A DNA stretch of 64,000 bases from Candidatus Gastranaerophilales bacterium (GTDB lineage Bacteria > Cyanobacteriota > Vampirovibrionia > Gastranaerophilales > Gastranaerophilaceae). Under the pieces are notes generated by a model, which saw only the letters and a program-made list of their open reading frames with translations, was not told the origin of the DNA and searched no databases. Numbering within the stretch: position 1 is the first letter of the stretch; the number at the start of each line of letters is the position of its first letter. The DNA lies in assembly GCA_024695865.1 (NCBI GenBank), contig JAILHI010000001.1, forward strand, positions 1 through 64,000. Direction: 5' to 3'. The position numbers and the translations under genes are program-made. Shown here piece by piece: positions 1 through 64,000 of this stretch.

Positions 1-226
1 GCGAGAAACAAGCGAGCAGAGGCTACTCTGCCGCAGCAAAAAACATCCTGTGAATGTTTTTTGCAAGAGGTTGATGGCGATGAGCCTTGCCCGTAACGCC
101 GTTTATTGCGAGCGAAGTGATGGCTTTTGCCCGTGGCAGTCTCTTGTTAGTTCAAGATTGCCACGCTCACTGTGTTCGCTCGCAATGACAATAGACATAA
201 AGGTTTATAACTGTTTTTGTGGTAAC
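1..226. mobile_element. Dispersed repeat, MITE-like copy A (cut by window edge)
   Basis: Non-coding block of the repeat family also seen near 14.2, 16.9, 24.8, 37.7 and 42.6 kb. It contains the family's internal blocks (attgccacgctcactgtg and cgctcgcaatgaca) and ends at 214-226 with TTTTTGTGGTAAC, the terminal inverted repeat of the complete copies. The left part carries extra blocks (gcccgtaacgccgtttattg) shared with the 37.7-38.0 kb copy. The left end lies outside the window. The short open frame over 50-244 is repeat-derived and unlikely to be a gene. Confidence 0.65.
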
Positions 227-251
227 AATCAGATAATCATCTAAATTGTTT

Positions 252-1634
252 TTACTTTATCAGTTTATCCACTGCTTTAAAAATTTTGGTAATCTTTTTA
301 TCGCTGTCCGATTCGCAGTAAACCCGAAGAAGCGGTTCTGTTCCGCTTTTTCTGACCAGAATACTTGTTACATCATCATCAAGATACAATTTTATGCCGT
401 CAAGTGTATTTTTGCGGACAATTTTAAAGGTGCTAATTTTTTCGGCTTTTGAAAGTTTATCAAGTGCCGATTTCACCATTTCATCGTTTTCGAGTTTTGC
501 ATCATTTCTTTTGTTAATAAATGAGCAGCCGACTTCTTTTGCAATATCTTTTCTGAGTTCGGCAACAGATTTTTTACTGTATGCAACGGCTTCCAAAATC
601 AAAAGGTTGGCAAGAATACCGTCTTTTTCGGGGATATGTCCGTTAACACTCAAGCCGCCCGATTCTTCGCCGCCGATTATGATTTCGTTTTCACGCATTG
701 CCTTTCCGACCCATTTAAAACCGACGGGGGTTTCAACGATTTCGATATTGTTCTTTTGGGCAAAAATATCGACCATCAGACTGCCTGCGACCGTTTTTAC
801 AAGTTTGCCCTTAACTTTTTTATTTACGGATAAATGTTTCAAAAGTATTGCAAGGACTTCATTTGCGGTTACAAATTCACCGTTTTCGTCGATTACGGCA
901 AATCTGTCGCCGTCACCGTCGTTGCTGAAGCCGATATTACCCGTTTCTTTGCATTTTTCCTTTAACTCGGTTAAAAATCTTTCGGCGGGCTCCGGCAGTT
1001 TTCCGCCAAAGTTGCCGTCAAAAATAATGTTTCTCAAAGTAAACTGAACATGATGTTTGAGCAAAATTTCGGTAAAAAGATGTCCCGCTGCACCAAAAAG
1101 CGCATCATAATTAACTTTGAATTTTGCCTTTGCTATTTTGTCAAAATTAATCAGACGTTCAATATGTTCTTTGTAAACAGTATCAAAATTGACGTAATTG
1201 ATATATCCGCCGGGTTTTTGAACAACTTTTTTGTCAAGGTTGGCTACGATTTCCGAAGTAATTTCCGTTGTAGCGGGGCCCGCATAATCGGGGATAAATT
1301 TCATTCCGAGATATTCCGGAGGATTATGTGATGCCGTAAACATAACGGCACAGGCGTTTCTGTGTTGAGCGGAATATGCAATAACGGGAGTTGCAACGAC
1401 TTTTTCGCTCAAATAAACGTTAAAACCGATATTTTTAAAGATTTCAGCGGCTTTCTTTGCAAAATAATCCGCTTTAAAACGGGGGTCATAACCGATTAAA
1501 ACGGGTTTCTGATAACCGAAATTATCTATTATATATTTAGCAATGGCATTTGTTGCCCTTTCGACGTTTTTGTCGTTAAAATCTTTATCCGTAACGGCTC
1601 TCCAGCCGTCTGTACCAAATTTTATTTCGCCCAT
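252..1634 (-). CDS. Phosphoglucomutase/phosphomannomutase family protein
   Basis: A 460-residue alpha-D-phosphohexomutase that interconverts hexose 1- and 6-phosphates for cell-wall, LPS and glycogen precursors in the cytosol. All four family signatures are visible: the phosphoserine loop TASHNPPEY (Ser102), the Mg-binding loop NDGDGDRFAV, the sugar-specificity loop GGEESGGLSV, and the C-terminal phosphate-binding loop RKSGTEPLLRVY. Length is normal for the family. The GEESGG loop does not settle glucose versus mannose preference, so no symbol is given; phosphoglucosamine mutase (GlmM) is less likely because its loops differ. It is transcribed divergently from the prephenate dehydratase gene, with about 65 bases between the two starts. 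Confidence 0.93.
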   Translation of the reverse strand: MGEIKFGTDGWRAVTDKDFNDKNVERATNAIAKYIIDNFGYQKPVLIGYDPRFKADYFAKKAAEIFKNIGFNVYLSEKVVATPVIAYSAQHRNACAVMFTASHNPPEYLGMKFIPDYAGPATTEITSEIVANLDKKVVQKPGGYINYVNFDTVYKEHIERLINFDKIAKAKFKVNYDALFGAAGHLFTEILLKHHVQFTLRNIIFDGNFGGKLPEPAERFLTELKEKCKETGNIGFSNDGDGDRFAVIDENGEFVTANEVLAILLKHLSVNKKVKGKLVKTVAGSLMVDIFAQKNNIEIVETPVGFKWVGKAMRENEIIIGGEESGGLSVNGHIPEKDGILANLLILEAVAYSKKSVAELRKDIAKEVGCSFINKRNDAKLENDEMVKSALDKLSKAEKISTFKIVRKNTLDGIKLYLDDDVTSILVRKSGTEPLLRVYCESDSDKKITKIFKAVDKLIK

Positions 1635-1699
1635 ATTTTATCCCTTTTTTATATTTGCGTGATAAAATAATTTTAACAGATTTAAAAAGTAAGGCAAAA

Positions 1700-2554
1700 A
1701 TGAATAAAATTGAAACAAAATATTTATATTTTTTAGGCCCCGAAGGAACTTATGCCCAAACGGCAATGAAGAAGTTTCAAAAGGACTTAAATATATCTGC
1801 GGAACAGATTTTGCCTTTAACACCGATAACACGCATTTTGCAGACAATAGACGAAAACAAAGATGCAATGGCGGTTGTACCGATTGAAAATTCAATTGAG
1901 GGTATAGTAAGAGAAACGATTGACAACCTTGTAAGAATAAAAGACAAAGACATAAAAATTATATCCGAAACCATTATACCGATTAGCCATTGTCTTATGT
2001 CAAAAGCCGAAAACTTATCGGAAATCAGACATATTATTTCTCACCCGCAGGCACTCGGTCAGTGTTCGGGGTACATCTGCAAAAACTTAAAAGACGTTGA
2101 TGTTATTGAAACAACTTCAACAAGCGAAGCGGCAAAAATTGCAAAAGAAAAAGGCGGGGAATATGCCGCAATTGCAAGCGAAGCCGCAGCCGAAATCTAC
2201 AATTTAAAGGTTTTTGACAGAAATATAAACGACGAAAACGACAACAAAACAAGATTTATTTTTTTAAGCAGAGAAAATGCCAAAGACTCTCAAAACAGCA
2301 AAACAAGCGTTTTCTTTACCGTAAAAAACGAGCCCGGGTCACTTGTAAAAGTTTTAAATATTTTTCATAAATACAACATCAACCTGATTTACATTGAATC
2401 AAGACCGTCAAAGAAAAAACTCGGCGAGTACAATTTTTTCGTTGATTTAGAGGGTCATATACGGGACAAGAACGTTGCTTCCGCTTTAAATCTTGCCGAA
2501 AGAATTACAAAACAACTTGCCGTTTTCGGTTCATATCCGAAATTTAACGGTTAA
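1700..2554 (+). CDS. pheA: Prephenate dehydratase with ACT domain
   Basis: Monofunctional prephenate dehydratase (prephenate to phenylpyruvate, phenylalanine synthesis), about 284 residues. The N-terminus has FLGPEGTYAQTA. The catalytic half shows VPIENSIEGIV, TTSTSEAAK and the NKTRFIF motif containing the conserved Thr-Arg-Phe. The C-terminal 80 residues are an ACT domain with ESRPSKKKLGEYNFFVD, the usual phenylalanine-sensing motif, so feedback inhibition is expected. There is no chorismate mutase domain. I chose ATG 1700, preceded by AAGG at 1691-1694; an in-frame TTG at 1655 would add 15 residues that are not family-like. Confidence 0.95.
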   Translation: MNKIETKYLYFLGPEGTYAQTAMKKFQKDLNISAEQILPLTPITRILQTIDENKDAMAVVPIENSIEGIVRETIDNLVRIKDKDIKIISETIIPISHCLMSKAENLSEIRHIISHPQALGQCSGYICKNLKDVDVIETTSTSEAAKIAKEKGGEYAAIASEAAAEIYNLKVFDRNINDENDNKTRFIFLSRENAKDSQNSKTSVFFTVKNEPGSLVKVLNIFHKYNINLIYIESRPSKKKLGEYNFFVDLEGHIRDKNVASALNLAERITKQLAVFGSYPKFNG

Positions 2555-2646
2555 TTTGTAACAAATTGTTAAACAGACTTTTGTTTTCGGAATAAAAAAT
2601 TTTTCATTGTCATCTCATGAATATATGTACAAATAAGGATAAAAAG

Positions 2647-5600
2647 ATGACAATTACGGCAAATACGGAATACAAAATAAGCGAAAAGGCATTTTCGGCG
2701 GCAAGATATATATGTTCAAAAATAAGCAATCAAACGGCAAGAAAAAGAGCCTTTAAAGCCTTAATTTGTCTTGATGTACTTGCAGATTACCTTTTTTCAA
2801 ACGGCTATAAAGTTGATATTTCAAAAAATTTGTATAAAATTCCGAAAATTAACGAGGATTTTGAATTTACCGATTTGCATTATAACGGCAAGTTTATAAA
2901 CCTTGTTCCCGTAGTAAACGGAAAATTTATTTTAATTCCTAAAGCCCATTTTGCCTACAATGTTGTGCCTGATTTGTACATAGCGGCAGATTACAGCCAG
3001 ACAACAAAAAAAGTTAAATTTTTAGGCTGCATAGAAAAGCAAAACATCAGTAAAAGCAGACATAACGACAAATATTTTATAATGGAAATCGGACAACTTG
3101 ATTCTCCCGAAAATATTGAACCGTTTTTAAACACAATCAAAGTAAGCGATTTGACGGAAGGCAATCACGACCTTTTTGCATCTTTCTTTATTGATTATCT
3201 TGACGGAATACTCGAAAAAGAAAATGTCGAAAGACTTATTTTACACCTTGCGGAATGCAGAGAATGCCGAAACACTTTTGTGGAATATTTTGATTATGAA
3301 TCGATAGTCAAAAATACAAAAAAATTCCCTGATTTATTCCACGACCACACATTAGACATCGTAGGAGCGGCGGCGGTAAACGATGAAAAATACAAAAACT
3401 TTAAAGAAGTAACCTTGGAAATCGAAAAAGAACCCGATGAATACGAAGAAGACGAAACTTCCGAAAAAAATATAGAATCCGCAATAGAGGATCCTTTACA
3501 GGTTCTGTACGGAAAGGGTAAAAACCGTGAAATCTTTGACTTGTTAAACAATACCAAAAAACAAGCCGCAAAGAGTATTTTAGCGGGTGTAATGGACGAT
3601 ATTGCAAACGAAATTGACACTCACACCTCACAAAAAGAAGTAAAAAATTCAAGCAAACAGGGTGTCATTAATCCCGAATATTATACGGAGGACTTGTCCG
3701 AAGGATATGACCACTTTACACCTGTAAAGAAGATTGACGAGGAAGAACAGCGCAAACCCGCAGAAAACATAAAAGAAAAAGAAGAAGCCGCAAAAGAAGA
3801 AAATATTTTAGCGGAAGAACCAAAAGAAACAGAAAAGGAAATTCATACAAATTCAGAGGGCAAACCTTTATTTTTGGAAGATGTAATTCTTTCGGACATG
3901 GAGACCGTTAATACCAACCCCGTACAACCTGCGGTTACCCCTGATTTTATGAGAGAAAGTGAAAACTTTAATTACACAATCTCTCAACAGCCTGTTAATA
4001 CAAGTTTTTCGGATAACGACGATATATTGATTATTGAGGACGACGAGGAACCCGCCGCACAAACACCGACAGTTCAGCCGAAGCCCGCCGAAACAGACGA
4101 TGATGCTGATTTGATAATTTTTGATGATGAAGATAATCAAAACATTACCTCTGTTCCCGCACAACCTCAACAAAGTTATGATGATTTATCGGATTTTGCG
4201 CCTGTCAAAAACGAAGAAGAAAATTATATATTTGAAAACCTTTCAGATAAATCAACCGTTTCAGATGATGATATGTTAATTCTTGACTACGAAGACGAAA
4301 CATCGGCTCAACCGCAGGCAGTTCAGCCGCAGCCGTCTGAAACTGACAGCGATGATATGCTAATTCTTGATGACGGGGACGAAACACAACCGCTCGCAGC
4401 AGACAATGAAAACATGCTTATTCTTGATGATGAGGACGTTGAACCCGTTGTTCAGTCACATGTTATTCAGCCTAAACCCGCTGACTCTGAAGATGAAGTT
4501 TTGATTTATAACAACGATGAAACTTCGGTGGATTTAACCGACGAATTTGACGGCAAAAAAGAGGAAAAGAACGATTTTGTCCCCGAATCTCTGGTTTTAT
4601 CGGAAGAAGATTTAATAGGTATCAATAATAACGACGACTACTATTTTTATCCCGATGAGGAACTGATTAATATTAATGCGGAAGATATTGATTTGGTAGA
4701 TGAAAACGATGCTGAATATTTTTCGGACAACGTAAAATCTGAAGATTCTTCTGATTTTGATATGTTCACAATGCCGCAAACTCCTTTTGTTCCGACCGCT
4801 CCAGCCGAAACTGACAATGACGATATGCTCATTCTCGATGATGAGGACGAAACACCGACTCAACCGCAGACAGTTCAGCCACAAGCGATTGAAACGGACG
4901 ATGATGATATGCTCATTCTTGGCGACGAGGACGAAACACCCGTTGTTCAGCAGCAACGACAACCTCAACCACTCGAAACGGACGAGGACGATATGCTGAT
5001 TTTTGACGACGAGGACGAAACACCCGTTGCTCAACAGCAACGACAACCTCAACCGCTCGAAACGGACGACGATGATATGCTCATTCTTGACGACGAGGAC
5101 GAAACACCCGTTGTTCAACAGCAAAGACAACCGCAACCGCTTGAAACGGACGACGACGATATGCTCATTCTCGATGATGAGGACGAAACACCGACTCAAC
5201 CGCAGACAGTTCAGCCACAAGCGATTGAAACGGACGACGACGATATGCTCATTCTTGATGATGAGGACGAAACACCGACTCAACCGCAGACAGTTCAGCC
5301 ACAAGCGATTGAAACGGACGAGGACGATATGCTGATTTTTGACGACGAGGACGAAACACCCGTTGTTCAGCAGCAACGACAACCGCAACCGCTTGAAACG
5401 GACGAGGACGATATGCTCATTCTCGATGATGAGGACGAAACACCCGTTGTTCAGCAGCAACGACAACCGCAACCGCTCGAAACGGACGACGATGATATGC
5501 TCATTCTTGACGACGAGGACGAAGCACCCGTTGTTCAGCAGCAACGACAACCTCAACCGCTCGAAACGGACGATGATGATATGCTTATTCTCGATGATGA

Positions 5601-7968
5601 GGACGAAACACCGACTCAACCGCAGACAGTTCAGCCACAAGCGATTGAAACGGATGACGACGATATGCTCATTCTTGATGATGAGGACGAAACACCCGTT
5701 GTTCAGCAGCAAAGACAACCGCAACCGCTTGAAACGGACGAGGACGATATGTTCATTCTTGACGATGAAAACGAAACACCGACTCAAGCGCAGGCAGTTC
5801 AACCAATGCCCATTGAAGCAGACGACGATACAATTCTTCTTGATGAAACGGACAATATGCCCATTCTTCAGGAAACAGAGGAAATAACACCGATTGCGGC
5901 AGATGATGACCTTCTCATTGATGAAAATGACTCTGACAATTTAATTCAGGAAGATATTCAAAATGATGAAATTGTTCTTGATTCTTCAGACGATGAAGTA
6001 TTAACTTTTGACGATTCGGAAAATGATGTTTTGGTTGAGTCAGATAACACCGATACTCTTATCGAAGAAGAAAAACCCGCTGAAACAATTCAGAGTGAAG
6101 AAACTTCTCACACATTAGACGGTATTCAGACCGAAGAAAGCGATGATTTGTTATACTATGACGGCGAAAGTGTAGAAGAACAACAAACCGCTCCCGACAA
6201 CAATTATCTTGAAAACGAATTTTCCGCCCAAGACGATGATAATAACCTGATTTTTAATGAAGATGATACACTGGTTTTAGACGATGATAATTCCTTTGTA
6301 AGACCCGCAAGTGTTGCAGGAGCAGAAAGTTCTTTTGCAAAACCCGCTTCTTTACAGGGTTTGGAAGATGACGATGAAATCATCGGCAATAAACCCGTAT
6401 CGGAAAACGATGTCCTTGATTTAGTAGAGGACGATAACGACGATATAATGATACTTGACGATGAAAACCCGCAGGACGAACTGTCATCTTCAACCAAAAT
6501 GTCTTTTGATGATGAAGACGAAACAATTGTTATTGACGACGAAGAGGAAAAAGAAGAAGAAAAAGAAGAAGAAAAACCGAAATCGGCTCCGAGCCAACTG
6601 GATTTAATTCTTAATTCTCTTAGCGAAAAAGAAAAAGCACAACTTGAGAAAAAGAACGAAGAAGCAAAAACCGAACCGAAAACTGAACCTGTACAAAATA
6701 TAAACGACATTATTACACAGAAACTTTCGCCGGTAAATGAAACCCCTGCGGAAGAAACTGCGGCAAAACAGGAAGAACCCGTTGTTCCGCCTCCGTCGCC
6801 GACACCGCCGAGAAGAATTTTCAGAGAAATTAAAGATGCAATCTCGGCAAAAGAAGAAGCAATCGAAGAAGGCAGAATCAGCACTGCCGCCGAAGATACG
6901 GATAACGATATTCAGGAGCCCATTGTTAACGCTTCCCACGCAGACGAAGATGAGTATGAATACGTTTATGTAGAAGAAGGCGAAGAAGGTTACGAAGATG
7001 CCGAATTTGTCGATGATGAAGAAGAACCTCAACAACAGGAAGTTCAAAAAGCACAATCGGTAAAAAAATCCAAAAAATCTGATGAAGATTTTGAAGAAGA
7101 AGATGAATATACCGAAGATGATGAAGAAAAATACGAAGAAGACGACGAAGAGGAAGACGAAGAAGGCGACGAAGAAGAAGGTTCAAAAAAGAAAAATCTT
7201 ATAAAAATAGGCGTAATTGCCGCCGCAGTGCTTGTTGTTCTTGCAGGCGCAGGATTTGGCGCAAAAGCCCTGTTCTTTAAAGATAAAAATAATACCTCCG
7301 TTGCCTTGGAAGCAGATGCACCCGCAATTTCTCCGACAGATATCGGTAATGTCGAAAATGCGGAAGAAGGCGGCGGTCTTGAAATTCCAAACGATAATGA
7401 AACTGCGGAAACACTGCCGCCTGCCGATGATGCCGTTCCCTCCGACGATGAAGGCGGATTGGCAATTCCGAAGGACGAAGCGGCTCAAACACCTCCCCCC
7501 GCTCCAAAACCCGTTCAGGCAAAAGCGGGAACAAAAGAAGCAACTACGGACGATATGAACAAAGCTTTGACAAATGCCTTTTCGGATACTCCTTCCGCTG
7601 TAACCGTAAGCAAAGTATCGTGGGGAATTAATGCAAGTTTAACAACCGATTCCGCCATAAAAATATACGTTCAGAATACGGGCAAACTGATAAAAAGCGC
7701 TCTGCTTAACAATTTAACCAACTTAAAAGGCGTTAATCCGACCCAACCCGTTAAAATTCAGATAAAATACGGTGCGCAGGGTACTTTGCAGGACGCTGTC
7801 GTTATGAAATCATGCGGAGCAAACGAAGTTGACGAAATTGTATTACAAAGTGTTAAACAAACCGTTCAAAATTGTCCTCTCCCGATACTTTCGGAAACCA
7901 CTCGACAAGCCTATGAACAAACAACAGGAAACAAAACCGTAAACTTATCGTTAACAGTTAAATTTTAA
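2647..7968 (+). CDS. Giant acidic repeat membrane protein: DUF1822-like region, anti-sigma zinc motif, TM, TonB-like C-terminus
   Basis: Protein of about 1773 residues, not a described family as a whole. Residues 1-180 resemble the cyanobacterial DUF1822 family (A..Y.LAV, yL...G pattern, then a beta-rich part ending in LGCIE). Around residue 200 there is HLAECREC (H200, C204, C207), the HxxxCxxC signature of zinc-binding anti-sigma factors. Residues ~250-1510 are very acidic and low-complexity, with twelve exact-length 28-residue repeats at 721-1056. One membrane helix follows at ~1519-1541 (IGVIAAAVLVVLAGAGFGA), flanked by a Lys-rich stretch, then a Pro/Asp-rich linker. The last ~120 residues look like a TonB C-terminal domain (VKIQIKYGAQGTLQDAVV). 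Predicted topology is cytoplasmic N-terminus and periplasmic C-terminus. Start ATG 2647 has AAGGA at 2635-2639; an upstream in-frame ATG at 2617 has no ribosome-binding site. The sigma-like and STAND genes follow directly. Role in sigma control is inference. Confidence 0.8.
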   Translation: MTITANTEYKISEKAFSAARYICSKISNQTARKRAFKALICLDVLADYLFSNGYKVDISKNLYKIPKINEDFEFTDLHYNGKFINLVPVVNGKFILIPKAHFAYNVVPDLYIAADYSQTTKKVKFLGCIEKQNISKSRHNDKYFIMEIGQLDSPENIEPFLNTIKVSDLTEGNHDLFASFFIDYLDGILEKENVERLILHLAECRECRNTFVEYFDYESIVKNTKKFPDLFHDHTLDIVGAAAVNDEKYKNFKEVTLEIEKEPDEYEEDETSEKNIESAIEDPLQVLYGKGKNREIFDLLNNTKKQAAKSILAGVMDDIANEIDTHTSQKEVKNSSKQGVINPEYYTEDLSEGYDHFTPVKKIDEEEQRKPAENIKEKEEAAKEENILAEEPKETEKEIHTNSEGKPLFLEDVILSDMETVNTNPVQPAVTPDFMRESENFNYTISQQPVNTSFSDNDDILIIEDDEEPAAQTPTVQPKPAETDDDADLIIFDDEDNQNITSVPAQPQQSYDDLSDFAPVKNEEENYIFENLSDKSTVSDDDMLILDYEDETSAQPQAVQPQPSETDSDDMLILDDGDETQPLAADNENMLILDDEDVEPVVQSHVIQPKPADSEDEVLIYNNDETSVDLTDEFDGKKEEKNDFVPESLVLSEEDLIGINNNDDYYFYPDEELININAEDIDLVDENDAEYFSDNVKSEDSSDFDMFTMPQTPFVPTAPAETDNDDMLILDDEDETPTQPQTVQPQAIETDDDDMLILGDEDETPVVQQQRQPQPLETDEDDMLIFDDEDETPVAQQQRQPQPLETDDDDMLILDDEDETPVVQQQRQPQPLETDDDDMLILDDEDETPTQPQTVQPQAIETDDDDMLILDDEDETPTQPQTVQPQAIETDEDDMLIFDDEDETPVVQQQRQPQPLETDEDDMLILDDEDETPVVQQQRQPQPLETDDDDMLILDDEDEAPVVQQQRQPQPLETDDDDMLILDDEDETPTQPQTVQPQAIETDDDDMLILDDEDETPVVQQQRQPQPLETDEDDMFILDDENETPTQAQAVQPMPIEADDDTILLDETDNMPILQETEEITPIAADDDLLIDENDSDNLIQEDIQNDEIVLDSSDDEVLTFDDSENDVLVESDNTDTLIEEEKPAETIQSEETSHTLDGIQTEESDDLLYYDGESVEEQQTAPDNNYLENEFSAQDDDNNLIFNEDDTLVLDDDNSFVRPASVAGAESSFAKPASLQGLEDDDEIIGNKPVSENDVLDLVEDDNDDIMILDDENPQDELSSSTKMSFDDEDETIVIDDEEEKEEEKEEEKPKSAPSQLDLILNSLSEKEKAQLEKKNEEAKTEPKTEPVQNINDIITQKLSPVNETPAEETAAKQEEPVVPPPSPTPPRRIFREIKDAISAKEEAIEEGRISTAAEDTDNDIQEPIVNASHADEDEYEYVYVEEGEEGYEDAEFVDDEEEPQQQEVQKAQSVKKSKKSDEDFEEEDEYTEDDEEKYEEDDEEEDEEGDEEEGSKKKNLIKIGVIAAAVLVVLAGAGFGAKALFFKDKNNTSVALEADAPAISPTDIGNVENAEEGGGLEIPNDNETAETLPPADDAVPSDDEGGLAIPKDEAAQTPPPAPKPVQAKAGTKEATTDDMNKALTNAFSDTPSAVTVSKVSWGINASLTTDSAIKIYVQNTGKLIKSALLNNLTNLKGVNPTQPVKIQIKYGAQGTLQDAVVMKSCGANEVDEIVLQSVKQTVQNCPLPILSETTRQAYEQTTGNKTVNLSLTVKF
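4807..5814 (+). repeat. Twelve tandem 84-bp coding repeats (28 residues each)
   Basis: The array is exactly 1008 bp, 12 x 84, inside the giant acidic protein gene. Each unit encodes ETDxDDMLILDDEDET followed by one of two linkers: type A (PTQPQTVQPQAI) or type B (PVVQQQRQPQPL). Unit order is A B B B A A B B B A B A, the last one diverged. Degenerate relatives of the DDMLILDDED core occur before the array (near 4020, 4260, 4350, 4410) and after it. High nucleotide identity between units and the mosaic order of linker types indicate recent duplication or gene conversion. No frameshift is seen within the array. Confidence 0.95.
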
Positions 7969-7991
7969 ATAATTTACATTTTTTAAAGACT

Positions 7992-8003
7992 TATGATATC
8001 ATA
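7992..8003. promoter_or_regulatory. Palindrome over a candidate promoter of the sigma-like gene
   Basis: TATGATATCATA is a perfect 12-bp palindrome in the 64-base gap before the sigma-like gene. It overlaps a plausible -10 (TATCAT) that lies 18 bases after TTTACA at 7974-7979. It could be an operator, possibly autoregulatory. A 12-bp AT-rich palindrome can arise by chance, so confidence is low. Confidence 0.3.
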
Positions 8004-8032
8004 GCAATGTCAGAAACAATGAGAAATAGTGA

Positions 8033-8671
8033 ATGGCATTACAGCTTGAAGAACAAAGAAGTCTGATAGAAAAATTCGTAAAGACAAATATAAAATTTCA
8101 GGGCAATGAAGACCTTTTCGAGGACTTCTGCAATGAAGCATTTCAAAAATCCTACATAATTTTTAATTCATCTTCTTCAATACAAAAAATTGAAAGTTAT
8201 GTTCAAAAAGTTGTAAACACTTCCATTGTAGGAGTATTGAAGGACTTAGGCAGACTTCGCAGAACATCTTCGGGCTATGTCAGAAACAGAGAAGTTTCTC
8301 TTGAAGAAGTAAAAGAAAAAGACCTTGCGGTAAAACCGCAAATTCTTCCTGCCGCAGAAAAAACAGAACCTGCGGAACGCCCCGCAATAACAAAGGAAGT
8401 TCCCGTTTCTTTTGCCTACGATATAGAAGACCCTAAAATCGGTATTGAAGAAAAAACAATAAAAAAAGATTTACTTCAAAGAATAGCCGATGCCGTCTGT
8501 ATCGTACACAGCGAAAATCCCGAAAAAAATTATCTCCAGATATACGAAGCAAGATATATCAGAGAAATGAAACAAAAAGAAATCTCCGTTCTTTTAAACA
8601 TTTCTCAATCAGAAGTCAGCAAAAGACTTTTTGAGTTGTCAAAATTAATCAAACACAGAATTGAAACTTAG
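8033..8671 (+). CDS. Sigma-70-family (ECF-like) sigma factor, divergent
   Basis: A 212-residue protein with the layout of a short group 4 sigma factor. The N-terminal ~80 residues fit region 2 (FEDFCNEAFQKSYIIF..., then YVQKVVNTSIVGVLKDLGRLRR where region 2 has its promoter-melting and -10-binding helices). The C-terminal 60 residues fit region 4 with a helix-turn-helix (EMKQKEISVLLNISQSEVSKRL). The two are joined by a 60-residue charged linker. Region 2 is divergent, so a non-sigma DNA-binding role is possible. It starts 64 bases after the anti-sigma-like membrane protein gene and ends 5 bases before the STAND ATPase gene, an operon-like layout typical of sigma/anti-sigma pairs. The ribosome-binding site is weak. 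Confidence 0.65.
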   Translation: MALQLEEQRSLIEKFVKTNIKFQGNEDLFEDFCNEAFQKSYIIFNSSSSIQKIESYVQKVVNTSIVGVLKDLGRLRRTSSGYVRNREVSLEEVKEKDLAVKPQILPAAEKTEPAERPAITKEVPVSFAYDIEDPKIGIEEKTIKKDLLQRIADAVCIVHSENPEKNYLQIYEARYIREMKQKEISVLLNISQSEVSKRLFELSKLIKHRIET

Positions 8672-8676
8672 ATAAA

Positions 8677-11600
8677 ATGCCTCAGTTAATATGTCCAAAA
8701 TGCAAACAACCGGTTAAAGAAACGGATATAAAATGCTCTCATTGCAATATGCGTTTAAAACAGGTGTGTCATGTTTGCGGAAGTCCGAACAGATTTGGCG
8801 AAGAACATTGTCTTAACTGCGGCTCAACCCTTATAAAATATTGCGAAAATTGCGGCAGTGCAAATTTGGCTTCTGCAAAAACCTGCCGAAAATGCGTTTC
8901 CCCGCTTCCCGCCGAAACCGTTGCCGATATCGGCGAAAACATATACGTCATTAAAACCGATTTTTCAAAAATTACAAAATCGGCAGATTCTTCACTTCTT
9001 TCAAAAGTTAAAATAATTGAAAAAGAGGACGATGACGAAAAAATCAATACCACAGCGGACTATCAGCCCGAAGTATCGGACGAATTACCTGCCCCGCAAA
9101 CTTCTGATTTATATGAAGAAGATGAAAATTATGACGAATACGGGGAAGAAATAAATACTGAAAATCTTCCGCCGCAGCAGGAAGAACAGGCAGATTATCA
9201 GACAGATTACAGACCTGATTATTTGCAGGCAAACGAGCAGAAGGAAAACGATACCGATTTAGAAGGTATGGACGATATTGAACCCGTTTCCCCCGAAAAT
9301 AATGACGAAATTGTCTTTCTCGATTCTTCCGAACAAATGCTTTCCCAACTTACAAATATTATCAAAACGGAAAATAATGCCGTTGTCACGGGTATTTGCG
9401 CAGAAGAAGGAATGGGTAAAACTTCCCTTATAAAATCCTTTACGGAAACCCTCTCGGAAGAAGGAATTCTCGCTATTTCCGCCGAAAATTCGGAACTTGT
9501 AAAAATTTCACCCTTCGGCTGTATCAGGGATTGCCTCTTGAAAATACTTACACTGCCTGATATTCACCCCGATATAAACAAATTTTACAGCGATGAAACA
9601 AAACAACTGTTTCTTCAAAACTTCCCCGATTTAACGAATGATGAAACAGAAAACTTTATGAATTTCCTCTATCCCGCAAAACAGGGAACTTTTGCCGATT
9701 TGGCACCGAATAAACAATATACTCACGCACTTCTTGAAAAAATCTTCACATCAATAGTAACAAATAACAATGTCGTCTTCATCATTGATAACTTTGAAAT
9801 GACCGATAATGCGTCCTTTGAATTTATCAAACAGATGATTACAAAAGGAATTATCAACAACAAAACAAAATTATTCATAACTTATAAGGAAAGATGTTCC
9901 GCAAGGGCTTATTTTGACAAGGATTTGGCAAAACAGGATATCTTTGCGACAATGTATCTGAACAATCTCAACGAAGAAGAAACAACAAAATTCATTCAGA
10001 ATTTCGCAAATACGGAAGTCGTTCCGACGGCAGTAAGTTATGCCGTAAACGAAAAAGGCAGGGGAAATATCTTCTTTACGGAACAATTCCTCGCTCTGTT
10101 GTTTGACGTCGGATACATCTTCATCAGTTCAAACACAATGAAATTTAAAGATGACGAGCCAATTCCGTTCCTGCCCAAAAATATTGATGAAATAATAAAA
10201 CTCAGATTTGATTCAATAAACGATCAGGATATGAAAGATGCCTTAATTGCGGCGGCAATAATGGGCTACAAGTTTGACAAAAAAGCCTTTGCAACAGTAA
10301 CGGATATTTCGGTAGAACAGGCAGGTGAATTACTGCAAAAACTCACGGATTACATGTTTATCCAGCCTGTTTCCGATTACGAATACACCTTTAAAAACAT
10401 GTCCATGTGGTCAATAATCTTCAATGAAGCAAACAAAGACCCGAGATTTAAGGTAATCTGCAAAAAAGTATATTATGTTTTGAGCAATTATGCTCTTTCC
10501 AATCCGATTATCAAAACAAGTGCGGCACAATCCCGTGACGAAAGAGAAACGGCTATTCAGGCATGGCAGGAAACTGCAAGCCTTTGCGCTTATTTGGGCG
10601 ATGATAACATCTATACTTTGGCAATGGAACAATTACTGCTTCAAACGGGCTACAATGAAAACGCTCAGGAATATACCGATATTCAGTTAAAAGCAATGGA
10701 ACTTATCTCTAAAATCATTTACAAAACAATCCCGTCAAAAGCCGTAAAATATCTGACCGCTCCGATTAAAAATGCTCATGAAACGGAAAATCTTCCCAAA
10801 CTCATTGAGTTATGCGGATATATGATAAAAGCATGCTATCTGATATCAGATTACAACGGCGTAATCGAAACAACGGATTTGATATTAAAATCGGCCGACG
10901 ATGCACTTTCTCCGCTCGACAAGGCTCTCATCAAGGCTAAGAAACTGCATGCTTTATACAAAACAGGCAACTGCGAAGAAGGCTTAAATCTCGCTAACAA
11001 CGATATCATTTCCCAACTTGAAGAAGCGCTTTCAAAAGAAAATAACGAAGAAGCCGCAAAATCGCTCTTTATGTCTTGGTTTGATACTTCGGTAAATATG
11101 GTTTATCTCTATGCGGTTCAGGGCAACTCAAAAGCACTTGAAATAGCCGATAATACGGTTGAAATTATGCAAATGAACGGTATTCAGGAGCCTGAATATA
11201 CCGTTAAATTAAATATTGCAAAGGCTTTTGCCTTAACCGTTATCGGAAAAGTTAACGATTCGGACTCAATTCTGGAAGCATTAGAACACGTTCCCGAATA
11301 CGACAAACCCGAATTTATCGCCCAAAGAAATCTCATTTCCGCAACAAACAGGGTGTTATCGGATAACAAAGAAAATTTAAGAAACATATTGTTTGATTAT
11401 GCAAAATATGCCGAAAATGCAAATGATGTAACGGGCAAACATATCTACAAACTTATGCTTGCATGGCTGACCGCACAAGAGGGCGACTATAATCAGGCAA
11501 GCGTAATTTTCAATGAAGAATTAACGTATTTTGCCAAAGAAAAAATCGTTACGGGTGCTTTAATTTCATGGTTATTTATTGCTCAAAACAATATGATGAC

Positions 11601-12021
11601 AGACGGAATAGAAAATGCCGAACATGTTGCAATGAAAGCGCTTGAAGTTGCTCAAAATCCGAAGTTCTCGCAATATCATCTTGCAGTATATCTGCAAAAA
11701 CTTATTGCGGAAATTAACCTGACCAAAGGTGATGCCGCTTCCGCAAAAATGTATCTCGAAAAAGGCATGCTGACCGCAAAACAATTCGGTCTTGATTTGG
11801 CACAGATTGAACTTTACAGAACTTATGCACAATTTTTGGGCTATATGATGACACAAGACAGTGCACACCAAGCCGACTTTGCGGATAAGGCAAACAAAAT
11901 ATACAAGGCCGCTCTTGTCAGTGCCGATAACCTGAAAATCGAATCCTTAACCCAAAAAATTAACGAAGAAAATCAGCAGTTTATTAATTACTGCCAGACT
12001 AACGGAATTGCTGCGGCATAA
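8677..12021 (+). CDS. Triple zinc-ribbon STAND ATPase with TPR-like C-terminus
   Basis: An 1114-residue protein. Residues 6-73 hold three successive zinc ribbons (C6/C9/C20/C23, C31/C34/C45/C48, C56/C59/C70/C73). An acidic linker to ~residue 220 follows. The AAA/STAND NTPase has Walker A at 239-249 (GICAEEGMGKT) and Walker B around Asp371 (VVFIIDNFE). From about residue 600 to the end the sequence is helical and TPR-like, as in MalT-type and adenylate-cyclase-associated STAND proteins. The family generally acts as a nucleotide-driven switch that assembles on a signal. The signal and effector are not evident: there is no LuxR-type HTH, cyclase or protease domain. It lies 5 bases after the sigma-like gene, so a shared pathway is likely. 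Confidence 0.8.
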   Translation: MPQLICPKCKQPVKETDIKCSHCNMRLKQVCHVCGSPNRFGEEHCLNCGSTLIKYCENCGSANLASAKTCRKCVSPLPAETVADIGENIYVIKTDFSKITKSADSSLLSKVKIIEKEDDDEKINTTADYQPEVSDELPAPQTSDLYEEDENYDEYGEEINTENLPPQQEEQADYQTDYRPDYLQANEQKENDTDLEGMDDIEPVSPENNDEIVFLDSSEQMLSQLTNIIKTENNAVVTGICAEEGMGKTSLIKSFTETLSEEGILAISAENSELVKISPFGCIRDCLLKILTLPDIHPDINKFYSDETKQLFLQNFPDLTNDETENFMNFLYPAKQGTFADLAPNKQYTHALLEKIFTSIVTNNNVVFIIDNFEMTDNASFEFIKQMITKGIINNKTKLFITYKERCSARAYFDKDLAKQDIFATMYLNNLNEEETTKFIQNFANTEVVPTAVSYAVNEKGRGNIFFTEQFLALLFDVGYIFISSNTMKFKDDEPIPFLPKNIDEIIKLRFDSINDQDMKDALIAAAIMGYKFDKKAFATVTDISVEQAGELLQKLTDYMFIQPVSDYEYTFKNMSMWSIIFNEANKDPRFKVICKKVYYVLSNYALSNPIIKTSAAQSRDERETAIQAWQETASLCAYLGDDNIYTLAMEQLLLQTGYNENAQEYTDIQLKAMELISKIIYKTIPSKAVKYLTAPIKNAHETENLPKLIELCGYMIKACYLISDYNGVIETTDLILKSADDALSPLDKALIKAKKLHALYKTGNCEEGLNLANNDIISQLEEALSKENNEEAAKSLFMSWFDTSVNMVYLYAVQGNSKALEIADNTVEIMQMNGIQEPEYTVKLNIAKAFALTVIGKVNDSDSILEALEHVPEYDKPEFIAQRNLISATNRVLSDNKENLRNILFDYAKYAENANDVTGKHIYKLMLAWLTAQEGDYNQASVIFNEELTYFAKEKIVTGALISWLFIAQNNMMTDGIENAEHVAMKALEVAQNPKFSQYHLAVYLQKLIAEINLTKGDAASAKMYLEKGMLTAKQFGLDLAQIELYRTYAQFLGYMMTQDSAHQADFADKANKIYKAALVSADNLKIESLTQKINEENQQFINYCQTNGIAAA

Positions 12022-12037
12022 AACGGGCAAATAAAAA

Positions 12038-12055
12038 GCCGTTTTTTCAAACGGC
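12038..12055 (-). terminator. Intrinsic terminator of the flagellar operon
   Basis: GCCGTTT/AAACGGC, a 7-bp stem with a 4-base loop. On the minus strand it is followed by TTTTTAT, so it terminates transcription from the flagellar genes ending at 12102. On the plus strand the U-tract is poor, though the stem may also slow transcription coming from the STAND gene. Confidence 0.75.
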
Positions 12056-12101
12056 ATAAATAGTAAGAATGGAATTTGATTGGATTTATTATTTACCTGT
12101 T

Positions 12102-12938
12102 CTAACTGCTCATAAGTTCGATTGCTTCCTGAAGCAGTTGTTTGTTGGTCTGAATTAACTTGTTTGTAACGTTAAGTTGAGTCTGCGCCATTTTGAAGAA
12201 GTTGACGTTTCCGCCCAAACCTGCGTTAGACATTTCTATCAAACCGCCTCTGACTTCACCCGTACTGACAACGGGTTTACCCGATTCAGCCGTTTCGATA
12301 AATTGTAAAGGCTTAATTTCAAACAATTCCTGCGGGTTGTGGAAATTCATGATTGCAATTTTATAAAGCGGGGTTTTAACTTTTCCTTTGTCAGCCTTTC
12401 CGTAAACAATGCCGTCACCTTCAATTTTAAATTCGTCATATTTTCCGAGATATTTACCATTGCTGGGGTCTATCCAGAGTTTAATATCCGTTGTCGGAAT
12501 CTGAACACTTCCGCCGTTAAGGGTGCTTTCGGTGAAGATATCTGCGTCCATCGGTTTTGTACCCTGCATAATTTCACCTTTATCGTTCAGAATGTAGCCC
12601 TGAACTCTTTGTCCGTCGGAAGTTTTATAAACACCTTCACCGTCAAACTTAAATTCACCGAGTCTTGTATAAGAAATTCTGCCCTGTTCGTTTCTTATAA
12701 CAAAGAAGCCTTTGCCTTCAAGATAAACGTTTTCATCGGCAGTACCGGGGTTTGATTTACCCTGACTTTGACTTTTATAAACAGAATCGGGATCAATACC
12801 GCCCATATAGGTTTTAAAGTTGATTTTGTTTTCACGATAGCCCGGGGTGTAACAGTTAATCATGTTTTCTGTTATGCCCGTAATCCAATGTCGTGTCGCA
12901 ACTTGTGTATTTAAGGCATTAATAAATGAATCATTCAT
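12102..12938 (-). CDS. Flagellar hook/basal-body rod family protein (FlgE/FlgF/FlgG)
   Basis: A 278-residue axial protein of the flagellar rod or hook. The N-terminal segment (INALNTQVATRHWITGITEN... then YTPGYRE) fits the family's disordered/helical D0 region. The conserved beta domain GKGFFVIRNEQGRISYTRLGEF is followed by DGQRVQGYILND. The C-terminus has TGEVRGGLIEMSNAGLG plus a long helix, as in FlgG/FlgE. Length suits FlgG or FlgF better than a full FlgE. Its ATG overlaps the stop of the fliK-like gene by one base (TAATG), so the two are translationally coupled. It is exported by the flagellar type III apparatus, whose other genes lie outside the window. Confidence 0.85.
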   Translation of the reverse strand: MNDSFINALNTQVATRHWITGITENMINCYTPGYRENKINFKTYMGGIDPDSVYKSQSQGKSNPGTADENVYLEGKGFFVIRNEQGRISYTRLGEFKFDGEGVYKTSDGQRVQGYILNDKGEIMQGTKPMDADIFTESTLNGGSVQIPTTDIKLWIDPSNGKYLGKYDEFKIEGDGIVYGKADKGKVKTPLYKIAIMNFHNPQELFEIKPLQFIETAESGKPVVSTGEVRGGLIEMSNAGLGGNVNFFKMAQTQLNVTNKLIQTNKQLLQEAIELMSS

Positions 12939-13612
12939 TATTCCTCTCCTTTTCCGTCTTTGTCGCTACGTTGTTTATTTTGACTTTGGTTATTCTTTTT
13001 CTGGTTTCGATATGATAATTCCGCATAGGGAATATTTTGTTCGTTAAAGGTTCTTTCAAGATATGAAATGTTGTTTCTCAGATATTCTTCTGCGGCTTTG
13101 TCCGAGGGGATAAATTCCGCACTAATTTTTCCGTCTTTGGTTACACGAAGAATTGCGGAAATATCGTTTCCGAAATCTATTCTGACAGGCTTATTTGTCT
13201 GCTGTGAATTTGAAAGCATATCCATAAGAGTTTTTGAAACTTCCGCACTTTTGTAGGTTTTTGCAACTGACTGAACATCGTTTGCCATATTTTGCATAAG
13301 GACTTCACCGTTGACAGAAAAACTGTAATTTTCGCCTTTTATCGAATTTGCAAAAAACATTGCATCATCTCTGTCCATTGTCAGACAATCGTATTTGTAT
13401 GAAGCCTTTAAATTTTTTATATCAATATTGTTTGAAGACAAAAAGTCCCGAACGGAGAAATCATCTTCCTGAAAAAAGGATTGCGGCATAGTTTCCATTG
13501 AAATTAAACCCTGTTTCAGTAAATCCTGAAACATTGTTGATGTTTCGTTCTGATAAAATTTTTCTATTTTTGCTTTCAGATTTGTATTTTCTGCTGCGGC
13601 TTCTATCTTCAC
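12938..13612 (-). CDS. FliK-like flagellar hook-length control protein (short)
   Basis: A 224-residue protein between fliJ and a hook/rod gene, the usual place of fliK. Its C-terminal ~80 residues (VRIDFGNDISAILRVTKDGK, FIPSDKAAEEYLRN, then LERTFNEQNIPYAELSY) match the pattern of the FliK C-terminal export-switch domain: a beta pair, then a helix ending in a short beta strand. The N-terminal part is short and not Pro-rich, unlike typical FliK rulers of 350-450 residues. The last 20 residues are hydrophilic (Asn/Gln/Lys). Start is GTG at 13612, overlapping the fliJ stop by four bases (GTGA). Assignment rests on domain pattern and context. Confidence 0.6.
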   Translation of the reverse strand: MKIEAAAENTNLKAKIEKFYQNETSTMFQDLLKQGLISMETMPQSFFQEDDFSVRDFLSSNNIDIKNLKASYKYDCLTMDRDDAMFFANSIKGENYSFSVNGEVLMQNMANDVQSVAKTYKSAEVSKTLMDMLSNSQQTNKPVRIDFGNDISAILRVTKDGKISAEFIPSDKAAEEYLRNNISYLERTFNEQNIPYAELSYRNQKKNNQSQNKQRSDKDGKGEE

Positions 13613-14085
13613 TTGTTTTTATTCCTTCTTGCTTCTCTTTCTGCATCTTCTTCCGCTTCCCGCCGTCTTGCAAAAAACTTCTGGACGGCGACTTCGGATA
13701 ACCTTTTTAATTCTGCTGCTTTTTCTTCTTCTTTATAGACTTCTCTCATTTTTTCTTTATGGTTTTCGAGGGCTTTAACCTCTTTTTCCATATCGGTAAG
13801 TTTTCTTTTTTCCTCTGCAAGAACCTCTAAGGCTTTTTGTTTGATTTCTTCAAGTTGAACACCTTTTTCGTATAGTGATTTAAGATATTTGTCATAGGCA
13901 TCAAGCATGTGAAAATCGGCTTTTTTCATATTTGCTCTTGTTGAGGCGATTTCTTTGTTGTTAAGTTCAATCATTCCTTCTGCTTTTTGAACTTCCTGCT
14001 GTGCCCTGATTACAACCTGCAATTGCTGCTCTTTTTTTCTTGTTTTAAAATCTAAAATTTTTTGCAGTCTGTACCTGAAGGGCAT
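13609..14085 (-). CDS. fliJ: Flagellar export chaperone FliJ
   Basis: A 158-residue all-helical coiled-coil protein. It begins FRYRLQKILDFKTRKKEQQL, the FliJ N-terminal pattern, and ends with a charged helix (ELKRLSEVAVQKFFARR) typical of FliJ. FliJ links the FliI ATPase to FlhA in the flagellar export gate. The start ATG has GAGGAA seven bases upstream. It is the first gene of the fliJ-fliK-hook/rod operon. A promoter was not resolved in the 280-base gap upstream, which carries a repeat element. Confidence 0.8.
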   Translation of the reverse strand: MPFRYRLQKILDFKTRKKEQQLQVVIRAQQEVQKAEGMIELNNKEIASTRANMKKADFHMLDAYDKYLKSLYEKGVQLEEIKQKALEVLAEEKRKLTDMEKEVKALENHKEKMREVYKEEEKAAELKRLSEVAVQKFFARRREAEEDAEREARRNKNK

Positions 14086-14209
14086 ACAGAAATTCCTCAG
14101 CCATATTCTCTTTTACAAATTATCATATCTTCTCTCTGTATTTATACATTCATTTGTATGATGTTTTTAAATTAATGATAATTTTTAAAAAATCAAATAT
14201 TAAAAGCAA

Positions 14210-14350
14210 TTATCCGTAAGTTTTCACTAAAATCAATCTAATACGTCACTGCGAGGGCATTTGCCAGTGGCAGTCCCTTTCGGTTTCAGGGATTGCTTCG
14301 TCACTTTGTTCCTCGCAAAGACGTATTTATTTTTTGTGGTAACTTATGGA
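14210..14350. mobile_element. MITE-like repeat copy B
   Basis: This fills most of the 280-base gap between fliJ and mnmG. The right end, at 14331-14343, is TTTTTGTGGTAAC, followed by the conserved flank TTATGGATAAAATC. The left end is degenerate (gtaagttttcactaaaatc). The interior has the cgtcactgcgag...ctcgcaaagacg inverted core. See the complete copies at 16906-17038 and 24817-24949. Confidence 0.7.
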
Positions 14351-14364
14351 TAAAATCTTAAATA

Positions 14365-16239
14365 TTATTCACAGTTTTTATAGGCTCTTGACTCAATGAG
14401 TACCGATAAAACCGCTATATCCGCAGGTTTGACTCCGCCTATTCTCGATGCCTGCCCGAGTGTTGCGGGTCTGATTTTTTCAAGTTTTTCTTTTGTTTCG
14501 GTTGATATCTGTTTGATTTTGGAATAATCAATATCCGTCGGTATCTTTATTCTGTCTGCTTTTGCCGACATTTCAACCTGTTCGAGTTGTCTTTTGATAT
14601 ATCCATCGTATTTGATTGAAATATCTACCTGTTCGCCGATTTCATAACGATAATTTAATTCTCTTGTTTTTTCATCAAGTTCTTTTATTAAAGCATAATC
14701 GATGTTCGGTCTTTTGATGAGTTCATAAAGCCTCATACCCTCGTTGATATGTTCGCCGACTTTTGCAAGTTTTTCGTTGACTTCTGCGGTGGCGCTTATT
14801 TTTGTCTGTCTGAAGCGTTCTATTTCCTGTTTAACGGTTTCTGATTTTTCTTTAAAATACCGATAGCGCTCTTCCGTTACCAAGCCTTGTTTATAGCCGA
14901 TTTCGGTCAGTCTTTCATCGGCATTATCCTGTCTTAAAAGCAGTCTGTATTCGGAGCGGGAAGTCAGCATTCTGTACGGCTCGTCAATGTCTTTTGTTAC
15001 CAAATCGTCAATCAGAGTACCGATATAAGAAGATTCTCTCGGTAAAATCAAAGGTTCTCTATGGTTGATGTAGTTAACGGCATTAATACCCGCCACAAGT
15101 CCCTGTGCTGCGGCTTCTTCATAACCGCTTGTGCCGTTAATCTGTCCGCCGAAGAAAAGCCCCTCAATATTTTTGCTCATTAGAGAATGTTTTGTCTGAA
15201 CGGCGGGGATATAGTCATATTCAACCGCATAGGCGGGTTTTATGACGTGAACGTTTTCAAGTCCCGGGAGAGATTTTAACATTTCGAGTTGAACGGGAGC
15301 GGGCAGGCTCGTTGAAAAGCCGCCGACGTAAATTTCGTAATTGCTTTTGCTTTCAGGCTCCAAAAAGATGTGGTGCGAAGGATTATTTACAAATCTGACT
15401 ATTTTATCCTCAATAGACGGGCAGTATCTCGGGCCTCTTGCGTGAATTTTGCCCGAATACATAGGTGATTTGTCGAGATTTGCAAGAATAATTTCTTTTG
15501 TTTTGTCAGTTGTTCTGGTTAAATAGCAGGGATACTGTTTCCGAACGGGTCTGTCGGGCAGAAACGAAAAGAAGTGCAGCGTTTCATCACCCGGCTGAAG
15601 TTCGGTTTTTGAATAATCGATACTTCTTGAATCCACTCTTGCGGGCGTTCCCGTTTTGAGTCTGCCGAGTTTTATCCCGTATTTTTCAAGTGAAGCGGAC
15701 AAGCCTTTTGCGTTTGTTTCGCCAAGGCGCCCAAACGGTGCCGATTGCAGACCAACCCAGATTTTTGCTTCAAGAGAGGTTCCCGTTGTTAAAACCACGG
15801 CGGGAGCATGGTATTCAAGCCCAAATTCGTCTTTAATTCCGACAACCTTGCCGTTTTCAACCATAAGTTCGGTTGCGGTGCATTGTTTAAGGTAAAGATT
15901 ATCTTCTTTTTCAAGCAGTTTTCTGACAAAAAGAGAGTATTCTTTTTTATCGGATTGCGCTCTCAAAGCCCTGACGGCAGGGCCTTTTGAGGAATTAAGC
16001 ATTTTCATCTGCATGTAAGTGGCATCGGCGGCTATTCCCATAATACCGCCCAGAGCATCGACTTCTCTTGTCAGACAGGATTTTGCAGGGCCTCCGACAG
16101 CGGGATTGCAGGGCATAAGGGCAATATTATCCAAATTCAGAGATACCGCCAAAACCTTTGCTCCGAGTTTTGCCGCCGCTATTGCAGCCTCACAGCCTGC
16201 GTGTCCTAATCCTACTACTATTACATCGTACTTAAACAT
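14365..16239 (-). CDS. mnmG: tRNA uridine 5-carboxymethylaminomethyl modification enzyme MnmG
   Basis: A 624-residue FAD enzyme that works with MnmE to install cmnm5U at the wobble position of certain tRNAs. The N-terminus has the dinucleotide-binding fold VIVVGLGHAGCEAA (G10, G12, G15). The two family signatures are present: GGPAKSCLTREVDALGG and GPRYCPSIEDKIVRF. INGTSGYEEAAAQGL lies near the FAD site, and the C-terminal helical domain is intact. Length matches bacterial GidA. It is transcribed away from the unknown gene at 16284; the gap of 44 bases must hold both promoters. Confidence 0.97.
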   Translation of the reverse strand: MFKYDVIVVGLGHAGCEAAIAAAKLGAKVLAVSLNLDNIALMPCNPAVGGPAKSCLTREVDALGGIMGIAADATYMQMKMLNSSKGPAVRALRAQSDKKEYSLFVRKLLEKEDNLYLKQCTATELMVENGKVVGIKDEFGLEYHAPAVVLTTGTSLEAKIWVGLQSAPFGRLGETNAKGLSASLEKYGIKLGRLKTGTPARVDSRSIDYSKTELQPGDETLHFFSFLPDRPVRKQYPCYLTRTTDKTKEIILANLDKSPMYSGKIHARGPRYCPSIEDKIVRFVNNPSHHIFLEPESKSNYEIYVGGFSTSLPAPVQLEMLKSLPGLENVHVIKPAYAVEYDYIPAVQTKHSLMSKNIEGLFFGGQINGTSGYEEAAAQGLVAGINAVNYINHREPLILPRESSYIGTLIDDLVTKDIDEPYRMLTSRSEYRLLLRQDNADERLTEIGYKQGLVTEERYRYFKEKSETVKQEIERFRQTKISATAEVNEKLAKVGEHINEGMRLYELIKRPNIDYALIKELDEKTRELNYRYEIGEQVDISIKYDGYIKRQLEQVEMSAKADRIKIPTDIDYSKIKQISTETKEKLEKIRPATLGQASRIGGVKPADIAVLSVLIESRAYKNCE

Positions 16240-16283
16240 ATCTTTATTTTAATACAAAAAACTTATAATTTTATTACAAACTA

Positions 16284-16883
16284 ATGACAAATTTTTTTGA
16301 ATATTTTATTATTAAGTTAGGAAAGGCATATGACTTTATTTTTTCTATGATAAAAGGGGATTATCAGACAGACGACGTTCGGGCGGCTTTACAGCGCTTG
16401 TTACCTGAAGAATCGGTTTCTGCAATAGGGGAAGCGGGACTGTTAGACAGTGATGCTTTAAATTCTTTGGGCATGGTCGCAATGACGGCAAGAAGTGAAA
16501 TCCCGCAGTCACACAGAAATATTGCCAATACGTACATGCTTAAAAAACAGGTTTACGGCGCTCCTGTTATCAGAGGACAAATTACGAGAGAAGAAAGAGC
16601 CCTTTTAAGAAAATACGATTTTAACAGGCTGGAATTTTCAACTGTCATTCAGATTTCCGAAGAAATAGCCTTTTTACAGCAGGCGGCAATCTCGCTCAAT
16701 AAAACTCAGCGTATGGACGCCGAAAAAATTCTTCAAATCAGAGCAAAAGAATTGAGTTTCTTATCCGCTTCAAAATATGCAAATGTTTCAAACGAAATGT
16801 TAACGGGCTATAAGGCGATAGAAAAATATTTTGAACTTATCTCGTCTTATTCAAGACCTTCTACCCCGCTGAAAAAGTTTTAA
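16284..16883 (+). CDS. Hypothetical protein, predominantly helical
   Basis: A 199-residue protein I do not recognise. The first 27 residues are hydrophobic/aromatic (FFEYFIIKLGKAYDFIFSMI) and could be a membrane-associated amphipathic helix; no signal peptidase site is evident. The rest is charged and helical, with few cysteines or catalytic-looking motifs. Base and codon use are like the neighbours. It is divergent from mnmG and followed by a MITE-like repeat, so it is probably a single-gene unit. No function is assigned. Confidence 0.6.
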   Translation: MTNFFEYFIIKLGKAYDFIFSMIKGDYQTDDVRAALQRLLPEESVSAIGEAGLLDSDALNSLGMVAMTARSEIPQSHRNIANTYMLKKQVYGAPVIRGQITREERALLRKYDFNRLEFSTVIQISEEIAFLQQAAISLNKTQRMDAEKILQIRAKELSFLSASKYANVSNEMLTGYKAIEKYFELISSYSRPSTPLKKF

Positions 16884-16905
16884 AAATTCAGGTGTCTTTC
16901 TATCT

Positions 16906-17038
16906 GTTACCACAAAAACAGTTATAAATTATAATATTTATCGTCTTTGCGAGTGAACAAAGTGAACGTGGCAATCCTTTTCCGGGATTACTTCGGACAA
17001 GCCTCGTAATGACGTATTAGGATAATTTTTGTGGTAAC
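16906..17038. mobile_element. MITE-like repeat copy C, complete (133 bp)
   Basis: Bounded by perfect 13-bp inverted repeats, GTTACCACAAAAA at 16906-16918 and TTTTTGTGGTAAC at 17026-17038. The interior carries a second inverted structure (cgtctttgcgag ... cgtaatgacg). Its reverse complement aligns along its length with the copy at 24817-24949, which is also 133 bp. It has no coding capacity. It occupies the gap between the unknown gene and the rpsB promoter. Confidence 0.8.
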
Positions 17039-17072
17039 GTTGGATAAATTCCAAATTTTATTATCAAATGTT

Positions 17073-17202
17073 TTGAAAAAATTTTTGTTTATATTATGAT
17101 GTTCTTGTGAATATATTTTAGTACGATAGGCGCAGGCTTAGTCTTTAAAAAGATGGGAAAGAATATATTCGGAGTAGTACATAAAGAAAAAGGAGAACCA
17201 AG
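17073..17202 (+). promoter_or_regulatory. rpsB promoter and structured 5' leader
   Basis: Candidate promoter TTGAAA (17073-17078), 16-base spacer, TATGAT (17095-17100), giving a start near 17107. The ~95-base leader begins with GAATATATT (17109-17117), which is perfectly complementary to AATATATTC (17162-17170). These would close a long hairpin, with a smaller TCTTT/AAAGA hairpin inside. A strong GGAG precedes the rpsB ATG. This could be an autogenous S2-binding leader, as known for rpsB in other bacteria; that function is inference. Confidence 0.5.
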
Positions 17203-18000
17203 ATGCCGGTAGCATCAATGATTGAATTATTGGACGCAGGAGTTCACTTCGGACACCAAACACAAAGATGGAACCCCAAAATGAAACCGTATATTTACGG
17301 TGCAAGAAACGGGATTTACGTTTTAGACCTCAGAAAAACAACCCAAAAACTTGATGAAGCATACGCAATGGTCAGAGATTATGCAGCAAAGGGAAAAAAT
17401 GTTGTTTTCGTAGGAACAAAGAAGCAGGCAGCAGATGTTGTTGCTGAAGAAGCAGTAAGAGTCGGCGCTTACTACGTTAACCGCAGATGGCTCGGTGGCA
17501 TGATGACTAACTATGAAACCATCAAGGGCAGAGTCAACAAACTTCGTGAAACAGAAGAATTTATCAACTCGGGTTGTGCAGAAAAGTTACCGAAAAAAGA
17601 AATTGCACAAATCAACAAAAACCTTGAAAAATTGAGCAAAACTTTAGGCGGTATCAAGGAAATGAGAGGCATGCCCGATATTTTGGTAGTAATCGACCAA
17701 AAGAAAGAATTCATTGCAATTAAAGAAGCAAACAAATTAAACATTCCCGTTATTTGTCTTGCTGATACAAACGCAGACCCCGACGGAATTAATTGTATTA
17801 TCCCGGGCAATGACGATGCTATTCGTTCAATTAAACTTATCGTTTCAAAACTTGCAGATGCAGTTGCAGAAGGCAAAAAACTTCGTGAAAACAAAGCAAA
17901 CACGACAGCAAAAATCGAATCCGTAACGGCAAAAGATGCAGGTGTTGAAGAAGTTAAAGAAGATGCTAAAACCGAAGAAGAACCGGTTGCGGCTGAATAG
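17203..18000 (+). CDS. rpsB: 30S ribosomal protein S2
   Basis: A 265-residue S2. The N-terminus has LLDAGVHFGHQTQRWNPKM, the first S2 signature. YVNRRWLGGMMTNYETI and the second signature PDILVVIDQKKEFIAIKEA are present, then PVICLADTNADPDGI. A 35-residue acidic C-terminal tail extends past the core fold. The protein binds the 30S head/body junction and recruits S1. It is followed after 17 bases by tsf, the near-universal order. Confidence 0.98.
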   Translation: MPVASMIELLDAGVHFGHQTQRWNPKMKPYIYGARNGIYVLDLRKTTQKLDEAYAMVRDYAAKGKNVVFVGTKKQAADVVAEEAVRVGAYYVNRRWLGGMMTNYETIKGRVNKLRETEEFINSGCAEKLPKKEIAQINKNLEKLSKTLGGIKEMRGMPDILVVIDQKKEFIAIKEANKLNIPVICLADTNADPDGINCIIPGNDDAIRSIKLIVSKLADAVAEGKKLRENKANTTAKIESVTAKDAGVEEVKEDAKTEEEPVAAE

Positions 18001-18017
18001 TTTGAAAGGAAAAAACA

Positions 18018-18881
18018 ATGGCAATAACAGCAGCACAAGTAAAAGAACTTCGTGAAAAAACAGGAGCAGGCATAATGGATGCCAAAAAGGCTTTGACCGA
18101 AACCGACGGTGATATGGAAAAGGCTATGGAATTTTTAAGACAAAAAGGTATCGCTTCTGCTGACAAGAAAATGTCAAGAATTGCGGCTGAAGGTTTGGTT
18201 TCTTCATACATTGACGGAAACGTCGGTGTTATGATTGAAGTAAACTGCGAAACCGACTTTGTTGCAAAAAACCCCGAATTTGCAGAATTAACTCTTAACC
18301 TTGCAAAACAGGTAGCGGCAGTAAATCCTGCAAACGTTGAAGAATTGCTTGCTTCAACCTGCGCAAAATGCGGTCAAAAAGTAGAAGACATCATCAAAGA
18401 AAAAATCGCTAAAATCGGCGAAAAAATTACCGTAAGAAGATTTATTAAAGTTGAAGGCAACCCCGCAACTTACATTCACAACGGTAAAATCGGTGTTCTT
18501 CTAAACACTGATAAGGCTGACGAAGTTGTTCAAAAAGACGTATGCTTACACATCGCAAGTTCGGCTCCCGAATTTGTTTCAAGACAGGAAATTCCTCAGG
18601 AAGTTATCGATGAAGAAACCCGTATTGAAATGGGTAAAGAAGACCTTGCGAAGAAGCCCGAAAACATCAGAGCAAAAATCGTTGAAGGCAGAGTCAATAA
18701 GTTAATGGCTCAAAAATGTCTTTTGGAACAACCTTTCATCAAAAACCCCGATGAAACAGTTGAAAACATTATCAAAGACCATTTTGCAATCAAGTCATTC
18801 ACTCGCTGGGTTCTCGGCGAAGGACTTGAAAAACGCAGCGATAACTTTGCGGAAGAAGTTGCAAACCAAATGAAAGGCTAA
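18018..18881 (+). CDS. tsf: Elongation factor Ts
   Basis: A 287-residue guanine-nucleotide exchange factor for EF-Tu. The N-terminal UBA-like domain has VKELREKTGAGIMDAKKAL, and the core motif NCETDFVAKNPEF inserts beside the EF-Tu nucleotide site. The C-terminal module ends in TRWVLGEGLEKR. Length is within the usual range. It is co-transcribed with rpsB and followed by a strong terminator. Confidence 0.98.
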   Translation: MAITAAQVKELREKTGAGIMDAKKALTETDGDMEKAMEFLRQKGIASADKKMSRIAAEGLVSSYIDGNVGVMIEVNCETDFVAKNPEFAELTLNLAKQVAAVNPANVEELLASTCAKCGQKVEDIIKEKIAKIGEKITVRRFIKVEGNPATYIHNGKIGVLLNTDKADEVVQKDVCLHIASSAPEFVSRQEIPQEVIDEETRIEMGKEDLAKKPENIRAKIVEGRVNKLMAQKCLLEQPFIKNPDETVENIIKDHFAIKSFTRWVLGEGLEKRSDNFAEEVANQMKG

Positions 18882-18899
18882 TTTCGCAAAAAAGAAATT

Positions 18900-18932
18900 T
18901 AACGGCTGTATTTTGAAATACAGCCGTTTTTT
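18900..18932 (+). terminator. Intrinsic terminator after tsf
   Basis: The stem AACGGCTGTATT/AATACAGCCGTT has a short loop and is followed by a run of T. It ends the rpsB-tsf transcript 20 bases after the tsf stop codon. Confidence 0.9.
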
Positions 18933-18949
18933 ATGCTATTATAAAAAGT

Positions 18950-19957
18950 ATGAAAATTCTGTTTTTAATCTGTATATGTTTAATTCTTACCGTAATCACT
19001 CTGGCTGCGGAAATTTTCAGAATGAAGAAAAACCAAAAACGCAGTGAAACACAGGCGCTGAAAATGATTAGGCAAATCAGATACGGTCAGTTTAACATTA
19101 ATCTTGAAACCTTTAAAAACGAGCAAATCAAAACGGCGACCGCAAAAATGCTTGAGGCTCTCAAAGACAGAGAGGCTATGCTTGCGGAATACAAACAGAT
19201 TTTGATGGAGCAGAATAAATCTCTTGAACAGAGCATTGAAAGAGAAAAAGAGGCGCAAAAGTTCAAGGACGACTTTATTGCGGCTCTGACGCATGATTTA
19301 AAGACCCCCGTTATTGCGGAAGTCAATACGATAAAAATGTTTTTGTCGGGCACCTTCGGCGAAATTTCCGAAAGCCAGAAGGAAGTTTTGGAAATGATGC
19401 TCCGCTCGGATAAAGATTTAATCGAACTTTCGGAAATGCTTTTGCAAACATACAAATATCAGCAGACAGAAATCGTTCTTTCGAAAACCAAAACCGATTT
19501 AAACGGCTACATTGCTGAAATTTTTCAGGATTTGTACCCGATATTAAATTCCAAACAGCAAAAGCCTTTATTAAACAAGCCCGACGAGCCTGTTTTTGCG
19601 GAAATTGACACGATACACTTTAAAAGAGTTTTGCACAATCTGATTTTAAATGCCTCAAAATACGGCTTTGCAGACACAACAATCACAATATCACTCGAAA
19701 AACAGGAAGATAATGCCGTTATAAAAGTTACAAATGTCGGCGAAAAAATTAATCCCGAAGATATTGAACTGATTTTTCAGAAATATTATACGGGTATAAA
19801 CAAATTTTCTTATATCGGAACGGGATTAGGCTTATACTGCGTAAACAAAATCGTAAAGGCGCATGGCGGAAATGTAAAAGTTGATGTAAAAGATGACAGC
19901 GAAACAACCTTTACCGTGATAATACCGACAGAAAGCGGTGAAAATGAACAGATTTAA
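18950..19957 (+). CDS. Sensor histidine kinase, membrane-anchored, orphan
   Basis: A 335-residue kinase. One N-terminal membrane helix (ILFLICICLILTVITLAAEIF) leaves almost no periplasmic loop, so sensing is probably intramembrane or cytoplasmic. A coiled coil follows to ~residue 100. The phospho-acceptor H-box is ALTHDLKTP with His115. The ATP-binding domain has the N-box LHNLILNASKYG and the G-box GTGLGLYCVNKIV. No response regulator lies nearby. It overlaps the downstream membrane protein gene by 14 bases, suggesting a functional link. Start ATG is 18 bases after the tsf terminator. Confidence 0.88.
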   Translation: MKILFLICICLILTVITLAAEIFRMKKNQKRSETQALKMIRQIRYGQFNINLETFKNEQIKTATAKMLEALKDREAMLAEYKQILMEQNKSLEQSIEREKEAQKFKDDFIAALTHDLKTPVIAEVNTIKMFLSGTFGEISESQKEVLEMMLRSDKDLIELSEMLLQTYKYQQTEIVLSKTKTDLNGYIAEIFQDLYPILNSKQQKPLLNKPDEPVFAEIDTIHFKRVLHNLILNASKYGFADTTITISLEKQEDNAVIKVTNVGEKINPEDIELIFQKYYTGINKFSYIGTGLGLYCVNKIVKAHGGNVKVDVKDDSETTFTVIIPTESGENEQI

Positions 19958-21557
19958 GGTTTTAATATTTTTTATCGTTCTTTTGCTTTGGTGCTGTGCG
20001 CTCGTTTATCACGTAAAACCCGACTATGACCTTTTTGCAAGACTTATTGCCGGCATGAGCGTTGTTGAAAACGGCAAAGTTCTGATGCACGATTTTTATT
20101 CTTATACTCAGACAAACCCAGTGTGGCTTGACCACGAATACGGCGCAAGTGTTGTAATTTATTGGGTTACAACGCTTTCGGAATTTTTTCACAAGACCAA
20201 ATTTGAAATGCTTGTTATTTTGCAGCAGCTTTTGATTTTTGCGATTATGTCGCTGTGTGTGTTGTGCGTAAAAATCAGAAAACCGCAATTTTCTGTTCCT
20301 TATCAGATTTTATATTTTGCACTTGCGGCGCTTGCCGCTAAAATAGCCTTTGTTCCGACAATAAGATGTCATTTGTTTACGTTTTTGTTTTTCGCTTTAC
20401 TGCTTGTAATTCTTGAAGGTTACAGAAATTACAACAAAAAGTATCTGCTTTGCTTTGTTCCGGTTTTAATGCTTGTCTGGGCAAATACGCACGGCGGCTG
20501 TCTGAGCGGACTCGGAATTTTGGCGCTTTATGCGTTGGGAGAAGCACTTAACAAAAAAGATTTTAAACCGTATCTGATAACGCTTTTTGTTTCTTTTGCA
20601 ATGCTCTTTATTAATCCCTACGGTATTGATTATGTAAAATTTCTGTTCACGGCGGGAACAATGGACAGAACGTTAATTCAGGAATGGCAATCTCCGTTTG
20701 TAATTCACGGGCAGGCAGTTAATTTTATTGTTTATTTTGCTTTTATGTTCGGAATTTTCTTCGGTCAGTTGCTTTCGCAAAAGGCTGATTTTAAAAATTA
20801 CGACAAAACAAAACTGTTTTTAATGCTTTCAACAGGCTTTTTGTCTGTTTTGTATGCAAAGCTGATACCGTTTTTTGTGATAACCTCGTCAATTTTTATG
20901 TTTGACGATATTTTTGAGATTTTGAACAAAAACAAAGTTCTCAAATGGCTGAACAATCCCGAAAACAAAATCGTTTATGCCGTTATTATTCTCCTGTCGG
21001 CCGTCGTTATCAATGTCGGCAACGGGGCAAAAAAAATCAGCCTGATTCAATATCCTTATCAGGCCGTTGAATTTATAAAACAGAAAAAACTTTCGGGAAA
21101 TTTGTTTACGGATATGACCTACGGAAGTTTTTGTGCTTATAAACTTTATCCCCAAAACAAAATCTTTATGGACGGACGTTATGAGGAGGTTTACAACCCC
21201 GAACTTCTTGAAAAAATAAAGAATTTTGCAAAACAGGAGGGCGAAAACCCGATGAGCGTGGTGACGGACTATCCGACGGATATTGTTTTACTGTTCAGTA
21301 ATAACAAGTCCGTCCCGATGACAGATATACCTCTTTCGGTTAAGTTACAGGAACTCGGCTGGAAACTAATATTTAAAGACGGCTGGTGGTTTGTACTTGT
21401 CCGTCCTGATTATCCGTATAATGATGAGATTTATGACGAATTTGCAAAAGACAAAAAGGAAAGTTTTCATTTGGATAAATACGAATATTTATCGTCAAAA
21501 TTGTTTGAAACAGGTATTACAAAAGAAATTTTAAAGGAAGTATCTTCGGCAGAATAA
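19944..21557 (+). CDS. Polytopic membrane protein, GT-C glycosyltransferase-like
   Basis: A protein of about 537 residues with many membrane helices. After the first helix it has PDYDLFARLIAG...DFYSYTQTNPVWLDHEYGA, a pattern of acidic residues plus Trp and His in the first external loop like that of GT-C glycosyltransferases using lipid-linked sugars. A ~150-residue soluble C-terminal domain (DGRYEEVYNPELLEKI) is also typical. Substrate is unknown; role in envelope glycosylation is inference. I prefer ATG 19944 over the in-frame GTG 19938. It overlaps the histidine kinase gene by 14 bases and is followed by a short repeat fragment. Confidence 0.6.
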   Translation: MNRFKVLIFFIVLLLWCCALVYHVKPDYDLFARLIAGMSVVENGKVLMHDFYSYTQTNPVWLDHEYGASVVIYWVTTLSEFFHKTKFEMLVILQQLLIFAIMSLCVLCVKIRKPQFSVPYQILYFALAALAAKIAFVPTIRCHLFTFLFFALLLVILEGYRNYNKKYLLCFVPVLMLVWANTHGGCLSGLGILALYALGEALNKKDFKPYLITLFVSFAMLFINPYGIDYVKFLFTAGTMDRTLIQEWQSPFVIHGQAVNFIVYFAFMFGIFFGQLLSQKADFKNYDKTKLFLMLSTGFLSVLYAKLIPFFVITSSIFMFDDIFEILNKNKVLKWLNNPENKIVYAVIILLSAVVINVGNGAKKISLIQYPYQAVEFIKQKKLSGNLFTDMTYGSFCAYKLYPQNKIFMDGRYEEVYNPELLEKIKNFAKQEGENPMSVVTDYPTDIVLLFSNNKSVPMTDIPLSVKLQELGWKLIFKDGWWFVLVRPDYPYNDEIYDEFAKDKKESFHLDKYEYLSSKLFETGITKEILKEVSSAE

Positions 21558-21574
21558 AGCCTGCCCTACAACTG

Positions 21575-21635
21575 CAAATACATCGTCATTGCGAAAAATG
21601 CGTAAGCATTTTGTGGCAATCCCTTTCGGCACTTA
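21575..21635. repeat. Short fragment of the dispersed repeat family
   Basis: Contains acatcgtcattgcg and gtggcaatccctttcgg, the core blocks of the dispersed family, without the 13-bp terminal repeats. It lies between the GT-C-like gene and the 3' end of the small secreted protein gene. The preceding gcctgccctaca resembles the arm of the palindrome family at 37221 and 38043. Confidence 0.5.
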
Positions 21636-21902
21636 CGGCATAATAATATTTTTCATAAAAATCTCGGTATATTCGGGTCTGTTATACTCTCCGCCATCTA
21701 CAAAAAAACTTTTTCTCTTTTTTTTGTTCTTTTTCGGTTTTTCGGCATTTTGGTTATTTTCTCCATTAATATTACCGTCAGTTGTTTCAACCTGTTCTTT
21801 TTCACCATTTATCGAGCATGCAAATCCCGTTACACAGTCTTTTGCACAAACAACAGGAGATAAGAACAATACAAACAAAATAAACCATAAATATTTTTTC
21901 AT
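21633..21902 (-). CDS. Small secreted protein
   Basis: An 89-residue protein with a clear signal peptide: Lys-Lys, a hydrophobic core (YLWFILFVLFLSPVV), and a probable cleavage after Val-Cys-Ala at residue 19 or 20. The mature part has two cysteines close to the N-terminus (C23 and C29), then an Asn/Glu-rich linker and a run of lysines (KPKKNKKKRK). No family is recognised. The opposite-strand frame over the same bases has no such features. It lies alone between two plus-strand genes. Confidence 0.55.
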   Translation of the reverse strand: MKKYLWFILFVLFLSPVVCAKDCVTGFACSINGEKEQVETTDGNINGENNQNAEKPKKNKKKRKSFFVDGGEYNRPEYTEIFMKNIIMP

Positions 21903-22044
21903 TTCCGACCCCCCGAAAAAATTAAACTATTCTCGGTTATATTATAAACTTTTCTTAAAAATTTTTTATTAAACAAAGTGTTAATGTTTTCAAAAATAAT
22001 TTTTGCGGTAAAATGGTATAAAGAATTTTTAACGGAAGATGAAT

Positions 22045-23904
22045 ATGGAAATTATAGAACCTCAACAGGACGATAAACTGGTTTTAAAGCAAACACAGGC
22101 TTCAACGTCTTTTCAGTATAAATATTTATTAGTCAGATTTTTCCCGTTTTTAAAACCCTTTTTGGGCAGAGCAATAATTAACTTTGCAATCTCGCTGCCC
22201 GCAGGTCTTTTAGATGCGGTTACGGCATTTGCAATCCAGCCTTATATGGATAAAGTTATCAATGCACCTGCATCGCCTCAAAGAGATTTGTATGCAATAT
22301 TAATCCCGTTTGCAATTATCGCTTTTGCAATCGTGCAGGGTGTTGTTAAATACCTGAACGTTTATCTTACAAACTGGACTATGAAAAAGGTTACAAACTA
22401 CGTTCAGAAAAAGGCTTATGAAAAACTGTTGACTTTAAATACAAGATTTTACGATGTAAATTCATCGGGAACAATTATTTCAAGATTTTTGACAGACCCT
22501 ATAATTTCGGCATCAACAATTCTTGACCAGATTAAGACCATTTTGACAACGGGTATCGGCTCAATTGCTCTTGTCTGTGTTCTTTTATACAACTCTTGGA
22601 AACTTGCTTTAGTCGGTGTTGTCGTAATGTCTGCGGCAATCATTCCTGCGGCAATGCTCAGAAAACGTATTTTGAGAACTTCAAACGCATCGCTTGCGGT
22701 TACGGGTGATATGTCAACCAATTACTTTGAAACCTGCGGCGGAAACAGAACAATCACAGCCTACAATTTGGGCGGCAGACAGTACAGAATTTTTGACAAC
22801 CAGATTGAAGAAATCTTTGATTTGCACATGTCTTTGACAAAACGTGTTGCACTTGCATCACCTTCGATGTTCTTTATTGCATCAATAGGTTTTGCAATAG
22901 TTCTCTGGTACGGAAACCATTTGATTTTAACGGGTGATATGACAATCGGTAAATTTGCATCTTTCCTTGCCGCTTTGATTATGCTGTATAAACCTATGAA
23001 AAACCTCGGCGATACTTTAACCGCAATTCAGCAGTTCTTTGTATCTTTAAGCCGTGTATTTGAATTGTTTGACCTCGAATCAGAAATAAAAGAAAAAGAA
23101 AACGCAAAAGAAATTACAGGTATTAATGATGCCGTAACCTTTGAAAACGTCAACTTTGAATACGTAAAAAATATTCCTGTAATCAAAAACTTCAACTTAA
23201 CGGTTAAAAAAGGTGAAACGATGGCAATTGTCGGAAACTCGGGCGGCGGAAAAACTACTCTCGTAAACTTACTTCCGAGATTTTACGACGTTAAAGGTGG
23301 TTCTATCAAGATTGACGGAACGGATATCAGAGATTTCAGCATAAATTCTCTCAGAGGTATTATGTCGATAGTCTTTCAGGATAATTTCATTTTTGCGGGA
23401 ACAATCAGAGAAAATATTCTTATGGGCAGACCCGATGCAACGGAAGATGAACTGAAAGCCGTTGTTCAAAGCGCTCACCTTGAAGAATTTATAAACACTC
23501 TCCCCGATGGTCTGGATACCGTTGTCGGCGAAAGAGGAACAAGTTTGTCGGGCGGACAAAGACAACGTGTTGCAATCGCAAGAGCAATGATAAGACAATC
23601 CGATATCGTTATTCTTGATGAAGCGACTTCTGCTCTTGATAACGAATCCGAAGCAATCGTTCAAAAGGCAATAGACAACCTTATGAAAGATAAAACTGTA
23701 TTTGTAATCGCACACAGACTGTCAACAATCCAAAACGCAGACAGAATTGCCGTAATTAACGAGGGCGAACTTGTCGAACTCGGCACACACGAAGAACTTA
23801 TGCAAATAGAAGGCGGCGAATACAAACATCTTTATGAAATGCAGTTCAAACAGCAGGAAAAGAAAACTGCCGAACAATCAGAACAATCAGAACAGGCAGA
23901 ATAA
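22045..23904 (+). CDS. ABC exporter, MsbA/lipid-A-flippase-type (fused TM and ATPase)
   Basis: A half-transporter of about 619 residues. Six membrane helices in the first ~330 residues include a PYMDKVINAP segment after TM1. The ATPase follows: Walker A GNSGGGKTTLVNLL, Q-loop VFQDNFIFAGTIRENI, signature LSGGQRQRVAIARA, Walker B DIVILDEATSALD and the H-loop IAHRLST. It works as a homodimer exporting lipid or lipopolysaccharide precursors, or peptides; the sequence alone does not fix the substrate. ATG 22045 is preferred to ATG 22039 because GGAAG ends six bases before it. The C-terminus is a Gln/Glu-rich tail. Confidence 0.92.
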   Translation: MEIIEPQQDDKLVLKQTQASTSFQYKYLLVRFFPFLKPFLGRAIINFAISLPAGLLDAVTAFAIQPYMDKVINAPASPQRDLYAILIPFAIIAFAIVQGVVKYLNVYLTNWTMKKVTNYVQKKAYEKLLTLNTRFYDVNSSGTIISRFLTDPIISASTILDQIKTILTTGIGSIALVCVLLYNSWKLALVGVVVMSAAIIPAAMLRKRILRTSNASLAVTGDMSTNYFETCGGNRTITAYNLGGRQYRIFDNQIEEIFDLHMSLTKRVALASPSMFFIASIGFAIVLWYGNHLILTGDMTIGKFASFLAALIMLYKPMKNLGDTLTAIQQFFVSLSRVFELFDLESEIKEKENAKEITGINDAVTFENVNFEYVKNIPVIKNFNLTVKKGETMAIVGNSGGGKTTLVNLLPRFYDVKGGSIKIDGTDIRDFSINSLRGIMSIVFQDNFIFAGTIRENILMGRPDATEDELKAVVQSAHLEEFINTLPDGLDTVVGERGTSLSGGQRQRVAIARAMIRQSDIVILDEATSALDNESEAIVQKAIDNLMKDKTVFVIAHRLSTIQNADRIAVINEGELVELGTHEELMQIEGGEYKHLYEMQFKQQEKKTAEQSEQSEQAE

Positions 23905-23942
23905 CAAAAAACATTAAATCCCAAAACGAAAGAGTAATTGCT

Positions 23943-24791
23943 ATGATGCAAAGATTAAAAGATAAACAGAGCAAGAAAATTAAAAAACCCGATTTTTCAA
24001 CAAAAGAGGGCAGAGGCATGCTTGCCTACATTTTGCAAAAAGAGTTTGAATATATTTTAAATATCGATAAAGATGCCGAAACACCTTTTATCAAAAGAGT
24101 CAAAGAAGATTTCGTTCCCCGTTTTACAAAAAGAATGATTGAAAATCCGACAAAGAAAATCATGATTGGTATCTGCGGAGAATCGGCAAGCGGAAAAACT
24201 ACTATCTGCAAACATATCAAAAAGGCTATCGGCAAATTCAATCTGCCCGTAGAAATTATCAGTACGGACAATTATTTTAACGATATTTCCGAATTAATCA
24301 AACAGCACGGCGGTTTTGACAAGTTTCTCGAATCGGGCTATGACCTTGATGCACCGAGTAACTTTATGACGGAGCAATTAAAAGAAGATATTAAAATGCT
24401 TGCAGACGGATATGATGTTATGACCCCGCAATATCTAATCAACGGAAGCGGTGTAAATATTCCCCATTCTCTGCCTGCAAAATCGCAGAAAATCATTGCG
24501 GTTGAGGGCTTGGCGGCTATGTATGACAATGTTTACGACTTGTTTGATATCAAAATTTATATTGATATCGACCGTCAGGAGCAGGAAGAAAGATTTTTGG
24601 CTCGTGCCGCATCAAGAAATCAAAACAGGGAAAATGCCCTTAAACAGTTAAAATACATAAGAGAGGCATCGGAAAAATATATTCTTCCCCACAAGCACAA
24701 ATGGGATATTATCGTAAACGGCTCTGTTTCCATACCCTATTTTGAACAGATTATTGAGTATCTTTACGGCGTAACAAACAATTTTGAATAA
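23943..24791 (+). CDS. Uridine kinase/phosphoribulokinase-family P-loop kinase
   Basis: A 282-residue protein. A ~70-residue N-terminal extension precedes the P-loop GESASGKTT (residues 79-87). The family's ISTDNYFND motif and a substrate segment IYIDIDRQEQEERFLAR follow. The fold is that of uridine kinase, pantothenate kinase and phosphoribulokinase; the DNYF motif favours a uridine-kinase-like enzyme. The N-terminal extension is not part of standard Udk, so the substrate is left open. It follows the ABC exporter after 38 bases and probably shares its transcript. Confidence 0.78.
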   Translation: MMQRLKDKQSKKIKKPDFSTKEGRGMLAYILQKEFEYILNIDKDAETPFIKRVKEDFVPRFTKRMIENPTKKIMIGICGESASGKTTICKHIKKAIGKFNLPVEIISTDNYFNDISELIKQHGGFDKFLESGYDLDAPSNFMTEQLKEDIKMLADGYDVMTPQYLINGSGVNIPHSLPAKSQKIIAVEGLAAMYDNVYDLFDIKIYIDIDRQEQEERFLARAASRNQNRENALKQLKYIREASEKYILPHKHKWDIIVNGSVSIPYFEQIIEYLYGVTNNFE

Positions 24792-24816
24792 AATAAAACA
24801 GAGAAATTATTCATAA

Positions 24817-24949
24817 GTTACCACAAAAATCAACTTAATACGTCATTACGAGGCTTGTCCGAAGTAATCCCCGAAAAAGATTGCCACGCTCACTTTGTTC
24901 GCTCGCAATGACAATAGACATAAAGGGTTACAAGTATTTTTGTGGTAAC
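24817..24949. mobile_element. MITE-like repeat copy D, complete (133 bp)
   Basis: Bounded by GTTACCACAAAAA (24817-24829) and TTTTTGTGGTAAC (24937-24949). The interior has cgtcattacgag and ctcgcaatgac arms. It is in the opposite orientation to copy C but has the same length and near-identical internal sequence. It occupies most of the 237-base gap before the WecG-type gene. Confidence 0.8.
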
Positions 24950-25028
24950 AGACAGATAATTACCTCAAAAAGTTGTAAAAAATATTACAAAATAGGACTT
25001 TTCGGCTTTTTTCCTGTATAATGTTTGT

Positions 25029-25754
25029 ATGGAGAGAAAAACTGCTGAAATATTGGGATATAAAGTAGATTTGCTGAGTTTTGACGAGGCATTAAAAACC
25101 GTCCTTGACAAAACAGAGGAACAAAATACCCAAACCGTTACAATTAACCCCGAAATGATTGCTCTCGGTGAAAAAAATCAGGAATTTTCGGAAATTTTAA
25201 AAAATGCCGATTTGGTTATCCCTGACGGTTTTGGTATAAAACTTGCCCTTATGCTTTACGGTATTAAACAGCAGCAAATTCCGGGGATTGAATTTTCCAA
25301 AAAACTAATTGCACATTGTGCGGAAAATTCTCTGCCCGTTGCACTTATCGGCGCAAAAGAAGAAACAATCCAAAAGGCTTGTGAAAACTTAAAAAACGAA
25401 TACCCTAATCTGAAAATCTGTTACAAAAAAAACGGATATTTCAAAGAAGATGAAGAAAGAGCAATAATCGACGAGATGAAACAGTCCTGTCCGAAACTCG
25501 TTCTTGCGGCTCTCGGTGTACCCAAACAGGAGATTTTTATAAACAAATATAAAAATGAGTTTCAAAACACAATGTTTGTAGGTGTTGGCGGCAGTTTTGA
25601 CGTCTGGGCGGGAAATGTAAAAAGAGCGCCGTTAATCTTCAGAAAATTAGGCTGTGAGTGGCTTTGGCGGTTAATTAAAGAACCGTCAAGATTTAACAGA
25701 ATGTTTCCCACTTTACCATTATTTGTTTTTAAGGTTATAATGAATAAAAAGTAA
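25029..25754 (+). CDS. WecG/TagA/CpsF-family glycosyltransferase
   Basis: A 241-residue GT26 enzyme that transfers N-acetylmannosamine or an N-acetylmannosaminuronate-type sugar to an undecaprenyl-linked acceptor. The family motifs are present: VTINPEMIALGEKN, LVIPDGFGIKLAL, GAKEETIQKACENL, VLAALGVPKQEIF and VGGSFDVWAGNVKRAP, with a basic C-terminus (WRLIKEPSRFNRM) that binds the membrane. The UDP-GlcNAc 2-epimerase at 53297, elsewhere in the window, could supply its UDP-ManNAc. It lies 30 bases before the transketolase genes. Confidence 0.92.
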   Translation: MERKTAEILGYKVDLLSFDEALKTVLDKTEEQNTQTVTINPEMIALGEKNQEFSEILKNADLVIPDGFGIKLALMLYGIKQQQIPGIEFSKKLIAHCAENSLPVALIGAKEETIQKACENLKNEYPNLKICYKKNGYFKEDEERAIIDEMKQSCPKLVLAALGVPKQEIFINKYKNEFQNTMFVGVGGSFDVWAGNVKRAPLIFRKLGCEWLWRLIKEPSRFNRMFPTLPLFVFKVIMNKK

Positions 25755-25784
25755 TGTTGCAGTATAGAAGAAAACAGGTGATTT

Positions 25785-26624
25785 ATGTTAAAAGTATTAT
25801 CAAAAGAAGAAATTGAAGAAATCAAAACAGTTGCCAAAAAACTTCGTGCAAACATTGTGAGAATGATTCACAATGCACAATCGGGACACCCCGGCGGAAG
25901 CCTTTCGGCAATAGACATCTTAACGGTTTTATACACAAAAGTTATGAAACAGTATCCCGATTGGGATAAAAACCCCGATTTTGAAAATCGTGACAGATTT
26001 GTTTTGTCAAAGGGTCACGCATCGGCGGCTATATATTCTATCCTCGCTCACTGCGGATATTTTCCCGAAGCAGATTTACTCGAATACAGAAAATTCGGAA
26101 CAAAATTACAGGGTCACCCCTGCTGCACTAAATTAAAAGGTATTGAAGTTTCAACAGGTTCACTCGGACAGGGACTTTCAATCGCATGCGGTATGGCTTT
26201 GGGCTTAAAATTAGACAAAAAAGACTCAAAAGTATTTGCCCTTATGGGTGACGGCGAACTTCAGGAAGGAAGTATCTGGGAAGCAGCAATGAATGCGGCT
26301 CACTACAAATTAAACAACCTTATAGGTATTGTTGACAGAAACAGACTTCAGATTGACGGAAATACCGAAGATGTAATGGCAATAGGCGATGCAGGCGCTA
26401 AATTTGCGGCTTTCGGCTGGAACGTAATTGAAATCGACGGTCATGACATCGAGGCAATTTACGAAGCACTTGAAAAGGGTAAAGAATCAACCGACAAACC
26501 GACCGTAATCATTGCAAATACGGTAAAAGGAAAGGGTGTTTCCTTTATGGAAAATCAGGCAGGCTGGCACGGTAAAGCACCTAATGACGAACAGCTTGCA
26601 CAGGCATTGGAAGAATTGAAATAA
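25785..26624 (+). CDS. Transketolase, N-terminal (TPP-binding) subunit
   Basis: A 279-residue subunit carrying the thiamine-pyrophosphate pyrimidine/diphosphate half: [42 protein letters not shown], the Mg/TPP motif [14 protein letters not shown]...GIVDRN, and [12 protein letters not shown]. It pairs with the adjacent C-terminal subunit to form a split transketolase, as in archaea and many anaerobes. It acts in the non-oxidative pentose phosphate pathway. The gap to the second subunit is 14 bases and includes a GGGG-containing ribosome-binding region. Confidence 0.95.
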
Positions 26625-26638
26625 CGGGGGAAACAGAA

Positions 26639-27580
26639 ATGACAGAAGTAATAAAAAAATCAGCAAGAGGCGAATACGGTTTAACACTTGCAGACCTCGG
26701 AAAAACAAATAAAGACATCGTTGTTATTGATTGCGACCTTTCGGGTTCAACAATGACAAAACACTTTAAGGCAGCCTTCCCCGAAAGATTTTTCAATGCG
26801 GGTATTGCAGAACAAGATGCGGTTACAATGGCGGTAGGTCTTTCAACAACAGGAAAAGTGCCTTTTGTTTCAACCTTTGCGGTATTTGCATCGGGCAGAG
26901 CATGGGAACAAATCAGAAACGGCGTCTGCTATCCGAAATTTAACGTAAAAGTTGTCGCAACACACTGCGGTATCACCGTCGGTGAGGACGGCGCAAGCCA
27001 TCAGGCTTTGGAAGACGTTGCAATTATGAGAGCAATTCCGAATATGACGGTTATAGCCCCCGCTGATGCAACAGAAGTACGTGAAGTAATCAAATGGGTG
27101 GCTGAATACAAAGGCCCTGTTTACGTCCGTGTTTCAAGAGCAAACCTGCCCGTAATCTTCCCCGAGGGCGAATATAAATTCAATCCGAATAAAGCCGTTG
27201 TAATGAAAGAGGGTAAGGACATCACCGTTGTAACAAACGGCGAAACGACCTGCGAAGTCTTAAAAGCGGCAGAAATTCTTGAAAAAGAGGGCATAAGCGT
27301 TGAAGTCGTTCACGCACCCGTTGTAAAACCGCTTGATGCAACAACAATCGTTGACTCGGCAAAGAAAACGGGAAAAGTTGCAACGGTTGAAAACCATTCC
27401 GTAATAGGCGGACTTGGCGGTGCAGTTTGTGAAGCCGTATGTGCCGAATACCCCGTAAAAGTAACCAGAATAGGTATCAATGACCAATTCGGTCAGACGG
27501 GTACGGCAAACGAACTTATGGCATACTACGGATTAACGGGCGAAAAACTTGCAGAAAAAATTAAAGGACTTGTAAAATAA
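26639..27580 (+). CDS. Transketolase, C-terminal subunit
   Basis: A 313-residue subunit carrying the pyrimidine-binding and C-terminal domains: FNAGIAEQDAVTMAVGLS (with the TPP-activating Glu), TVGEDGASHQALEDVAIMRA, NMTVIAPADATEVREV and a C-terminal Rossmann-like domain (TVENHSVIGGLGGAV). It complements the preceding N-terminal subunit. Its stop codon directly abuts the ftsE start, so the split transketolase and cell-division genes share a transcript. Confidence 0.95.
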   Translation: MTEVIKKSARGEYGLTLADLGKTNKDIVVIDCDLSGSTMTKHFKAAFPERFFNAGIAEQDAVTMAVGLSTTGKVPFVSTFAVFASGRAWEQIRNGVCYPKFNVKVVATHCGITVGEDGASHQALEDVAIMRAIPNMTVIAPADATEVREVIKWVAEYKGPVYVRVSRANLPVIFPEGEYKFNPNKAVVMKEGKDITVVTNGETTCEVLKAAEILEKEGISVEVVHAPVVKPLDATTIVDSAKKTGKVATVENHSVIGGLGGAVCEAVCAEYPVKVTRIGINDQFGQTGTANELMAYYGLTGEKLAEKIKGLVK

Positions 27581-28255
27581 ATGATTCAGATGAGAGCCGT
27601 AACAAAACGGTATAAAAACAATTACGCATTAAAAAACATCAACCTTGATATTATGTCGGGCGAATTTGTGTTCCTGACAGGCTCAAGCGGTGCGGGTAAA
27701 TCAACCCTGATGAAACTTTTATACCGTGAAGAAGTTCCCACCTCGGGAACGGTTATGATAGGCTCTACCAACGTTGCCGAATTACCCGATGCACAGGTGC
27801 CTAAACTCAGAAGATGTATGGGCATTGTGTTTCAGGATTATAAACTGCTTCAAAACCAGAGTGTTTTTGATAATGTTTCCTACGTTATCAGAACACTCGG
27901 CATGAGCAGCAGAGAAATCGAAGCAAGAACACTCGGCGCCCTAAAAGTCGTCGGACTTGCAGGCAAAATGCGGGCAAAACCGTCTGAATTATCGGGCGGC
28001 GAACAACAGAGAATCAGTATTGCAAGAGCAATCGTAAACGGCCCTCCGCTTTTGATTGCAGACGAACCTACGGGTAATTTAGACCCCAAAAACTCAATGG
28101 AAGTTATGCAGATTTTGGAACACATTAACCAAAAAGGCATAACCATCTTGATTGCTACTCACGACAGGGCAATGGTGGATTACTTCAAAAAACGTGTAAT
28201 CCGTATGGAACAGGGACAAATCGTAAGAGATGATTTGGCAGGTACTTATGACTAA
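27581..28255 (+). CDS. ftsE: Cell division ATP-binding protein FtsE
   Basis: A 224-residue ABC ATPase. It has Walker A GSSGAGKSTLMKLL, Q-loop VFQDYKLL, signature SGGEQQRISIARAIV, Walker B LLIADEPTGNLDP and H-loop IATHDR. The first residues (MIQMRAVTKRYKN) and the length are FtsE-like, and ftsX follows with overlap. FtsEX activates septal peptidoglycan hydrolases at the divisome in other bacteria. The muramidase-like protein at 51237 is not linked to it here. Confidence 0.94.
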   Translation: MIQMRAVTKRYKNNYALKNINLDIMSGEFVFLTGSSGAGKSTLMKLLYREEVPTSGTVMIGSTNVAELPDAQVPKLRRCMGIVFQDYKLLQNQSVFDNVSYVIRTLGMSSREIEARTLGALKVVGLAGKMRAKPSELSGGEQQRISIARAIVNGPPLLIADEPTGNLDPKNSMEVMQILEHINQKGITILIATHDRAMVDYFKKRVIRMEQGQIVRDDLAGTYD

Positions 28256-29171
28256 CGAAACACCGAACGGAAAATCAATAAAGTTTAAAAAGAAAGTCAA
28301 AGAAGGTATTCCGAAAGACTGGCTCGGAGAAATCAGAATTACCTCCAGAATAATAATGGAAACTTTAAAAGGCATATACAGAACAGGCTGGATAAATATA
28401 GCCATTATAACAACAATGGCGGCTATTTTGACTATTTTCGGCGCTCTGTTCAGAACAACCATTTCTCTGACGGAATTTGTAAAACAGTTCGGAAACATGC
28501 TTGAAATCTCGGTTTATTTAAAACCCGATGCAACCCCCGAACATATTTCAAGCCGAATTAAAGAGTTAGACCACGTTATCAAGGTAACAATTATCACAAA
28601 AGAAGAAGCATGGTCTAAAATGAAAAACGATTATGATGTTGCGGAAATAACAAACCCTCTGCCTGACACGCTGCATGTCCGCATTGATACCCCCGAAAAT
28701 ATTAATGCCGTATATGAACAAATCAAACCCATGCCCGAAGTTGAGGATTTGTCGTATGCCTCCGACCTTGTTAAAAAGATGGAAGTGTTTAACAAAGTTG
28801 TCCACACAATGACGCTTGTTGTCGTAATTTTCGTGGCAATTTTGACCATAGCGATTATCAACAACACTATTCACCTTGTAATCCAGAACCAAAAAGAAGA
28901 AATCGAGATTATGCGGCTTATGGGTGTAAGTAACTGGTATATCAAAATACCGTTGATTTTGCAGGGCGCAATTTACGGTTTCATATCGGCATTACTCGCT
29001 TTAATACCGATGAGTGCCGTTCAGCAATGGCTTTTAAAGGTGCATGAATACTTTATGGTGCCCTCGCCTATGCTTGCGGAAAATCTTGTAACACTCACTT
29101 TGTTTATCATAGCAATCGGCTTTGGCGCAGGCGGCAGTATGCTCTCCATCAAGAAACACTTAAAGGTCTAG
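28248..29171 (+). CDS. ftsX: Cell division protein FtsX
   Basis: An ABC permease of about 307 residues with four membrane helices: one before the extracellular domain, then three at the C-terminus. The first loop contains the FtsX-type ISVYLKPDATPEHISSRIKEL extracellular domain. The segment IVIQNQKEEIEIMRLMGVS-like (around residue 215) is the coupling helix that contacts FtsE. I start it at ATG 28248, which has GGCAGG just upstream and overlaps ftsE by eight bases; an upstream in-frame ATG at 28230 has no such site. Confidence 0.93.
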   Translation: MTNETPNGKSIKFKKKVKEGIPKDWLGEIRITSRIIMETLKGIYRTGWINIAIITTMAAILTIFGALFRTTISLTEFVKQFGNMLEISVYLKPDATPEHISSRIKELDHVIKVTIITKEEAWSKMKNDYDVAEITNPLPDTLHVRIDTPENINAVYEQIKPMPEVEDLSYASDLVKKMEVFNKVVHTMTLVVVIFVAILTIAIINNTIHLVIQNQKEEIEIMRLMGVSNWYIKIPLILQGAIYGFISALLALIPMSAVQQWLLKVHEYFMVPSPMLAENLVTLTLFIIAIGFGAGGSMLSIKKHLKV

Positions 29172-29203
29172 TTTACATTTCTTAACATTTTGCACACTTT
29201 TAG

Positions 29204-29220
29204 TCAATTTTCAAAATTGA
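29204..29220. promoter_or_regulatory. 17-bp perfect palindrome upstream of a small gene
   Basis: TCAATTTT-C-AAAATTGA lies between ftsX and the 29267 gene. It lacks a U-tract, so it is not a standard terminator, and is better read as a possible operator. Function is unknown. Confidence 0.35.
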
Positions 29221-29266
29221 GGAGTTTTAAGGGAAACGTAAGGTAAGTGTGAATGGAGAAATTAAA

Positions 29267-29620
29267 ATGATTATAAATGCTTTGTCATCTGCAATGATTA
29301 GTAACAACAATTCAATGATTAACAGACAGGTTTCAACTCAATCCCAAAAAGAAGAAAGCACTCAGGGCTATGCTGATAAAAAAGCAGCACCGACAAATGC
29401 TGAATTATATAAATCAATGTACGGTGTAAAATCAGCCGAAACAGAAGAAGAAAAATATGCAAGACAGATGGCTGAATTTCGTGCAAAATATGAACTCGAT
29501 GTTGATGACAAGAACAGAGAAATAGAACGTAACAAAAACAAAGAACAACAACAAACAGAAGAAAAAGAAGAAAAATCATTCTACGAACAATATTTGGAAT
29601 ACAAACATAAATATGAATAA
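29267..29620 (+). CDS. Small hydrophilic hypothetical protein
   Basis: A protein of about 117 residues with no signal peptide and no recognised domain. The N-terminal 30 residues are Asn/Ser/Ile-rich (IINALSSAMISNNNSMINRQ). The C-terminal half is highly charged and helical (Glu/Lys/Gln-rich) and ends in aromatic-rich FYEQYLEYKHKYE. It could be a small adaptor or secreted non-classical protein; nothing supports a choice. ATG 29267 has GGAGAA six to eleven bases upstream; a GTG at 29249 is less likely. A strong terminator follows, so it is probably a single-gene transcript. Confidence 0.6.
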   Translation: MIINALSSAMISNNNSMINRQVSTQSQKEESTQGYADKKAAPTNAELYKSMYGVKSAETEEEKYARQMAEFRAKYELDVDDKNREIERNKNKEQQQTEEKEEKSFYEQYLEYKHKYE

Positions 29621-29644
29621 TTAAAACAGATATGACAAAGTATG

Positions 29645-29678
29645 AAAGGGTTAACGAAGGTTAGCCCTTTTTTTTATG
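29645..29678 (+). terminator. Intrinsic terminator
   Basis: The stem AAGGGTTAAC/GTTAGCCCTT (one G-U pair) has a GAAG loop and is followed by eight T. It ends the transcript of the small gene at 29267. Confidence 0.85.
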
Positions 29679-29693
29679 TTGTCCGTTTACTGC

Positions 29694-29721
29694 GACAGAT
29701 AGGGTAGACTTTAATCTACCG
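29694..29721. repeat. Small palindrome repeat, copy 1 (diverged)
   Basis: gggtagactttaatctaccg forms the hairpin GGTAGACT/..ATCTACC with one mismatch. Its reverse complement matches the copies at 37221 and 38043, including the flanking ATTTTTCGG and CCCTA. Confidence 0.65.
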
Positions 29722-29753
29722 AAAAATTTGTACTAATGCGAGAGAGGTCAGAT

Positions 29754-30137
29754 TTATCCCGACAATTTGTCAAGCAAAGAAACGTCTTTCGGATTAATTT
29801 CAAAAACAAATTCGTTATTGTTCGTCCGAAGACAAAGATATTTTCGGCAAATACTTTTAACCCCCGTCAAGCCGCCTAAAACAGCGCCTGCGGCTCCAAA
29901 AGCGCCATAACCGATTAAAGTTTTGAAAAAGGGAAATTCATAATCCAAATCTTCCTGCTCAAAAATTTGTATATCGTTGATTTCACTGTTTTCGATATTT
30001 AAAAGCATTTCTTTTGATAATAAATCTTCTATGTAGATTTTATCGTCATAAAAAATAAGCGAAAGTTCCTCTCCCTCATTACAGGACAAACCAAAAAGAT
30101 GAAAAGCCTTTATTTTAATATTTTCAGAATTATTCAA
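29754..30137 (-). CDS. Hypothetical protein with glycine-zipper-like segment
   Basis: A 127-residue protein I do not recognise. The first ~80 residues look like a beta-rich cytoplasmic domain (LIFYDDKIYIEDLL). A Gly/Ala segment follows (GYGAFGAAGAVLGGLTG), which could be a membrane-inserting glycine zipper, and then a short beta-rich C-terminus. There is no signal peptide. It overlaps the end of the U32-like gene by eight bases and is the last gene of the minus-strand operon that starts near 34.2 kb. Confidence 0.6.
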   Translation of the reverse strand: MNNSENIKIKAFHLFGLSCNEGEELSLIFYDDKIYIEDLLSKEMLLNIENSEINDIQIFEQEDLDYEFPFFKTLIGYGAFGAAGAVLGGLTGVKSICRKYLCLRTNNNEFVFEINPKDVSLLDKLSG

Positions 30138-31311
30138 AAATACCCGTTTTCTTTAATTTTTCCGCACATTCAAAGCAGTATCGGCACTCAACACCGCAAA
30201 TATCCGCACACTTGCTGCCGAATTTGACAAAATGTCTTATATCGGGGAACAAATCTTTTATTTCGGACAATTTCACATCATTTTTTGTTCTGATGTCGTG
30301 GATATCATAAATTCCGCTGAAAAAGTCGTTTACCGTCATATTGTCAATGCCCTTTTCAACGCAGTCGATATAGTTTCTCAAAAAGAAAATACTGTCGAAT
30401 TTTGCCCTCAAAGGAAAACTTATCAGTTTGAAATGGTTGATTCCGATTGCGGAATAGTATTCCAAATCCCACGGAAAAACGTAATTACATTTGCAAAAAT
30501 AGGCGATATGTCCCATTTTTTTAAGCAAACCGTAGCAGTCCCAAATGCAGAAAAACGTTGAAGCATGCGGTATTCTGCCCGGACAGCCGTAAATACATCT
30601 TTCATTGACAATTAGTTCTATCGGTGTTGTCGGAAATTCTTTTCTTAAATTTTTTAGAAAACGGAAATTATGGTTGTTGTCCGTTGCCGTGTTTATCGAT
30701 TTTATGCTTTTTGCAGTATAGAGCATGTTCTGATACTGCGGTATATTGCGAAATTCAAAAGATGTCGATAAGGTTATATTAAAATTATGCTTATAGGCAC
30801 GGATTATATCCACAACCTGTGAATTTGCGACCTTTATGTTGTTACAGCCGATATTGTGCAATTGGTCAAGCAGGTTATAAAAATCTTTTTCATGCTTTTT
30901 AAAAGTTTCTTCCGAAAACGGTTTTGGCGAATTTAAAACGTAAAAGAACTCAAAACCTTTTTTTTGGGCATATTTAACGTATTTTGCAAAATCATCGAAA
31001 GATTTTATGTCGGTATTTTCGCCACGGTTGCTCTGAAAATTTTCTTCAAGAAAAGAGATATAAGGCATCGGCAAATTGTTATAAAGCGAGGTAACCTTTG
31101 ATTTTTGCAGAGTCTTGTTGTACTCGTACATTTCATCAATAAGGGCAAAATTAAAAGGCAAAGGCGATGAAAACTGATAAGTTGCCGTCTGTTTCGGTAT
31201 TATGTCGAATTTTTCGTCAGAAGGTTTAGTTTTATCGTCAAACTTGGAGCAGCCTGCCGCCGTCAAACCCGCTGCCAAAATACCCGCTTTTAATAAATCT
31301 CGTCTGTTCAT
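30130..31311 (-). CDS. U32-peptidase-like cysteine-rich protein with Tat/lipoprotein-type N-terminus
   Basis: A 393-residue protein. It begins MNRRDLLKAGILAAGLTAAGC, which is both a twin-arginine signal (NRRDLLK) and a lipobox (TAAGC, Cys21). The remainder follows the U32 peptidase/UbiU-UbiV/RlhA pattern: a barrel-like body, a CIYGCPG motif, CIWDCYG and CKC, a DLEYYSAIGINHFKL segment and a C-terminal cysteine cluster (CADICGVECRYCFEC). U32 proteins usually bind a 4Fe-4S cluster in the cytoplasm and act in RNA hydroxylation or anaerobic quinone hydroxylation. An exported folded cofactor protein would fit Tat. It lies in an operon with a YkgJ-type protein and a lipoprotein. Function is unknown. 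Confidence 0.6.
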   Translation of the reverse strand: MNRRDLLKAGILAAGLTAAGCSKFDDKTKPSDEKFDIIPKQTATYQFSSPLPFNFALIDEMYEYNKTLQKSKVTSLYNNLPMPYISFLEENFQSNRGENTDIKSFDDFAKYVKYAQKKGFEFFYVLNSPKPFSEETFKKHEKDFYNLLDQLHNIGCNNIKVANSQVVDIIRAYKHNFNITLSTSFEFRNIPQYQNMLYTAKSIKSINTATDNNHNFRFLKNLRKEFPTTPIELIVNERCIYGCPGRIPHASTFFCIWDCYGLLKKMGHIAYFCKCNYVFPWDLEYYSAIGINHFKLISFPLRAKFDSIFFLRNYIDCVEKGIDNMTVNDFFSGIYDIHDIRTKNDVKLSEIKDLFPDIRHFVKFGSKCADICGVECRYCFECAEKLKKTGIFE

Positions 31312-31373
31312 ATCCCGTTAACCCGTGACCGCCCGATATCTACATTATAACAATATTTAAGACTATTTACAAG

Positions 31374-31778
31374 TTAAGGCTTTTTATCCAGATATTCTGA
31401 AAACTTTTTATCGACGGAAAACTTATATCCGCACCTGTCCAAAGGCTCTCCGCCATCGTGAACAAACATTTTATTAAACCTCGGATACAATCTGCAATTA
31501 ACCGAACGAAACCAATGAACACCGCAGGAGCCGTCGTCTTTCAGAGCCTTACATTTAAAGAGCAAAACGCCGTCCTCTGTTTTGCCGTTAATTTCAAAGT
31601 TTTTGTATTTTTTTTCAAAATTTTGCATGCGCAAAAATTCCTGTTCATCAGTAACCAATTTATCGGCAACGGAAAAGGTTATCTGACGGCAGCAATCACC
31701 GCATTTATTGCATTTTCCCGAAATTACGTATTTTGATGAAAATAATTTTTGCAGAAAAAACTTCAGATTTTTAAACAT
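31374..31778 (-). CDS. YkgJ-family cysteine-cluster protein
   Basis: A 134-residue protein with the family signature CNKCGDCC (C23, C26, C29, C30) and later conserved cysteines (KCKALKDDGSCGVHW..., NCRLYP, DRCGYKF). The family is a putative zinc- or iron-binding domain, and no reaction is established. It directly follows the small lipoprotein gene (one-base spacing) and precedes the U32-like gene by 62 bases. A shared need for metal or Fe-S handling with the U32-like protein is plausible but is inference. Confidence 0.88.
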   Translation of the reverse strand: MFKNLKFFLQKLFSSKYVISGKCNKCGDCCRQITFSVADKLVTDEQEFLRMQNFEKKYKNFEINGKTEDGVLLFKCKALKDDGSCGVHWFRSVNCRLYPRFNKMFVHDGGEPLDRCGYKFSVDKKFSEYLDKKP

Positions 31779-32180
31779 CTATTTTACTCTGAAATCGTAT
31801 CGTGCAATACATTTATCGGGACGCCTTAATTCAAAAACCTGCATAACGTAAGCGCCGCCCGTTGAAAGAGTAAAATAATTTGTGTAATATTTTTTTGTGG
31901 TATCTATCGCCAAATCCTGCGCATACTGTATTGAATAGCCCATTGTGGGAACTTTATCGCTGACTTTAACTATTTCAATTTTTATTGCGCTGTCTTTAAA
32001 TCCTTTGGGAGCAACGACAGCATAGTAAATTCTCTGTCCGACAGAAAAATACTGCTCATACTGCCGGGCATTTTTTGTTGTCAGAGGTTCTGATTTCATA
32101 AGGATAAAGGCTTTGGTACCGCAGCCTGTCGATACCAAAGCGATTGTAAAAATTAAAAATGTCAGTAATATCTTTTTCAT
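31779..32180 (-). CDS. Small lipoprotein
   Basis: A 133-residue protein with a lipoprotein signal peptide (KKILLTFLIFTIALVSTGC, lipobox STGC, Cys20). The mature part is beta-rich (FSVGQRIYYAVVAPKGF, then YFTLSTGGAYVMQVFEL) and ends in RYDFRVK. No known family was recognised. Its start overlaps the TPR gene's stop by four bases, so it is translationally coupled to it, and it may be an envelope partner of the TPR protein. Confidence 0.75.
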   Translation of the reverse strand: MKKILLTFLIFTIALVSTGCGTKAFILMKSEPLTTKNARQYEQYFSVGQRIYYAVVAPKGFKDSAIKIEIVKVSDKVPTMGYSIQYAQDLAIDTTKKYYTNYFTLSTGGAYVMQVFELRRPDKCIARYDFRVK

Positions 32181-34204
32181 TCTGTCATTAAATATTTCTT
32201 TTTGATTGAATTAATCTTTGAGTTTATAGAATGATTAATACTCTTATCGTTCGTCAGAGCATTAAATTTTTCGTAATTTGAAACGGCTTCCTGCCAATTT
32301 TCAGTTTTTTCTGCGGCAAGACCGAGAGCATAGTAAGCATAAAGATACTTGTCATCGATTGTTACGACTTTTTTGAAATATTCAACCGCTTCTTCCTGTT
32401 TGCCCATTTCTGCATAACACAAGCCGCAATTGAACAAAGCATCCGTATTTTTATCGTTTAATTCAACCGCTTTGTTATAATAGTCCAAAGCCTTTTGGTT
32501 TTCAGAGATTTGCTTGTAACAGTTACCGATTTTGATTAATAAAGACTGGTTTTGAGAGTCTATTTCAAGTGCTTTTTCAAACTCTTTTGCGGCAGCCGAA
32601 TAGTCTTTTGCGTTGTAATACTGTTCGCCCAGAGTAATTAACGTAACCGTTTTATCTTCGTTTGATACATCTTTTGATGCTACAAGATTTTCCGTAACCT
32701 TGTTTGCAACGTCAATTTTCTTGTATTTTGCAAGTATCTGAGCGTATTCAACGGAAACTTTTTTATCATCGGGGTCGATTGCAATTGCTTTTTCATAACA
32801 TTCAATCGCTCTTGATGAAGAACCCAATTTGTCGTAGGCCCTTGCCATTTCAACGTATGCCGTCACATTGCCCGAATCGTGATATATCGCTTTTTCAAAA
32901 TTAGAAACGGCTTTTCTGTAATTTCCCGCCGATACAAAATCTCTGCCGTTCGACAAATAAGCCTGAGATAAATAAGCCTTAATTTTGTCATCGGGCTTTT
33001 CGTTGTAAAGGCTGTTATAAATATCTATTGCCTCTTTGTATTTTCCCTGTGCCTGAAGTGCAAGAGCCTCATTGTATTTTATATCTCTGTTATCGGGAGA
33101 ATTTACAAGCAGTTCTTCATACAGTTTAACCGCTTCGGCATAATTTTTTTCCATGTGGTACGCTTTTGCAAGTTCTGTTTTCAGGTCAACGTTGTCTTTG
33201 TCGTATTCAAGACCTTTTTTGAAAACTTCGATTGCTTCGTCACATTTTTTCTGCTGCATGTAAATAACACCCATATTGTAATAAGCATGGGTATTCGAGG
33301 GGTTTATTTCAATATATTTTTTATACTGTTCCAAAGCACGTTCCGCTTCACCCGTTTCAAGCAGAGAATCTGCAAATTCAAGTCTTATTTCGGGAGATTC
33401 GGGAGCAAGTGCAAGCGCCTGTTCAAATTGTTTTAACGCCTCCTGTGTTTTACCTGTTTTCTGCAAAACGATACCGAGATTGGCAACGGAAGCCGCATCG
33501 TCTTTATTTACATCGATTGCCTGTTTCAAAACGGTTTCGGCATTATCCCATTTGCCGTCTTTGATTAAAGATAAACCGTATTGCGCATATTCATTAAACT
33601 GATTGGGGTATTTATTGTATAAAATACCAAACTGCTCGTTTGCTTTTGCATAGTCGCCCGTTTCTATGTAAGCGGAAGCGAGATTTTTTCTTGCATCAAT
33701 ATGGTTGGGGTAGTTGAGCAAAAATACATTGTAATTTTCAATCGCATCTTTATAGTCATTCAGCATAAACTGAACGTTTGCCAGATTAAGATAGTTATAT
33801 TTATATTCGGGAGCAAGTTGTAAAGCCTGATTGTAAGCAGCATAAGCGTTTTCATAATCTTTCGTCTGCTGGAGAATATTTCCTATGCTTATGTATAAAA
33901 ACGCATCATCGGTGCGGAGTTTAACTGCTTTTTTATAAGCGGCAAGAGCATTCTGCCATTCGCCGACTTCCGCATATAACCCTGCAAGTTTTGTTATATA
34001 CAAAGGATTTTCGGCATTCAGTTCTGCCGCCTTTTTCAATAAATCAATTGCGGAACCGTAATTGCCCGAGTTTTCATATTTGCAGGCTTCAATATATAAA
34101 TTTTGAGCCGAATTATCCGCTTTTTTATCTGCCGAAAAAGCGGGAAGATTAATATTTATTATGCTTGCCGTTAAAATCAAAGCGGCTGTTAATACCTTTT
34201 TTAT
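32177..34204 (-). CDS. Secreted TPR-repeat protein (possible ATA start codon)
   Basis: A protein of about 675 residues built almost entirely of tetratricopeptide repeats, e.g. AYYNMGVIYMQQKKCDEAIE and ALFNCGLCYAEMGKQEEAVE, about 17 units, after a signal peptide (KKVLTAALILTASIININLPAFSA). It is likely a periplasmic scaffold. The start is unusual. A perfect GGAGG (34217-34213) sits eight bases before an in-frame ATA (34204-34202) at exactly the point where the signal peptide begins. The nearest upstream standard start, TTG at 34264, lies upstream of a good -10 (TATAAT near 34230). I therefore place the start at ATA. It is the first gene of an operon running to 29754. Confidence 0.82.
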   Translation of the reverse strand: MKKVLTAALILTASIININLPAFSADKKADNSAQNLYIEACKYENSGNYGSAIDLLKKAAELNAENPLYITKLAGLYAEVGEWQNALAAYKKAVKLRTDDAFLYISIGNILQQTKDYENAYAAYNQALQLAPEYKYNYLNLANVQFMLNDYKDAIENYNVFLLNYPNHIDARKNLASAYIETGDYAKANEQFGILYNKYPNQFNEYAQYGLSLIKDGKWDNAETVLKQAIDVNKDDAASVANLGIVLQKTGKTQEALKQFEQALALAPESPEIRLEFADSLLETGEAERALEQYKKYIEINPSNTHAYYNMGVIYMQQKKCDEAIEVFKKGLEYDKDNVDLKTELAKAYHMEKNYAEAVKLYEELLVNSPDNRDIKYNEALALQAQGKYKEAIDIYNSLYNEKPDDKIKAYLSQAYLSNGRDFVSAGNYRKAVSNFEKAIYHDSGNVTAYVEMARAYDKLGSSSRAIECYEKAIAIDPDDKKVSVEYAQILAKYKKIDVANKVTENLVASKDVSNEDKTVTLITLGEQYYNAKDYSAAAKEFEKALEIDSQNQSLLIKIGNCYKQISENQKALDYYNKAVELNDKNTDALFNCGLCYAEMGKQEEAVEYFKKVVTIDDKYLYAYYALGLAAEKTENWQEAVSNYEKFNALTNDKSINHSINSKINSIKKKYLMTE

Positions 34205-34288
34205 TGTCCTGTCCTCCGTTTTAAATACAAGAAAATTATATATTTTTTCGCTTTCAAAATGCAACTTTGTAAAAAAATGAAAAACAGG

Positions 34289-35158
34289 TTACAATTCGTG
34301 TTTATAATTGTGTTTTTCGCACAGTTTCAAAAAAGCACGATAATTAAATTCCCCGCCCAAAAGAATAATTATTGAAGTATAGTAAAGCCAAACCATCATG
34401 ATTACAAAGGCTCCGATAGTTCCGAAAACCCTGTTATATGTGTTCAGATTGCTCAGATAAAGTGAAAACGACCAAGAACCGAGCAGCCAAAAGATACAGA
34501 AGAACATCGTTCCGACCATTGCGGCTTTTCGTTTAATATGTGACGGCGCCTTTACATCGGGCAGAATGTAATAACTTAAATATGCCGTCAGATACAAAAC
34601 CAGAAACGATAACGGCCACCTTAAAACCATAATCAGAGTATATGCCAAATCGGAAATGTTAAAAAGTTCAAGAGCAACACTCATGATAATTTTGCCCAAG
34701 ACAATCAGGTTAATCGTCAGAAACAGAACAATAACGTTTAAAAACACCATTAAAACCGATAAGACTCTCGTATAAATAAAAGGTCTTGTTTCTTCGGTCA
34801 TAAATGCTCTGTTTAAGCCTTTCATTATTGCCGCAACGGCATTTGAAGCAAGTGCTATCGTAACAATAAAACATATTATCGCCATAAGTCCGCCGTGTTT
34901 GAAAACCGTTACCTGTTCCACCGTATTCATCATCAGTTTTGAAACATCATGGGGTGCAACGTGAGAGATTGCCAACAGAATGTGGGCAGTAAACGATTTT
35001 TTTCCGAGCCAAGAAAAAACAGACATTAAAAACAAAATAAAAGGAAAGAAACCCAAAATAAACATAAAAGCCATTTCGGCAGCCATTCCCGGAAAATCTG
35101 CCTTTATCATTTTATTGACTATGCTTTCAATATATTTGACTACGGGATTATTGAGCAA
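34289..35158 (-). CDS. YihY/BrkB-family inner membrane protein
   Basis: A 289-residue protein with about six membrane helices. It has the family's opening KADFPGMAAEMAFMFILGFFPF, a central TVEQVTVFKHGGLMAIICF, and the C-terminal motif SFSLYLSNLNTYNRVFGTIGAFVIMMVWLYYTSIIILLGGEFN in the usual order. The family (YihY, UPF0761) has been proposed to transport or handle envelope lipids; no activity is established. It overlaps the nrnA gene by eleven bases, which is downstream-coupled expression. Confidence 0.88.
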   Translation of the reverse strand: MLNNPVVKYIESIVNKMIKADFPGMAAEMAFMFILGFFPFILFLMSVFSWLGKKSFTAHILLAISHVAPHDVSKLMMNTVEQVTVFKHGGLMAIICFIVTIALASNAVAAIMKGLNRAFMTEETRPFIYTRVLSVLMVFLNVIVLFLTINLIVLGKIIMSVALELFNISDLAYTLIMVLRWPLSFLVLYLTAYLSYYILPDVKAPSHIKRKAAMVGTMFFCIFWLLGSWSFSLYLSNLNTYNRVFGTIGAFVIMMVWLYYTSIIILLGGEFNYRAFLKLCEKHNYKHEL

Positions 35159-36131
35159 AATCCGCTTCCTCTTTAATTGCTTCCAGAATTTTGTTTAACG
35201 CAACGGTATAATTTTTTCTTATGGTACAGCCTGCCGCCTTTGTATGCCCGCCGCCGTCAAATTTTGATGCTATTTTTGTTACATCAAAAGTCTTGCTTCG
35301 GAAACTGACCTTGGCACAGCCGTCCTCGGTTTCTTTTATCAGAAAAGCCAAATCAACGGTGTTTATCTGTCTTAAAAGTTCAACTATTCCGTCCGTGTGT
35401 TCGTTTAACGCTTTTGTTTTCTTCATATCATCGAGAGTAATTATTGTATAAACGACTTTATTATCATACAAAAATTTTGCGTTATTGACGGCTAATGCAC
35501 TCAATTTAACCATTTCAACGGGTTTTGATTCATAACACTTTTTGTATAATTCACTCGGATTTATTCCGTACTTCAAAAGTTCTGCAACTGCCAGAAAAGT
35601 ATTTGTTGTGGTATTGTCGAATTTAAAACCGCCCGTATCGGTTAAAATAGCGACGTATAAAGCATCTGCAATATCTTTATCAAAAGAAAGTCCTGTTTTT
35701 TGCATAAAATTGAATAAAACTTCCCCTGTTGAACTTAAATCGGGCAGAATATAGTTAAATTTTGCGTAAGCGGGATTAGTTTTGTGGTGGTCAAAAACTA
35801 TGGTTTTTTCGGCTTTTTCAAAAAACGGGATTGCCGTTGTCAGCCTGTCATAAGCCGCACAATCAACCGCAATTACAAGGTCAAAGGTTTGGTTTTGCAG
35901 TTCCTCTGCCGTTTTAAAACTGTCCGTTTCCGCCAAAAATTTATAAACCTCGGGAACTTTTGACTGGATAAAAAGGACGGCTTCTTTGCCGAACTCTTTT
36001 TTCAAAAGAAGTTTCATTGCTATTGCCGAACCGATACAATCCCCGTCAGGATTGACATGCGGTGCAACCAAAATGTTTTGGGCATTTTTAATTATATTGA
36101 TTATTTCTGTTTCGCTACTGTTCATTTTCAT
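35148..36131 (-). CDS. nrnA: Bifunctional oligoribonuclease/PAP phosphatase NrnA (DHH family)
   Basis: A 327-residue DHH-DHHA1 phosphoesterase. The catalytic motifs are visible: VAPHVNPDGDCIGSAIAM (His and Asp ligands), VIAVDCAAYDR, DHHKTNP (the DHH motif) and the DHHA1-domain GGGHTKAAGC that binds substrate. It degrades nano-RNA and hydrolyses 3'-phosphoadenosine 5'-phosphate. Length is normal. A second in-frame ATG lies two codons downstream of the chosen start. It is divergent from the exchanger gene at 36177. Confidence 0.93.
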   Translation of the reverse strand: MKMNSSETEIINIIKNAQNILVAPHVNPDGDCIGSAIAMKLLLKKEFGKEAVLFIQSKVPEVYKFLAETDSFKTAEELQNQTFDLVIAVDCAAYDRLTTAIPFFEKAEKTIVFDHHKTNPAYAKFNYILPDLSSTGEVLFNFMQKTGLSFDKDIADALYVAILTDTGGFKFDNTTTNTFLAVAELLKYGINPSELYKKCYESKPVEMVKLSALAVNNAKFLYDNKVVYTIITLDDMKKTKALNEHTDGIVELLRQINTVDLAFLIKETEDGCAKVSFRSKTFDVTKIASKFDGGGHTKAAGCTIRKNYTVALNKILEAIKEEADFAQ

Positions 36132-36176
36132 TTGTTGATGATATTTTTATGTATAGTATCATAAAAGGTTTTAATA

Positions 36177-37226
36177 GTGAATATTTTTTTAATACTCTCA
36201 ACATTAATAACATTATACCTTATAACACTTTTTTGTGAATTTTTCACAAACGCAATAGAACATCTCGGAAATTACTTTAAGATACAGGACGGGGCGCTCG
36301 GAAGTATTTTTGCCGCAATCGGAACCGCCTTTCCCGAAACGGTTTTGCCTTTAATTGCAATCTTTGGGGCTTATCTTTCGGGTTCGGATATCCAAATGGG
36401 GAAAGAAATCGGCAAAGGTGCTGTTTTAGGCTCACCTTTTATGCTTTCTACTCTGGCTTTTTTTCTGGTGGCATTGTGGATAATAATTCTTTCCGTGCGG
36501 AAAAAAAGGACTTCGCTTGTCAATATAAACGTCAAATTCTTCCGCCGTGATTTGATTTTCTTTTTAACGGCTTATTCAATAGGCGTTGCCTGTTCTTTTT
36601 GCCCCGCAGACTACGGGTTTATAAAAATAATTATCGGCATTTTTCTGCTTGGTTTTTATCTGTTTTACGCAATCAGAACGGTCAAAAAAAATTGCTGCAC
36701 TGACGGTTTTTGCGAAAACGAATGTGAAGAACTGAAAATTCTGAAAATCTTCAAAAATGCGGAAAATATTAAAGTTTATCTTATTTTTGCGCAATTAATT
36801 TTATCGGCGCTCGCTTTGATGGTTTCTGCGGAGATTTTTGTTGAAAACATAAAGGAGATTTCTCAAATTTTCAACATTAACGCTTTGATTATAAGTCTTT
36901 TCATCTCACCTGTTGCAACGGAACTGCCCGAAACGGTCAACGGGCTTGTATGGAGTACAAACAAAAAGGATACTCTTGCCGTAAGCAATATAACGGGCGC
37001 AATGGTTTTTCAGGCATGTATTCCTATGGCGATTGCCGTTTTGTTTACGGATTGGACGCTTGGTGCAAAAGAGTTATTTAACATTATTTGTGTTTACGTT
37101 TCAGTTGCAATTTTATTCTTTGCGGCAAGAAAAAATTCAGACGAATTCCCCGCAAAATATCTGATTTTGTGTATAATTCCTTATCTTAGTTATTTGTTTT
37201 ATATCTGCTGTAAGATTTTTCGGTAG
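36177..37226 (+). CDS. Sodium/calcium exchanger-family membrane protein
   Basis: A 349-residue cation antiporter with about ten membrane helices. Both alpha-repeat motifs are present: GSIFAAIGTAFPETVLPLIA in the first half and SPVATELPETVNGLVWS in the second; each has the conserved Glu in a PE/PET turn. A cysteine-rich loop (CCTDGFCENECEEL) joins the halves. The family exchanges Ca2+ or K+ for Na+ or H+; ion specificity is open. Start is GTG at 36177, 46 bases from the divergent nrnA gene. A small palindrome repeat overlaps its stop. Confidence 0.88.
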   Translation: MNIFLILSTLITLYLITLFCEFFTNAIEHLGNYFKIQDGALGSIFAAIGTAFPETVLPLIAIFGAYLSGSDIQMGKEIGKGAVLGSPFMLSTLAFFLVALWIIILSVRKKRTSLVNINVKFFRRDLIFFLTAYSIGVACSFCPADYGFIKIIIGIFLLGFYLFYAIRTVKKNCCTDGFCENECEELKILKIFKNAENIKVYLIFAQLILSALALMVSAEIFVENIKEISQIFNINALIISLFISPVATELPETVNGLVWSTNKKDTLAVSNITGAMVFQACIPMAIAVLFTDWTLGAKELFNIICVYVSVAILFFAARKNSDEFPAKYLILCIIPYLSYLFYICCKIFR

Positions 37227-37247
37227 ACTAAAGTCTACCCTACATAC
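37217..37247. repeat. Small palindrome repeat, copy 2
   Basis: ttttcggtagactaaagtctaccctacatact contains the perfect hairpin GGTAGACT-AA-AGTCTACC. The same ~30 bases recur in the same orientation at 38039-38070. It overlaps the last codons of the exchanger gene, and the hairpin may serve as its transcription end. Confidence 0.8.
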
Positions 37248-37617
37248 TGTGTAAAATCTGATAAATGGGATTTACATAACCACCTAATGCAATCCATAAA
37301 AATGGAATACCCCAACAAATAAAAGGAATAAGAAGTATAAAAATACATATAATTTGTATAATATCTTTTATTTTGCGTGTTTTCCGAAGTCTAAAAAAAT
37401 ATTTTAAAAGTTTAAAATGTTTAATAATTTTTCCAAATAATTTTATATACGGATATAAAATTATTAAAGAAACGAACAAAGAAATAAAAAACGGAATAAA
37501 TGTTTGAGGTCGAAAATATAGCCAAGGCCACAGAACCATATAAAAAATGATAAGAGCAACAGAAATAAATAAAAATCTTAAAACACTTTGTCTGTATAAA
37601 TATATCATATTAGTCAT
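37240..37617 (-). CDS. Small hypothetical membrane protein
   Basis: A 125-residue protein with three to four hydrophobic segments (LRFLFISVALIIFYMVLWPWL, FIPFFISLFVSLIILYPYI, IIQIICIFILLIPFICWGI) separated by short basic loops. No family is recognised. It is more AT-rich than its neighbours, and with the repeat block at 37650-38015 it is flanked by two direct copies of the 30-base palindrome repeat. This suggests insertion as a cassette. The stop codon lies at the edge of palindrome copy 2. Confidence 0.5.
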   Translation of the reverse strand: MTNMIYLYRQSVLRFLFISVALIIFYMVLWPWLYFRPQTFIPFFISLFVSLIILYPYIKLFGKIIKHFKLLKYFFRLRKTRKIKDIIQIICIFILLIPFICWGIPFLWIALGGYVNPIYQILHSM

Positions 37618-37649
37618 AATTATATATTTATATTATACAAATTGTCAAA

Positions 37650-38015
37650 TTGACAAATATTGTTTTAAGTGTAAGCAAAAAGGTCGAGCCTATTGAGCGA
37701 GTATTTGTTGTTCTTGGTTTTGTTTTACGGCTACATATCGCTCACTTTTGTTTTGCTGTGCGCAAAACAGCCGTTCGCTATTTCGCCGTTTCTTCGGACT
37801 GGGTTCGCTATCGCTCACACGGCGTCCTACACAAAATCCGCTGGATTCTTCGCCCTTTCGGGCTCAGAATGACAGATTGTTTTTTGGGAAAGGGATTGCC
37901 ACGTCGGGCAAATTAAATTCACTTCGCTCGCAATAAACGGCGTTACGGTCTTGCTCCTCGCAAGCCCTTCTGCCTCTGCTCGCTTGTTCCTCGCAATGAC
38001 GGAATATGTTTTTGT
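37650..38015. repeat. Composite block of dispersed repeats (within the 589-base gap 37618-38206)
   Basis: The block contains ggattcttcgccctttcgggctcagaatgacag, in two halves ctggattcttcgcc and ggctcagaatgaca, then gggattgccacg, cttcgctcgcaat, aacggcgttac and tgttcctcgcaatgacgg. Several of these blocks recur in copy A at 1-200. The 13-bp terminal inverted repeats are absent. Two overlapping short open frames here (to 37936) read through repeat sequence and are not considered genes. The remaining gap to 38206 holds a palindrome and a promoter. Confidence 0.7.
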
Positions 38016-38038
38016 TGGGTTTCACCAAATCTGCATAT

Positions 38039-38070
38039 TTTTCGGTAGACTAAAGTCTACCCTACATACT
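38039..38070. repeat. Small palindrome repeat, copy 3
   Basis: Near-identical to the copy at 37217-37247 and in the same orientation (cggtagactaaagtctaccc followed by tacatact). It bounds the right side of the 37.2-38.0 kb cassette. Confidence 0.8.
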
Positions 38071-38148
38071 AAAAAAACATTTTTTAGTTTTGAATGTTAG
38101 TTGAAAACCAACCTGCATTATTATAAAATTAACAATTATGTAAACTTT

Positions 38149-38176
38149 TTGAACTTCTCAAAAATTCTGTTACAAT
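38149..38176 (+). promoter_or_regulatory. Candidate promoter of the GT2 gene
   Basis: TTGAAC (38149-38154), 16-base spacer, TACAAT (38171-38176), 31 bases before the ATG at 38207. An AGGAAAATATT ribosome-binding region precedes the ATG. Confidence 0.5.
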
Positions 38177-38206
38177 TTTATTAACGTATAAAAACAGGAA
38201 AATATT

Positions 38207-39520
38207 ATGCGGGGCAGACTTGTTCTTTTATTTATAATTGCGGGGTTGTTAACCTTCTTATTCATATTTCAAAATTTTGTAAACACATTCTGGGCATCAA
38301 TAACCATGATGCTTTTCATGGTTTTGTACTGCAGTTATATGTACGTGGCAACAAAACACCAGGCAAGAAAACTCAGAAAAAATCCGCCTGTTATCAATGA
38401 AAACTACAAGCCTTTTATAACAATTATGGTTCCCGCTCACAATGAAGGTTCTGTTATTGAACAAACCGTTGAAAATATTTTAACGGTTGATTATAAAAAC
38501 TATGAACTCATTTTAATCGACGACAGAAGTGAGGACAACACGGCAGAAGTAATCAAAGGAATTGCCGAAAAACACGAAAACGTAAAATATCTGATACGTG
38601 AAAAAGACGCATTCCCCGGAAAATCAGCCGTCTTAAACGATGCGCTCAAAATTGCCGACGGCGAGGCTGTTTTGGTTTTTGATGCCGATGCAAGAATTAA
38701 CCCCGATTTTATCAGCAAACTTTTGCCCAAACTTGAACCCGAAGATGTGGGTGCCGTTCAGGCAAGAAAAGTTATCAGCAACAGAGAAGATAACTTCCTG
38801 ACACGTTGTCAGGATAACGAAATGGCACTTGATACACACTTTCAGGTGGGCAGAGATGCCGTAAAAGGTGCCGTTGAACTCAGAGGAAACGGTGAATTAA
38901 TCAAAAGAACCGCTCTTGAAGATATAGGCGGCTGGAATAATTACACCATTACCGACGATTTGGACATGTCAACAAGAATGCAGATAAAGGGCTGGGATAT
39001 CCGTTTCTGCCCCGATGTCTGCGTATATGAAGAAGGTATTTTAAAATACGTTCCCCTCATCCGCCAGCGCAGAAGATGGATTGAAGGAAGTATCAGAAGA
39101 TATCTCGAAAACTTTTGGGCAGTTTTATTTTCAAAAGACATGTCTTTGCGTGTAAGCCTCGATATGACGGCTTATATCTTTGAATTTATTCTTCCCTTCT
39201 GGTTCTTTTCGGAAATCGGTTTTCAGATTTTCAGATACATAAAATATGATGAAAACCAGATTTTATCTTCTCTCACGGTATCTGTTTTCCTGTTCTTCTT
39301 CTTCCTGACAGGCTTGATATACAGTTTAAGAAAATACAATAAACTTAAACCTTTGGAAAACTTAAAACAATCTCTTGAAACCTGTGTATATCTCCTTGTT
39401 CTTTGGTTTCCGATAGTAGTATTTATTGTTTTCAAAATAATATTTAAAGAAAAAACAATGGATTGGGGTAAAACAACACACGGACAAGCAAAAACAGAAC
39501 AACCCGCACTTGTTAAATAA
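38207..39520 (+). CDS. Membrane glycosyltransferase family 2 (processive-type)
   Basis: A 437-residue inner-membrane glycosyltransferase. Two N-terminal helices are followed by a GT-A domain with MVPAHNEGSVIEQT, ILIDDRSEDNT, the DxD motif VFDADARINP, the acceptor-site segment NNYTITDDLDMSTRM and the QRRRW signature (RQRRRWIEGSIRRYLEN). Three C-terminal helices follow. This layout is that of cellulose/chitin/hyaluronan- and poly-GlcNAc-type synthases. The product is unknown and no partner genes (PilZ, deacetylase) are adjacent. A 61-base gap separates it from yidC. Confidence 0.88.
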   Translation: MRGRLVLLFIIAGLLTFLFIFQNFVNTFWASITMMLFMVLYCSYMYVATKHQARKLRKNPPVINENYKPFITIMVPAHNEGSVIEQTVENILTVDYKNYELILIDDRSEDNTAEVIKGIAEKHENVKYLIREKDAFPGKSAVLNDALKIADGEAVLVFDADARINPDFISKLLPKLEPEDVGAVQARKVISNREDNFLTRCQDNEMALDTHFQVGRDAVKGAVELRGNGELIKRTALEDIGGWNNYTITDDLDMSTRMQIKGWDIRFCPDVCVYEEGILKYVPLIRQRRRWIEGSIRRYLENFWAVLFSKDMSLRVSLDMTAYIFEFILPFWFFSEIGFQIFRYIKYDENQILSSLTVSVFLFFFFLTGLIYSLRKYNKLKPLENLKQSLETCVYLLVLWFPIVVFIVFKIIFKEKTMDWGKTTHGQAKTEQPALVK

Positions 39521-39581
39521 TATTTTTGCAATATAATTTTCAATAACAGACACACAAAAATAAAAAGTAAGGAATAAAAAA

Positions 39582-40646
39582 GTGGATACATTTACAGATG
39601 CAACAATCCAACTGCTGAGTTTTTTAAGCAATCTGTGCGGCGGTTACGGATTAGGAATTATTGCTTTAACAATTATAGTAAGACTTTTAATGTGGCCTTT
39701 GAGCGTTTCGCAGCAGCGTTCAATGAAGGTTATGCAAAAAATGCAGCCTAAAATGAAGATGATTCAAGACCGCTACAAAGACGACCCTCAAACAATGCAG
39801 CGCAAAATGATGGAATTTTACAAGGAAAACAATTTCAACCCCATGAGCGGTTGTTTCCCCGTATTAATTCAGTTACCGATTTTCATTTTGCTTTATCAGG
39901 CATTAATCAGCCCTCAATTCATTGATTTGGCGGGAAATGCAAAGTTCCTCTTTATCAACAGACTTGATGCAACAATCAAAGGTACTGTGGCGCCCTCTTA
40001 TGACGGCGAATTTATGTTAAGCAAAAATGCTAACTTTAACCTCGGCAAAAAAGCAATTGTATATTTCAGCGACGGAACACAGGAAGAAGTCAAAGTTAAA
40101 TCTTCAAAAGACAATCTGAGATATATGAATAATTTAACCCCGGGTGACAACATTGAATTTAAACTCGCTTTAAGCACTTTCCCCGTTGAAACTTCGGAAA
40201 ATAAAACCATTCAGGGTGCTGAAGCAGATATAACAAATGTTACAACAAGAGAAATCGAAAAGGTTAAATTTGACAGAAAAGGCGATATTCTCGTCGGCGA
40301 AATTCCGTCAAAACCCGCCAACGAAAAAATGAATTACGATGTTCTCGCTCTTGTTATCATCTTTGGTGCTTCAATGTGGCTCGCAACAAAGATAATGACT
40401 TTGGCAAACAAAAACAGCAAACAGCAACTTGACCCTCAACAAGAAGCCATGCAAAAAACGATGGGAACAACAATGCCGATTTTCTTAACGGCAACTTTCC
40501 TGTTTATCCCTATCCCCGCAGGCGTTTTGCTTTACCTCGTTGCAAGCAATATCGTTCAGATTTTCCAAACGTTTGTTATAAACAAACAACTTGAAAAAGA
40601 AGATGCGGTTAAATCCGATGTCATTGATGTAAAAGCGGAAAAATAG
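39582..40646 (+). CDS. yidC: Membrane protein insertase YidC/Oxa1
   Basis: A 354-residue insertase. It starts directly at the first core helix (YGLGIIALTIIVRLLMWPLS, with the conserved Arg in the groove) and lacks the large periplasmic P1 domain of proteobacterial YidC, as in Cyanobacteria and Gram-positives. The hairpin KVMQKMQPKMKMIQDRYKDD and NPMSGCFPVLIQLPIFILLY follow. A ~110-residue extracytoplasmic insertion lies between helices two and three, and the protein ends in two helices and a charged tail. The start is GTG at 39582 with AAGGA upstream. queA begins one base after the stop. Confidence 0.94.
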   Translation: MDTFTDATIQLLSFLSNLCGGYGLGIIALTIIVRLLMWPLSVSQQRSMKVMQKMQPKMKMIQDRYKDDPQTMQRKMMEFYKENNFNPMSGCFPVLIQLPIFILLYQALISPQFIDLAGNAKFLFINRLDATIKGTVAPSYDGEFMLSKNANFNLGKKAIVYFSDGTQEEVKVKSSKDNLRYMNNLTPGDNIEFKLALSTFPVETSENKTIQGAEADITNVTTREIEKVKFDRKGDILVGEIPSKPANEKMNYDVLALVIIFGASMWLATKIMTLANKNSKQQLDPQQEAMQKTMGTTMPIFLTATFLFIPIPAGVLLYLVASNIVQIFQTFVINKQLEKEDAVKSDVIDVKAEK

Positions 40647-40647
40647 C

Positions 40648-41685
40648 ATGAAACTTGACGAATTTGATTACGAACTTCCAAAAGAACTCATTGCGCAACT
40701 TCCGTCACAAAAAAGAGAAAATTCAAAGATGCTTGTCTTAAACAGACAGGCTCTTTGTTTTGAAGACAAACATTTTTACGATATTGTGGATTGCCTCGAT
40801 GAAAACGATTTTCTCGTTCTGAACAACACCAAGGTAATCCCTGCAAGATTGTTTTCGGTAAAAGATACGGGCGCAAAGATTGAAATTTTTCTTGTGCGGG
40901 AAATTGAAAAAACTGTCTGGATTGCACTGATTAAACCGTCAAAAAGAGTAAAACCCGATATGGTTTTGACTATCGGTGAAAAGTTATCCGTCAAAATACT
41001 TGAAAAAATTGACGATAAATGGAAAATAAAACTCAATTACGAGGGAAATATATTTGAAATTCTGGGCGAATACGGCAACATACCGCTTCCGCCTTATATA
41101 GAAAGAAATATGACGGACGCACAGTATAAAAGTCTTGACTTTGAAAGATATCAAACTGTCTATGCAAAACACGAAGGTTCTGTCGCAGCGCCTACGGCGG
41201 GATTGCATTTTACCGAGGATATTTTAAAAAAACTCGAACAAAAAGGCGTAGGCAAGGCTTTTGTTCACTTAAACGTAGGTTTGGGTACCTTTAAGCCTGT
41301 AAAAGCCGAAAACATCGAGGAACACAAAATGGACTCGGAAAGTTTTGAAATTCCCGAAGAAAGCGCTAACGCAATCAATAATGCCGTTGAGCAGGGTAAA
41401 AACATCGTTGCGGTCGGAACAACAAGTGTCCGAACACTCGAAACGACTATGCAAAAGTACGGAAAAATTCTTCCCGTAAAAGATTCTTCCGAACTTTTTA
41501 TCTACCCCGGATTTGAATTTAAAATCGTTAACAAAATAATAACAAATTTTCACCTGCCCAAATCTACTTTATTAATGCTTGTTTCGGCATTTGCGGGCAA
41601 AAACTTTATTTTTGACGCCTACAAACACGCAATTAACAGTAATTACAGATTTTACAGTTATGGCGATTGTATGTTTATAAAATAA
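40648..41685 (+). CDS. queA: S-adenosylmethionine:tRNA ribosyltransferase-isomerase QueA
   Basis: A 345-residue enzyme that makes epoxyqueuosine in tRNA from preQ1-modified tRNA and SAM. It opens with FDYELPKELIAQLPSQKREN. GNIPLPPYIER, RYQTVYAKHEGSVAAPTAGLHFTE, LNVGLGTFKPV and VGTTSVRTLET are the family blocks, and the C-terminus has TNFHLPKSTLLMLVSAFAG. Length is typical. It is coupled to yidC with a one-base gap. Confidence 0.97.
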   Translation: MKLDEFDYELPKELIAQLPSQKRENSKMLVLNRQALCFEDKHFYDIVDCLDENDFLVLNNTKVIPARLFSVKDTGAKIEIFLVREIEKTVWIALIKPSKRVKPDMVLTIGEKLSVKILEKIDDKWKIKLNYEGNIFEILGEYGNIPLPPYIERNMTDAQYKSLDFERYQTVYAKHEGSVAAPTAGLHFTEDILKKLEQKGVGKAFVHLNVGLGTFKPVKAENIEEHKMDSESFEIPEESANAINNAVEQGKNIVAVGTTSVRTLETTMQKYGKILPVKDSSELFIYPGFEFKIVNKIITNFHLPKSTLLMLVSAFAGKNFIFDAYKHAINSNYRFYSYGDCMFIK

Positions 41686-41702
41686 GATTTGTAAAAAAAT
41701 TT

Positions 41703-41729
41703 TTGACAAATAAAAAATTAATGTATAAT
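41703..41729 (+). promoter_or_regulatory. Candidate promoter of the OmpH-like gene
   Basis: TTGACA (41703-41708), 15-base spacer, TATAAT (41724-41729); both hexamers match the consensus, with a short spacer. A strong AAAGGAGAG lies just before the ATG at 41764. Confidence 0.65.
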
Positions 41730-41763
41730 ATCATCATAGGTTAGATTTTAAAGGAGAGTTTTT

Positions 41764-42231
41764 ATGAAAAGAACATCAAAATTTATGACAGTTGTTTTGG
41801 CAGCGGTTTTGGCAATCGGTTTTGTAAATAATGCGGCTATTTCTTCACCCTCAAACTTTAAATATGCCGTCGTTGACGTTCAGAAAGTTCTTGAATCTTC
41901 AAGACAATTCCAAGCAATCAAAAAGGAACAAAACGCAAAGGCAAGAGAAATTTCACAGTTTATTCAGTCCGCAAACAAACAATTACAGGCAGAAACTGAT
42001 GCAACAAAAAAACGTGCGCTTGAAACAAAATTAAACAACGAATTAAACGCTAAAAAATCAGCAATGGAAAAAAGCAAAATTGAAAAATTGAAACAACTTG
42101 ATACAACAATATCAAACATAATTACTCAAAAAGCAAAACAAAACGGTTATGATATGGTTGTTGCAAAAGGCATTGTTTTGTATTCAACAGGCACTGATAT
42201 TACCAACGATATAATCAATATGGTAAAATAA
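41764..42231 (+). CDS. OmpH/Skp-family periplasmic chaperone
   Basis: A 155-residue protein with a signal peptide (TVVLAAVLAIGFVNNAAIS). The mature part starts with KYAVVDVQKVLESSRQFQAI, the Skp strand-helix core, then a long Lys/Gln-rich helical tentacle and a C-terminal strand segment (GYDMVVAKGIVLYSTGTDIT). Skp-type trimers hold unfolded outer-membrane proteins in the periplasm, which implies an outer membrane. It has its own promoter and is followed by a terminator, so it forms a single-gene unit. Confidence 0.9.
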   Translation: MKRTSKFMTVVLAAVLAIGFVNNAAISSPSNFKYAVVDVQKVLESSRQFQAIKKEQNAKAREISQFIQSANKQLQAETDATKKRALETKLNNELNAKKSAMEKSKIEKLKQLDTTISNIITQKAKQNGYDMVVAKGIVLYSTGTDITNDIINMVK

Positions 42232-42250
42232 TCAGTAAACCAAAAAAATT

Positions 42251-42278
42251 AAAAACTCTCCTTTACGGAGAGTTTTTT
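42251..42278. terminator. Bidirectional terminator between ompH-like and DUF378 genes
   Basis: The stem AAAACTCTCC/GGAGAGTTTT has a 5-base loop, with T-tracts on both strands. It serves the plus-strand OmpH-like gene and the minus-strand DUF378 gene ending at 42289. Confidence 0.85.
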
Positions 42279-42288
42279 AATGCAAAAA

Positions 42289-42501
42289 TCACATAAGAGA
42301 TTCTATTCTGTCGCATGCCCGTGTGGTAAAAGCCGCATAAACGGCGCTTATTCCGACTAACGAATAAACAACTCTCGACAAAATTGTCATATCGCCAAAC
42401 AGGAAAGCAACAAGGTCAAAATTCATCATTCCAACCAAACCCCAATTTACCGCACCGATTAACATTAAGACATAAGCGGTATTTCTGAAAAACTTTTCCA
42501 T
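42289..42501 (-). CDS. DUF378 family small membrane protein
   Basis: A 70-residue protein with two membrane helices. The family pattern is clear: AYVLMLIGAVNWGLVGMMNFDLVAFLFG, in two parts, then LSRVVYSLVGISAVYA. The Asn-Trp-Gly-Leu motif in helix 1 is typical of DUF378/YuzA. Function is unknown. ATG 42501 is the start because GGAGGG ends seven bases before it; an upstream GTG or ATG start would give five extra residues without a ribosome-binding site. Confidence 0.85.
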   Translation of the reverse strand: MEKFFRNTAYVLMLIGAVNWGLVGMMNFDLVAFLFGDMTILSRVVYSLVGISAVYAAFTTRACDRIESLM

Positions 42502-42597
42502 AACAAATCCCTCCAATTAAACTGCTTTTATGATTTTAGCAGATTGAAAGGTTTTTTCTTTACCCTTTCGGGTAATCTTTTGGTGTGTTTATTTAGT

Positions 42598-42790
42598 CGA
42601 GTTTCACATAACCTGCTTTTTGTTTTTACGTCTTTGCGAGGAATGAAATGACGAAGCAATCCCATTCATTGACGAGGATTACTTCGTTGCTGTCGCTCCT
42701 CGTAATGACGTATGATGTCTATGTGAGAAACGAGCGGGCAAAGTAAATCAAAGATTTTCTCGCAATAACGTATTTATTTTTGCGGTAATC
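42598..42790. mobile_element. MITE-like repeat copy E (diverged)
   Basis: Fills the gap 42517-42810. It contains tacgtctttgcgagga, aagcaatccc, tcgctcctcgtaatgacg and a duplicated right end cgcaataacgtatttatttt. The terminal repeat is degraded to TTTTTGCGGTAAT at 42777-42789, followed by the conserved outer flank ctatggacaaaatcc. The left terminus is not recognisable. A small hairpin (TTACCC/GGGTAA, 42560-42575) upstream of the DUF378 gene has no clear role. Confidence 0.65.
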
Positions 42791-42810
42791 TATGGACAAA
42801 ATCCTTCTTT

Positions 42811-43071
42811 TTAATTTTTTCTGAAATCTTCAAGAACCTTATACAAACTCGGCGCTTCCTGAACGGACACATTACCCGTCGGAACGGACAAAACCTCAAC
42901 AACTGTTTCGCCGCCCGCATAAGCAATAGAGATAATATCACCTGCTTTTAACTGTTTAGACGGTTTTGCAGGGTTTCCGTTTACGGAAATCCTGCCCTTA
43001 TCGGAAGCATCGTTTGCAACGGTTCGTCTTTTTATAAGTCTTGATACCTTTAAAAACTTGTCAAGCCTCAT
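42811..43071 (-). CDS. rqcP: S4-domain RNA-binding protein, RqcP-like
   Basis: An 86-residue S4 protein: MRLDKFLKVSRLIKRRTVAN, GRISVNGNPAKPSKQLKAGD, then VVEVLSVP. Size and sequence match RqcP (YabO) of ribosome-associated quality control, which works with RqcH in C-terminal alanine tailing; heat-shock protein Hsp15 is a related alternative, usually longer with a basic tail. Its ATG overlaps the stop of the pilin-like gene by one base (TAATG). Confidence 0.85.
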   Translation of the reverse strand: MRLDKFLKVSRLIKRRTVANDASDKGRISVNGNPAKPSKQLKAGDIISIAYAGGETVVEVLSVPTGNVSVQEAPSLYKVLEDFRKN

Positions 43072-45239
43072 TATTTTGCTTCCGTCTTTTCTTCCGTTGT
43101 TACTGTTTCTTCTTTTACCGTTTTCTTTAACAGAGCCTTTTCCGCTTTCTTTTCGGCTTTATCAGCCTTAACGGAATTTTCAAGAGCCGCAAGACGTTCT
43201 TCAAACAGTTTGTTTTGACGTTCTAATGCTGCGATTTTATCTTCATTAACTTTGTTTCTGTCCTCGAGAATACGGATTTTTTCATCTAATCCCGCAATCT
43301 TGGCAAAAATATCCTGAACCATTGCATGAAGTTCTTTTATTGCGTTAACGCAGGCATAGAAGATTTCATCACGGCGTATTCTGAGATAACCGTCACGACC
43401 TTCCGAAACACTGTTCGGGAATACTTTCTGAAGTTCCTGAGCAATTACACCGACCAAAACTTCTTTCTTTTTATCACGTTTCATTGTGTAATTTTTGACT
43501 TTTAACTGAAGTATTTCCTTTAATCCCGCCGTATTATCACCGATAATATTTTTCAGTCTTGCATCGGAATAAATCGGGCTGGGTGCCGTAATAATCAAGT
43601 GGTTGTTTTCTGCATTGAGAACGGCGCTTGTTAGGTAATTTTCAACATCACTTTTGGTTAAAACCATATTGCCATCGGTATTTGAGTTAATATACAATTT
43701 TCCTCTTACAATCGTATAAGAATCGTCTGTATTACCGATTGTTGCTTTTTTGGTATTTAACTGTATTAACGGTAAATCTTCCGTTCCTGACGAGGACATA
43801 TCACCGAAAATCAACACTGAATCAGAAGTATTATTGGTGGCAGATATAGTATGTGAACTGACTGATGTTACACCACCGATGTATAATTTATTTGAACCTT
43901 CTTCGGTAAGAGCGACTGAATTACCTATAATAATATTTCCGGAGCCCGAAGCATTTGTTGATAAGGCTCCCGAACCGATAACAATATTACCGTTACCCGT
44001 CGTATTATTCTGTAAAGATGCATTCCCGATAGCTATATTGAAATCACCTGTTGTATTTTTCTGCAAAGATTGATAACCGAGAGAAGTATTGTGTTGACCC
44101 GTGGTGCTTTCATTCTGTGAATAATAACCTATTGCAGTATTAGCAACACCCGCAGAGGAAGCTTGCAGAGAACCCAAACCGACAGCGGTATTATAACCTC
44201 CTGTTGATAAACCTCTCATAGCGGAAGTACCTACTGCCGTATTACCGTTTGCAGTTGTATTTGATCTTAAAGAACTGCAGCCGATAGCGGTATTGCTATG
44301 ACCTGAAGTATTTGCATATAAAGAATAGGAACCGACAGCGGTGTTCCAGTTTGCATCAGCGCCGCTGTTAGAAACCATTGAAAAGGCACCGACAGCCGTA
44401 TTATTTGTATTTTCTCCGCAATTTTTCAGAGAATACGCACCGATACCCGTGTTTTTACTTGAAGTCGTTACACTTTGCAAGGCATATATACCGACACCTG
44501 TGTTCAAATTACCCGCTTGAATTCTTCTTAAAGAAAAAGCACCGAGAGCGGTGTTGCCGCTGCCCGTCATATTTGATGTAGGATATTCGGTTGTCATAAT
44601 TTTTCTGTCGCCGCCCATTGAATACTGACCGATTGCGGTATTCGCAGCACCTTTTGTGACAGTATAATTAATATTATCAATTACGGAATAACCTTCCGGA
44701 ACCTCAGATGTTGTTGTCGTTATTTCGTTCCAGTTATCATCATCACCTGTTTCCAGAGAAACCTGCTGTTCGTCCGTGCCTTCCGATTTAATTGAGGCAA
44801 GCGTATTAATACCGATTGCAGTATTGTAATAACGGTCAAAAGATATTTTACCGATTCCCGTATAATTTCCGTTGGTTTCTTTTTCGTAAAAATCAAGCAA
44901 ATGTCTTCTTACAACAGGCCCGCCCGATGCTCTGTTTCTTGTAATAATTGAGATTTTCGGGTTCAATTTCAAACCGAAAACATCATTCTGGTCGGTAGTT
45001 GCAATGCTCGAATCAATCGGAACTCTTTTGTCGCCGAGAACAATAGTCGAAGTGTTTCCGAGACCTGCATATATTGCGGCATTCTGAACAAGTGCGCCCT
45101 GTGTAATGTATTTAAAAGGCGCTTCACTCGGTGAGTTCTTCGATTTCAAAACTATCGGCATTGTTGCCGCCATAACCAAACTTATGATTACCATGGTAAT
45201 CAATGCTTCAGCTAGTGTAAAACCTTGTCTTTTTATCAT
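43071..45239 (-). CDS. Prepilin-like adhesin: type IV pilin N-terminus, beta-roll repeats, Peptidase_S74 chaperone
   Basis: A 722-residue chimera. Residues 1-35 are a type IV prepilin signal (IKRQGFTLAEALITMVIISL: cleavage after Gly, Phe+1, Glu+5). About 15 repeats of the NTA(I/V)G-x-SL type lie at ~135-450 (e.g. NTAVGSYSLYANTSG, HNTSLGYQSLQKNTTG), like the trimeric beta-rolls of YadA-type heads and phage fibres. Residues ~555-660 are an intramolecular chaperone with YSDARLKNI, whose Ser558 and Lys563 match the SDxRxK self-cleavage dyad, then VGVIAQELQKVFPNSVSE. A coiled coil and Lys/Glu tail end the protein. It probably forms a trimeric surface tip or minor pilin adhesin. It lies between dciA (10 bases) and rqcP. 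Confidence 0.87.
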   Translation of the reverse strand: MIKRQGFTLAEALITMVIISLVMAATMPIVLKSKNSPSEAPFKYITQGALVQNAAIYAGLGNTSTIVLGDKRVPIDSSIATTDQNDVFGLKLNPKISIITRNRASGGPVVRRHLLDFYEKETNGNYTGIGKISFDRYYNTAIGINTLASIKSEGTDEQQVSLETGDDDNWNEITTTTSEVPEGYSVIDNINYTVTKGAANTAIGQYSMGGDRKIMTTEYPTSNMTGSGNTALGAFSLRRIQAGNLNTGVGIYALQSVTTSSKNTGIGAYSLKNCGENTNNTAVGAFSMVSNSGADANWNTAVGSYSLYANTSGHSNTAIGCSSLRSNTTANGNTAVGTSAMRGLSTGGYNTAVGLGSLQASSAGVANTAIGYYSQNESTTGQHNTSLGYQSLQKNTTGDFNIAIGNASLQNNTTGNGNIVIGSGALSTNASGSGNIIIGNSVALTEEGSNKLYIGGVTSVSSHTISATNNTSDSVLIFGDMSSSGTEDLPLIQLNTKKATIGNTDDSYTIVRGKLYINSNTDGNMVLTKSDVENYLTSAVLNAENNHLIITAPSPIYSDARLKNIIGDNTAGLKEILQLKVKNYTMKRDKKKEVLVGVIAQELQKVFPNSVSEGRDGYLRIRRDEIFYACVNAIKELHAMVQDIFAKIAGLDEKIRILEDRNKVNEDKIAALERQNKLFEERLAALENSVKADKAEKKAEKALLKKTVKEETVTTEEKTEAK

Positions 45240-45249
45240 TTTTTAATCC

Positions 45250-45570
45250 TTATCCATTGTAGGTGATTCTTATATATTTAAAGCCGTTTAAAGCAATTTT
45301 CTTCGCTTCTTCTTTCAGTTTTTTATTGATTTCGGTTTTGATGTTGAAAATCTCGTTTGCAACAACAGAGTTGCTACATTTAATAAAAAGTTTTCCGTCT
45401 GATGAAAATTGCTGAGGATTTGAAAATTTTGCAAGATTTTCACCAACTACACCGCTCCAGCAGGAAAACAGTTTTTCCACTTTGGTTTCGTATTCATCGT
45501 TATACTGTAAATTTATAGTTGATAATATTTCCGCAGCAGTTTCAAAATCTGAATTGTCATTATCCGTCAT
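45250..45570 (-). CDS. dciA: DUF721 / DciA-like helicase operator protein
   Basis: A 106-residue protein with the DUF721 pattern: LFSCWSGVVGENLAKFSNPQ, then GKLFIKCSNSVVANEIF and a basic C-terminus. DciA loads or operates the replicative helicase DnaB in many bacteria without DnaC/DnaI. The short length is normal. It is preceded by a leader with a terminator hairpin, and followed after ten bases by the pilin-like gene. Confidence 0.78.
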   Translation of the reverse strand: MTDNDNSDFETAAEILSTINLQYNDEYETKVEKLFSCWSGVVGENLAKFSNPQQFSSDGKLFIKCSNSVVANEIFNIKTEINKKLKEEAKKIALNGFKYIRITYNG

Positions 45571-45631
45571 ATATATATTATATGCCCATTTTTATATTTT
45601 TTAAAGGGTTCTTTAAGAAAATAATACAGAT

Positions 45632-45778
45632 AAAAAAACAGCGGTATCCAACCGCTGTATCTAAGGAGTCCAAATGCTCCTCCCATATTATTAAGTTATT
45701 TTTATTAAAGCAAAGTCGTCATGTTTTGTGAATAGTTTTTTTTGAATTAATTTCAAAAAAATTTTACAAACATGTCAA
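45632..45778 (-). ncRNA. Candidate small RNA or attenuator leader before dciA
   Basis: This covers half of the 285-base gap 45571-45855. On the minus strand there is TTGACA (45778-45773), a 17-base spacer, and TGAAAT (45755-45750). A ~110-base transcript would contain an AGGAG/CTCCT hairpin (45681-45664) and then an 8-bp GC-rich hairpin (ACAGCGGT/ACCGCTGT, 45658-45638) followed by seven T: an intrinsic terminator. It ends 60 bases before dciA. It is either a free small RNA or an attenuator for the dciA-pilin-rqcP operon. The remaining gap to 45855 shows nothing else. Confidence 0.5.
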
Positions 45779-45855
45779 CATGCAAGAATAGTAATAGTTT
45801 TGTTGAATAACTTCGTTTTTACATTTCTTAATTTATTACAAAAGTAGCAGTGTTT

Positions 45856-46602
45856 TTAGGCATCTTTTCTGATTTTTGATGTTAGAAACAAGAGGTACGC
45901 CATTAAAAAAGCACCAAAAATATTTCCCAGTGTAACAGGTACTATATTATGTAAAAAAGCGGAGAGTGTAACATTTCCGGCGGGCAGAAAGAACATATTC
46001 GCAATGCTGTGTTCATAACCCGATGCAATAAACAGGGTTATGGGAACCATTATGCCGAAGATTTTGCCCTGAACGGTTTTAGCCTCATTTGCAATAATGA
46101 CGGCAAGACAGACAAGAATGTTACAAAAAATACCTCTTGCAAAGGCTGCCGTAAAGGATAATGAAGTTTTCACTGCCGCAATTGAATTTAATTTATCCTG
46201 AAAAGCGTTAAAAAGTCCCGAATTATCAAGCAGAAAAACTACGGCAAGACAGCCCAGCAAATTTCCGAAATAAACCAATACCCATAACTTCATAAAAGAT
46301 TTAACCTTAAACCCGTTTTGAAAGAAATGAAAAGAGGTCAGGACATTTCCCGTAAAAAGTTCCGTTCCGCAGAGGATAATCATTATCAAACCCGAAGAAA
46401 AAACCATACCGCTTATAAGTTTTGCAAGTCCCAAAGGCAGTTCTGCAGACACGTTCACCGAGCCGAAAGCCCCCAGCGCTATCATAAAACCCGCAAAAAA
46501 CGATGAAAGTAAGATGTTCCGCAGAGAATTATCCTCTCTGACCTTTACCTTTTCTATATAACCCTCTATCGCCTGTGTTACGTTATTATCAGTTTCGGTC
46601 AT
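45856..46602 (-). CDS. Formate/nitrite transporter (FNT) family channel
   Basis: A 248-residue protein with six membrane helices. The two FNT half-motifs are present: LCGTELFTGNVLTSF near residue 80 and ASGYEHSIANMFFLPAG near 195. The loop Thr and helix-3 region carry the channel gate in relatives. It exports or imports formate, nitrite, acetate or hydrosulfide; the conserved features do not separate these. Formate export would fit fermentation. It is divergent from the PBP2 gene, 150 bases apart. Confidence 0.9.
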   Translation of the reverse strand: MTETDNNVTQAIEGYIEKVKVREDNSLRNILLSSFFAGFMIALGAFGSVNVSAELPLGLAKLISGMVFSSGLIMIILCGTELFTGNVLTSFHFFQNGFKVKSFMKLWVLVYFGNLLGCLAVVFLLDNSGLFNAFQDKLNSIAAVKTSLSFTAAFARGIFCNILVCLAVIIANEAKTVQGKIFGIMVPITLFIASGYEHSIANMFFLPAGNVTLSAFLHNIVPVTLGNIFGAFLMAYLLFLTSKIRKDA

Positions 46603-46752
46603 TTTTACCTCAATTTTTTATGCCATACAAAAAATTATAGCATATAACCCCCCCTTATACTGATTTTGATTAAGATTGTTAAATATTTTCTAACAAAACG
46701 GCTCATGTGCTATGATTTTAAGAGAGAACCAAATAAGAGTAATTACTTCAAA

Positions 46753-48708
46753 ATGCCGAATAATCAACAAAAAGAATCCGATAAAATTAATACCTTTAAT
46801 AAAAGAATCCGTGTTTTTAAGTATTTATACACAATTTTTGCAATTTTACTTGCGGGATATTTGTTTGCAATTCAGATAATAGACATTAAGCATTATTCAA
46901 AAAAGGCACAGGCTCAAAGAAAAACAAAGAAATTTGTAATGAGAGGTTCAATTCTGGACAGAAACGGTGTAAAACTTGCATCTGACCAACTTTCCTACAA
47001 CGTATATCTACACAGACAGTATCTCGACCACACACCCGAAGAAATAGCAAAAAGGCTCGCTCCGTTCTTAAAATTATCCGAAGCCGAAATCGTAAGACGT
47101 ATAAACAGTAACAAAAACGATATTGTGCTTTTAAAGAAAGATATTGACCGTCCGACCGTTGAAACAATGAGAAAACTCGGATTAAGAGAAATAAGCACGG
47201 ACAGAAAGAATTGCAGAGTTTATCCGCAGGATTCAATGGCTGCTCACATTTTGGGTTATTATAACGCAGATGCGGATGTTGCCGCAGGTGTTGAATTTAC
47301 AATGAAAAAAGAACTTGAAAAAGTTGACAAAGACATCATTATCGAAACAACAAGAGGCGGCGATGTAATTTACGATTTCAGAACAGACCCCGACAAAATA
47401 ACCTCGCCAACGATTGGTAAAACCGTAACTTTGACAATAGATTCTGCAATTCAGCACGTTTGCGAAACGGAACTTCTGAAAATGATTACGGAAAAACAGG
47501 CTTTAAGAGGCACTGTTATCGTAATGAATCCGAACAACGGGGAAATTCTCGGCTATGCAGTTTATCCGACTTACAACCCGAACGAATTTAAAACGGCAAC
47601 TTACAATCAAATTAAAAACTGGTCTTTAACAGATGTATATCCCCCGGGGTCAACCTTTAAGGTTTTGACGGTTGCATCTGCCGTTCAGAACGGAAAAATT
47701 CACAGAGACAGTACGGTTTTAGACAGCGGACAAATTCAAATCGGCGGCTGGACAATTTCAAACTATGACTATCATAAATTTCCCTTCCCCGGAAATATCA
47801 ATATGGAATATCTTTTCCAGCATTCAAGCAACGTAGGAAGTTTGCGTGTAGCCTTTTTAATGACACCGAAAGAATTTTACAACACACTGTATAAATTCGG
47901 TATCGGTCAAAAAACAGGCATCGACCTCCCCGGAGAATCCTCGGGGTTATTGCCTAAACCCGAAACCTGGGACGTTTCAAGACATGCTTCAATGGGTTAC
48001 GGCTACGGGGCATCTGTTACGGCTATTCAAATGATTACCGCCGTTGCGGCAATTGCAAATGACGGGCTTAAAATTACACCTCACGTTGTTAAATATTCGG
48101 AAGAAGAACTTCCGAAACACGTTAAAAAAACAAGGGTAATGGATCCTGACAAAGCAAGACTTGTAACGGAATTTTTGACAAAAAGCACCTCTAAATCGAG
48201 AACGGCAATAAACCTTCCGAACTATCAGGTTGCCTCAAAAACGGGTACTTCAAGAAAAACAATGGAAGGCGCAAAGGGTTATACCAACAAACTCTACACC
48301 TCGGCAATAGGTTATTTGCCCTCATCAGACCCGCAGGTCATTATCTACGTAGTCGTTGACTCTGCATCGGGCTGGGAAATCTGGGGGTCAACCGTTGCTG
48401 TTCCTGTCTTTGCAGAGGTTGCAAAACAGGTTGCAAGAATTATGAATTTAAAAAGCGATAAATCAAAAGGTTCGGGTTACAAGCCCTGCACAAGACCTTT
48501 ACCCGATTTAGAGGCGGAACAGATTGAAATGAAAAAAATTGAGGAAAAACAATCTCCTCTGGCGGTTTTAAAGAAAAAACCCGAGATAAAACTTTGGCAA
48601 AATAAAAAACAAAATAAAAAAACCGAGCCGAAAAAAGTAAATAAACCCGAGAAAAAGCCCGTTACACCTCAAAGAAACGGCAAAATCAGCAGAAAAAAGA
48701 AAAATTGA
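46753..48708 (+). CDS. Penicillin-binding protein, FtsI/PBP2-type transpeptidase
   Basis: A class B PBP of about 651 residues. One N-terminal membrane helix (YLYTIFAILLAGYLFAIQII) and a dimerisation domain with MRGSILDRNGVKLA precede the transpeptidase. The active-site motifs are PPGSTFKV (Ser300, Lys303), SSNVG and KTGTSRKT. The C-terminus is a long Lys-rich tail. The PASTA domains of some FtsI proteins are absent. The murE gene 11 bases downstream favours FtsI (septal), as in dcw clusters, but mrdA is not excluded. ATG 46753 is chosen, since upstream in-frame residues are not family-like. Confidence 0.88.
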   Translation: MPNNQQKESDKINTFNKRIRVFKYLYTIFAILLAGYLFAIQIIDIKHYSKKAQAQRKTKKFVMRGSILDRNGVKLASDQLSYNVYLHRQYLDHTPEEIAKRLAPFLKLSEAEIVRRINSNKNDIVLLKKDIDRPTVETMRKLGLREISTDRKNCRVYPQDSMAAHILGYYNADADVAAGVEFTMKKELEKVDKDIIIETTRGGDVIYDFRTDPDKITSPTIGKTVTLTIDSAIQHVCETELLKMITEKQALRGTVIVMNPNNGEILGYAVYPTYNPNEFKTATYNQIKNWSLTDVYPPGSTFKVLTVASAVQNGKIHRDSTVLDSGQIQIGGWTISNYDYHKFPFPGNINMEYLFQHSSNVGSLRVAFLMTPKEFYNTLYKFGIGQKTGIDLPGESSGLLPKPETWDVSRHASMGYGYGASVTAIQMITAVAAIANDGLKITPHVVKYSEEELPKHVKKTRVMDPDKARLVTEFLTKSTSKSRTAINLPNYQVASKTGTSRKTMEGAKGYTNKLYTSAIGYLPSSDPQVIIYVVVDSASGWEIWGSTVAVPVFAEVAKQVARIMNLKSDKSKGSGYKPCTRPLPDLEAEQIEMKKIEEKQSPLAVLKKKPEIKLWQNKKQNKKTEPKKVNKPEKKPVTPQRNGKISRKKKN

Positions 48709-48719
48709 AAGAGTAAAAT

Positions 48720-50189
48720 ATGAAACTTAGCAAATTAATTTCGGAATTAACAAGAGAAGAAAGAATTAACTTTCAGGACGTAGAAGTTACGGGAATTTCC
48801 TATAATTCAAAGACGACAAAAAAAGGTGATATTTTTGTATGTCTGGTCGGTGAAAATTCAGACGGACACAATTTTGCAAAAATGGCAGAGGAAAATGGTG
48901 CCGTTGCGCTAATGACCGAAAAAATTCTTGATACAAAACTGCCGCAGATTAAAGTTCAGTCAACAAGACATCAGATTGCAGACATAGCGGCGGCATTTTA
49001 CGAATACCCGTCAAAAAACATTAATATGATTGGTGTTACGGGTACAAACGGCAAAACCACCGTTACTCATTTACTCCAAAAGATTTACGAGGCAACGGGC
49101 GACAAATGCGGTATCATAGGAACTTTGGGGTATAAATTCAAAAGTACGGACAATTATGCGGAAGCAAAACACACTACCCCGCAGGCTCCCGAATTTCAGG
49201 CAGTGCTTTCACATGCGGTTGAAAACAACATTAAAACCATTGCAACAGAAGTAAGTTCACACTCTCTTGAACAAAACAGAGTAGGCGGAACAGAATTTAA
49301 CACGGCTGTTTTGACAAATTTAACCCAAGACCATCTGGATTATCACATTACAATGAATAATTATTTTGAAGCCAAAGCAATATTGTTCAGAGGCTTAAAA
49401 GCGGGTTCAAAAGCCGTTATCAACAACGATGATGAATATGCGGAAAGATTTAAGTCAGTCGTTCCCGAAAAGGTTGAAATTATAACCTACGGTGTTAAAA
49501 AAGATGCCGATTATAAGGCGGAAAATATCAGTTTTTCAATGCACGGTGCCGAATACACGCTTGTAACAAAAGATACAAGCAAAAAGGTTTCCTTGCAGTT
49601 AAACGGAATGTTCAGTGTTTACAACACTCTTGCGGCGATTGCAACGGCTCATTCCAACGGAATTGAACTTGATACTATAATCAAAGTTCTTGAAGAAACA
49701 AAAGGTGTAGCAGGCAGATTTGAGGCTGTTCACAAGCACCCGCTTGTAATAGTCGATTACGCACACACCCCCGACGGACTTGAAAACGTACTGAAAGCAG
49801 CGGCGGAATTAAAGGGTGAAAATTCACGATTAATTTGTCTATTCGGCTGCGGCGGCGACAGAGATGCAACAAAACGTCCAAAAATGGGCAAAATCGCCGA
49901 TGAAAAGGCTGATATTATCGTTGTAACATCGGACAATCCAAGAAGCGAAAACCCCGATTTGATTATTTCGGACATTATGGCGGGAATACAAACCGTAAAC
50001 CCAAAAAGAGTTTTCGTTGAACCCGACAGACGAAAAGCAATCGAACTTTTAAAGAAGATTTCAGAACCTGCTGATATCATTATGGTTGCGGGAAAAGGCC
50101 ATGAAGATTATCAGATTTTAAAAGACAAAACTATTCATTTTGACGACAGAGAAGAAGTACGAAAAGTATTCGGAAGCGAGGAAAAATAA
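48720..50189 (+). CDS. murE: UDP-MurNAc-tripeptide synthetase MurE
   Basis: A 489-residue ATP-dependent ligase adding the third peptide residue to UDP-MurNAc-L-Ala-D-Glu. It has the ATP loop GVTGTNGKTTVTHLL, TTPQAPEFQ, EVSSHSLEQNRV, NLTQDHLDYH and VDYAHTPDGLENVL. The specificity motif DNPRSENP is that of meso-diaminopimelate-adding enzymes, so Gram-negative-type peptidoglycan is expected. murE directly follows the PBP gene and its stop overlaps the gpsA start by one base (TAATG). Confidence 0.97.
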   Translation: MKLSKLISELTREERINFQDVEVTGISYNSKTTKKGDIFVCLVGENSDGHNFAKMAEENGAVALMTEKILDTKLPQIKVQSTRHQIADIAAAFYEYPSKNINMIGVTGTNGKTTVTHLLQKIYEATGDKCGIIGTLGYKFKSTDNYAEAKHTTPQAPEFQAVLSHAVENNIKTIATEVSSHSLEQNRVGGTEFNTAVLTNLTQDHLDYHITMNNYFEAKAILFRGLKAGSKAVINNDDEYAERFKSVVPEKVEIITYGVKKDADYKAENISFSMHGAEYTLVTKDTSKKVSLQLNGMFSVYNTLAAIATAHSNGIELDTIIKVLEETKGVAGRFEAVHKHPLVIVDYAHTPDGLENVLKAAAELKGENSRLICLFGCGGDRDATKRPKMGKIADEKADIIVVTSDNPRSENPDLIISDIMAGIQTVNPKRVFVEPDRRKAIELLKKISEPADIIMVAGKGHEDYQILKDKTIHFDDREEVRKVFGSEEK

Positions 50190-51187
50190 TGAAATTAACC
50201 GTATTAGGCCCGGGCTGCTGGGGTTTGACTCTTGCAAAACTCTTAACTCCAAATTTTGATGAAGTCTTCGTTTGGGGCAGAACTCAAAATCTGAGTGACG
50301 AACTTATAAACGAAAAAAAGACCACAAAGCCCGTTACGGTTGAACTTGATAAAAAGACCGTCATTACGGATAACCTCAAAGATGCCGTCAGTGATGCAGA
50401 CTTTATACTTATGGTAATTTCAACCTCGGGCATAAGAGAAGTTTCAAAACAACTTGCCGAAATCGGACTTCGGGATGACCAAATTCTCGTCAACACGTCA
50501 AAAGGACTTGAACTGCCGTCTTTGATGAGAATGTCGGAGGTTATCAAACAGGAACTGCCGAAGGTTAAGCCCGTAATTTTATCGGGGCCGACACTTGCAA
50601 ACGAAGTTTTAAAAGGTTTGCCGACAGCGGCTTCCGTAGCGTGTGAGAACGAGCAAAAAGCGATTTATGCACAGCAGCACCTCACGGTTGCAGGCAAATT
50701 CAGACTTTATACAAATTCCGATGTCATCGGTGTTGAACTCGGCGGAAGTTTAAAAAACGTAATAGCAATAGCATCAGGCTTTGCAGACTCAATGGGTCTT
50801 GGAGATAATTGCCGAGGCGCACTGCTTACAAGAGGTATGGCTGAAATTGTCAGAGTAAGTGTCGCTTTGGGTGCAAACCCCGCAACTCTTTACGGCTTGT
50901 CGGGAATGGGCGATTTGATTGCAACCTGCTCCAGCCCTTTAAGCAGAAATTATACTGTCGGTTCAATGCTCGGTAAAGGTAAGAAAATCGACGACATTCT
51001 GAGAGAACTCGGTTCGGTTGCAGAGGGTGTAAAAACTTCAAAGGCTGTTTGCGAACTTTCTAAAAAACTCGGAATCGAAACACCCGTTTCAAATGCTATT
51101 TACGAGGCTGTTTATACCGATATTACACCGCATGAAGTGCTTGAAAAGTTGATGATGCGGAAATTAAAAAAAGAAGAAGAAAGATAA
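50189..51187 (+). CDS. gpsA: Glycerol-3-phosphate dehydrogenase [NAD(P)+]
   Basis: A 332-residue enzyme that reduces dihydroxyacetone phosphate to sn-glycerol 3-phosphate for phospholipids. It has the N-terminal nucleotide fold (VLGPGCWGLTLAKLL), VNTSKGLELPS, LSGPTLANEVLKGLPTAA, the catalytic-domain VELGGSLKNVIAIASG, and GLSGMGDLIATCSSPLSRN. Length is normal. It ends the PBP-murE-gpsA operon before a strong terminator. Confidence 0.96.
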   Translation: MKLTVLGPGCWGLTLAKLLTPNFDEVFVWGRTQNLSDELINEKKTTKPVTVELDKKTVITDNLKDAVSDADFILMVISTSGIREVSKQLAEIGLRDDQILVNTSKGLELPSLMRMSEVIKQELPKVKPVILSGPTLANEVLKGLPTAASVACENEQKAIYAQQHLTVAGKFRLYTNSDVIGVELGGSLKNVIAIASGFADSMGLGDNCRGALLTRGMAEIVRVSVALGANPATLYGLSGMGDLIATCSSPLSRNYTVGSMLGKGKKIDDILRELGSVAEGVKTSKAVCELSKKLGIETPVSNAIYEAVYTDITPHEVLEKLMMRKLKKEEER

Positions 51188-51218
51188 AAAAAAGAGGTTT
51201 TAAAACCTCTTTTTTATT
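51188..51218. terminator. Bidirectional terminator after gpsA
   Basis: The stem AAGAGGTTTT/AAAACCTCTT has no unpaired loop bases and is flanked by A and T tracts, so it works on both strands. It serves gpsA (plus) and the muramidase-like gene ending at 51237 (minus). Confidence 0.85.
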
Positions 51219-51236
51219 TTGAATTATTTATATTGA

Positions 51237-53135
51237 TTATGAATAAAGATATTTCATCATTACTGCAACACCGACACGTTTGTCTTTTGCGGTTGAACTG
51301 AACTGACCGTCAGCTACATACATACCGCCTGTGTAAGTAGTGGTACCTGCCCAAACGTAAGGTGATGCAAGTCCTCTATTTCTGTAACCCAAGCCGTTAT
51401 ATCTTTCAGCAAATTCCATACAGGAGTCGAAATCACCATCTTTGATAATTTCAGGGTTTTGTGATTTAATAGCATCAATTGCTGCCTCAGTCCAATCGCT
51501 GAAGTTTTTGCCTGCGGGAACGTGAGTTGTCGGTTGACCGAGCGGGTCGCCGTTGTGGAGATATGTTCCGAAGTTACAGCTTCCTTCACGGTAGTGGATT
51601 GCACAAATCAATTCTGCGGGAACACCTGTTGCTTCCGCAACTTTTTCATATTCTTCTCTGTGTTCTTCAAATGTCTTTTTGAGTTGTGCAAGTTCCTGTT
51701 TGTTATAATCTGACAAACATTCTTCAAAATCGAAATCAAACTTGTTAGCCGCATTTTCTTTTAAGAAGTTATTTCTGTCATTTTTTGCTTCTGCGGTTTT
51801 GAGTTTTGCTTCTAATTTTGTAACTTCTTTTTGTACTTCTGAAACATCTTTGTCACGTTTTTCTTTGATGTCGCTGATTTTTTCGTCGTATTGTTTAATT
51901 TGTTCAGTTACACCTTTTTTCGCATCAGAAGGCATGCCTGCGCAGAAACCTTTTGATTCGCTTAAGGTTTTGGATAACAATTCTTCTTTTTGTTTTTCCA
52001 ATTCCTGATTTTTTGTTTCTAATTTTTGCTTTTCTTCTTCAGCATTTTTTATTGTTTCATTTTTAAGTTTTTCGTTTTCTTCTTCTTTTGCTTTCTTTTC
52101 GTTTTCTAAATTAGAAATTTTGCTTTCGATTTCTGCTTTTTGAGATGCGACATCTTCACCTTCAAGACCCGACATTGCTTCTTTATTTGAATCAATTTGA
52201 GCATCTATATCTTTGATATAACTTTCATTTGATTTGATAGTTGAATTTGCATCGCTGATAACTTTATCCTGGTCTTTGATGCCCTTTTCATTTTCTTTAA
52301 TTTCGTTATCGATTTTTTCTTCTTGTTCTTTGTATTCTTTCAGTTCTTCATCAGAAACGCCATATTTTTTCATAGCATCTTCTTTGGCTTTTTCCTGATC
52401 TTGAATTTCTTTATCGGCATCGCCTTCAATTTTGTCTATTTCATCATTTTTTTCTTGTATCTGCTGTTTAATTTCTTCGGGGGTTTCACCTTTTGCTTCT
52501 TCTGTCTTTTTAGTTGAAGCGCCGCCTGTGCTGCCCGCACCGCCTGCACCGCCCGATCTGCCTGCACTGCCTGCACCGCCTGCTGCTTGAGCTGCTGACG
52601 GTTTTTCAGTTTTTTCGGGGTGGGCATTTTCTTCAGCTTCTTTTATTTTTTCAGGGGTAATTTCTTCTTCTTTTTCTTTTACTTCATCTTCTTTTTTATC
52701 TTCGTTTAAAACTTCGTCCATTGTTGCAGCGAGAGCATCTAAATCAATGCCCAATTCCTGAACAACAGCCTCTAAATCTTCCATTGAAATGTTTGAAGCA
52801 TCGCCGTCTTTACCGAGAACAGACTGAATGAAAGCCTGTGCTTCTTCTGCGGACATTTCGCCGTTTTCATCGCCGTCAGCAGCCTTTTGAACACCTTCTA
52901 TTTCAAGAAAACTTTTTAAAATATTGTTCAAGGCTTCGTCATCGCTTCCGACGCCTGTTGTAAGTAACTGTTCAAAGTCAATCTTTGCCAAATCTTCGGC
53001 ACTGAGTGATGAAAATACTGATAAATTCTTTAAGGCTTCTTCGCTTGTTTTGCCTGTCGTATTACCTGTTTCGCCTGTTTTTCCAACCTGCTGTAAACTC
53101 GATAATCTTTTCATTACATAATCACTGAAATTCAT
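51237..53135 (-). CDS. EF-hand / coiled-coil protein with C-terminal muramidase-like domain
   Basis: A 632-residue protein without a recognisable signal peptide or membrane helix. The N-terminal region contains an EF-hand calcium loop DGDENGEMSAEE (D87-E98) and a second, weaker candidate (GKDGDASNISMEDLE). A Gly/Ala/Ser-rich linker (~190-215) and a long coiled coil (~220-470) follow. The last ~150 residues match a lysozyme-like family of phages and bacteria: AICAIHYREGSCNF-type motif (Glu517 as candidate catalytic residue), LHNGDPLGQPT, AAIDAIK, ERYNGLGYRNRGLASPYVW, then YTGGMYVADGQ. It probably cuts or binds peptidoglycan. How it reaches the wall is not evident; export by the flagellar type III system is one possibility, as for FlgJ. 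It is a single-gene unit. Confidence 0.72.
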   Translation of the reverse strand: MNFSDYVMKRLSSLQQVGKTGETGNTTGKTSEEALKNLSVFSSLSAEDLAKIDFEQLLTTGVGSDDEALNNILKSFLEIEGVQKAADGDENGEMSAEEAQAFIQSVLGKDGDASNISMEDLEAVVQELGIDLDALAATMDEVLNEDKKEDEVKEKEEEITPEKIKEAEENAHPEKTEKPSAAQAAGGAGSAGRSGGAGGAGSTGGASTKKTEEAKGETPEEIKQQIQEKNDEIDKIEGDADKEIQDQEKAKEDAMKKYGVSDEELKEYKEQEEKIDNEIKENEKGIKDQDKVISDANSTIKSNESYIKDIDAQIDSNKEAMSGLEGEDVASQKAEIESKISNLENEKKAKEEENEKLKNETIKNAEEEKQKLETKNQELEKQKEELLSKTLSESKGFCAGMPSDAKKGVTEQIKQYDEKISDIKEKRDKDVSEVQKEVTKLEAKLKTAEAKNDRNNFLKENAANKFDFDFEECLSDYNKQELAQLKKTFEEHREEYEKVAEATGVPAELICAIHYREGSCNFGTYLHNGDPLGQPTTHVPAGKNFSDWTEAAIDAIKSQNPEIIKDGDFDSCMEFAERYNGLGYRNRGLASPYVWAGTTTYTGGMYVADGQFSSTAKDKRVGVAVMMKYLYS

Positions 53136-53296
53136 GACTTTTACCTTTTTTCTTACACTTACATGTATTTTATCGGCATTTTCCGAAAAAAAATTTAATT
53201 TTTAAACAAAAAATTGTAACAATTGTTTACAAATAAAAAGAAAAAATATATCATATAATTATTTAGAAAAATTATTTTAATCACAAAAAGGTAAAA

Positions 53297-54418
53297 ATGA
53301 AAAAAATAAAAGTATTAACTGTTTTCGGAACAAGACCCGAGGCTATAAAAATGGCGCCGCTTGTCAAAGAACTTGAAAAAAATTCCGATTTTTTTGAAAG
53401 TATTGTCTGCGTAACGGCACAGCACAGAGAAATGCTGGATTCGGTTTTAAATTTGTTTGAAATAAAACCCGATTTTGACCTGAATATTATGAAAGCCAAT
53501 CAAAATTTGTGGTCGATAACTTCCGACGTTTTATTAAAAATGAAAGAAGTTTATGAGCAAGTAAATCCCGATATTGTACTTGTTCACGGCGACACAACAA
53601 CATCAATGGCGGCAGGACTTTCCGCTTTTTATGCGAAGATTCCCGTAGGACACGTTGAGGCGGGCTTGAGAACCTTTGACAAATACAACCCCTTCCCCGA
53701 GGAAATTAACAGAGTTGTGGTTGACTCTTTGTGCGAATACCATTTTGCGCCGACGGAAACTTCTATGCAAAATTTAAAAAATGCACAAATTCCATTAAAG
53801 CATGCCTATAAGACAGGTAATACCGTAATTGATGCGCTTTTATACATAGTAAAAAACAAAGAGGCGGATATATCAAAATTAAACCTTGATGAAACGAAAA
53901 AAACGGTTCTGGTTACCGCTCACAGACGTGAAAATTTTGGAGAGCCGATTAAAAACATTTGCAGGGCTATTATAAAACTCGTTGAAGAAAACAAAGACAT
54001 TCAGGTCATATACCCTGTTCACCCCAATCCGAACATCAAAAATACGGTATATGAAATGCTTCAAAACAGAGAACGTATAATTTTGACGGAACCGCAGGAT
54101 TATGCGCCCTTTTCCACTCTTATGAAAAAATCTTATCTGATTATGACGGATTCGGGCGGAGTGCAGGAAGAAGCACCCTCACTAGCCAAGCCCGTACTTG
54201 TTTTGAGAAGAACAACCGAAAGACCCGAAGCGGTGGAATACGGAACGGTTAAACTTGTCGGAACGGAAACAGAGGATATCTTCAAAGCGGCGAATTTGCT
54301 TTTAAATAATGAGGAAGAATATAAAAAAATGTCCGATGCAATTAACCCTTACGGCGACGGAACCGCATCAAAACAGATTATCGAAATTTTAAAAACAGTA
54401 AAAAAAGCAGATGATTAA
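53297..54418 (+). CDS. wecB: UDP-N-acetylglucosamine 2-epimerase (non-hydrolysing)
   Basis: A 373-residue enzyme interconverting UDP-GlcNAc and UDP-ManNAc. It has VFGTRPEAIKMAPLV, VCVTAQHREML, VLVHGDTTTSMAA, GHVEAGLRTFD, the catalytic-loop VTAHRRENFG and TDSGGVQEEAPSLAKPVLV. UDP-ManNAc could feed the WecG/TagA-type transferase at 25029. Upstream 53221-53280 is AT-rich with TATAAT near 53254. Its stop codon lies within a terminator stem shared with the convergent superoxide reductase gene. Confidence 0.96.
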   Translation: MKKIKVLTVFGTRPEAIKMAPLVKELEKNSDFFESIVCVTAQHREMLDSVLNLFEIKPDFDLNIMKANQNLWSITSDVLLKMKEVYEQVNPDIVLVHGDTTTSMAAGLSAFYAKIPVGHVEAGLRTFDKYNPFPEEINRVVVDSLCEYHFAPTETSMQNLKNAQIPLKHAYKTGNTVIDALLYIVKNKEADISKLNLDETKKTVLVTAHRRENFGEPIKNICRAIIKLVEENKDIQVIYPVHPNPNIKNTVYEMLQNRERIILTEPQDYAPFSTLMKKSYLIMTDSGGVQEEAPSLAKPVLVLRRTTERPEAVEYGTVKLVGTETEDIFKAANLLLNNEEEYKKMSDAINPYGDGTASKQIIEILKTVKKADD

Positions 54419-54428
54419 TCTGCTTTTT
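54402..54428. terminator. Shared terminator spanning both stop codons of wecB and the superoxide reductase gene
   Basis: AAAAAGCAGAT/ATCTGCTTTTT, an 11-bp stem with a 5-base loop. The two convergent genes overlap by four bases inside it: the wecB stop is 54416-54418 and the opposite stop is 54415-54417. The A/T ends give U-tracts in both directions. Confidence 0.88.
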
Positions 54429-54822
54429 CTTTGGATAATTCAGCCTCATAAAGCCCGTGGATATTGCAAAATTCTCTTGCCTTAAAATGTCTGCACACAC
54501 ATTCTAAATCTAATTCAGGTTTTTCTTTCGGGTTTAAAAAGACCCGTTTAAGATACTTTCCGTCTTTTGAAACTGCCTCTATAAACATAATATAATGTTC
54601 TTCTGTCATCGGGTGTTCAACTGAACCTACACGAATTAAATATTTGTCATTTTCGGTTTTAACAAGAACAGGCAGGTGTTTTTCGTACATGGTTTCTTCT
54701 TTTGCCGCTTCAATTTTTTCCATTGGCTTTCCGCAGCAAACAAGTTCGCCAAAGCCGCTACCGACAACCTCTACAATATTTCCGCAAATTTTACATCTGT
54801 ATAATTCATTCAATTCGGTCAT
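54415..54822 (-). CDS. Superoxide reductase (desulfoferrodoxin)
   Basis: A 135-residue two-domain desulfoferrodoxin. The N-terminal desulforedoxin-type iron centre is present (C10, C13, C29, C30 in YRCKICG and LVCCGKP). The catalytic domain binds iron by four His and one Cys: EKHLPV, GSVEHPMTEEHYI and the C-terminal CNIHGLY. It reduces superoxide to hydrogen peroxide without making oxygen, typical of anaerobes. An extra cysteine pair (ECVC) lies before the last ligand. The ribosome-binding site is inside a hairpin (54827-54858), and a TATAAT lies at its edge, so expression may be switched. Confidence 0.93.
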   Translation of the reverse strand: MTELNELYRCKICGNIVEVVGSGFGELVCCGKPMEKIEAAKEETMYEKHLPVLVKTENDKYLIRVGSVEHPMTEEHYIMFIEAVSKDGKYLKRVFLNPKEKPELDLECVCRHFKAREFCNIHGLYEAELSKEKAD

Positions 54823-54826
54823 AAAA

Positions 54827-54861
54827 AATCTCCTTTACGTTATACATAAAGGAGATTATAC
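54827..54861 (-). promoter_or_regulatory. Hairpin covering the superoxide reductase ribosome-binding site, with an overlapping -10
   Basis: On the minus strand, AATCTCCTTTA (54858-54848) pairs perfectly with TAAAGGAGATT (54837-54827) around a 10-base loop. The second arm contains the AAGGAG that serves the ATG at 54822, and five more T follow, so read-through RNA from the PBP4 gene would end here or hide the site. A TATAAT at 54861-54856 would start RNA near 54849, after the first arm, leaving the site free. The -35 is weak. Confidence 0.65.
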
Positions 54862-54904
54862 GATATTTAACAATTTTTCATTGCCTTTTAAATCAGCCTG
54901 ATGA

Positions 54905-56254
54905 CTACAATTTTTCAATTTCCTCAATTAACCGGTTTTCAAACATTTTTACCTGCGATGAGGGGAAAACAAAGTTTTGGATTAAAATTGCGACGGAATA
55001 AACTTTTCCGTTATCCGCAATAACATAACCCGTAAGACCGCTGACACTGGATAACGTTCCCGTTTTTAAGAAAACCTTTCCTCTGTGGTTTAACATTCTG
55101 TTAGACAGAGTGCCTTCACCGGGTTGTGCAAGGATTGATTTCATTTTGTCCGCACCTTTTTCGGCATACAGTTTATTTAATGCGTTTGTCATAAAATCAA
55201 CGTTCAAAAGATTATTTCTGCTGACACCGCTAGCATCTGCGATAACAATTTCAGAAGTATCAAGTCCGTTTTTCTGCCAGTAATCATAGAAAACGTTAAC
55301 CTGATTAGCAAGATTTGCCTGAGAATTTGCCTGAACACCGCCTGCAATTTTTGCATAAGTTTCTGCGCAGTAATTATCACTGTCTTTTAATATTTTTTCA
55401 ATAACAACAGAAGAAAAGTGAGCAATTTCGTTGACTTTCTTTGCTCCTGCGGGAACCTGTGCGTTAAGAGCAGATTTATTGTCGATTTTAATGTTGGAAC
55501 GGCTTAAATAATCAAACAATCTTTTCTGAAAATATCTTTTCATATTATTTACGGGAACCGCAACGTTTGTATTTGCGGACATTGTGCCGTTTATGCAGAT
55601 AATATCGGGAGAAATCCAGTCATGTCTGATTGCATACAAGTCGTTTGATTTTCCGACTTTAACCGCATTTAAAACGGGTAAAGAGTATTCTGTCGGCGAT
55701 TTAACGACAGGTGCGCCGTTTTCGTTTTTTGAAACAGAAATGTTTACAAGATTACCGTCAAGATTGTAGGCGCTGAATTTTGGCATTAATTTGTTTGTGC
55801 CGTCGTCCCACATCCAGCCGACACCCCATTCAACATTATCCATAACGGAATCATCAAAATAAACGTTTTTGAAATGGTTATAACCGAGAGCCTTTATGGC
55901 TTTAGCGGCTTCCTTCAAGTCTAACGATGTAAGTAACGGGTCAGCACCCAATTTTACAATCAGATTGCCGTCATAAACGTAAAATTCCGTTCTGAACAAA
56001 TAGTCTTCGCCCAACACGTCAAGTGCGGGGAAAACCGTGAAAACTTTTTGTGTTGAGGCGGGGTGAAGTAATTTCTTCTCATTGTACTGATAAACAACTT
56101 TTCCCGACTCCGCATCTTTTACGGAAACGGCTATCGTTGAGGTTGTATCAAGTTTTGACTCTTTGATAAGAGTATTTACACCGTTTGCAAAAACAGTTTG
56201 CGCCATGCCCGATAAAAATAATAACGCTATAAAAATTTTAAAAATATTTTTCAT
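54905..56254 (-). CDS. dacB: D-alanyl-D-alanine carboxypeptidase/endopeptidase (PBP4 type)
   Basis: A 449-residue class C PBP. After a signal peptide (KIFIALLFLSGMAQTVFA) the active-site motifs are STQK in HPASTQKVF, SDNYCAE (SxN) and KTGTLSS. The extra domain between SxxK and SxN is present, as in DacB. It trims peptide stems or cuts cross-links in periplasmic peptidoglycan. Its start overlaps the nitrilase gene stop by one base (TAATG). The stop is 47 bases before the hairpin in front of the superoxide reductase gene. Confidence 0.92.
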   Translation of the reverse strand: MKNIFKIFIALLFLSGMAQTVFANGVNTLIKESKLDTTSTIAVSVKDAESGKVVYQYNEKKLLHPASTQKVFTVFPALDVLGEDYLFRTEFYVYDGNLIVKLGADPLLTSLDLKEAAKAIKALGYNHFKNVYFDDSVMDNVEWGVGWMWDDGTNKLMPKFSAYNLDGNLVNISVSKNENGAPVVKSPTEYSLPVLNAVKVGKSNDLYAIRHDWISPDIICINGTMSANTNVAVPVNNMKRYFQKRLFDYLSRSNIKIDNKSALNAQVPAGAKKVNEIAHFSSVVIEKILKDSDNYCAETYAKIAGGVQANSQANLANQVNVFYDYWQKNGLDTSEIVIADASGVSRNNLLNVDFMTNALNKLYAEKGADKMKSILAQPGEGTLSNRMLNHRGKVFLKTGTLSSVSGLTGYVIADNGKVYSVAILIQNFVFPSSQVKMFENRLIEEIEKL

Positions 56255-57060
56255 TAAACCTCCAAGGAATATTTTTCATGTCTGTCAGAAAGTGTTTTAA
56301 CCTTTTCTCTGAGATTTTTCATTTCGGAAAAATCTATTTCCGCAAACAAAACATCTTCTTCTTCTTTCAGAGAAGCGATAGTTTCGCCGAGCGGTGATAA
56401 AACAACGGAATGACCAAGATTGTAAATACCGTTTTGAATTTCACCCGTCTGAGAAACAGCAATCATAAAAGACTGATTTTCGATTGCTCTTGCGGTTGAA
56501 AGAGTTTGCCAATGCAGTTTTCTGCTTTTGGGCCATGCCGCTACGTTGACAAGTAAATCGGCTCCGCCGTAGGCATAACATCTGTAAATTTCGGGAAATC
56601 TTATATCGTAACAAATCGTAAGCCCTATTTTACTGACATCGGTTTGAACCATAACAGGTTTTTCGCCTCTGACGGAATTAAGATTTTCCGTATCGCCGAG
56701 GTAAGAATATAAGTGCATTTTGTCATAATGCGCAATCAATTCACCTTTTCTGTCAAAAACGGGGCATGTATTTTTAATTTCACCGTTTTCATCACGTCTT
56801 GCAAAAGAGCCGCCAATAACATTTGAATTAAATCTTTTTGCAATATCGGATAAAAATTTAATGATTTTTGAATTTTCAAAACTTTCAGCAACCTGTGCAT
56901 ATATGTCGCAAAACCAGCCCGTTGCAAACAATTCGGGTAAAATTATCAAATCGGGATTGTAAGATTCTTTTCCCTCTAAAAGTTTTGAAACTTTAGCGAA
57001 ATTTGCCTCTTTGTCACCTAAAACCGATTGCATCTGAACGATTAAAACTTTCACTTTCAA
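56254..57060 (-). CDS. Carbon-nitrogen hydrolase (omega-amidase/nitrilase superfamily)
   Basis: A 268-residue nitrilase-fold amidase. The catalytic triad is visible: Glu in LILPELFATGWF, Lys in YDKMHLYSYLGD and Cys in GLTICYDIRFPEIYR. The pattern (ATGW, then HLYSY) resembles YafV/omega-amidase, which deamidates 2-oxoglutaramate or 2-oxosuccinamate; the true substrate is open. It is coupled to dacB by a one-base overlap. The 223 bases upstream (57061-57283) are AT-rich and show no recognisable riboswitch. Confidence 0.88.
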   Translation of the reverse strand: MKVKVLIVQMQSVLGDKEANFAKVSKLLEGKESYNPDLIILPELFATGWFCDIYAQVAESFENSKIIKFLSDIAKRFNSNVIGGSFARRDENGEIKNTCPVFDRKGELIAHYDKMHLYSYLGDTENLNSVRGEKPVMVQTDVSKIGLTICYDIRFPEIYRCYAYGGADLLVNVAAWPKSRKLHWQTLSTARAIENQSFMIAVSQTGEIQNGIYNLGHSVVLSPLGETIASLKEEEDVLFAEIDFSEMKNLREKVKTLSDRHEKYSLEV

Positions 57061-57283
57061 TCTCCCAATAGATATATATATAAATTTTATTATGAATTAC
57101 TTTTTTTGTCAGAAAAATAATAAAACTTAATTATGTTATAAAATTAATTGTAAATTTTTGTAACGATTTAAAACATGCGAAAACCATGCGGGGCAATTAT
57201 TTCAGCAAAAATTACTTTATTATCTTGTAGGCAAAATGGATATATTTTGACCGAGATAGCAGAGATATTAGGAAATAAACACA

Positions 57284-58093
57284 TTGAAAGTACAAGATGT
57301 ACAAAAATTGAATAATATCAATGAAACGGCTTCCGCTCAGGCGGCTAAATTACGTTACGGTTTCGGAACGTATGCTGCACCGAGAGTACAGGAAGACTTG
57401 TACAGTCTGACAAGCAATCTGGTTAAAAAGAACCCGATTGAATCCGTTTATGAAAAATTCTTGGCAAAATATAATCCTAATGCCTTACTCGAAAAATACA
57501 TGTCGGAAGATGCAGTTAACAAAATGCTTGAAAAAGCTCCGATTGTAAATCAGATACTTGCAGAAAAGGGTGTTCAGCCTAAGGCTTGCATAGACAACCT
57601 GAAGAACATAAAAAATTCTCATGTCAAAACAACTGTTGATGTTGCAGTTGCACTTGCGGATGAAATGAATTTGTCCACCGAGGATAAACAAATTGTTGCT
57701 TTAGGTTCTATCTTCCACGATTTCGGAAAAATTATGATTCCGGAAGAAGTTTTAAACAAACACGGTAAATTATCCGCTTCTGAAAGAAGTATCGTTGATA
57801 CACACAGCCAAATCGGTTATGAACTTCTCAAGACCACAGGCATGGATTCAAGAGCGTTGGCTATCGTAAGAAACCACCACAGATCTGCATCTATGACAAA
57901 CGACGTATTATCAAAAATCGTTTCGGTTGCTGACGTATATTCCGCTTTAACCGAAGAAAGACCTTATAAAGCAAAAATGTCAAATGACGATGCTTTTACT
58001 ATCATGAAGGCTTTCGTTGAAGAAGGTAAATTAGACGGTCAAATTGTTGACGCATTGTACAATCATTTAGAAAATAACGAACAGGCGGCTTAA
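57284..58093 (+). CDS. HD-domain phosphohydrolase, HD-GYP-like without GYP motif
   Basis: A 269-residue protein. A ~100-residue N-terminal region of unknown type precedes an HD domain: IFHDFGKIMIPEEVL (the HD pair), DTHSQIGYELL, VRNHHRSAS and VSVADVYSALTEERPYK. The layout is that of HD-GYP cyclic-di-GMP phosphodiesterases, but after NHHR the usual DGxGYP is replaced by SASMTND. The metal-binding residues seem kept, so an enzyme with changed specificity or a sensor is possible. Start is TTG at 57284 with AGGAAAT upstream. A terminator follows. Confidence 0.82.
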   Translation: MKVQDVQKLNNINETASAQAAKLRYGFGTYAAPRVQEDLYSLTSNLVKKNPIESVYEKFLAKYNPNALLEKYMSEDAVNKMLEKAPIVNQILAEKGVQPKACIDNLKNIKNSHVKTTVDVAVALADEMNLSTEDKQIVALGSIFHDFGKIMIPEEVLNKHGKLSASERSIVDTHSQIGYELLKTTGMDSRALAIVRNHHRSASMTNDVLSKIVSVADVYSALTEERPYKAKMSNDDAFTIMKAFVEEGKLDGQIVDALYNHLENNEQAA

Positions 58094-58160
58094 ACAGAAA
58101 AAAGATTTTTAACGTAAGACGATATAAGAGTGTGGGGCGATTGCCCAGTGAGTTTATTTT

Positions 58161-58198
58161 AATTAACCTTTAATTAAAAGGTTAATTTTTTTTTGCTT
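58161..58198 (+). terminator. Intrinsic terminator after the HD-domain gene
   Basis: The stem AATTAACCTTT/AAAGGTTAATT has a short loop and is followed by a run of T. It lies about 70 bases after the stop. Confidence 0.8.
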
Positions 58199-58241
58199 TT
58201 GAAGCACCCTGAAATTTATCATTTTTTTGTTATTTCGGTGC

Positions 58242-58287
58242 TTGACAAATATTTTTATAGTTCTATAATGTTTCTATGAATAGAAAC
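58242..58287 (+). promoter_or_regulatory. trpR promoter with 18-bp palindromic operator over a leaderless start
   Basis: The promoter is TTGACA (58242-58247), 16-base spacer, TATAAT (58264-58269), a full-consensus match. Expected start of RNA is at or near 58276, the A of the trpR ATG. GTTTCTATGAATAGAAAC at 58270-58287 is a perfect palindrome of 8-bp arms that covers this start. It is the obvious candidate operator for TrpR autoregulation. Confidence 0.75.
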
Positions 58288-58575
58288 AAAAACGACGAAA
58301 TATACGAATTGACAAACTTTGTCAGAAACCTCAACACAAAAGATGAAGTGGTGAATTTCATGATTGAAATTTTAACCAAGTCCGAACTGGAAACTTTATC
58401 TAAACGATGGCGGATTTTGAACATGCTTCTTGAAGGCAGAACCCAGCGAGAAATTGCACAGGAACTGAAAGTCAGTTTATGCAAAGTTACAAGAGGGTCA
58501 AAGATTTTAAAAAATTCAAAATCGGTTGTAGGAAAATACTTGATAAAGGAGAAAAGAAATGGAAACGTTAAATAA
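58276..58575 (+). CDS. TrpR/YerC-family transcriptional repressor
   Basis: A 99-residue helical repressor. It has the TrpR-like core [31 protein letters not shown], in two blocks: [16 protein letters not shown] (helix D of the HTH) and [13 protein letters not shown] (recognition helix). The first half ([21 protein letters not shown]) fits the TrpR dimer fold. The neighbouring trpB, which overlaps by 17 bases, supports tryptophan control; YerC/YecD proteins of unknown ligand are the alternative. The mRNA appears leaderless and the operator palindrome covers the start codon, so autoregulation is likely. Confidence 0.85.
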
Positions 58576-59764
58576 AAAATACAACATAGCACCGACAAAA
58601 GACGGCTTTTTCGGAAATTACGGCGGACAGTTCCTGCCCGAAGGATTAAAACAGGAATTTGAACATATATATGAAGAGTTTTTAAAATACAAAGACGATG
58701 CCGAATTTAACGAAGAACTTGATTATTTGCTTAAAAATTACGCAGGCAGACCGTCCCCTGTATATTTTGCGAGAAATTTATCCGCAAAATACGGAAGTGA
58801 AATTTACTTAAAAAGAGAAGATTTAAACCACACGGGAGCACACAAAATCAATCATTCGCTCGGTGAAGCCTTACTCGCAAAGAAAATGGGCAAAAAGAAA
58901 CTCATTGCCGAAACGGGCGCAGGTCAACACGGTGTTGCAATCGCAACAGCGGCGGCACTTATGGGACTTGAATGTGATATTTACATGGGCGAAGTGGATA
59001 TTGAAAAGGAAAAACCGAATGTTTTCAGAATGAAAATTTTGGGTGCAAACATTGTATCCGTCAAAAGCGGTACAAGAACGCTTAAAGAAGCGGTTGATGA
59101 AGCCTTTATCGCTTATTCAAAGGAATACGAAACGGCGATGTATGCGATAGGCTCGGCGGTAGGCCCTCACCCGTTCCCGATGATTATTGAGCATTTTCAG
59201 TCGGTAATCGGCAGAGAGGCAAGAGCACAGTTTATGGAGCAAACGGGAAGATTACCCGATTACGTTGCGGCATGTGTCGGCGGCGGCTCAAACGCAATAG
59301 GTCTTTTCAGCGGATTTTTGGAAGACACCGAAGTTCAGATTTTCGGGGTTGAACCGCTTGGAAAAGGTACAAACCTCGGTCAGAACGCAGCAAGCATGAC
59401 TTACGGCAAAGACGGTATTATTCACGGTTTTAAATGCAGAGTTTTACAGGACGAACAGGGAAATGCCGCAAATGCTTATTCTATCGCAAGCGGACTCGAT
59501 TACCCCGGAGTCGGCCCGAAACATTGTTATCTTAACGATATCGGCAGAGTAAAATATGATGTAATCAGCGACGAAGAAGCCGTTAATGCCTTTTACGATT
59601 TATCGGAAACCGAAGGCATTATACCTGCTCTTGAAAGTTCACATGCCGTTGCTTACGGTATAAAACTTGCAAAAGAAAACAAAGGCAAAAAGATACTTGT
59701 CAACCTTTCAGGCAGAGGGGATAAAGATATCCAGTACGTGCTTGAAAATTATCCTAAATTTTAA
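58559..59764 (+). CDS. trpB: Tryptophan synthase beta subunit
   Basis: A 401-residue PLP enzyme (TrpB1 type) that condenses indole and serine to tryptophan. [11 protein letters not shown] opens the protein; [18 protein letters not shown] has the PLP lysine (Lys96); [30 protein letters not shown] and [10 protein letters not shown] are the cofactor-binding motifs. No trpA or other trp gene is adjacent; the operon is trpR-like/trpB only. The gene starts inside the repressor gene with AAAGGAG as its ribosome-binding site. A terminator follows. Confidence 0.96.
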
Positions 59765-59788
59765 GAACAAATTTCTCCGTTCGTTTTG

Positions 59789-59818
59789 AAAAGGGGTTAC
59801 AACAGTAATCCCTTTTTT
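59789..59818 (+). terminator. Intrinsic terminator after trpB
   Basis: The stem AAAGGGGTTAC/GTAATCCCTTT (one G-U pair) has an AACA loop and is followed by T. It lies at the 3' end of the convergent lepB gene and may act on both strands. Confidence 0.8.
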
Positions 59819-60806
59819 ATATCTGATTATCTTCCGATTGCTTTGGAACATCATAATCAACGTGTTTAAATCTCGTCATTCTGCCGAGCGGCCAGAAACG
59901 GAAAGTGGCTCTGCCGATAAAGCGCTCTTTGGGTAAAAGCCCCCAATATCTGCCGTCCTGTGAGTTACCTCTGTTATCACCGAGCATTAAATACTGATTT
60001 TCGGGAATAATTGCAGGGCCGCAGTTCATTTCAAAGGTACATTCCGAATAATCGCTCTTAACGTAATCTTCTTCAAGTATTTTGTCGTTGATGTAAACAT
60101 GGTAATTGCCCTCATCATCGGGTTTTATCTCGTATTTATCCCCGGGAAGTCCGATTAAACGTTTTACGTACGCATCGTCCGTACACCAAAAGCCTGTCAG
60201 CCTTTTAAACATCGACCATGCATCATTAGATAATTTTGTCGAGGGCGGATAAAAAATCATTATATCCCCTCGTTTCGGATTATCATAAAATCTTGAATAT
60301 CTTTCAACAAAAATTCTGTCCTTTATATCCAGTGTCGGATACATTGAAAGTGACGGAATCCAGCGGATTTCCCCGATAAAATATCTAATCATTATCACCA
60401 TAATGATAACGAAAATCACCGTATCAACGACTTCACCCCAAAAGGCTTTAACCTTTTTGCCCCTGCGGATAAAAACTTCTTTTGTCAGCGGACAAAAAAA
60501 TTCGTCTTTTTTTTGTTTAAAATCACGGGCAAAATCAGGCGAACAAAGGTATATCAAAAAATTAACCGTCTTTTTTATAAAATCAATAATATCTTTCAGA
60601 AAAGTAAAAGTAACTATATATTTAACTAAATCAAAGATATCTTTGACAAACTGAAAAAGCACAAAATACTTAACAAAATCTATAATTTCGTTTATGGATT
60701 CTCTGCATTTGTCTTTAAAACTTTTTTCTTCCTCATCGGTCTTTAATATAATTTTTAGGGCATCAATAAACTCGTCATAAGTCATTTCCCCGATAAATTT
60801 ACTCAT
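59817..60806 (-). CDS. lepB: Signal peptidase I with long N-terminal extension
   Basis: A 329-residue leader peptidase. Catalytic Ser154 lies in SLSMYPTLD and Lys215 in YVKRLIGLPGDK. GDIMIFYPP, LGDNRGNSQDGRYWG and GRATFRFWPLG are the family boxes. About 130 residues precede the single TM (TVIFVIIMVIMIRYFIG); this extension has three repeated amphipathic/aromatic segments (FVKYFVLFQFVKDIF, DLVKYIVTFTFLKD, DFIKKTVNFLIYL), unlike the short N-terminus of standard LepB. It overlaps the prenyl synthase gene by eight bases. Confidence 0.93.
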   Translation of the reverse strand: MSKFIGEMTYDEFIDALKIILKTDEEEKSFKDKCRESINEIIDFVKYFVLFQFVKDIFDLVKYIVTFTFLKDIIDFIKKTVNFLIYLCSPDFARDFKQKKDEFFCPLTKEVFIRRGKKVKAFWGEVVDTVIFVIIMVIMIRYFIGEIRWIPSLSMYPTLDIKDRIFVERYSRFYDNPKRGDIMIFYPPSTKLSNDAWSMFKRLTGFWCTDDAYVKRLIGLPGDKYEIKPDDEGNYHVYINDKILEEDYVKSDYSECTFEMNCGPAIIPENQYLMLGDNRGNSQDGRYWGLLPKERFIGRATFRFWPLGRMTRFKHVDYDVPKQSEDNQI

Positions 60807-61662
60807 ATCCGTACAACTCCAGCAGGTTTAATAATGAATCTTTGAAGTCCGAGTTTTTAAAATCGGAAACGGCATTTTTTGCCTTACTTACATAATTATT
60901 CAATAAACACGTGGTTTTTTCAATACCGTCAAGCGCATTTGAGGGGTTTTGCGAAAATATCACGGGTGCGGTGTAGATACCGTTTTCAAGGTCGCTGTTT
61001 TCTTTTTTGCCGAGAACATTTTGCAAGTCATTATAAATCTGAAAGGCAATACCGAAGTTCGTTGCAAAAACTGCCGCCTTTTCCGCATAATCTGACTGAT
61101 TTTCGCAAATAAGTGAACAAATTAATGCCGTTTTAAAAAGTTCGGCGGTTTTTTGTTCGGATTTTAAAAGATAATCTTCAAGAGAGGGAATTTTTCCAAG
61201 ATTTTCGAGTTGAAAAAGTTCGCCGTTACAGATATTTGCCATCGAATTTGCAAAAATTTGTACAATTTCGGTATTGTTCATATCGGCTAACTCTTTAAGG
61301 CAGAGAGAAAGCAAAAAATCACCCGTCAAAACCGCTTTTTTGCTGCCGTAAAGACTTTTAAACGACGGCTTTCCCCGTCTTGTATCGGAATTATCAACAA
61401 CATCATCATGAATTAAAGATGCATTATGCAGTAATTCCGTCAGGGCGCAAATTTTTATCTGCCTGTCCGTAACTTTTCCAAAGGCTGATTTTAAAAACAA
61501 AATCGTTGTAACAGAACGTATTTTTTTCGAGTTTTCAAGCACAAAATCGGAAAAATTCAAAACAAAATCGCCCTGAAACGAATTAATAATCCGCTTTAAT
61601 CCGTTGTCAACGAGTGCTAATTCATCAGATATTATTTTTATTATTTCAAAATATTCTTTCAC
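60799..61662 (-). CDS. Polyprenyl synthetase family protein, second Asp-rich motif degenerate
   Basis: A 287-residue all-helical prenyltransferase. The first aspartate-rich motif is intact (LIHDDVVDNSDTRRGKP, D86, D87, D90), as are KAVLTGDFLLS and the helical core. The second motif, normally DDxxD, reads NDLQN at 211-215, so the metal-binding first and last Asp are lost. The following GIYTAPVIF is kept. It may be a poorly active or non-catalytic subunit, or have shifted specificity; a fully active octaprenyl or geranylgeranyl synthase would be the default guess. It is coupled to lepB. Confidence 0.85.
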   Translation of the reverse strand: MKEYFEIIKIISDELALVDNGLKRIINSFQGDFVLNFSDFVLENSKKIRSVTTILFLKSAFGKVTDRQIKICALTELLHNASLIHDDVVDNSDTRRGKPSFKSLYGSKKAVLTGDFLLSLCLKELADMNNTEIVQIFANSMANICNGELFQLENLGKIPSLEDYLLKSEQKTAELFKTALICSLICENQSDYAEKAAVFATNFGIAFQIYNDLQNVLGKKENSDLENGIYTAPVIFSQNPSNALDGIEKTTCLLNNYVSKAKNAVSDFKNSDFKDSLLNLLELYGYE

Positions 61663-61707
61663 AAGAGAACCCTAAATAAGAAAATTATACCACGCACAAG
61701 GCTTATC

Positions 61708-63075
61708 TTATATATCTTTCTGTTTTATCAGAGGGATTAAAATTACAAAAGCAGCCAAAATCGTCACTATCCAAAAGTTTATAGCACTATTCCAGCCGAA
61801 GTTGTCAACAAAATAACCCGTACCCGCACCCGATGCCATAGCGCCGATGTAACCAAAAATTCCGCAAAAACCCGTTGCGGCTGCGGCAACTTTTTTTGAT
61901 GTCGTTTCAACCGCACAAATTCCGCTTAAAAACATACACGGTCCTGCCGCAAAAAAGCCCGCCCCGCATACACCCAAAAGTTGTATAACCCCGTTATGAG
62001 AATATTCAATGAGATAAACCGAAAATATTAATCCGAGAATAAAAACAAACGTTATCGGCAATCTTCTGCCTTTGCTGACTTTATCCGAAAAAATACCCGC
62101 AAAAAGAGTTCCTATTGCACCAAAAAGAGGCAGATTAACCAAAATTCCGCTTGCAAAAATTATCTGATATCCCTGTGTATCGTGAAAATATTTTATCAGC
62201 CAGTCCTCTGTGCCAAATCTGCTGATGTTTAAGAACATAAACGACAAAGCCAATAGCCAGAGAGTTTTGTTTGAAAAAACGTATTTTTTTAAAATCTCAT
62301 AATAAGACAGCCCGATGTCGTCTTTTTCTTCCTGCAAAGGCTCGCCGTTTATGTATTCCTCAACCTCGGGAAGTCCCACCACGGCAGGTTTATCGTATAA
62401 ATGCCGATATAAACCGATACAAACGAACAAATTAAGCAGGGCGGGGATAATAAAAGCGGATTGCCAGCCGTATTTTGACACCAGAAAACCCGCAATTATA
62501 AACGCAACACAGGTTCCGAGTTGATGAGAGGACGTCCATATCGACCAGACAGTTCCTCTTTCTCTCTTTGCCCACCAATACGTCAGCGATTTTGCAACAA
62601 CGGGAAAACCCATCGATTGAAACCAACCGTTAACACCCCAAAAGAAAGCCATAACAATCAATAAAATCGGGCATGCCTTAAGATTAATTTCGGGTGATAA
62701 AAAAACAGGAGATAAGGCAAACAGCATGTTTGCAAGCGACGACATAAAAAGCGCTGTCGGCATAAGTTTTTTTGAATCCGACCTGTCCGCAATCATTCCG
62801 TTTACAAATTTTCCTGCGGCAAAAGCAAAATACATTATACTGCTTATAAATCCGAGTTGAACATTCGTAAAGTGCAAATCATCAACAATAGACGGCATTG
62901 CAACCGCATAATTCTTTCTCGTCAGATGAAAAAATATCGTATAACCCAAAAAACAAGAGGCGAAAACATCAAGCCTGCATTTTTTGTATTTTCGGTCAAT
63001 TTTGTCCTTACTGTCAGTAACAGGTATTTCTTCTGGGCTTTTATAAAAGTTTTTAATCTTTTTAATAATATCCAC
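61708..63075 (-). CDS. MFS transporter, organophosphate:phosphate antiporter (GlpT/UhpT) family
   Basis: A 455-residue major facilitator protein with 12 helices. The OPA-family pattern is clear: FHLTRKNYAVAMPSIVDDL in the first loop (with the conserved substrate-binding Arg/Lys), FVNGMIADRSDSKKLMPTAL, FFWGVNGWFQSMGFPVVAKSL, then WWAKRERGTVWSIWTSSHQLG. Relatives exchange glycerol 3-phosphate or hexose phosphates for phosphate. It overlaps the radical SAM gene by 14 bases and is probably co-expressed with it. Confidence 0.9.
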   Translation of the reverse strand: MDIIKKIKNFYKSPEEIPVTDSKDKIDRKYKKCRLDVFASCFLGYTIFFHLTRKNYAVAMPSIVDDLHFTNVQLGFISSIMYFAFAAGKFVNGMIADRSDSKKLMPTALFMSSLANMLFALSPVFLSPEINLKACPILLIVMAFFWGVNGWFQSMGFPVVAKSLTYWWAKRERGTVWSIWTSSHQLGTCVAFIIAGFLVSKYGWQSAFIIPALLNLFVCIGLYRHLYDKPAVVGLPEVEEYINGEPLQEEKDDIGLSYYEILKKYVFSNKTLWLLALSFMFLNISRFGTEDWLIKYFHDTQGYQIIFASGILVNLPLFGAIGTLFAGIFSDKVSKGRRLPITFVFILGLIFSVYLIEYSHNGVIQLLGVCGAGFFAAGPCMFLSGICAVETTSKKVAAAATGFCGIFGYIGAMASGAGTGYFVDNFGWNSAINFWIVTILAAFVILIPLIKQKDI

Positions 63076-63997
63076 GTGCTATGATACCTTGTGTTGTCAT
63101 ATCTACAAGACAGTGCAAATTGGTCTTTTTGCCCTCCTCAAGATAATAATCAATAAGTTCTTTCAGACGTGACGGATAAGGCTGACCTTTTTTCTCATTG
63201 AAGGACTGACAAAATTCAAAAGTCATTTCAACCGATTTTGCATTGATTTCCACGCACATATCAAGCCAGTCTTTGATATCCTTTTCCGTATCGTTTATTC
63301 CCTCGTAAATCAGATATCTTACCCAAATGTTATCGGGGTTTGAAGAATTTTCGATATAACGTTTTAAATTGTTTTTAACTTCAAAGAATTTATCTCTCTG
63401 TTTGATTTTTTTGTAGATTTCACGGCTTCCCGCCGCAATAGTAACGGTAAACTGCGTATTCGGGTTTTGTAAAAGTTTTTCTATATCTTCGGAATACCTT
63501 ATACCCGAGGACATTATAAGGCAGTATTCAAAGCCGTTTTTGTTAATCAGAGAAATCAAATCGGGTAATTCTTTAAGAATAGCGGGTTCGCCTCCGCCAA
63601 ATTCCACCCGTAACTTACCCTTTTCCATCATATTGTTGTCATAAAGGTATTTTAAAACGGGATAGGCATCATAATACTGTGATTTTTCAACATTGTCGCT
63701 GTAACCGCCGATTGCTTCTCTTTCATTTGCCTGAAAACAATAAACACACGCACAGTTGCAGTGCAGCCAGTGGAAAATACTCAAATAAACAATGTTTATA
63801 TTGTCGTCCCAATCGTCCTCGACAAATTTATCGCAGTTGACACAGGGTTCAAAATAAATGCCTTTCTTGCAGTTTTCGACAAGTTCTCGGCGCTTTTCAA
63901 AAACCTTATTAATATCAATAACGTTACCGTCTGTTTCCGTGTCAAACAAAACTACCCCATAATGCAAATCATTACAGGTTTTTATCCTGTTTAACAT
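63062..63997 (-). CDS. Radical SAM protein (possibly cut by window edge)
   Basis: At least 311 residues. The 4Fe-4S cluster motif is CNCACVYC (C80, C84, C87: CxxxCxxC). The glycine-rich SAM segment VEFGGGEPAIL follows, then TQFTVTIAAGSREIYKK and a C-terminal region with FCQSF. The N-terminal ~75 residues have an extra CVNC (C52, C55), a possible auxiliary site. There is no SPASM-type C-terminal cysteine cluster. An ATG lies at 63997, three bases from the edge, so an upstream start cannot be excluded. Substrate is unknown. It overlaps the OPA transporter gene by 14 bases. Confidence 0.85.
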   Translation of the reverse strand: MLNRIKTCNDLHYGVVLFDTETDGNVIDINKVFEKRRELVENCKKGIYFEPCVNCDKFVEDDWDDNINIVYLSIFHWLHCNCACVYCFQANEREAIGGYSDNVEKSQYYDAYPVLKYLYDNNMMEKGKLRVEFGGGEPAILKELPDLISLINKNGFEYCLIMSSGIRYSEDIEKLLQNPNTQFTVTIAAGSREIYKKIKQRDKFFEVKNNLKRYIENSSNPDNIWVRYLIYEGINDTEKDIKDWLDMCVEINAKSVEMTFEFCQSFNEKKGQPYPSRLKELIDYYLEEGKKTNLHCLVDMTTQGIIARGYY

Positions 63998-64000
63998 AAA

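Follow-up and report, generated by a model that had tools for sequence, protein, structure and literature searches.

A prepilin with a phage-fiber-like repeat head and a putative self-cleaving S74 chaperone in Gastranaerophilales

The 722-aa protein encoded at positions 43071..45239 (minus strand) of the window, the 64,000-nt stretch of Candidatus Gastranaerophilales DNA that was analyzed, is probably a modular type IV filament subunit bearing a phage-fiber-like trimeric adhesin along with its own disposable assembly chaperone. We assign this reading a probability of roughly 0.6. It is built on features that are present in the sequences themselves: three modules joined in one chain, an invariant Ser/Lys dyad, a fusion that recurs throughout the family, variable heads between constant ends, and a prepilin peptidase and pilus machinery in relatives. 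The gene is an ORF with an ATG start, preceded by an AAGGA Shine-Dalgarno-like site. Its coordinates had been given correctly by the initial annotation, which had also described a prepilin signal at the N-terminus, about 15 NTA(I/V)G repeats in the middle, and a Ser/Lys dyad (S558, K563) near the C-terminus; each was borne out by the matches and counts given below.

The protein begins with MIKRQG followed by FTLAEALITMVIISLVMAATMP, which is a prepilin (class III) signal. PF07963 (N_methyl) matches residues 3-26 with 26.3 bits against a cut-off of 21.2, and TIGR02532 scores 18.9 against a cut-off of 16.3, so both models lie above their curated thresholds. From these matches, and from the presence of a peptidase gene in the genome, MIKRQG (45222..45239, minus strand) is assigned as a type III (prepilin) leader peptide with a predicted prepilin peptidase cut after Gly6. 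Sequence and family comparison place a hydrophobic alpha1-N segment at residues 7-29 (45153..45221, minus strand), with Glu at +5 and Pro at +22. A Pro is found at +21 to +23 in 79 of the 83 members of the S74-prepilin family.

The linker and beta-rich entry region that follows (residues 30-138; 44826..45152, minus strand) contains no recognizable pilin globular domain (no Pfam match), and Gly and Pro residues occur where the alpha1-C stretch usually lies. Across the 28 residues from +26 to +53, members of the S74-prepilin family have a mean of 3.7 Gly/Pro residues, compared with 0-1 in four other prepilins of the source genome. The pilin module of the 722-aa protein looks reduced to alpha1-N. 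Because no usual pilin module can be recognized past this segment, where the chain is rich in Gly and Pro, the packing of an S74 prepilin in a filament may be atypical.

A survey of the genomes of 59 relatives, in which S74 domains were located from Pfam matches rather than from the motif, revealed S74 proteins in 31 of them. A count of paralogs, which had been proposed at the outset as a check, gives a single S74 copy in the source genome and 1 to 12 copies in each of these relatives. Ser and Lys occupy profile positions 1 and 6 in 71 of the 72 S74 matches; the remaining match is partial, and its ORF has SDLGLK, so the dyad is present in 72 of 72. This invariance holds although most of the S74 domain varies among relatives. 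A prepilin signal precedes the domain in 58 of the 59 S74 genes with a complete 5' end (56 clear by pattern and two with the variant AISLIETL..), and the sole exception is a phage-like protein. Likewise, 24 of 25 S74 genes carry the signal in a second sample drawn from other genomes of the same family.

Outside the family, a prepilin signal is absent from the single S74 gene read from another part of the phylum and from all inspected S74 genes of IMG/VR phages. Since the phage genes have none, the signal is not simply a companion of the S74 domain. Together with the 72 dyads and 58 signals, this indicates that the prepilin-S74 fusion is an old and maintained architecture in the order, and not an accident of assembly or annotation.

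Paralogs within multi-copy genomes resemble each other at both ends and differ between them. Identities for the N-terminus, middle, and S74 domain are 0.81, 0.44, and 0.93 in G316; 0.88, 0.57, and 0.81 in G023; and 0.93, 0.50, and 0.94 in G030. Identity thus amounts to 81-93% over the first 60 residues and to 81-94% over the S74 domains, but only to 44-57% over the middles. Because the ends are conserved and the middle varies in both identity and kind, the anchor and chaperone are constant while the head is exchanged, a pattern shared with the receptor-binding proteins of phages and the fibers of Bdellovibrio (PMC10769870). The existence of exchanged middles in up to a dozen versions suggests that relatives display phage-like adhesins on pili.

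At seven loci in the surveyed genomes, two or three S74 prepilin genes lie in tandem on one strand, close together or overlapping. This arrangement suggests that distinct subunits might be produced jointly and combine into mixed trimers. In three genomes the S74 paralogs often sit at the ends of contigs, and copy counts taken from draft assemblies are therefore probably too low. A contig scan that used the single 722-aa protein as the query found one genome of the same genus, whose source was goat duodenum. This source, together with gene content, genome size, and multi-megabase families within the phylum, tentatively points to a gut-dwelling relative of Gastranaerophilales (Cyanobacteriota); a 16S signature of cyanobacteria matched with two mismatches.

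The initial annotation had also named a prepilin peptidase and pilus genes as items to look for, and these were recovered in part. The source draft genome (89.5% complete) contains a prepilin peptidase, PilT-like ATPases, and six prepilins by N_methyl, but its assembled contigs yielded neither a secretin nor PilC, and no strong match to PilB; genomes of the same genus have these in whole or in part. (The contig that holds the peptidase gene, C49, also holds the start of a large protein at L123:9892-11982, reaching the contig end, whose N-terminus we take to resemble that of a Cas12a-type nuclease.) Among the relatives, a prepilin peptidase was detected in 51 of 59, PilC in 54 of 59, a secretin in 37 of 39, and PilB/T ATPases in 39 of 39, and most of those inspected have a compact PilP-like/secretin/PilB/PilC cluster. 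PilB adjoins PilC in two same-genus genomes, in one of which the secretin is adjacent too, and the secretin lies apart from PilB/PilC in two others. An S74 pilin gene is positioned directly upstream of the PilP-like/secretin/PilB/PilC cluster in G023, whereas the other pilus clusters inspected have no S74 gene nearby. Because it was seen in this genome only, such linkage is weak evidence.

Missing pilus core genes in the source draft genome would also fit a membrane-anchored trimer that is not a filament subunit. The prepilin-like N-terminus, whether cut or uncut, would then serve only as an inner-membrane anchor, and the self-cleaved fiber would stay in the periplasm or exit by another route. 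This possibility draws on the same reduced pilin module, with Gly/Pro residues breaking the alpha1-C stretch and no globular domain to be recognized, and on two fairly complete genomes (98% and 93%) that have S74 prepilins yet no prepilin peptidase detectable by PF06750 or PF01478. We nevertheless consider it unlikely. The N-terminus retains every element of the prepilin consensus, Glu +5 and Pro +22 among them, which a plain anchor would not require. Moreover, nearly all relatives have the PilB/PilC/secretin machine, and the variable heads suggest exposure to targets outside the cell. A filament subunit remains our preferred reading.

The C-terminal module (residues 558-722; 43074..43568, minus strand) is a predicted S74 chaperone/autoprotease with a coiled coil, and its predicted cut lies between Tyr557 and Ser558. 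PF13884 (Peptidase_S74) matches residues 558-611 with 47 bits against a cut-off of 22, and the match begins exactly at the predicted nucleophile, Ser558 (codon at 43566..43568, minus strand). The predicted general base is Lys563 (43551..43553, minus strand); both residues are invariant in relatives. The dyad motif, S558-D-A-R-L-K563 (SDxxxK), is located at the N-terminal edge of the domain, which confirms the residue numbers given initially.

A profile search with this region finds solved S74 domains, including those of phage tail fibers, MyRF (7dc3), and a neck appendage protein (3gud). A single-chain model of the S74 domain (pLDDT 77) has a long C-terminal helix predicted with high confidence. 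A Foldseek search of this model against the PDB returned nothing below E 0.001, and for this reason the sequence profile was used for fold comparison. Such a missing match is possible for one chain of an intertwined trimer. An AlphaFold model of the full-length protein, made from two sequences, was unusable (mean pLDDT 39.8).

The best reading of this module, given that its fusion is conserved across the family and order and that its Ser/Lys dyad is invariant, is a self-cleaving trimerization chaperone. Conservation of the dyad could be structural, in which case the domain would act as a trimerization chaperone that does not cleave and stays attached. This is quite improbable, however, because none of the 72 domains has lost Ser or Lys, even though the domain is variable over most of its length. 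The same dyad is also the nucleophile/base pair tested in MyRF, where Ser-Lys self-cleavage was demonstrated experimentally (PMC8326128). Likewise, a test of this Ser in a bacterial fiber, Bd3182 of Bdellovibrio, showed that the fiber cuts itself there (PMC10769870).

If the protein is indeed a filament subunit with a self-removing chaperone, then trimerization, self-cleavage, leader processing, export, tip placement, and adhesion could follow one another in this order. The prepilin N-terminus would enter the inner membrane, with the C-terminal end on the periplasmic side. The C-terminal coiled coils would bring three S74 domains together, and these would act as a template on which the stalk and repeat head fold as a trimer. 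Within the trimer, Ser558, aided by Lys563, would attack its own preceding peptide bond and release the 165-aa chaperone, and MIKRQG would be removed by the prepilin peptidase. The three alpha1-N helices would be engaged by the PilB/PilC/secretin machine of the cell. This would bring the trimeric head to the outside, with the filament tip or its vicinity as the most plausible location, and there it may bind a glycan or another cell.

The head itself (residues 139-444; 43908..44825, minus strand) is defined by its motif count, by a match to PHROG tail spikes, and by a colinear phage tail protein. It carries exactly 15 N[TIV][AGSVI][ILVM]G motifs, mostly with a 17-aa period (11 of 14 spacings). 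Shuffling the protein 2000 times gives a mean of 0.15 motifs and a maximum of 2, which rules out a chance origin of the repeat. The middle of the protein has matches among families of phage tail spikes and virion proteins (phrog_4636, E 1.5e-33), and the tail protein gp37 of Roseobacter phage CRP-1 aligns in one piece to residues 174-652. Judged by this alignment, gp37 joins this head and chaperone to a different anchor. Between head and chaperone lies a predicted stalk (residues 445-557; 43569..43907, minus strand), assigned from its position between annotated parts and from a low-confidence model.

The repeats had been likened at first to YadA heads or phage fibers. The likeness to phage fibers is upheld by the tail-spike match, but PF05658 (YadA_head) has no match in the window protein, whose 17-aa repeats fall short of the model. 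YadA_head matches do occur in 12 of 58 heads among S74-prepilin relatives (best E 1.6e-38). Heads in the family differ in kind, being made either of 17-aa NTAxG repeats, as in the window protein, or of 14-aa YadA-head repeats. One further S74 prepilin (L087:2478-4211) has a long Tyr/His-rich head stretch unlike other heads.

Since the head and chaperone are clearly common to phage tail proteins, the gene could conceivably be a prophage tail-fiber gene or its remnant that resembles a prepilin by chance. Its surroundings speak strongly against this. Directly upstream is a DciA-domain gene (45250..45570, minus strand; PF05258 and synteny), which is not thought to be part of the proposed mechanism. 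The start of an S4-domain gene (42811..43071, minus strand; PF01479 and synteny) overlaps the stop of the S74 gene, and a terminator-like hairpin, found by pattern match only, lies at 42251..42277 (minus strand), 3' of this three-gene run. The S4 neighbor is kept in four of the four same-genus genomes searched and the DciA neighbor in three; in the fourth, the contig stops just past the S74 gene. Other neighbors have housekeeping roles (a formate/nitrite transporter and PBP2-, MurE-, and QueA-like proteins), and neither prophage or phage structural genes nor a pilus cluster were found among them. These neighbors, the conserved gene order, and a prepilin signal in 58 of 59 family genes versus none of the inspected phage genes rule out the prophage reading, to which we assign a negligible probability.

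Elsewhere in the window, an 84-bp tandem repeat of about 11.6 copies (4806-5780, plus strand) lies inside the ORF at 2617-7968, which encodes a 1783-aa, anti-sigma-like protein with a zf-HC2 domain. Long open reading frames also run over this repeat in other frames and on the opposite strand.

To our knowledge, all characterized S74 domains cut only themselves, once, beside the catalytic serine, and the dyad lies at the domain boundary in the 722-aa protein too, which makes it very improbable that the domain is a protease acting on other proteins and merely displayed by a modular pilin. That interpretation follows the InterPro name, peptidase, and is how the domain is listed for modular pilins in the survey by Raynaud et al. 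(2021, PMC8179133).

A broader proposal, which we hold more tentatively than the reading of the single protein and think could well be wrong, is that the family represents domesticated phage-fiber display. Type IV filament machines in these gut bacteria would extrude self-processed homotrimeric receptor-binding fibers, and up to about a dozen exchangeable phage- or YadA-type heads per genome, set between a constant pilin anchor and a self-removing chaperone, would give pili a variable specificity. If true, this accounts for the S74 "peptidase" on many modular pilins as a domain that builds the trimeric tip before cutting itself away, and it shows a single receptor-binding module passing between phage tails and pili. 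Uncultured gut bacteria would also gain a testable adhesion repertoire.

The initial annotation had placed the mechanism outside standard type IV pilus models, and this does not stand. Homotrimeric minor pilins at the pilus tip are established for TcpB and CofB (PMC9565799), and prepilin plus S74 (IPR012902-IPR030392) is among the 15 commonest modular-pilin architectures in a published list (PMC8179133). A claim of a wholly new mechanism would be too strong. A literature search for a prepilin with an S74 domain found no dedicated paper, and as far as the literature shows, four points are new: the reading of the S74 domain as a module that builds pilin trimers and then removes itself, the heads of phage and YadA type, the reduction of the pilin module, and the sets of paralogs with constant ends.

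Modular type IV pilins share with the 722-aa protein a prepilin signal and an S74 domain. In the survey, the prepilin-S74 architecture is only counted and is taken as a peptidase activity, and the text consulted describes no head, chaperone role, self-cleavage, dyad conservation, or paralog repertoire (PMC8179133). Like its counterparts there, the protein has extra functional modules after the pilin part, namely the repeat head and S74 domain, but its pilin module seems pared down to a single helix. TcpB and CofB of type IVb pili are likewise minor pilins with C-terminal beta-rich domains that form a homotrimer at the tip or in the initiation complex; for them, no S74 chaperone, self-cleavage, phage- or YadA-type head, or dispersed repertoire is described (PMC9565799).

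The mosaic adhesive trimer (MAT) fibers of Bdellovibrio resemble S74 prepilins as a bacterial, genome-wide repertoire of trimeric fibers, and 13 of them end in a self-cleaving SDxxxK S74 domain, with S782 as the residue demonstrated (PMC10769870). They follow a signal peptide and a conserved beta domain of about 130 aa, and pilins are unmentioned in that work. Phage tail fibers and spikes with S74 domains (endosialidase F, the T5 L-shaped fiber, and CRP-1 gp37) likewise combine a repeat head with a C-terminal S74 domain, but have a phage tail anchor where the window protein has its prepilin signal. Trimeric autotransporter adhesins share the YadA_head repeats found in part of the family, but they possess a C-terminal outer-membrane translocator; no such beta-barrel anchor is present in the window protein, whose C-terminus consists of the S74 domain and a predicted coiled coil. 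Finally, MYRF is also a membrane-anchored trimer with an S74/ICA domain and Ser-Lys self-cleavage. In this eukaryotic transcription factor, however, the N-terminal part is freed from the membrane (PMC8326128), whereas the S74 prepilin has its anchor on the N-terminal portion, which would be retained.
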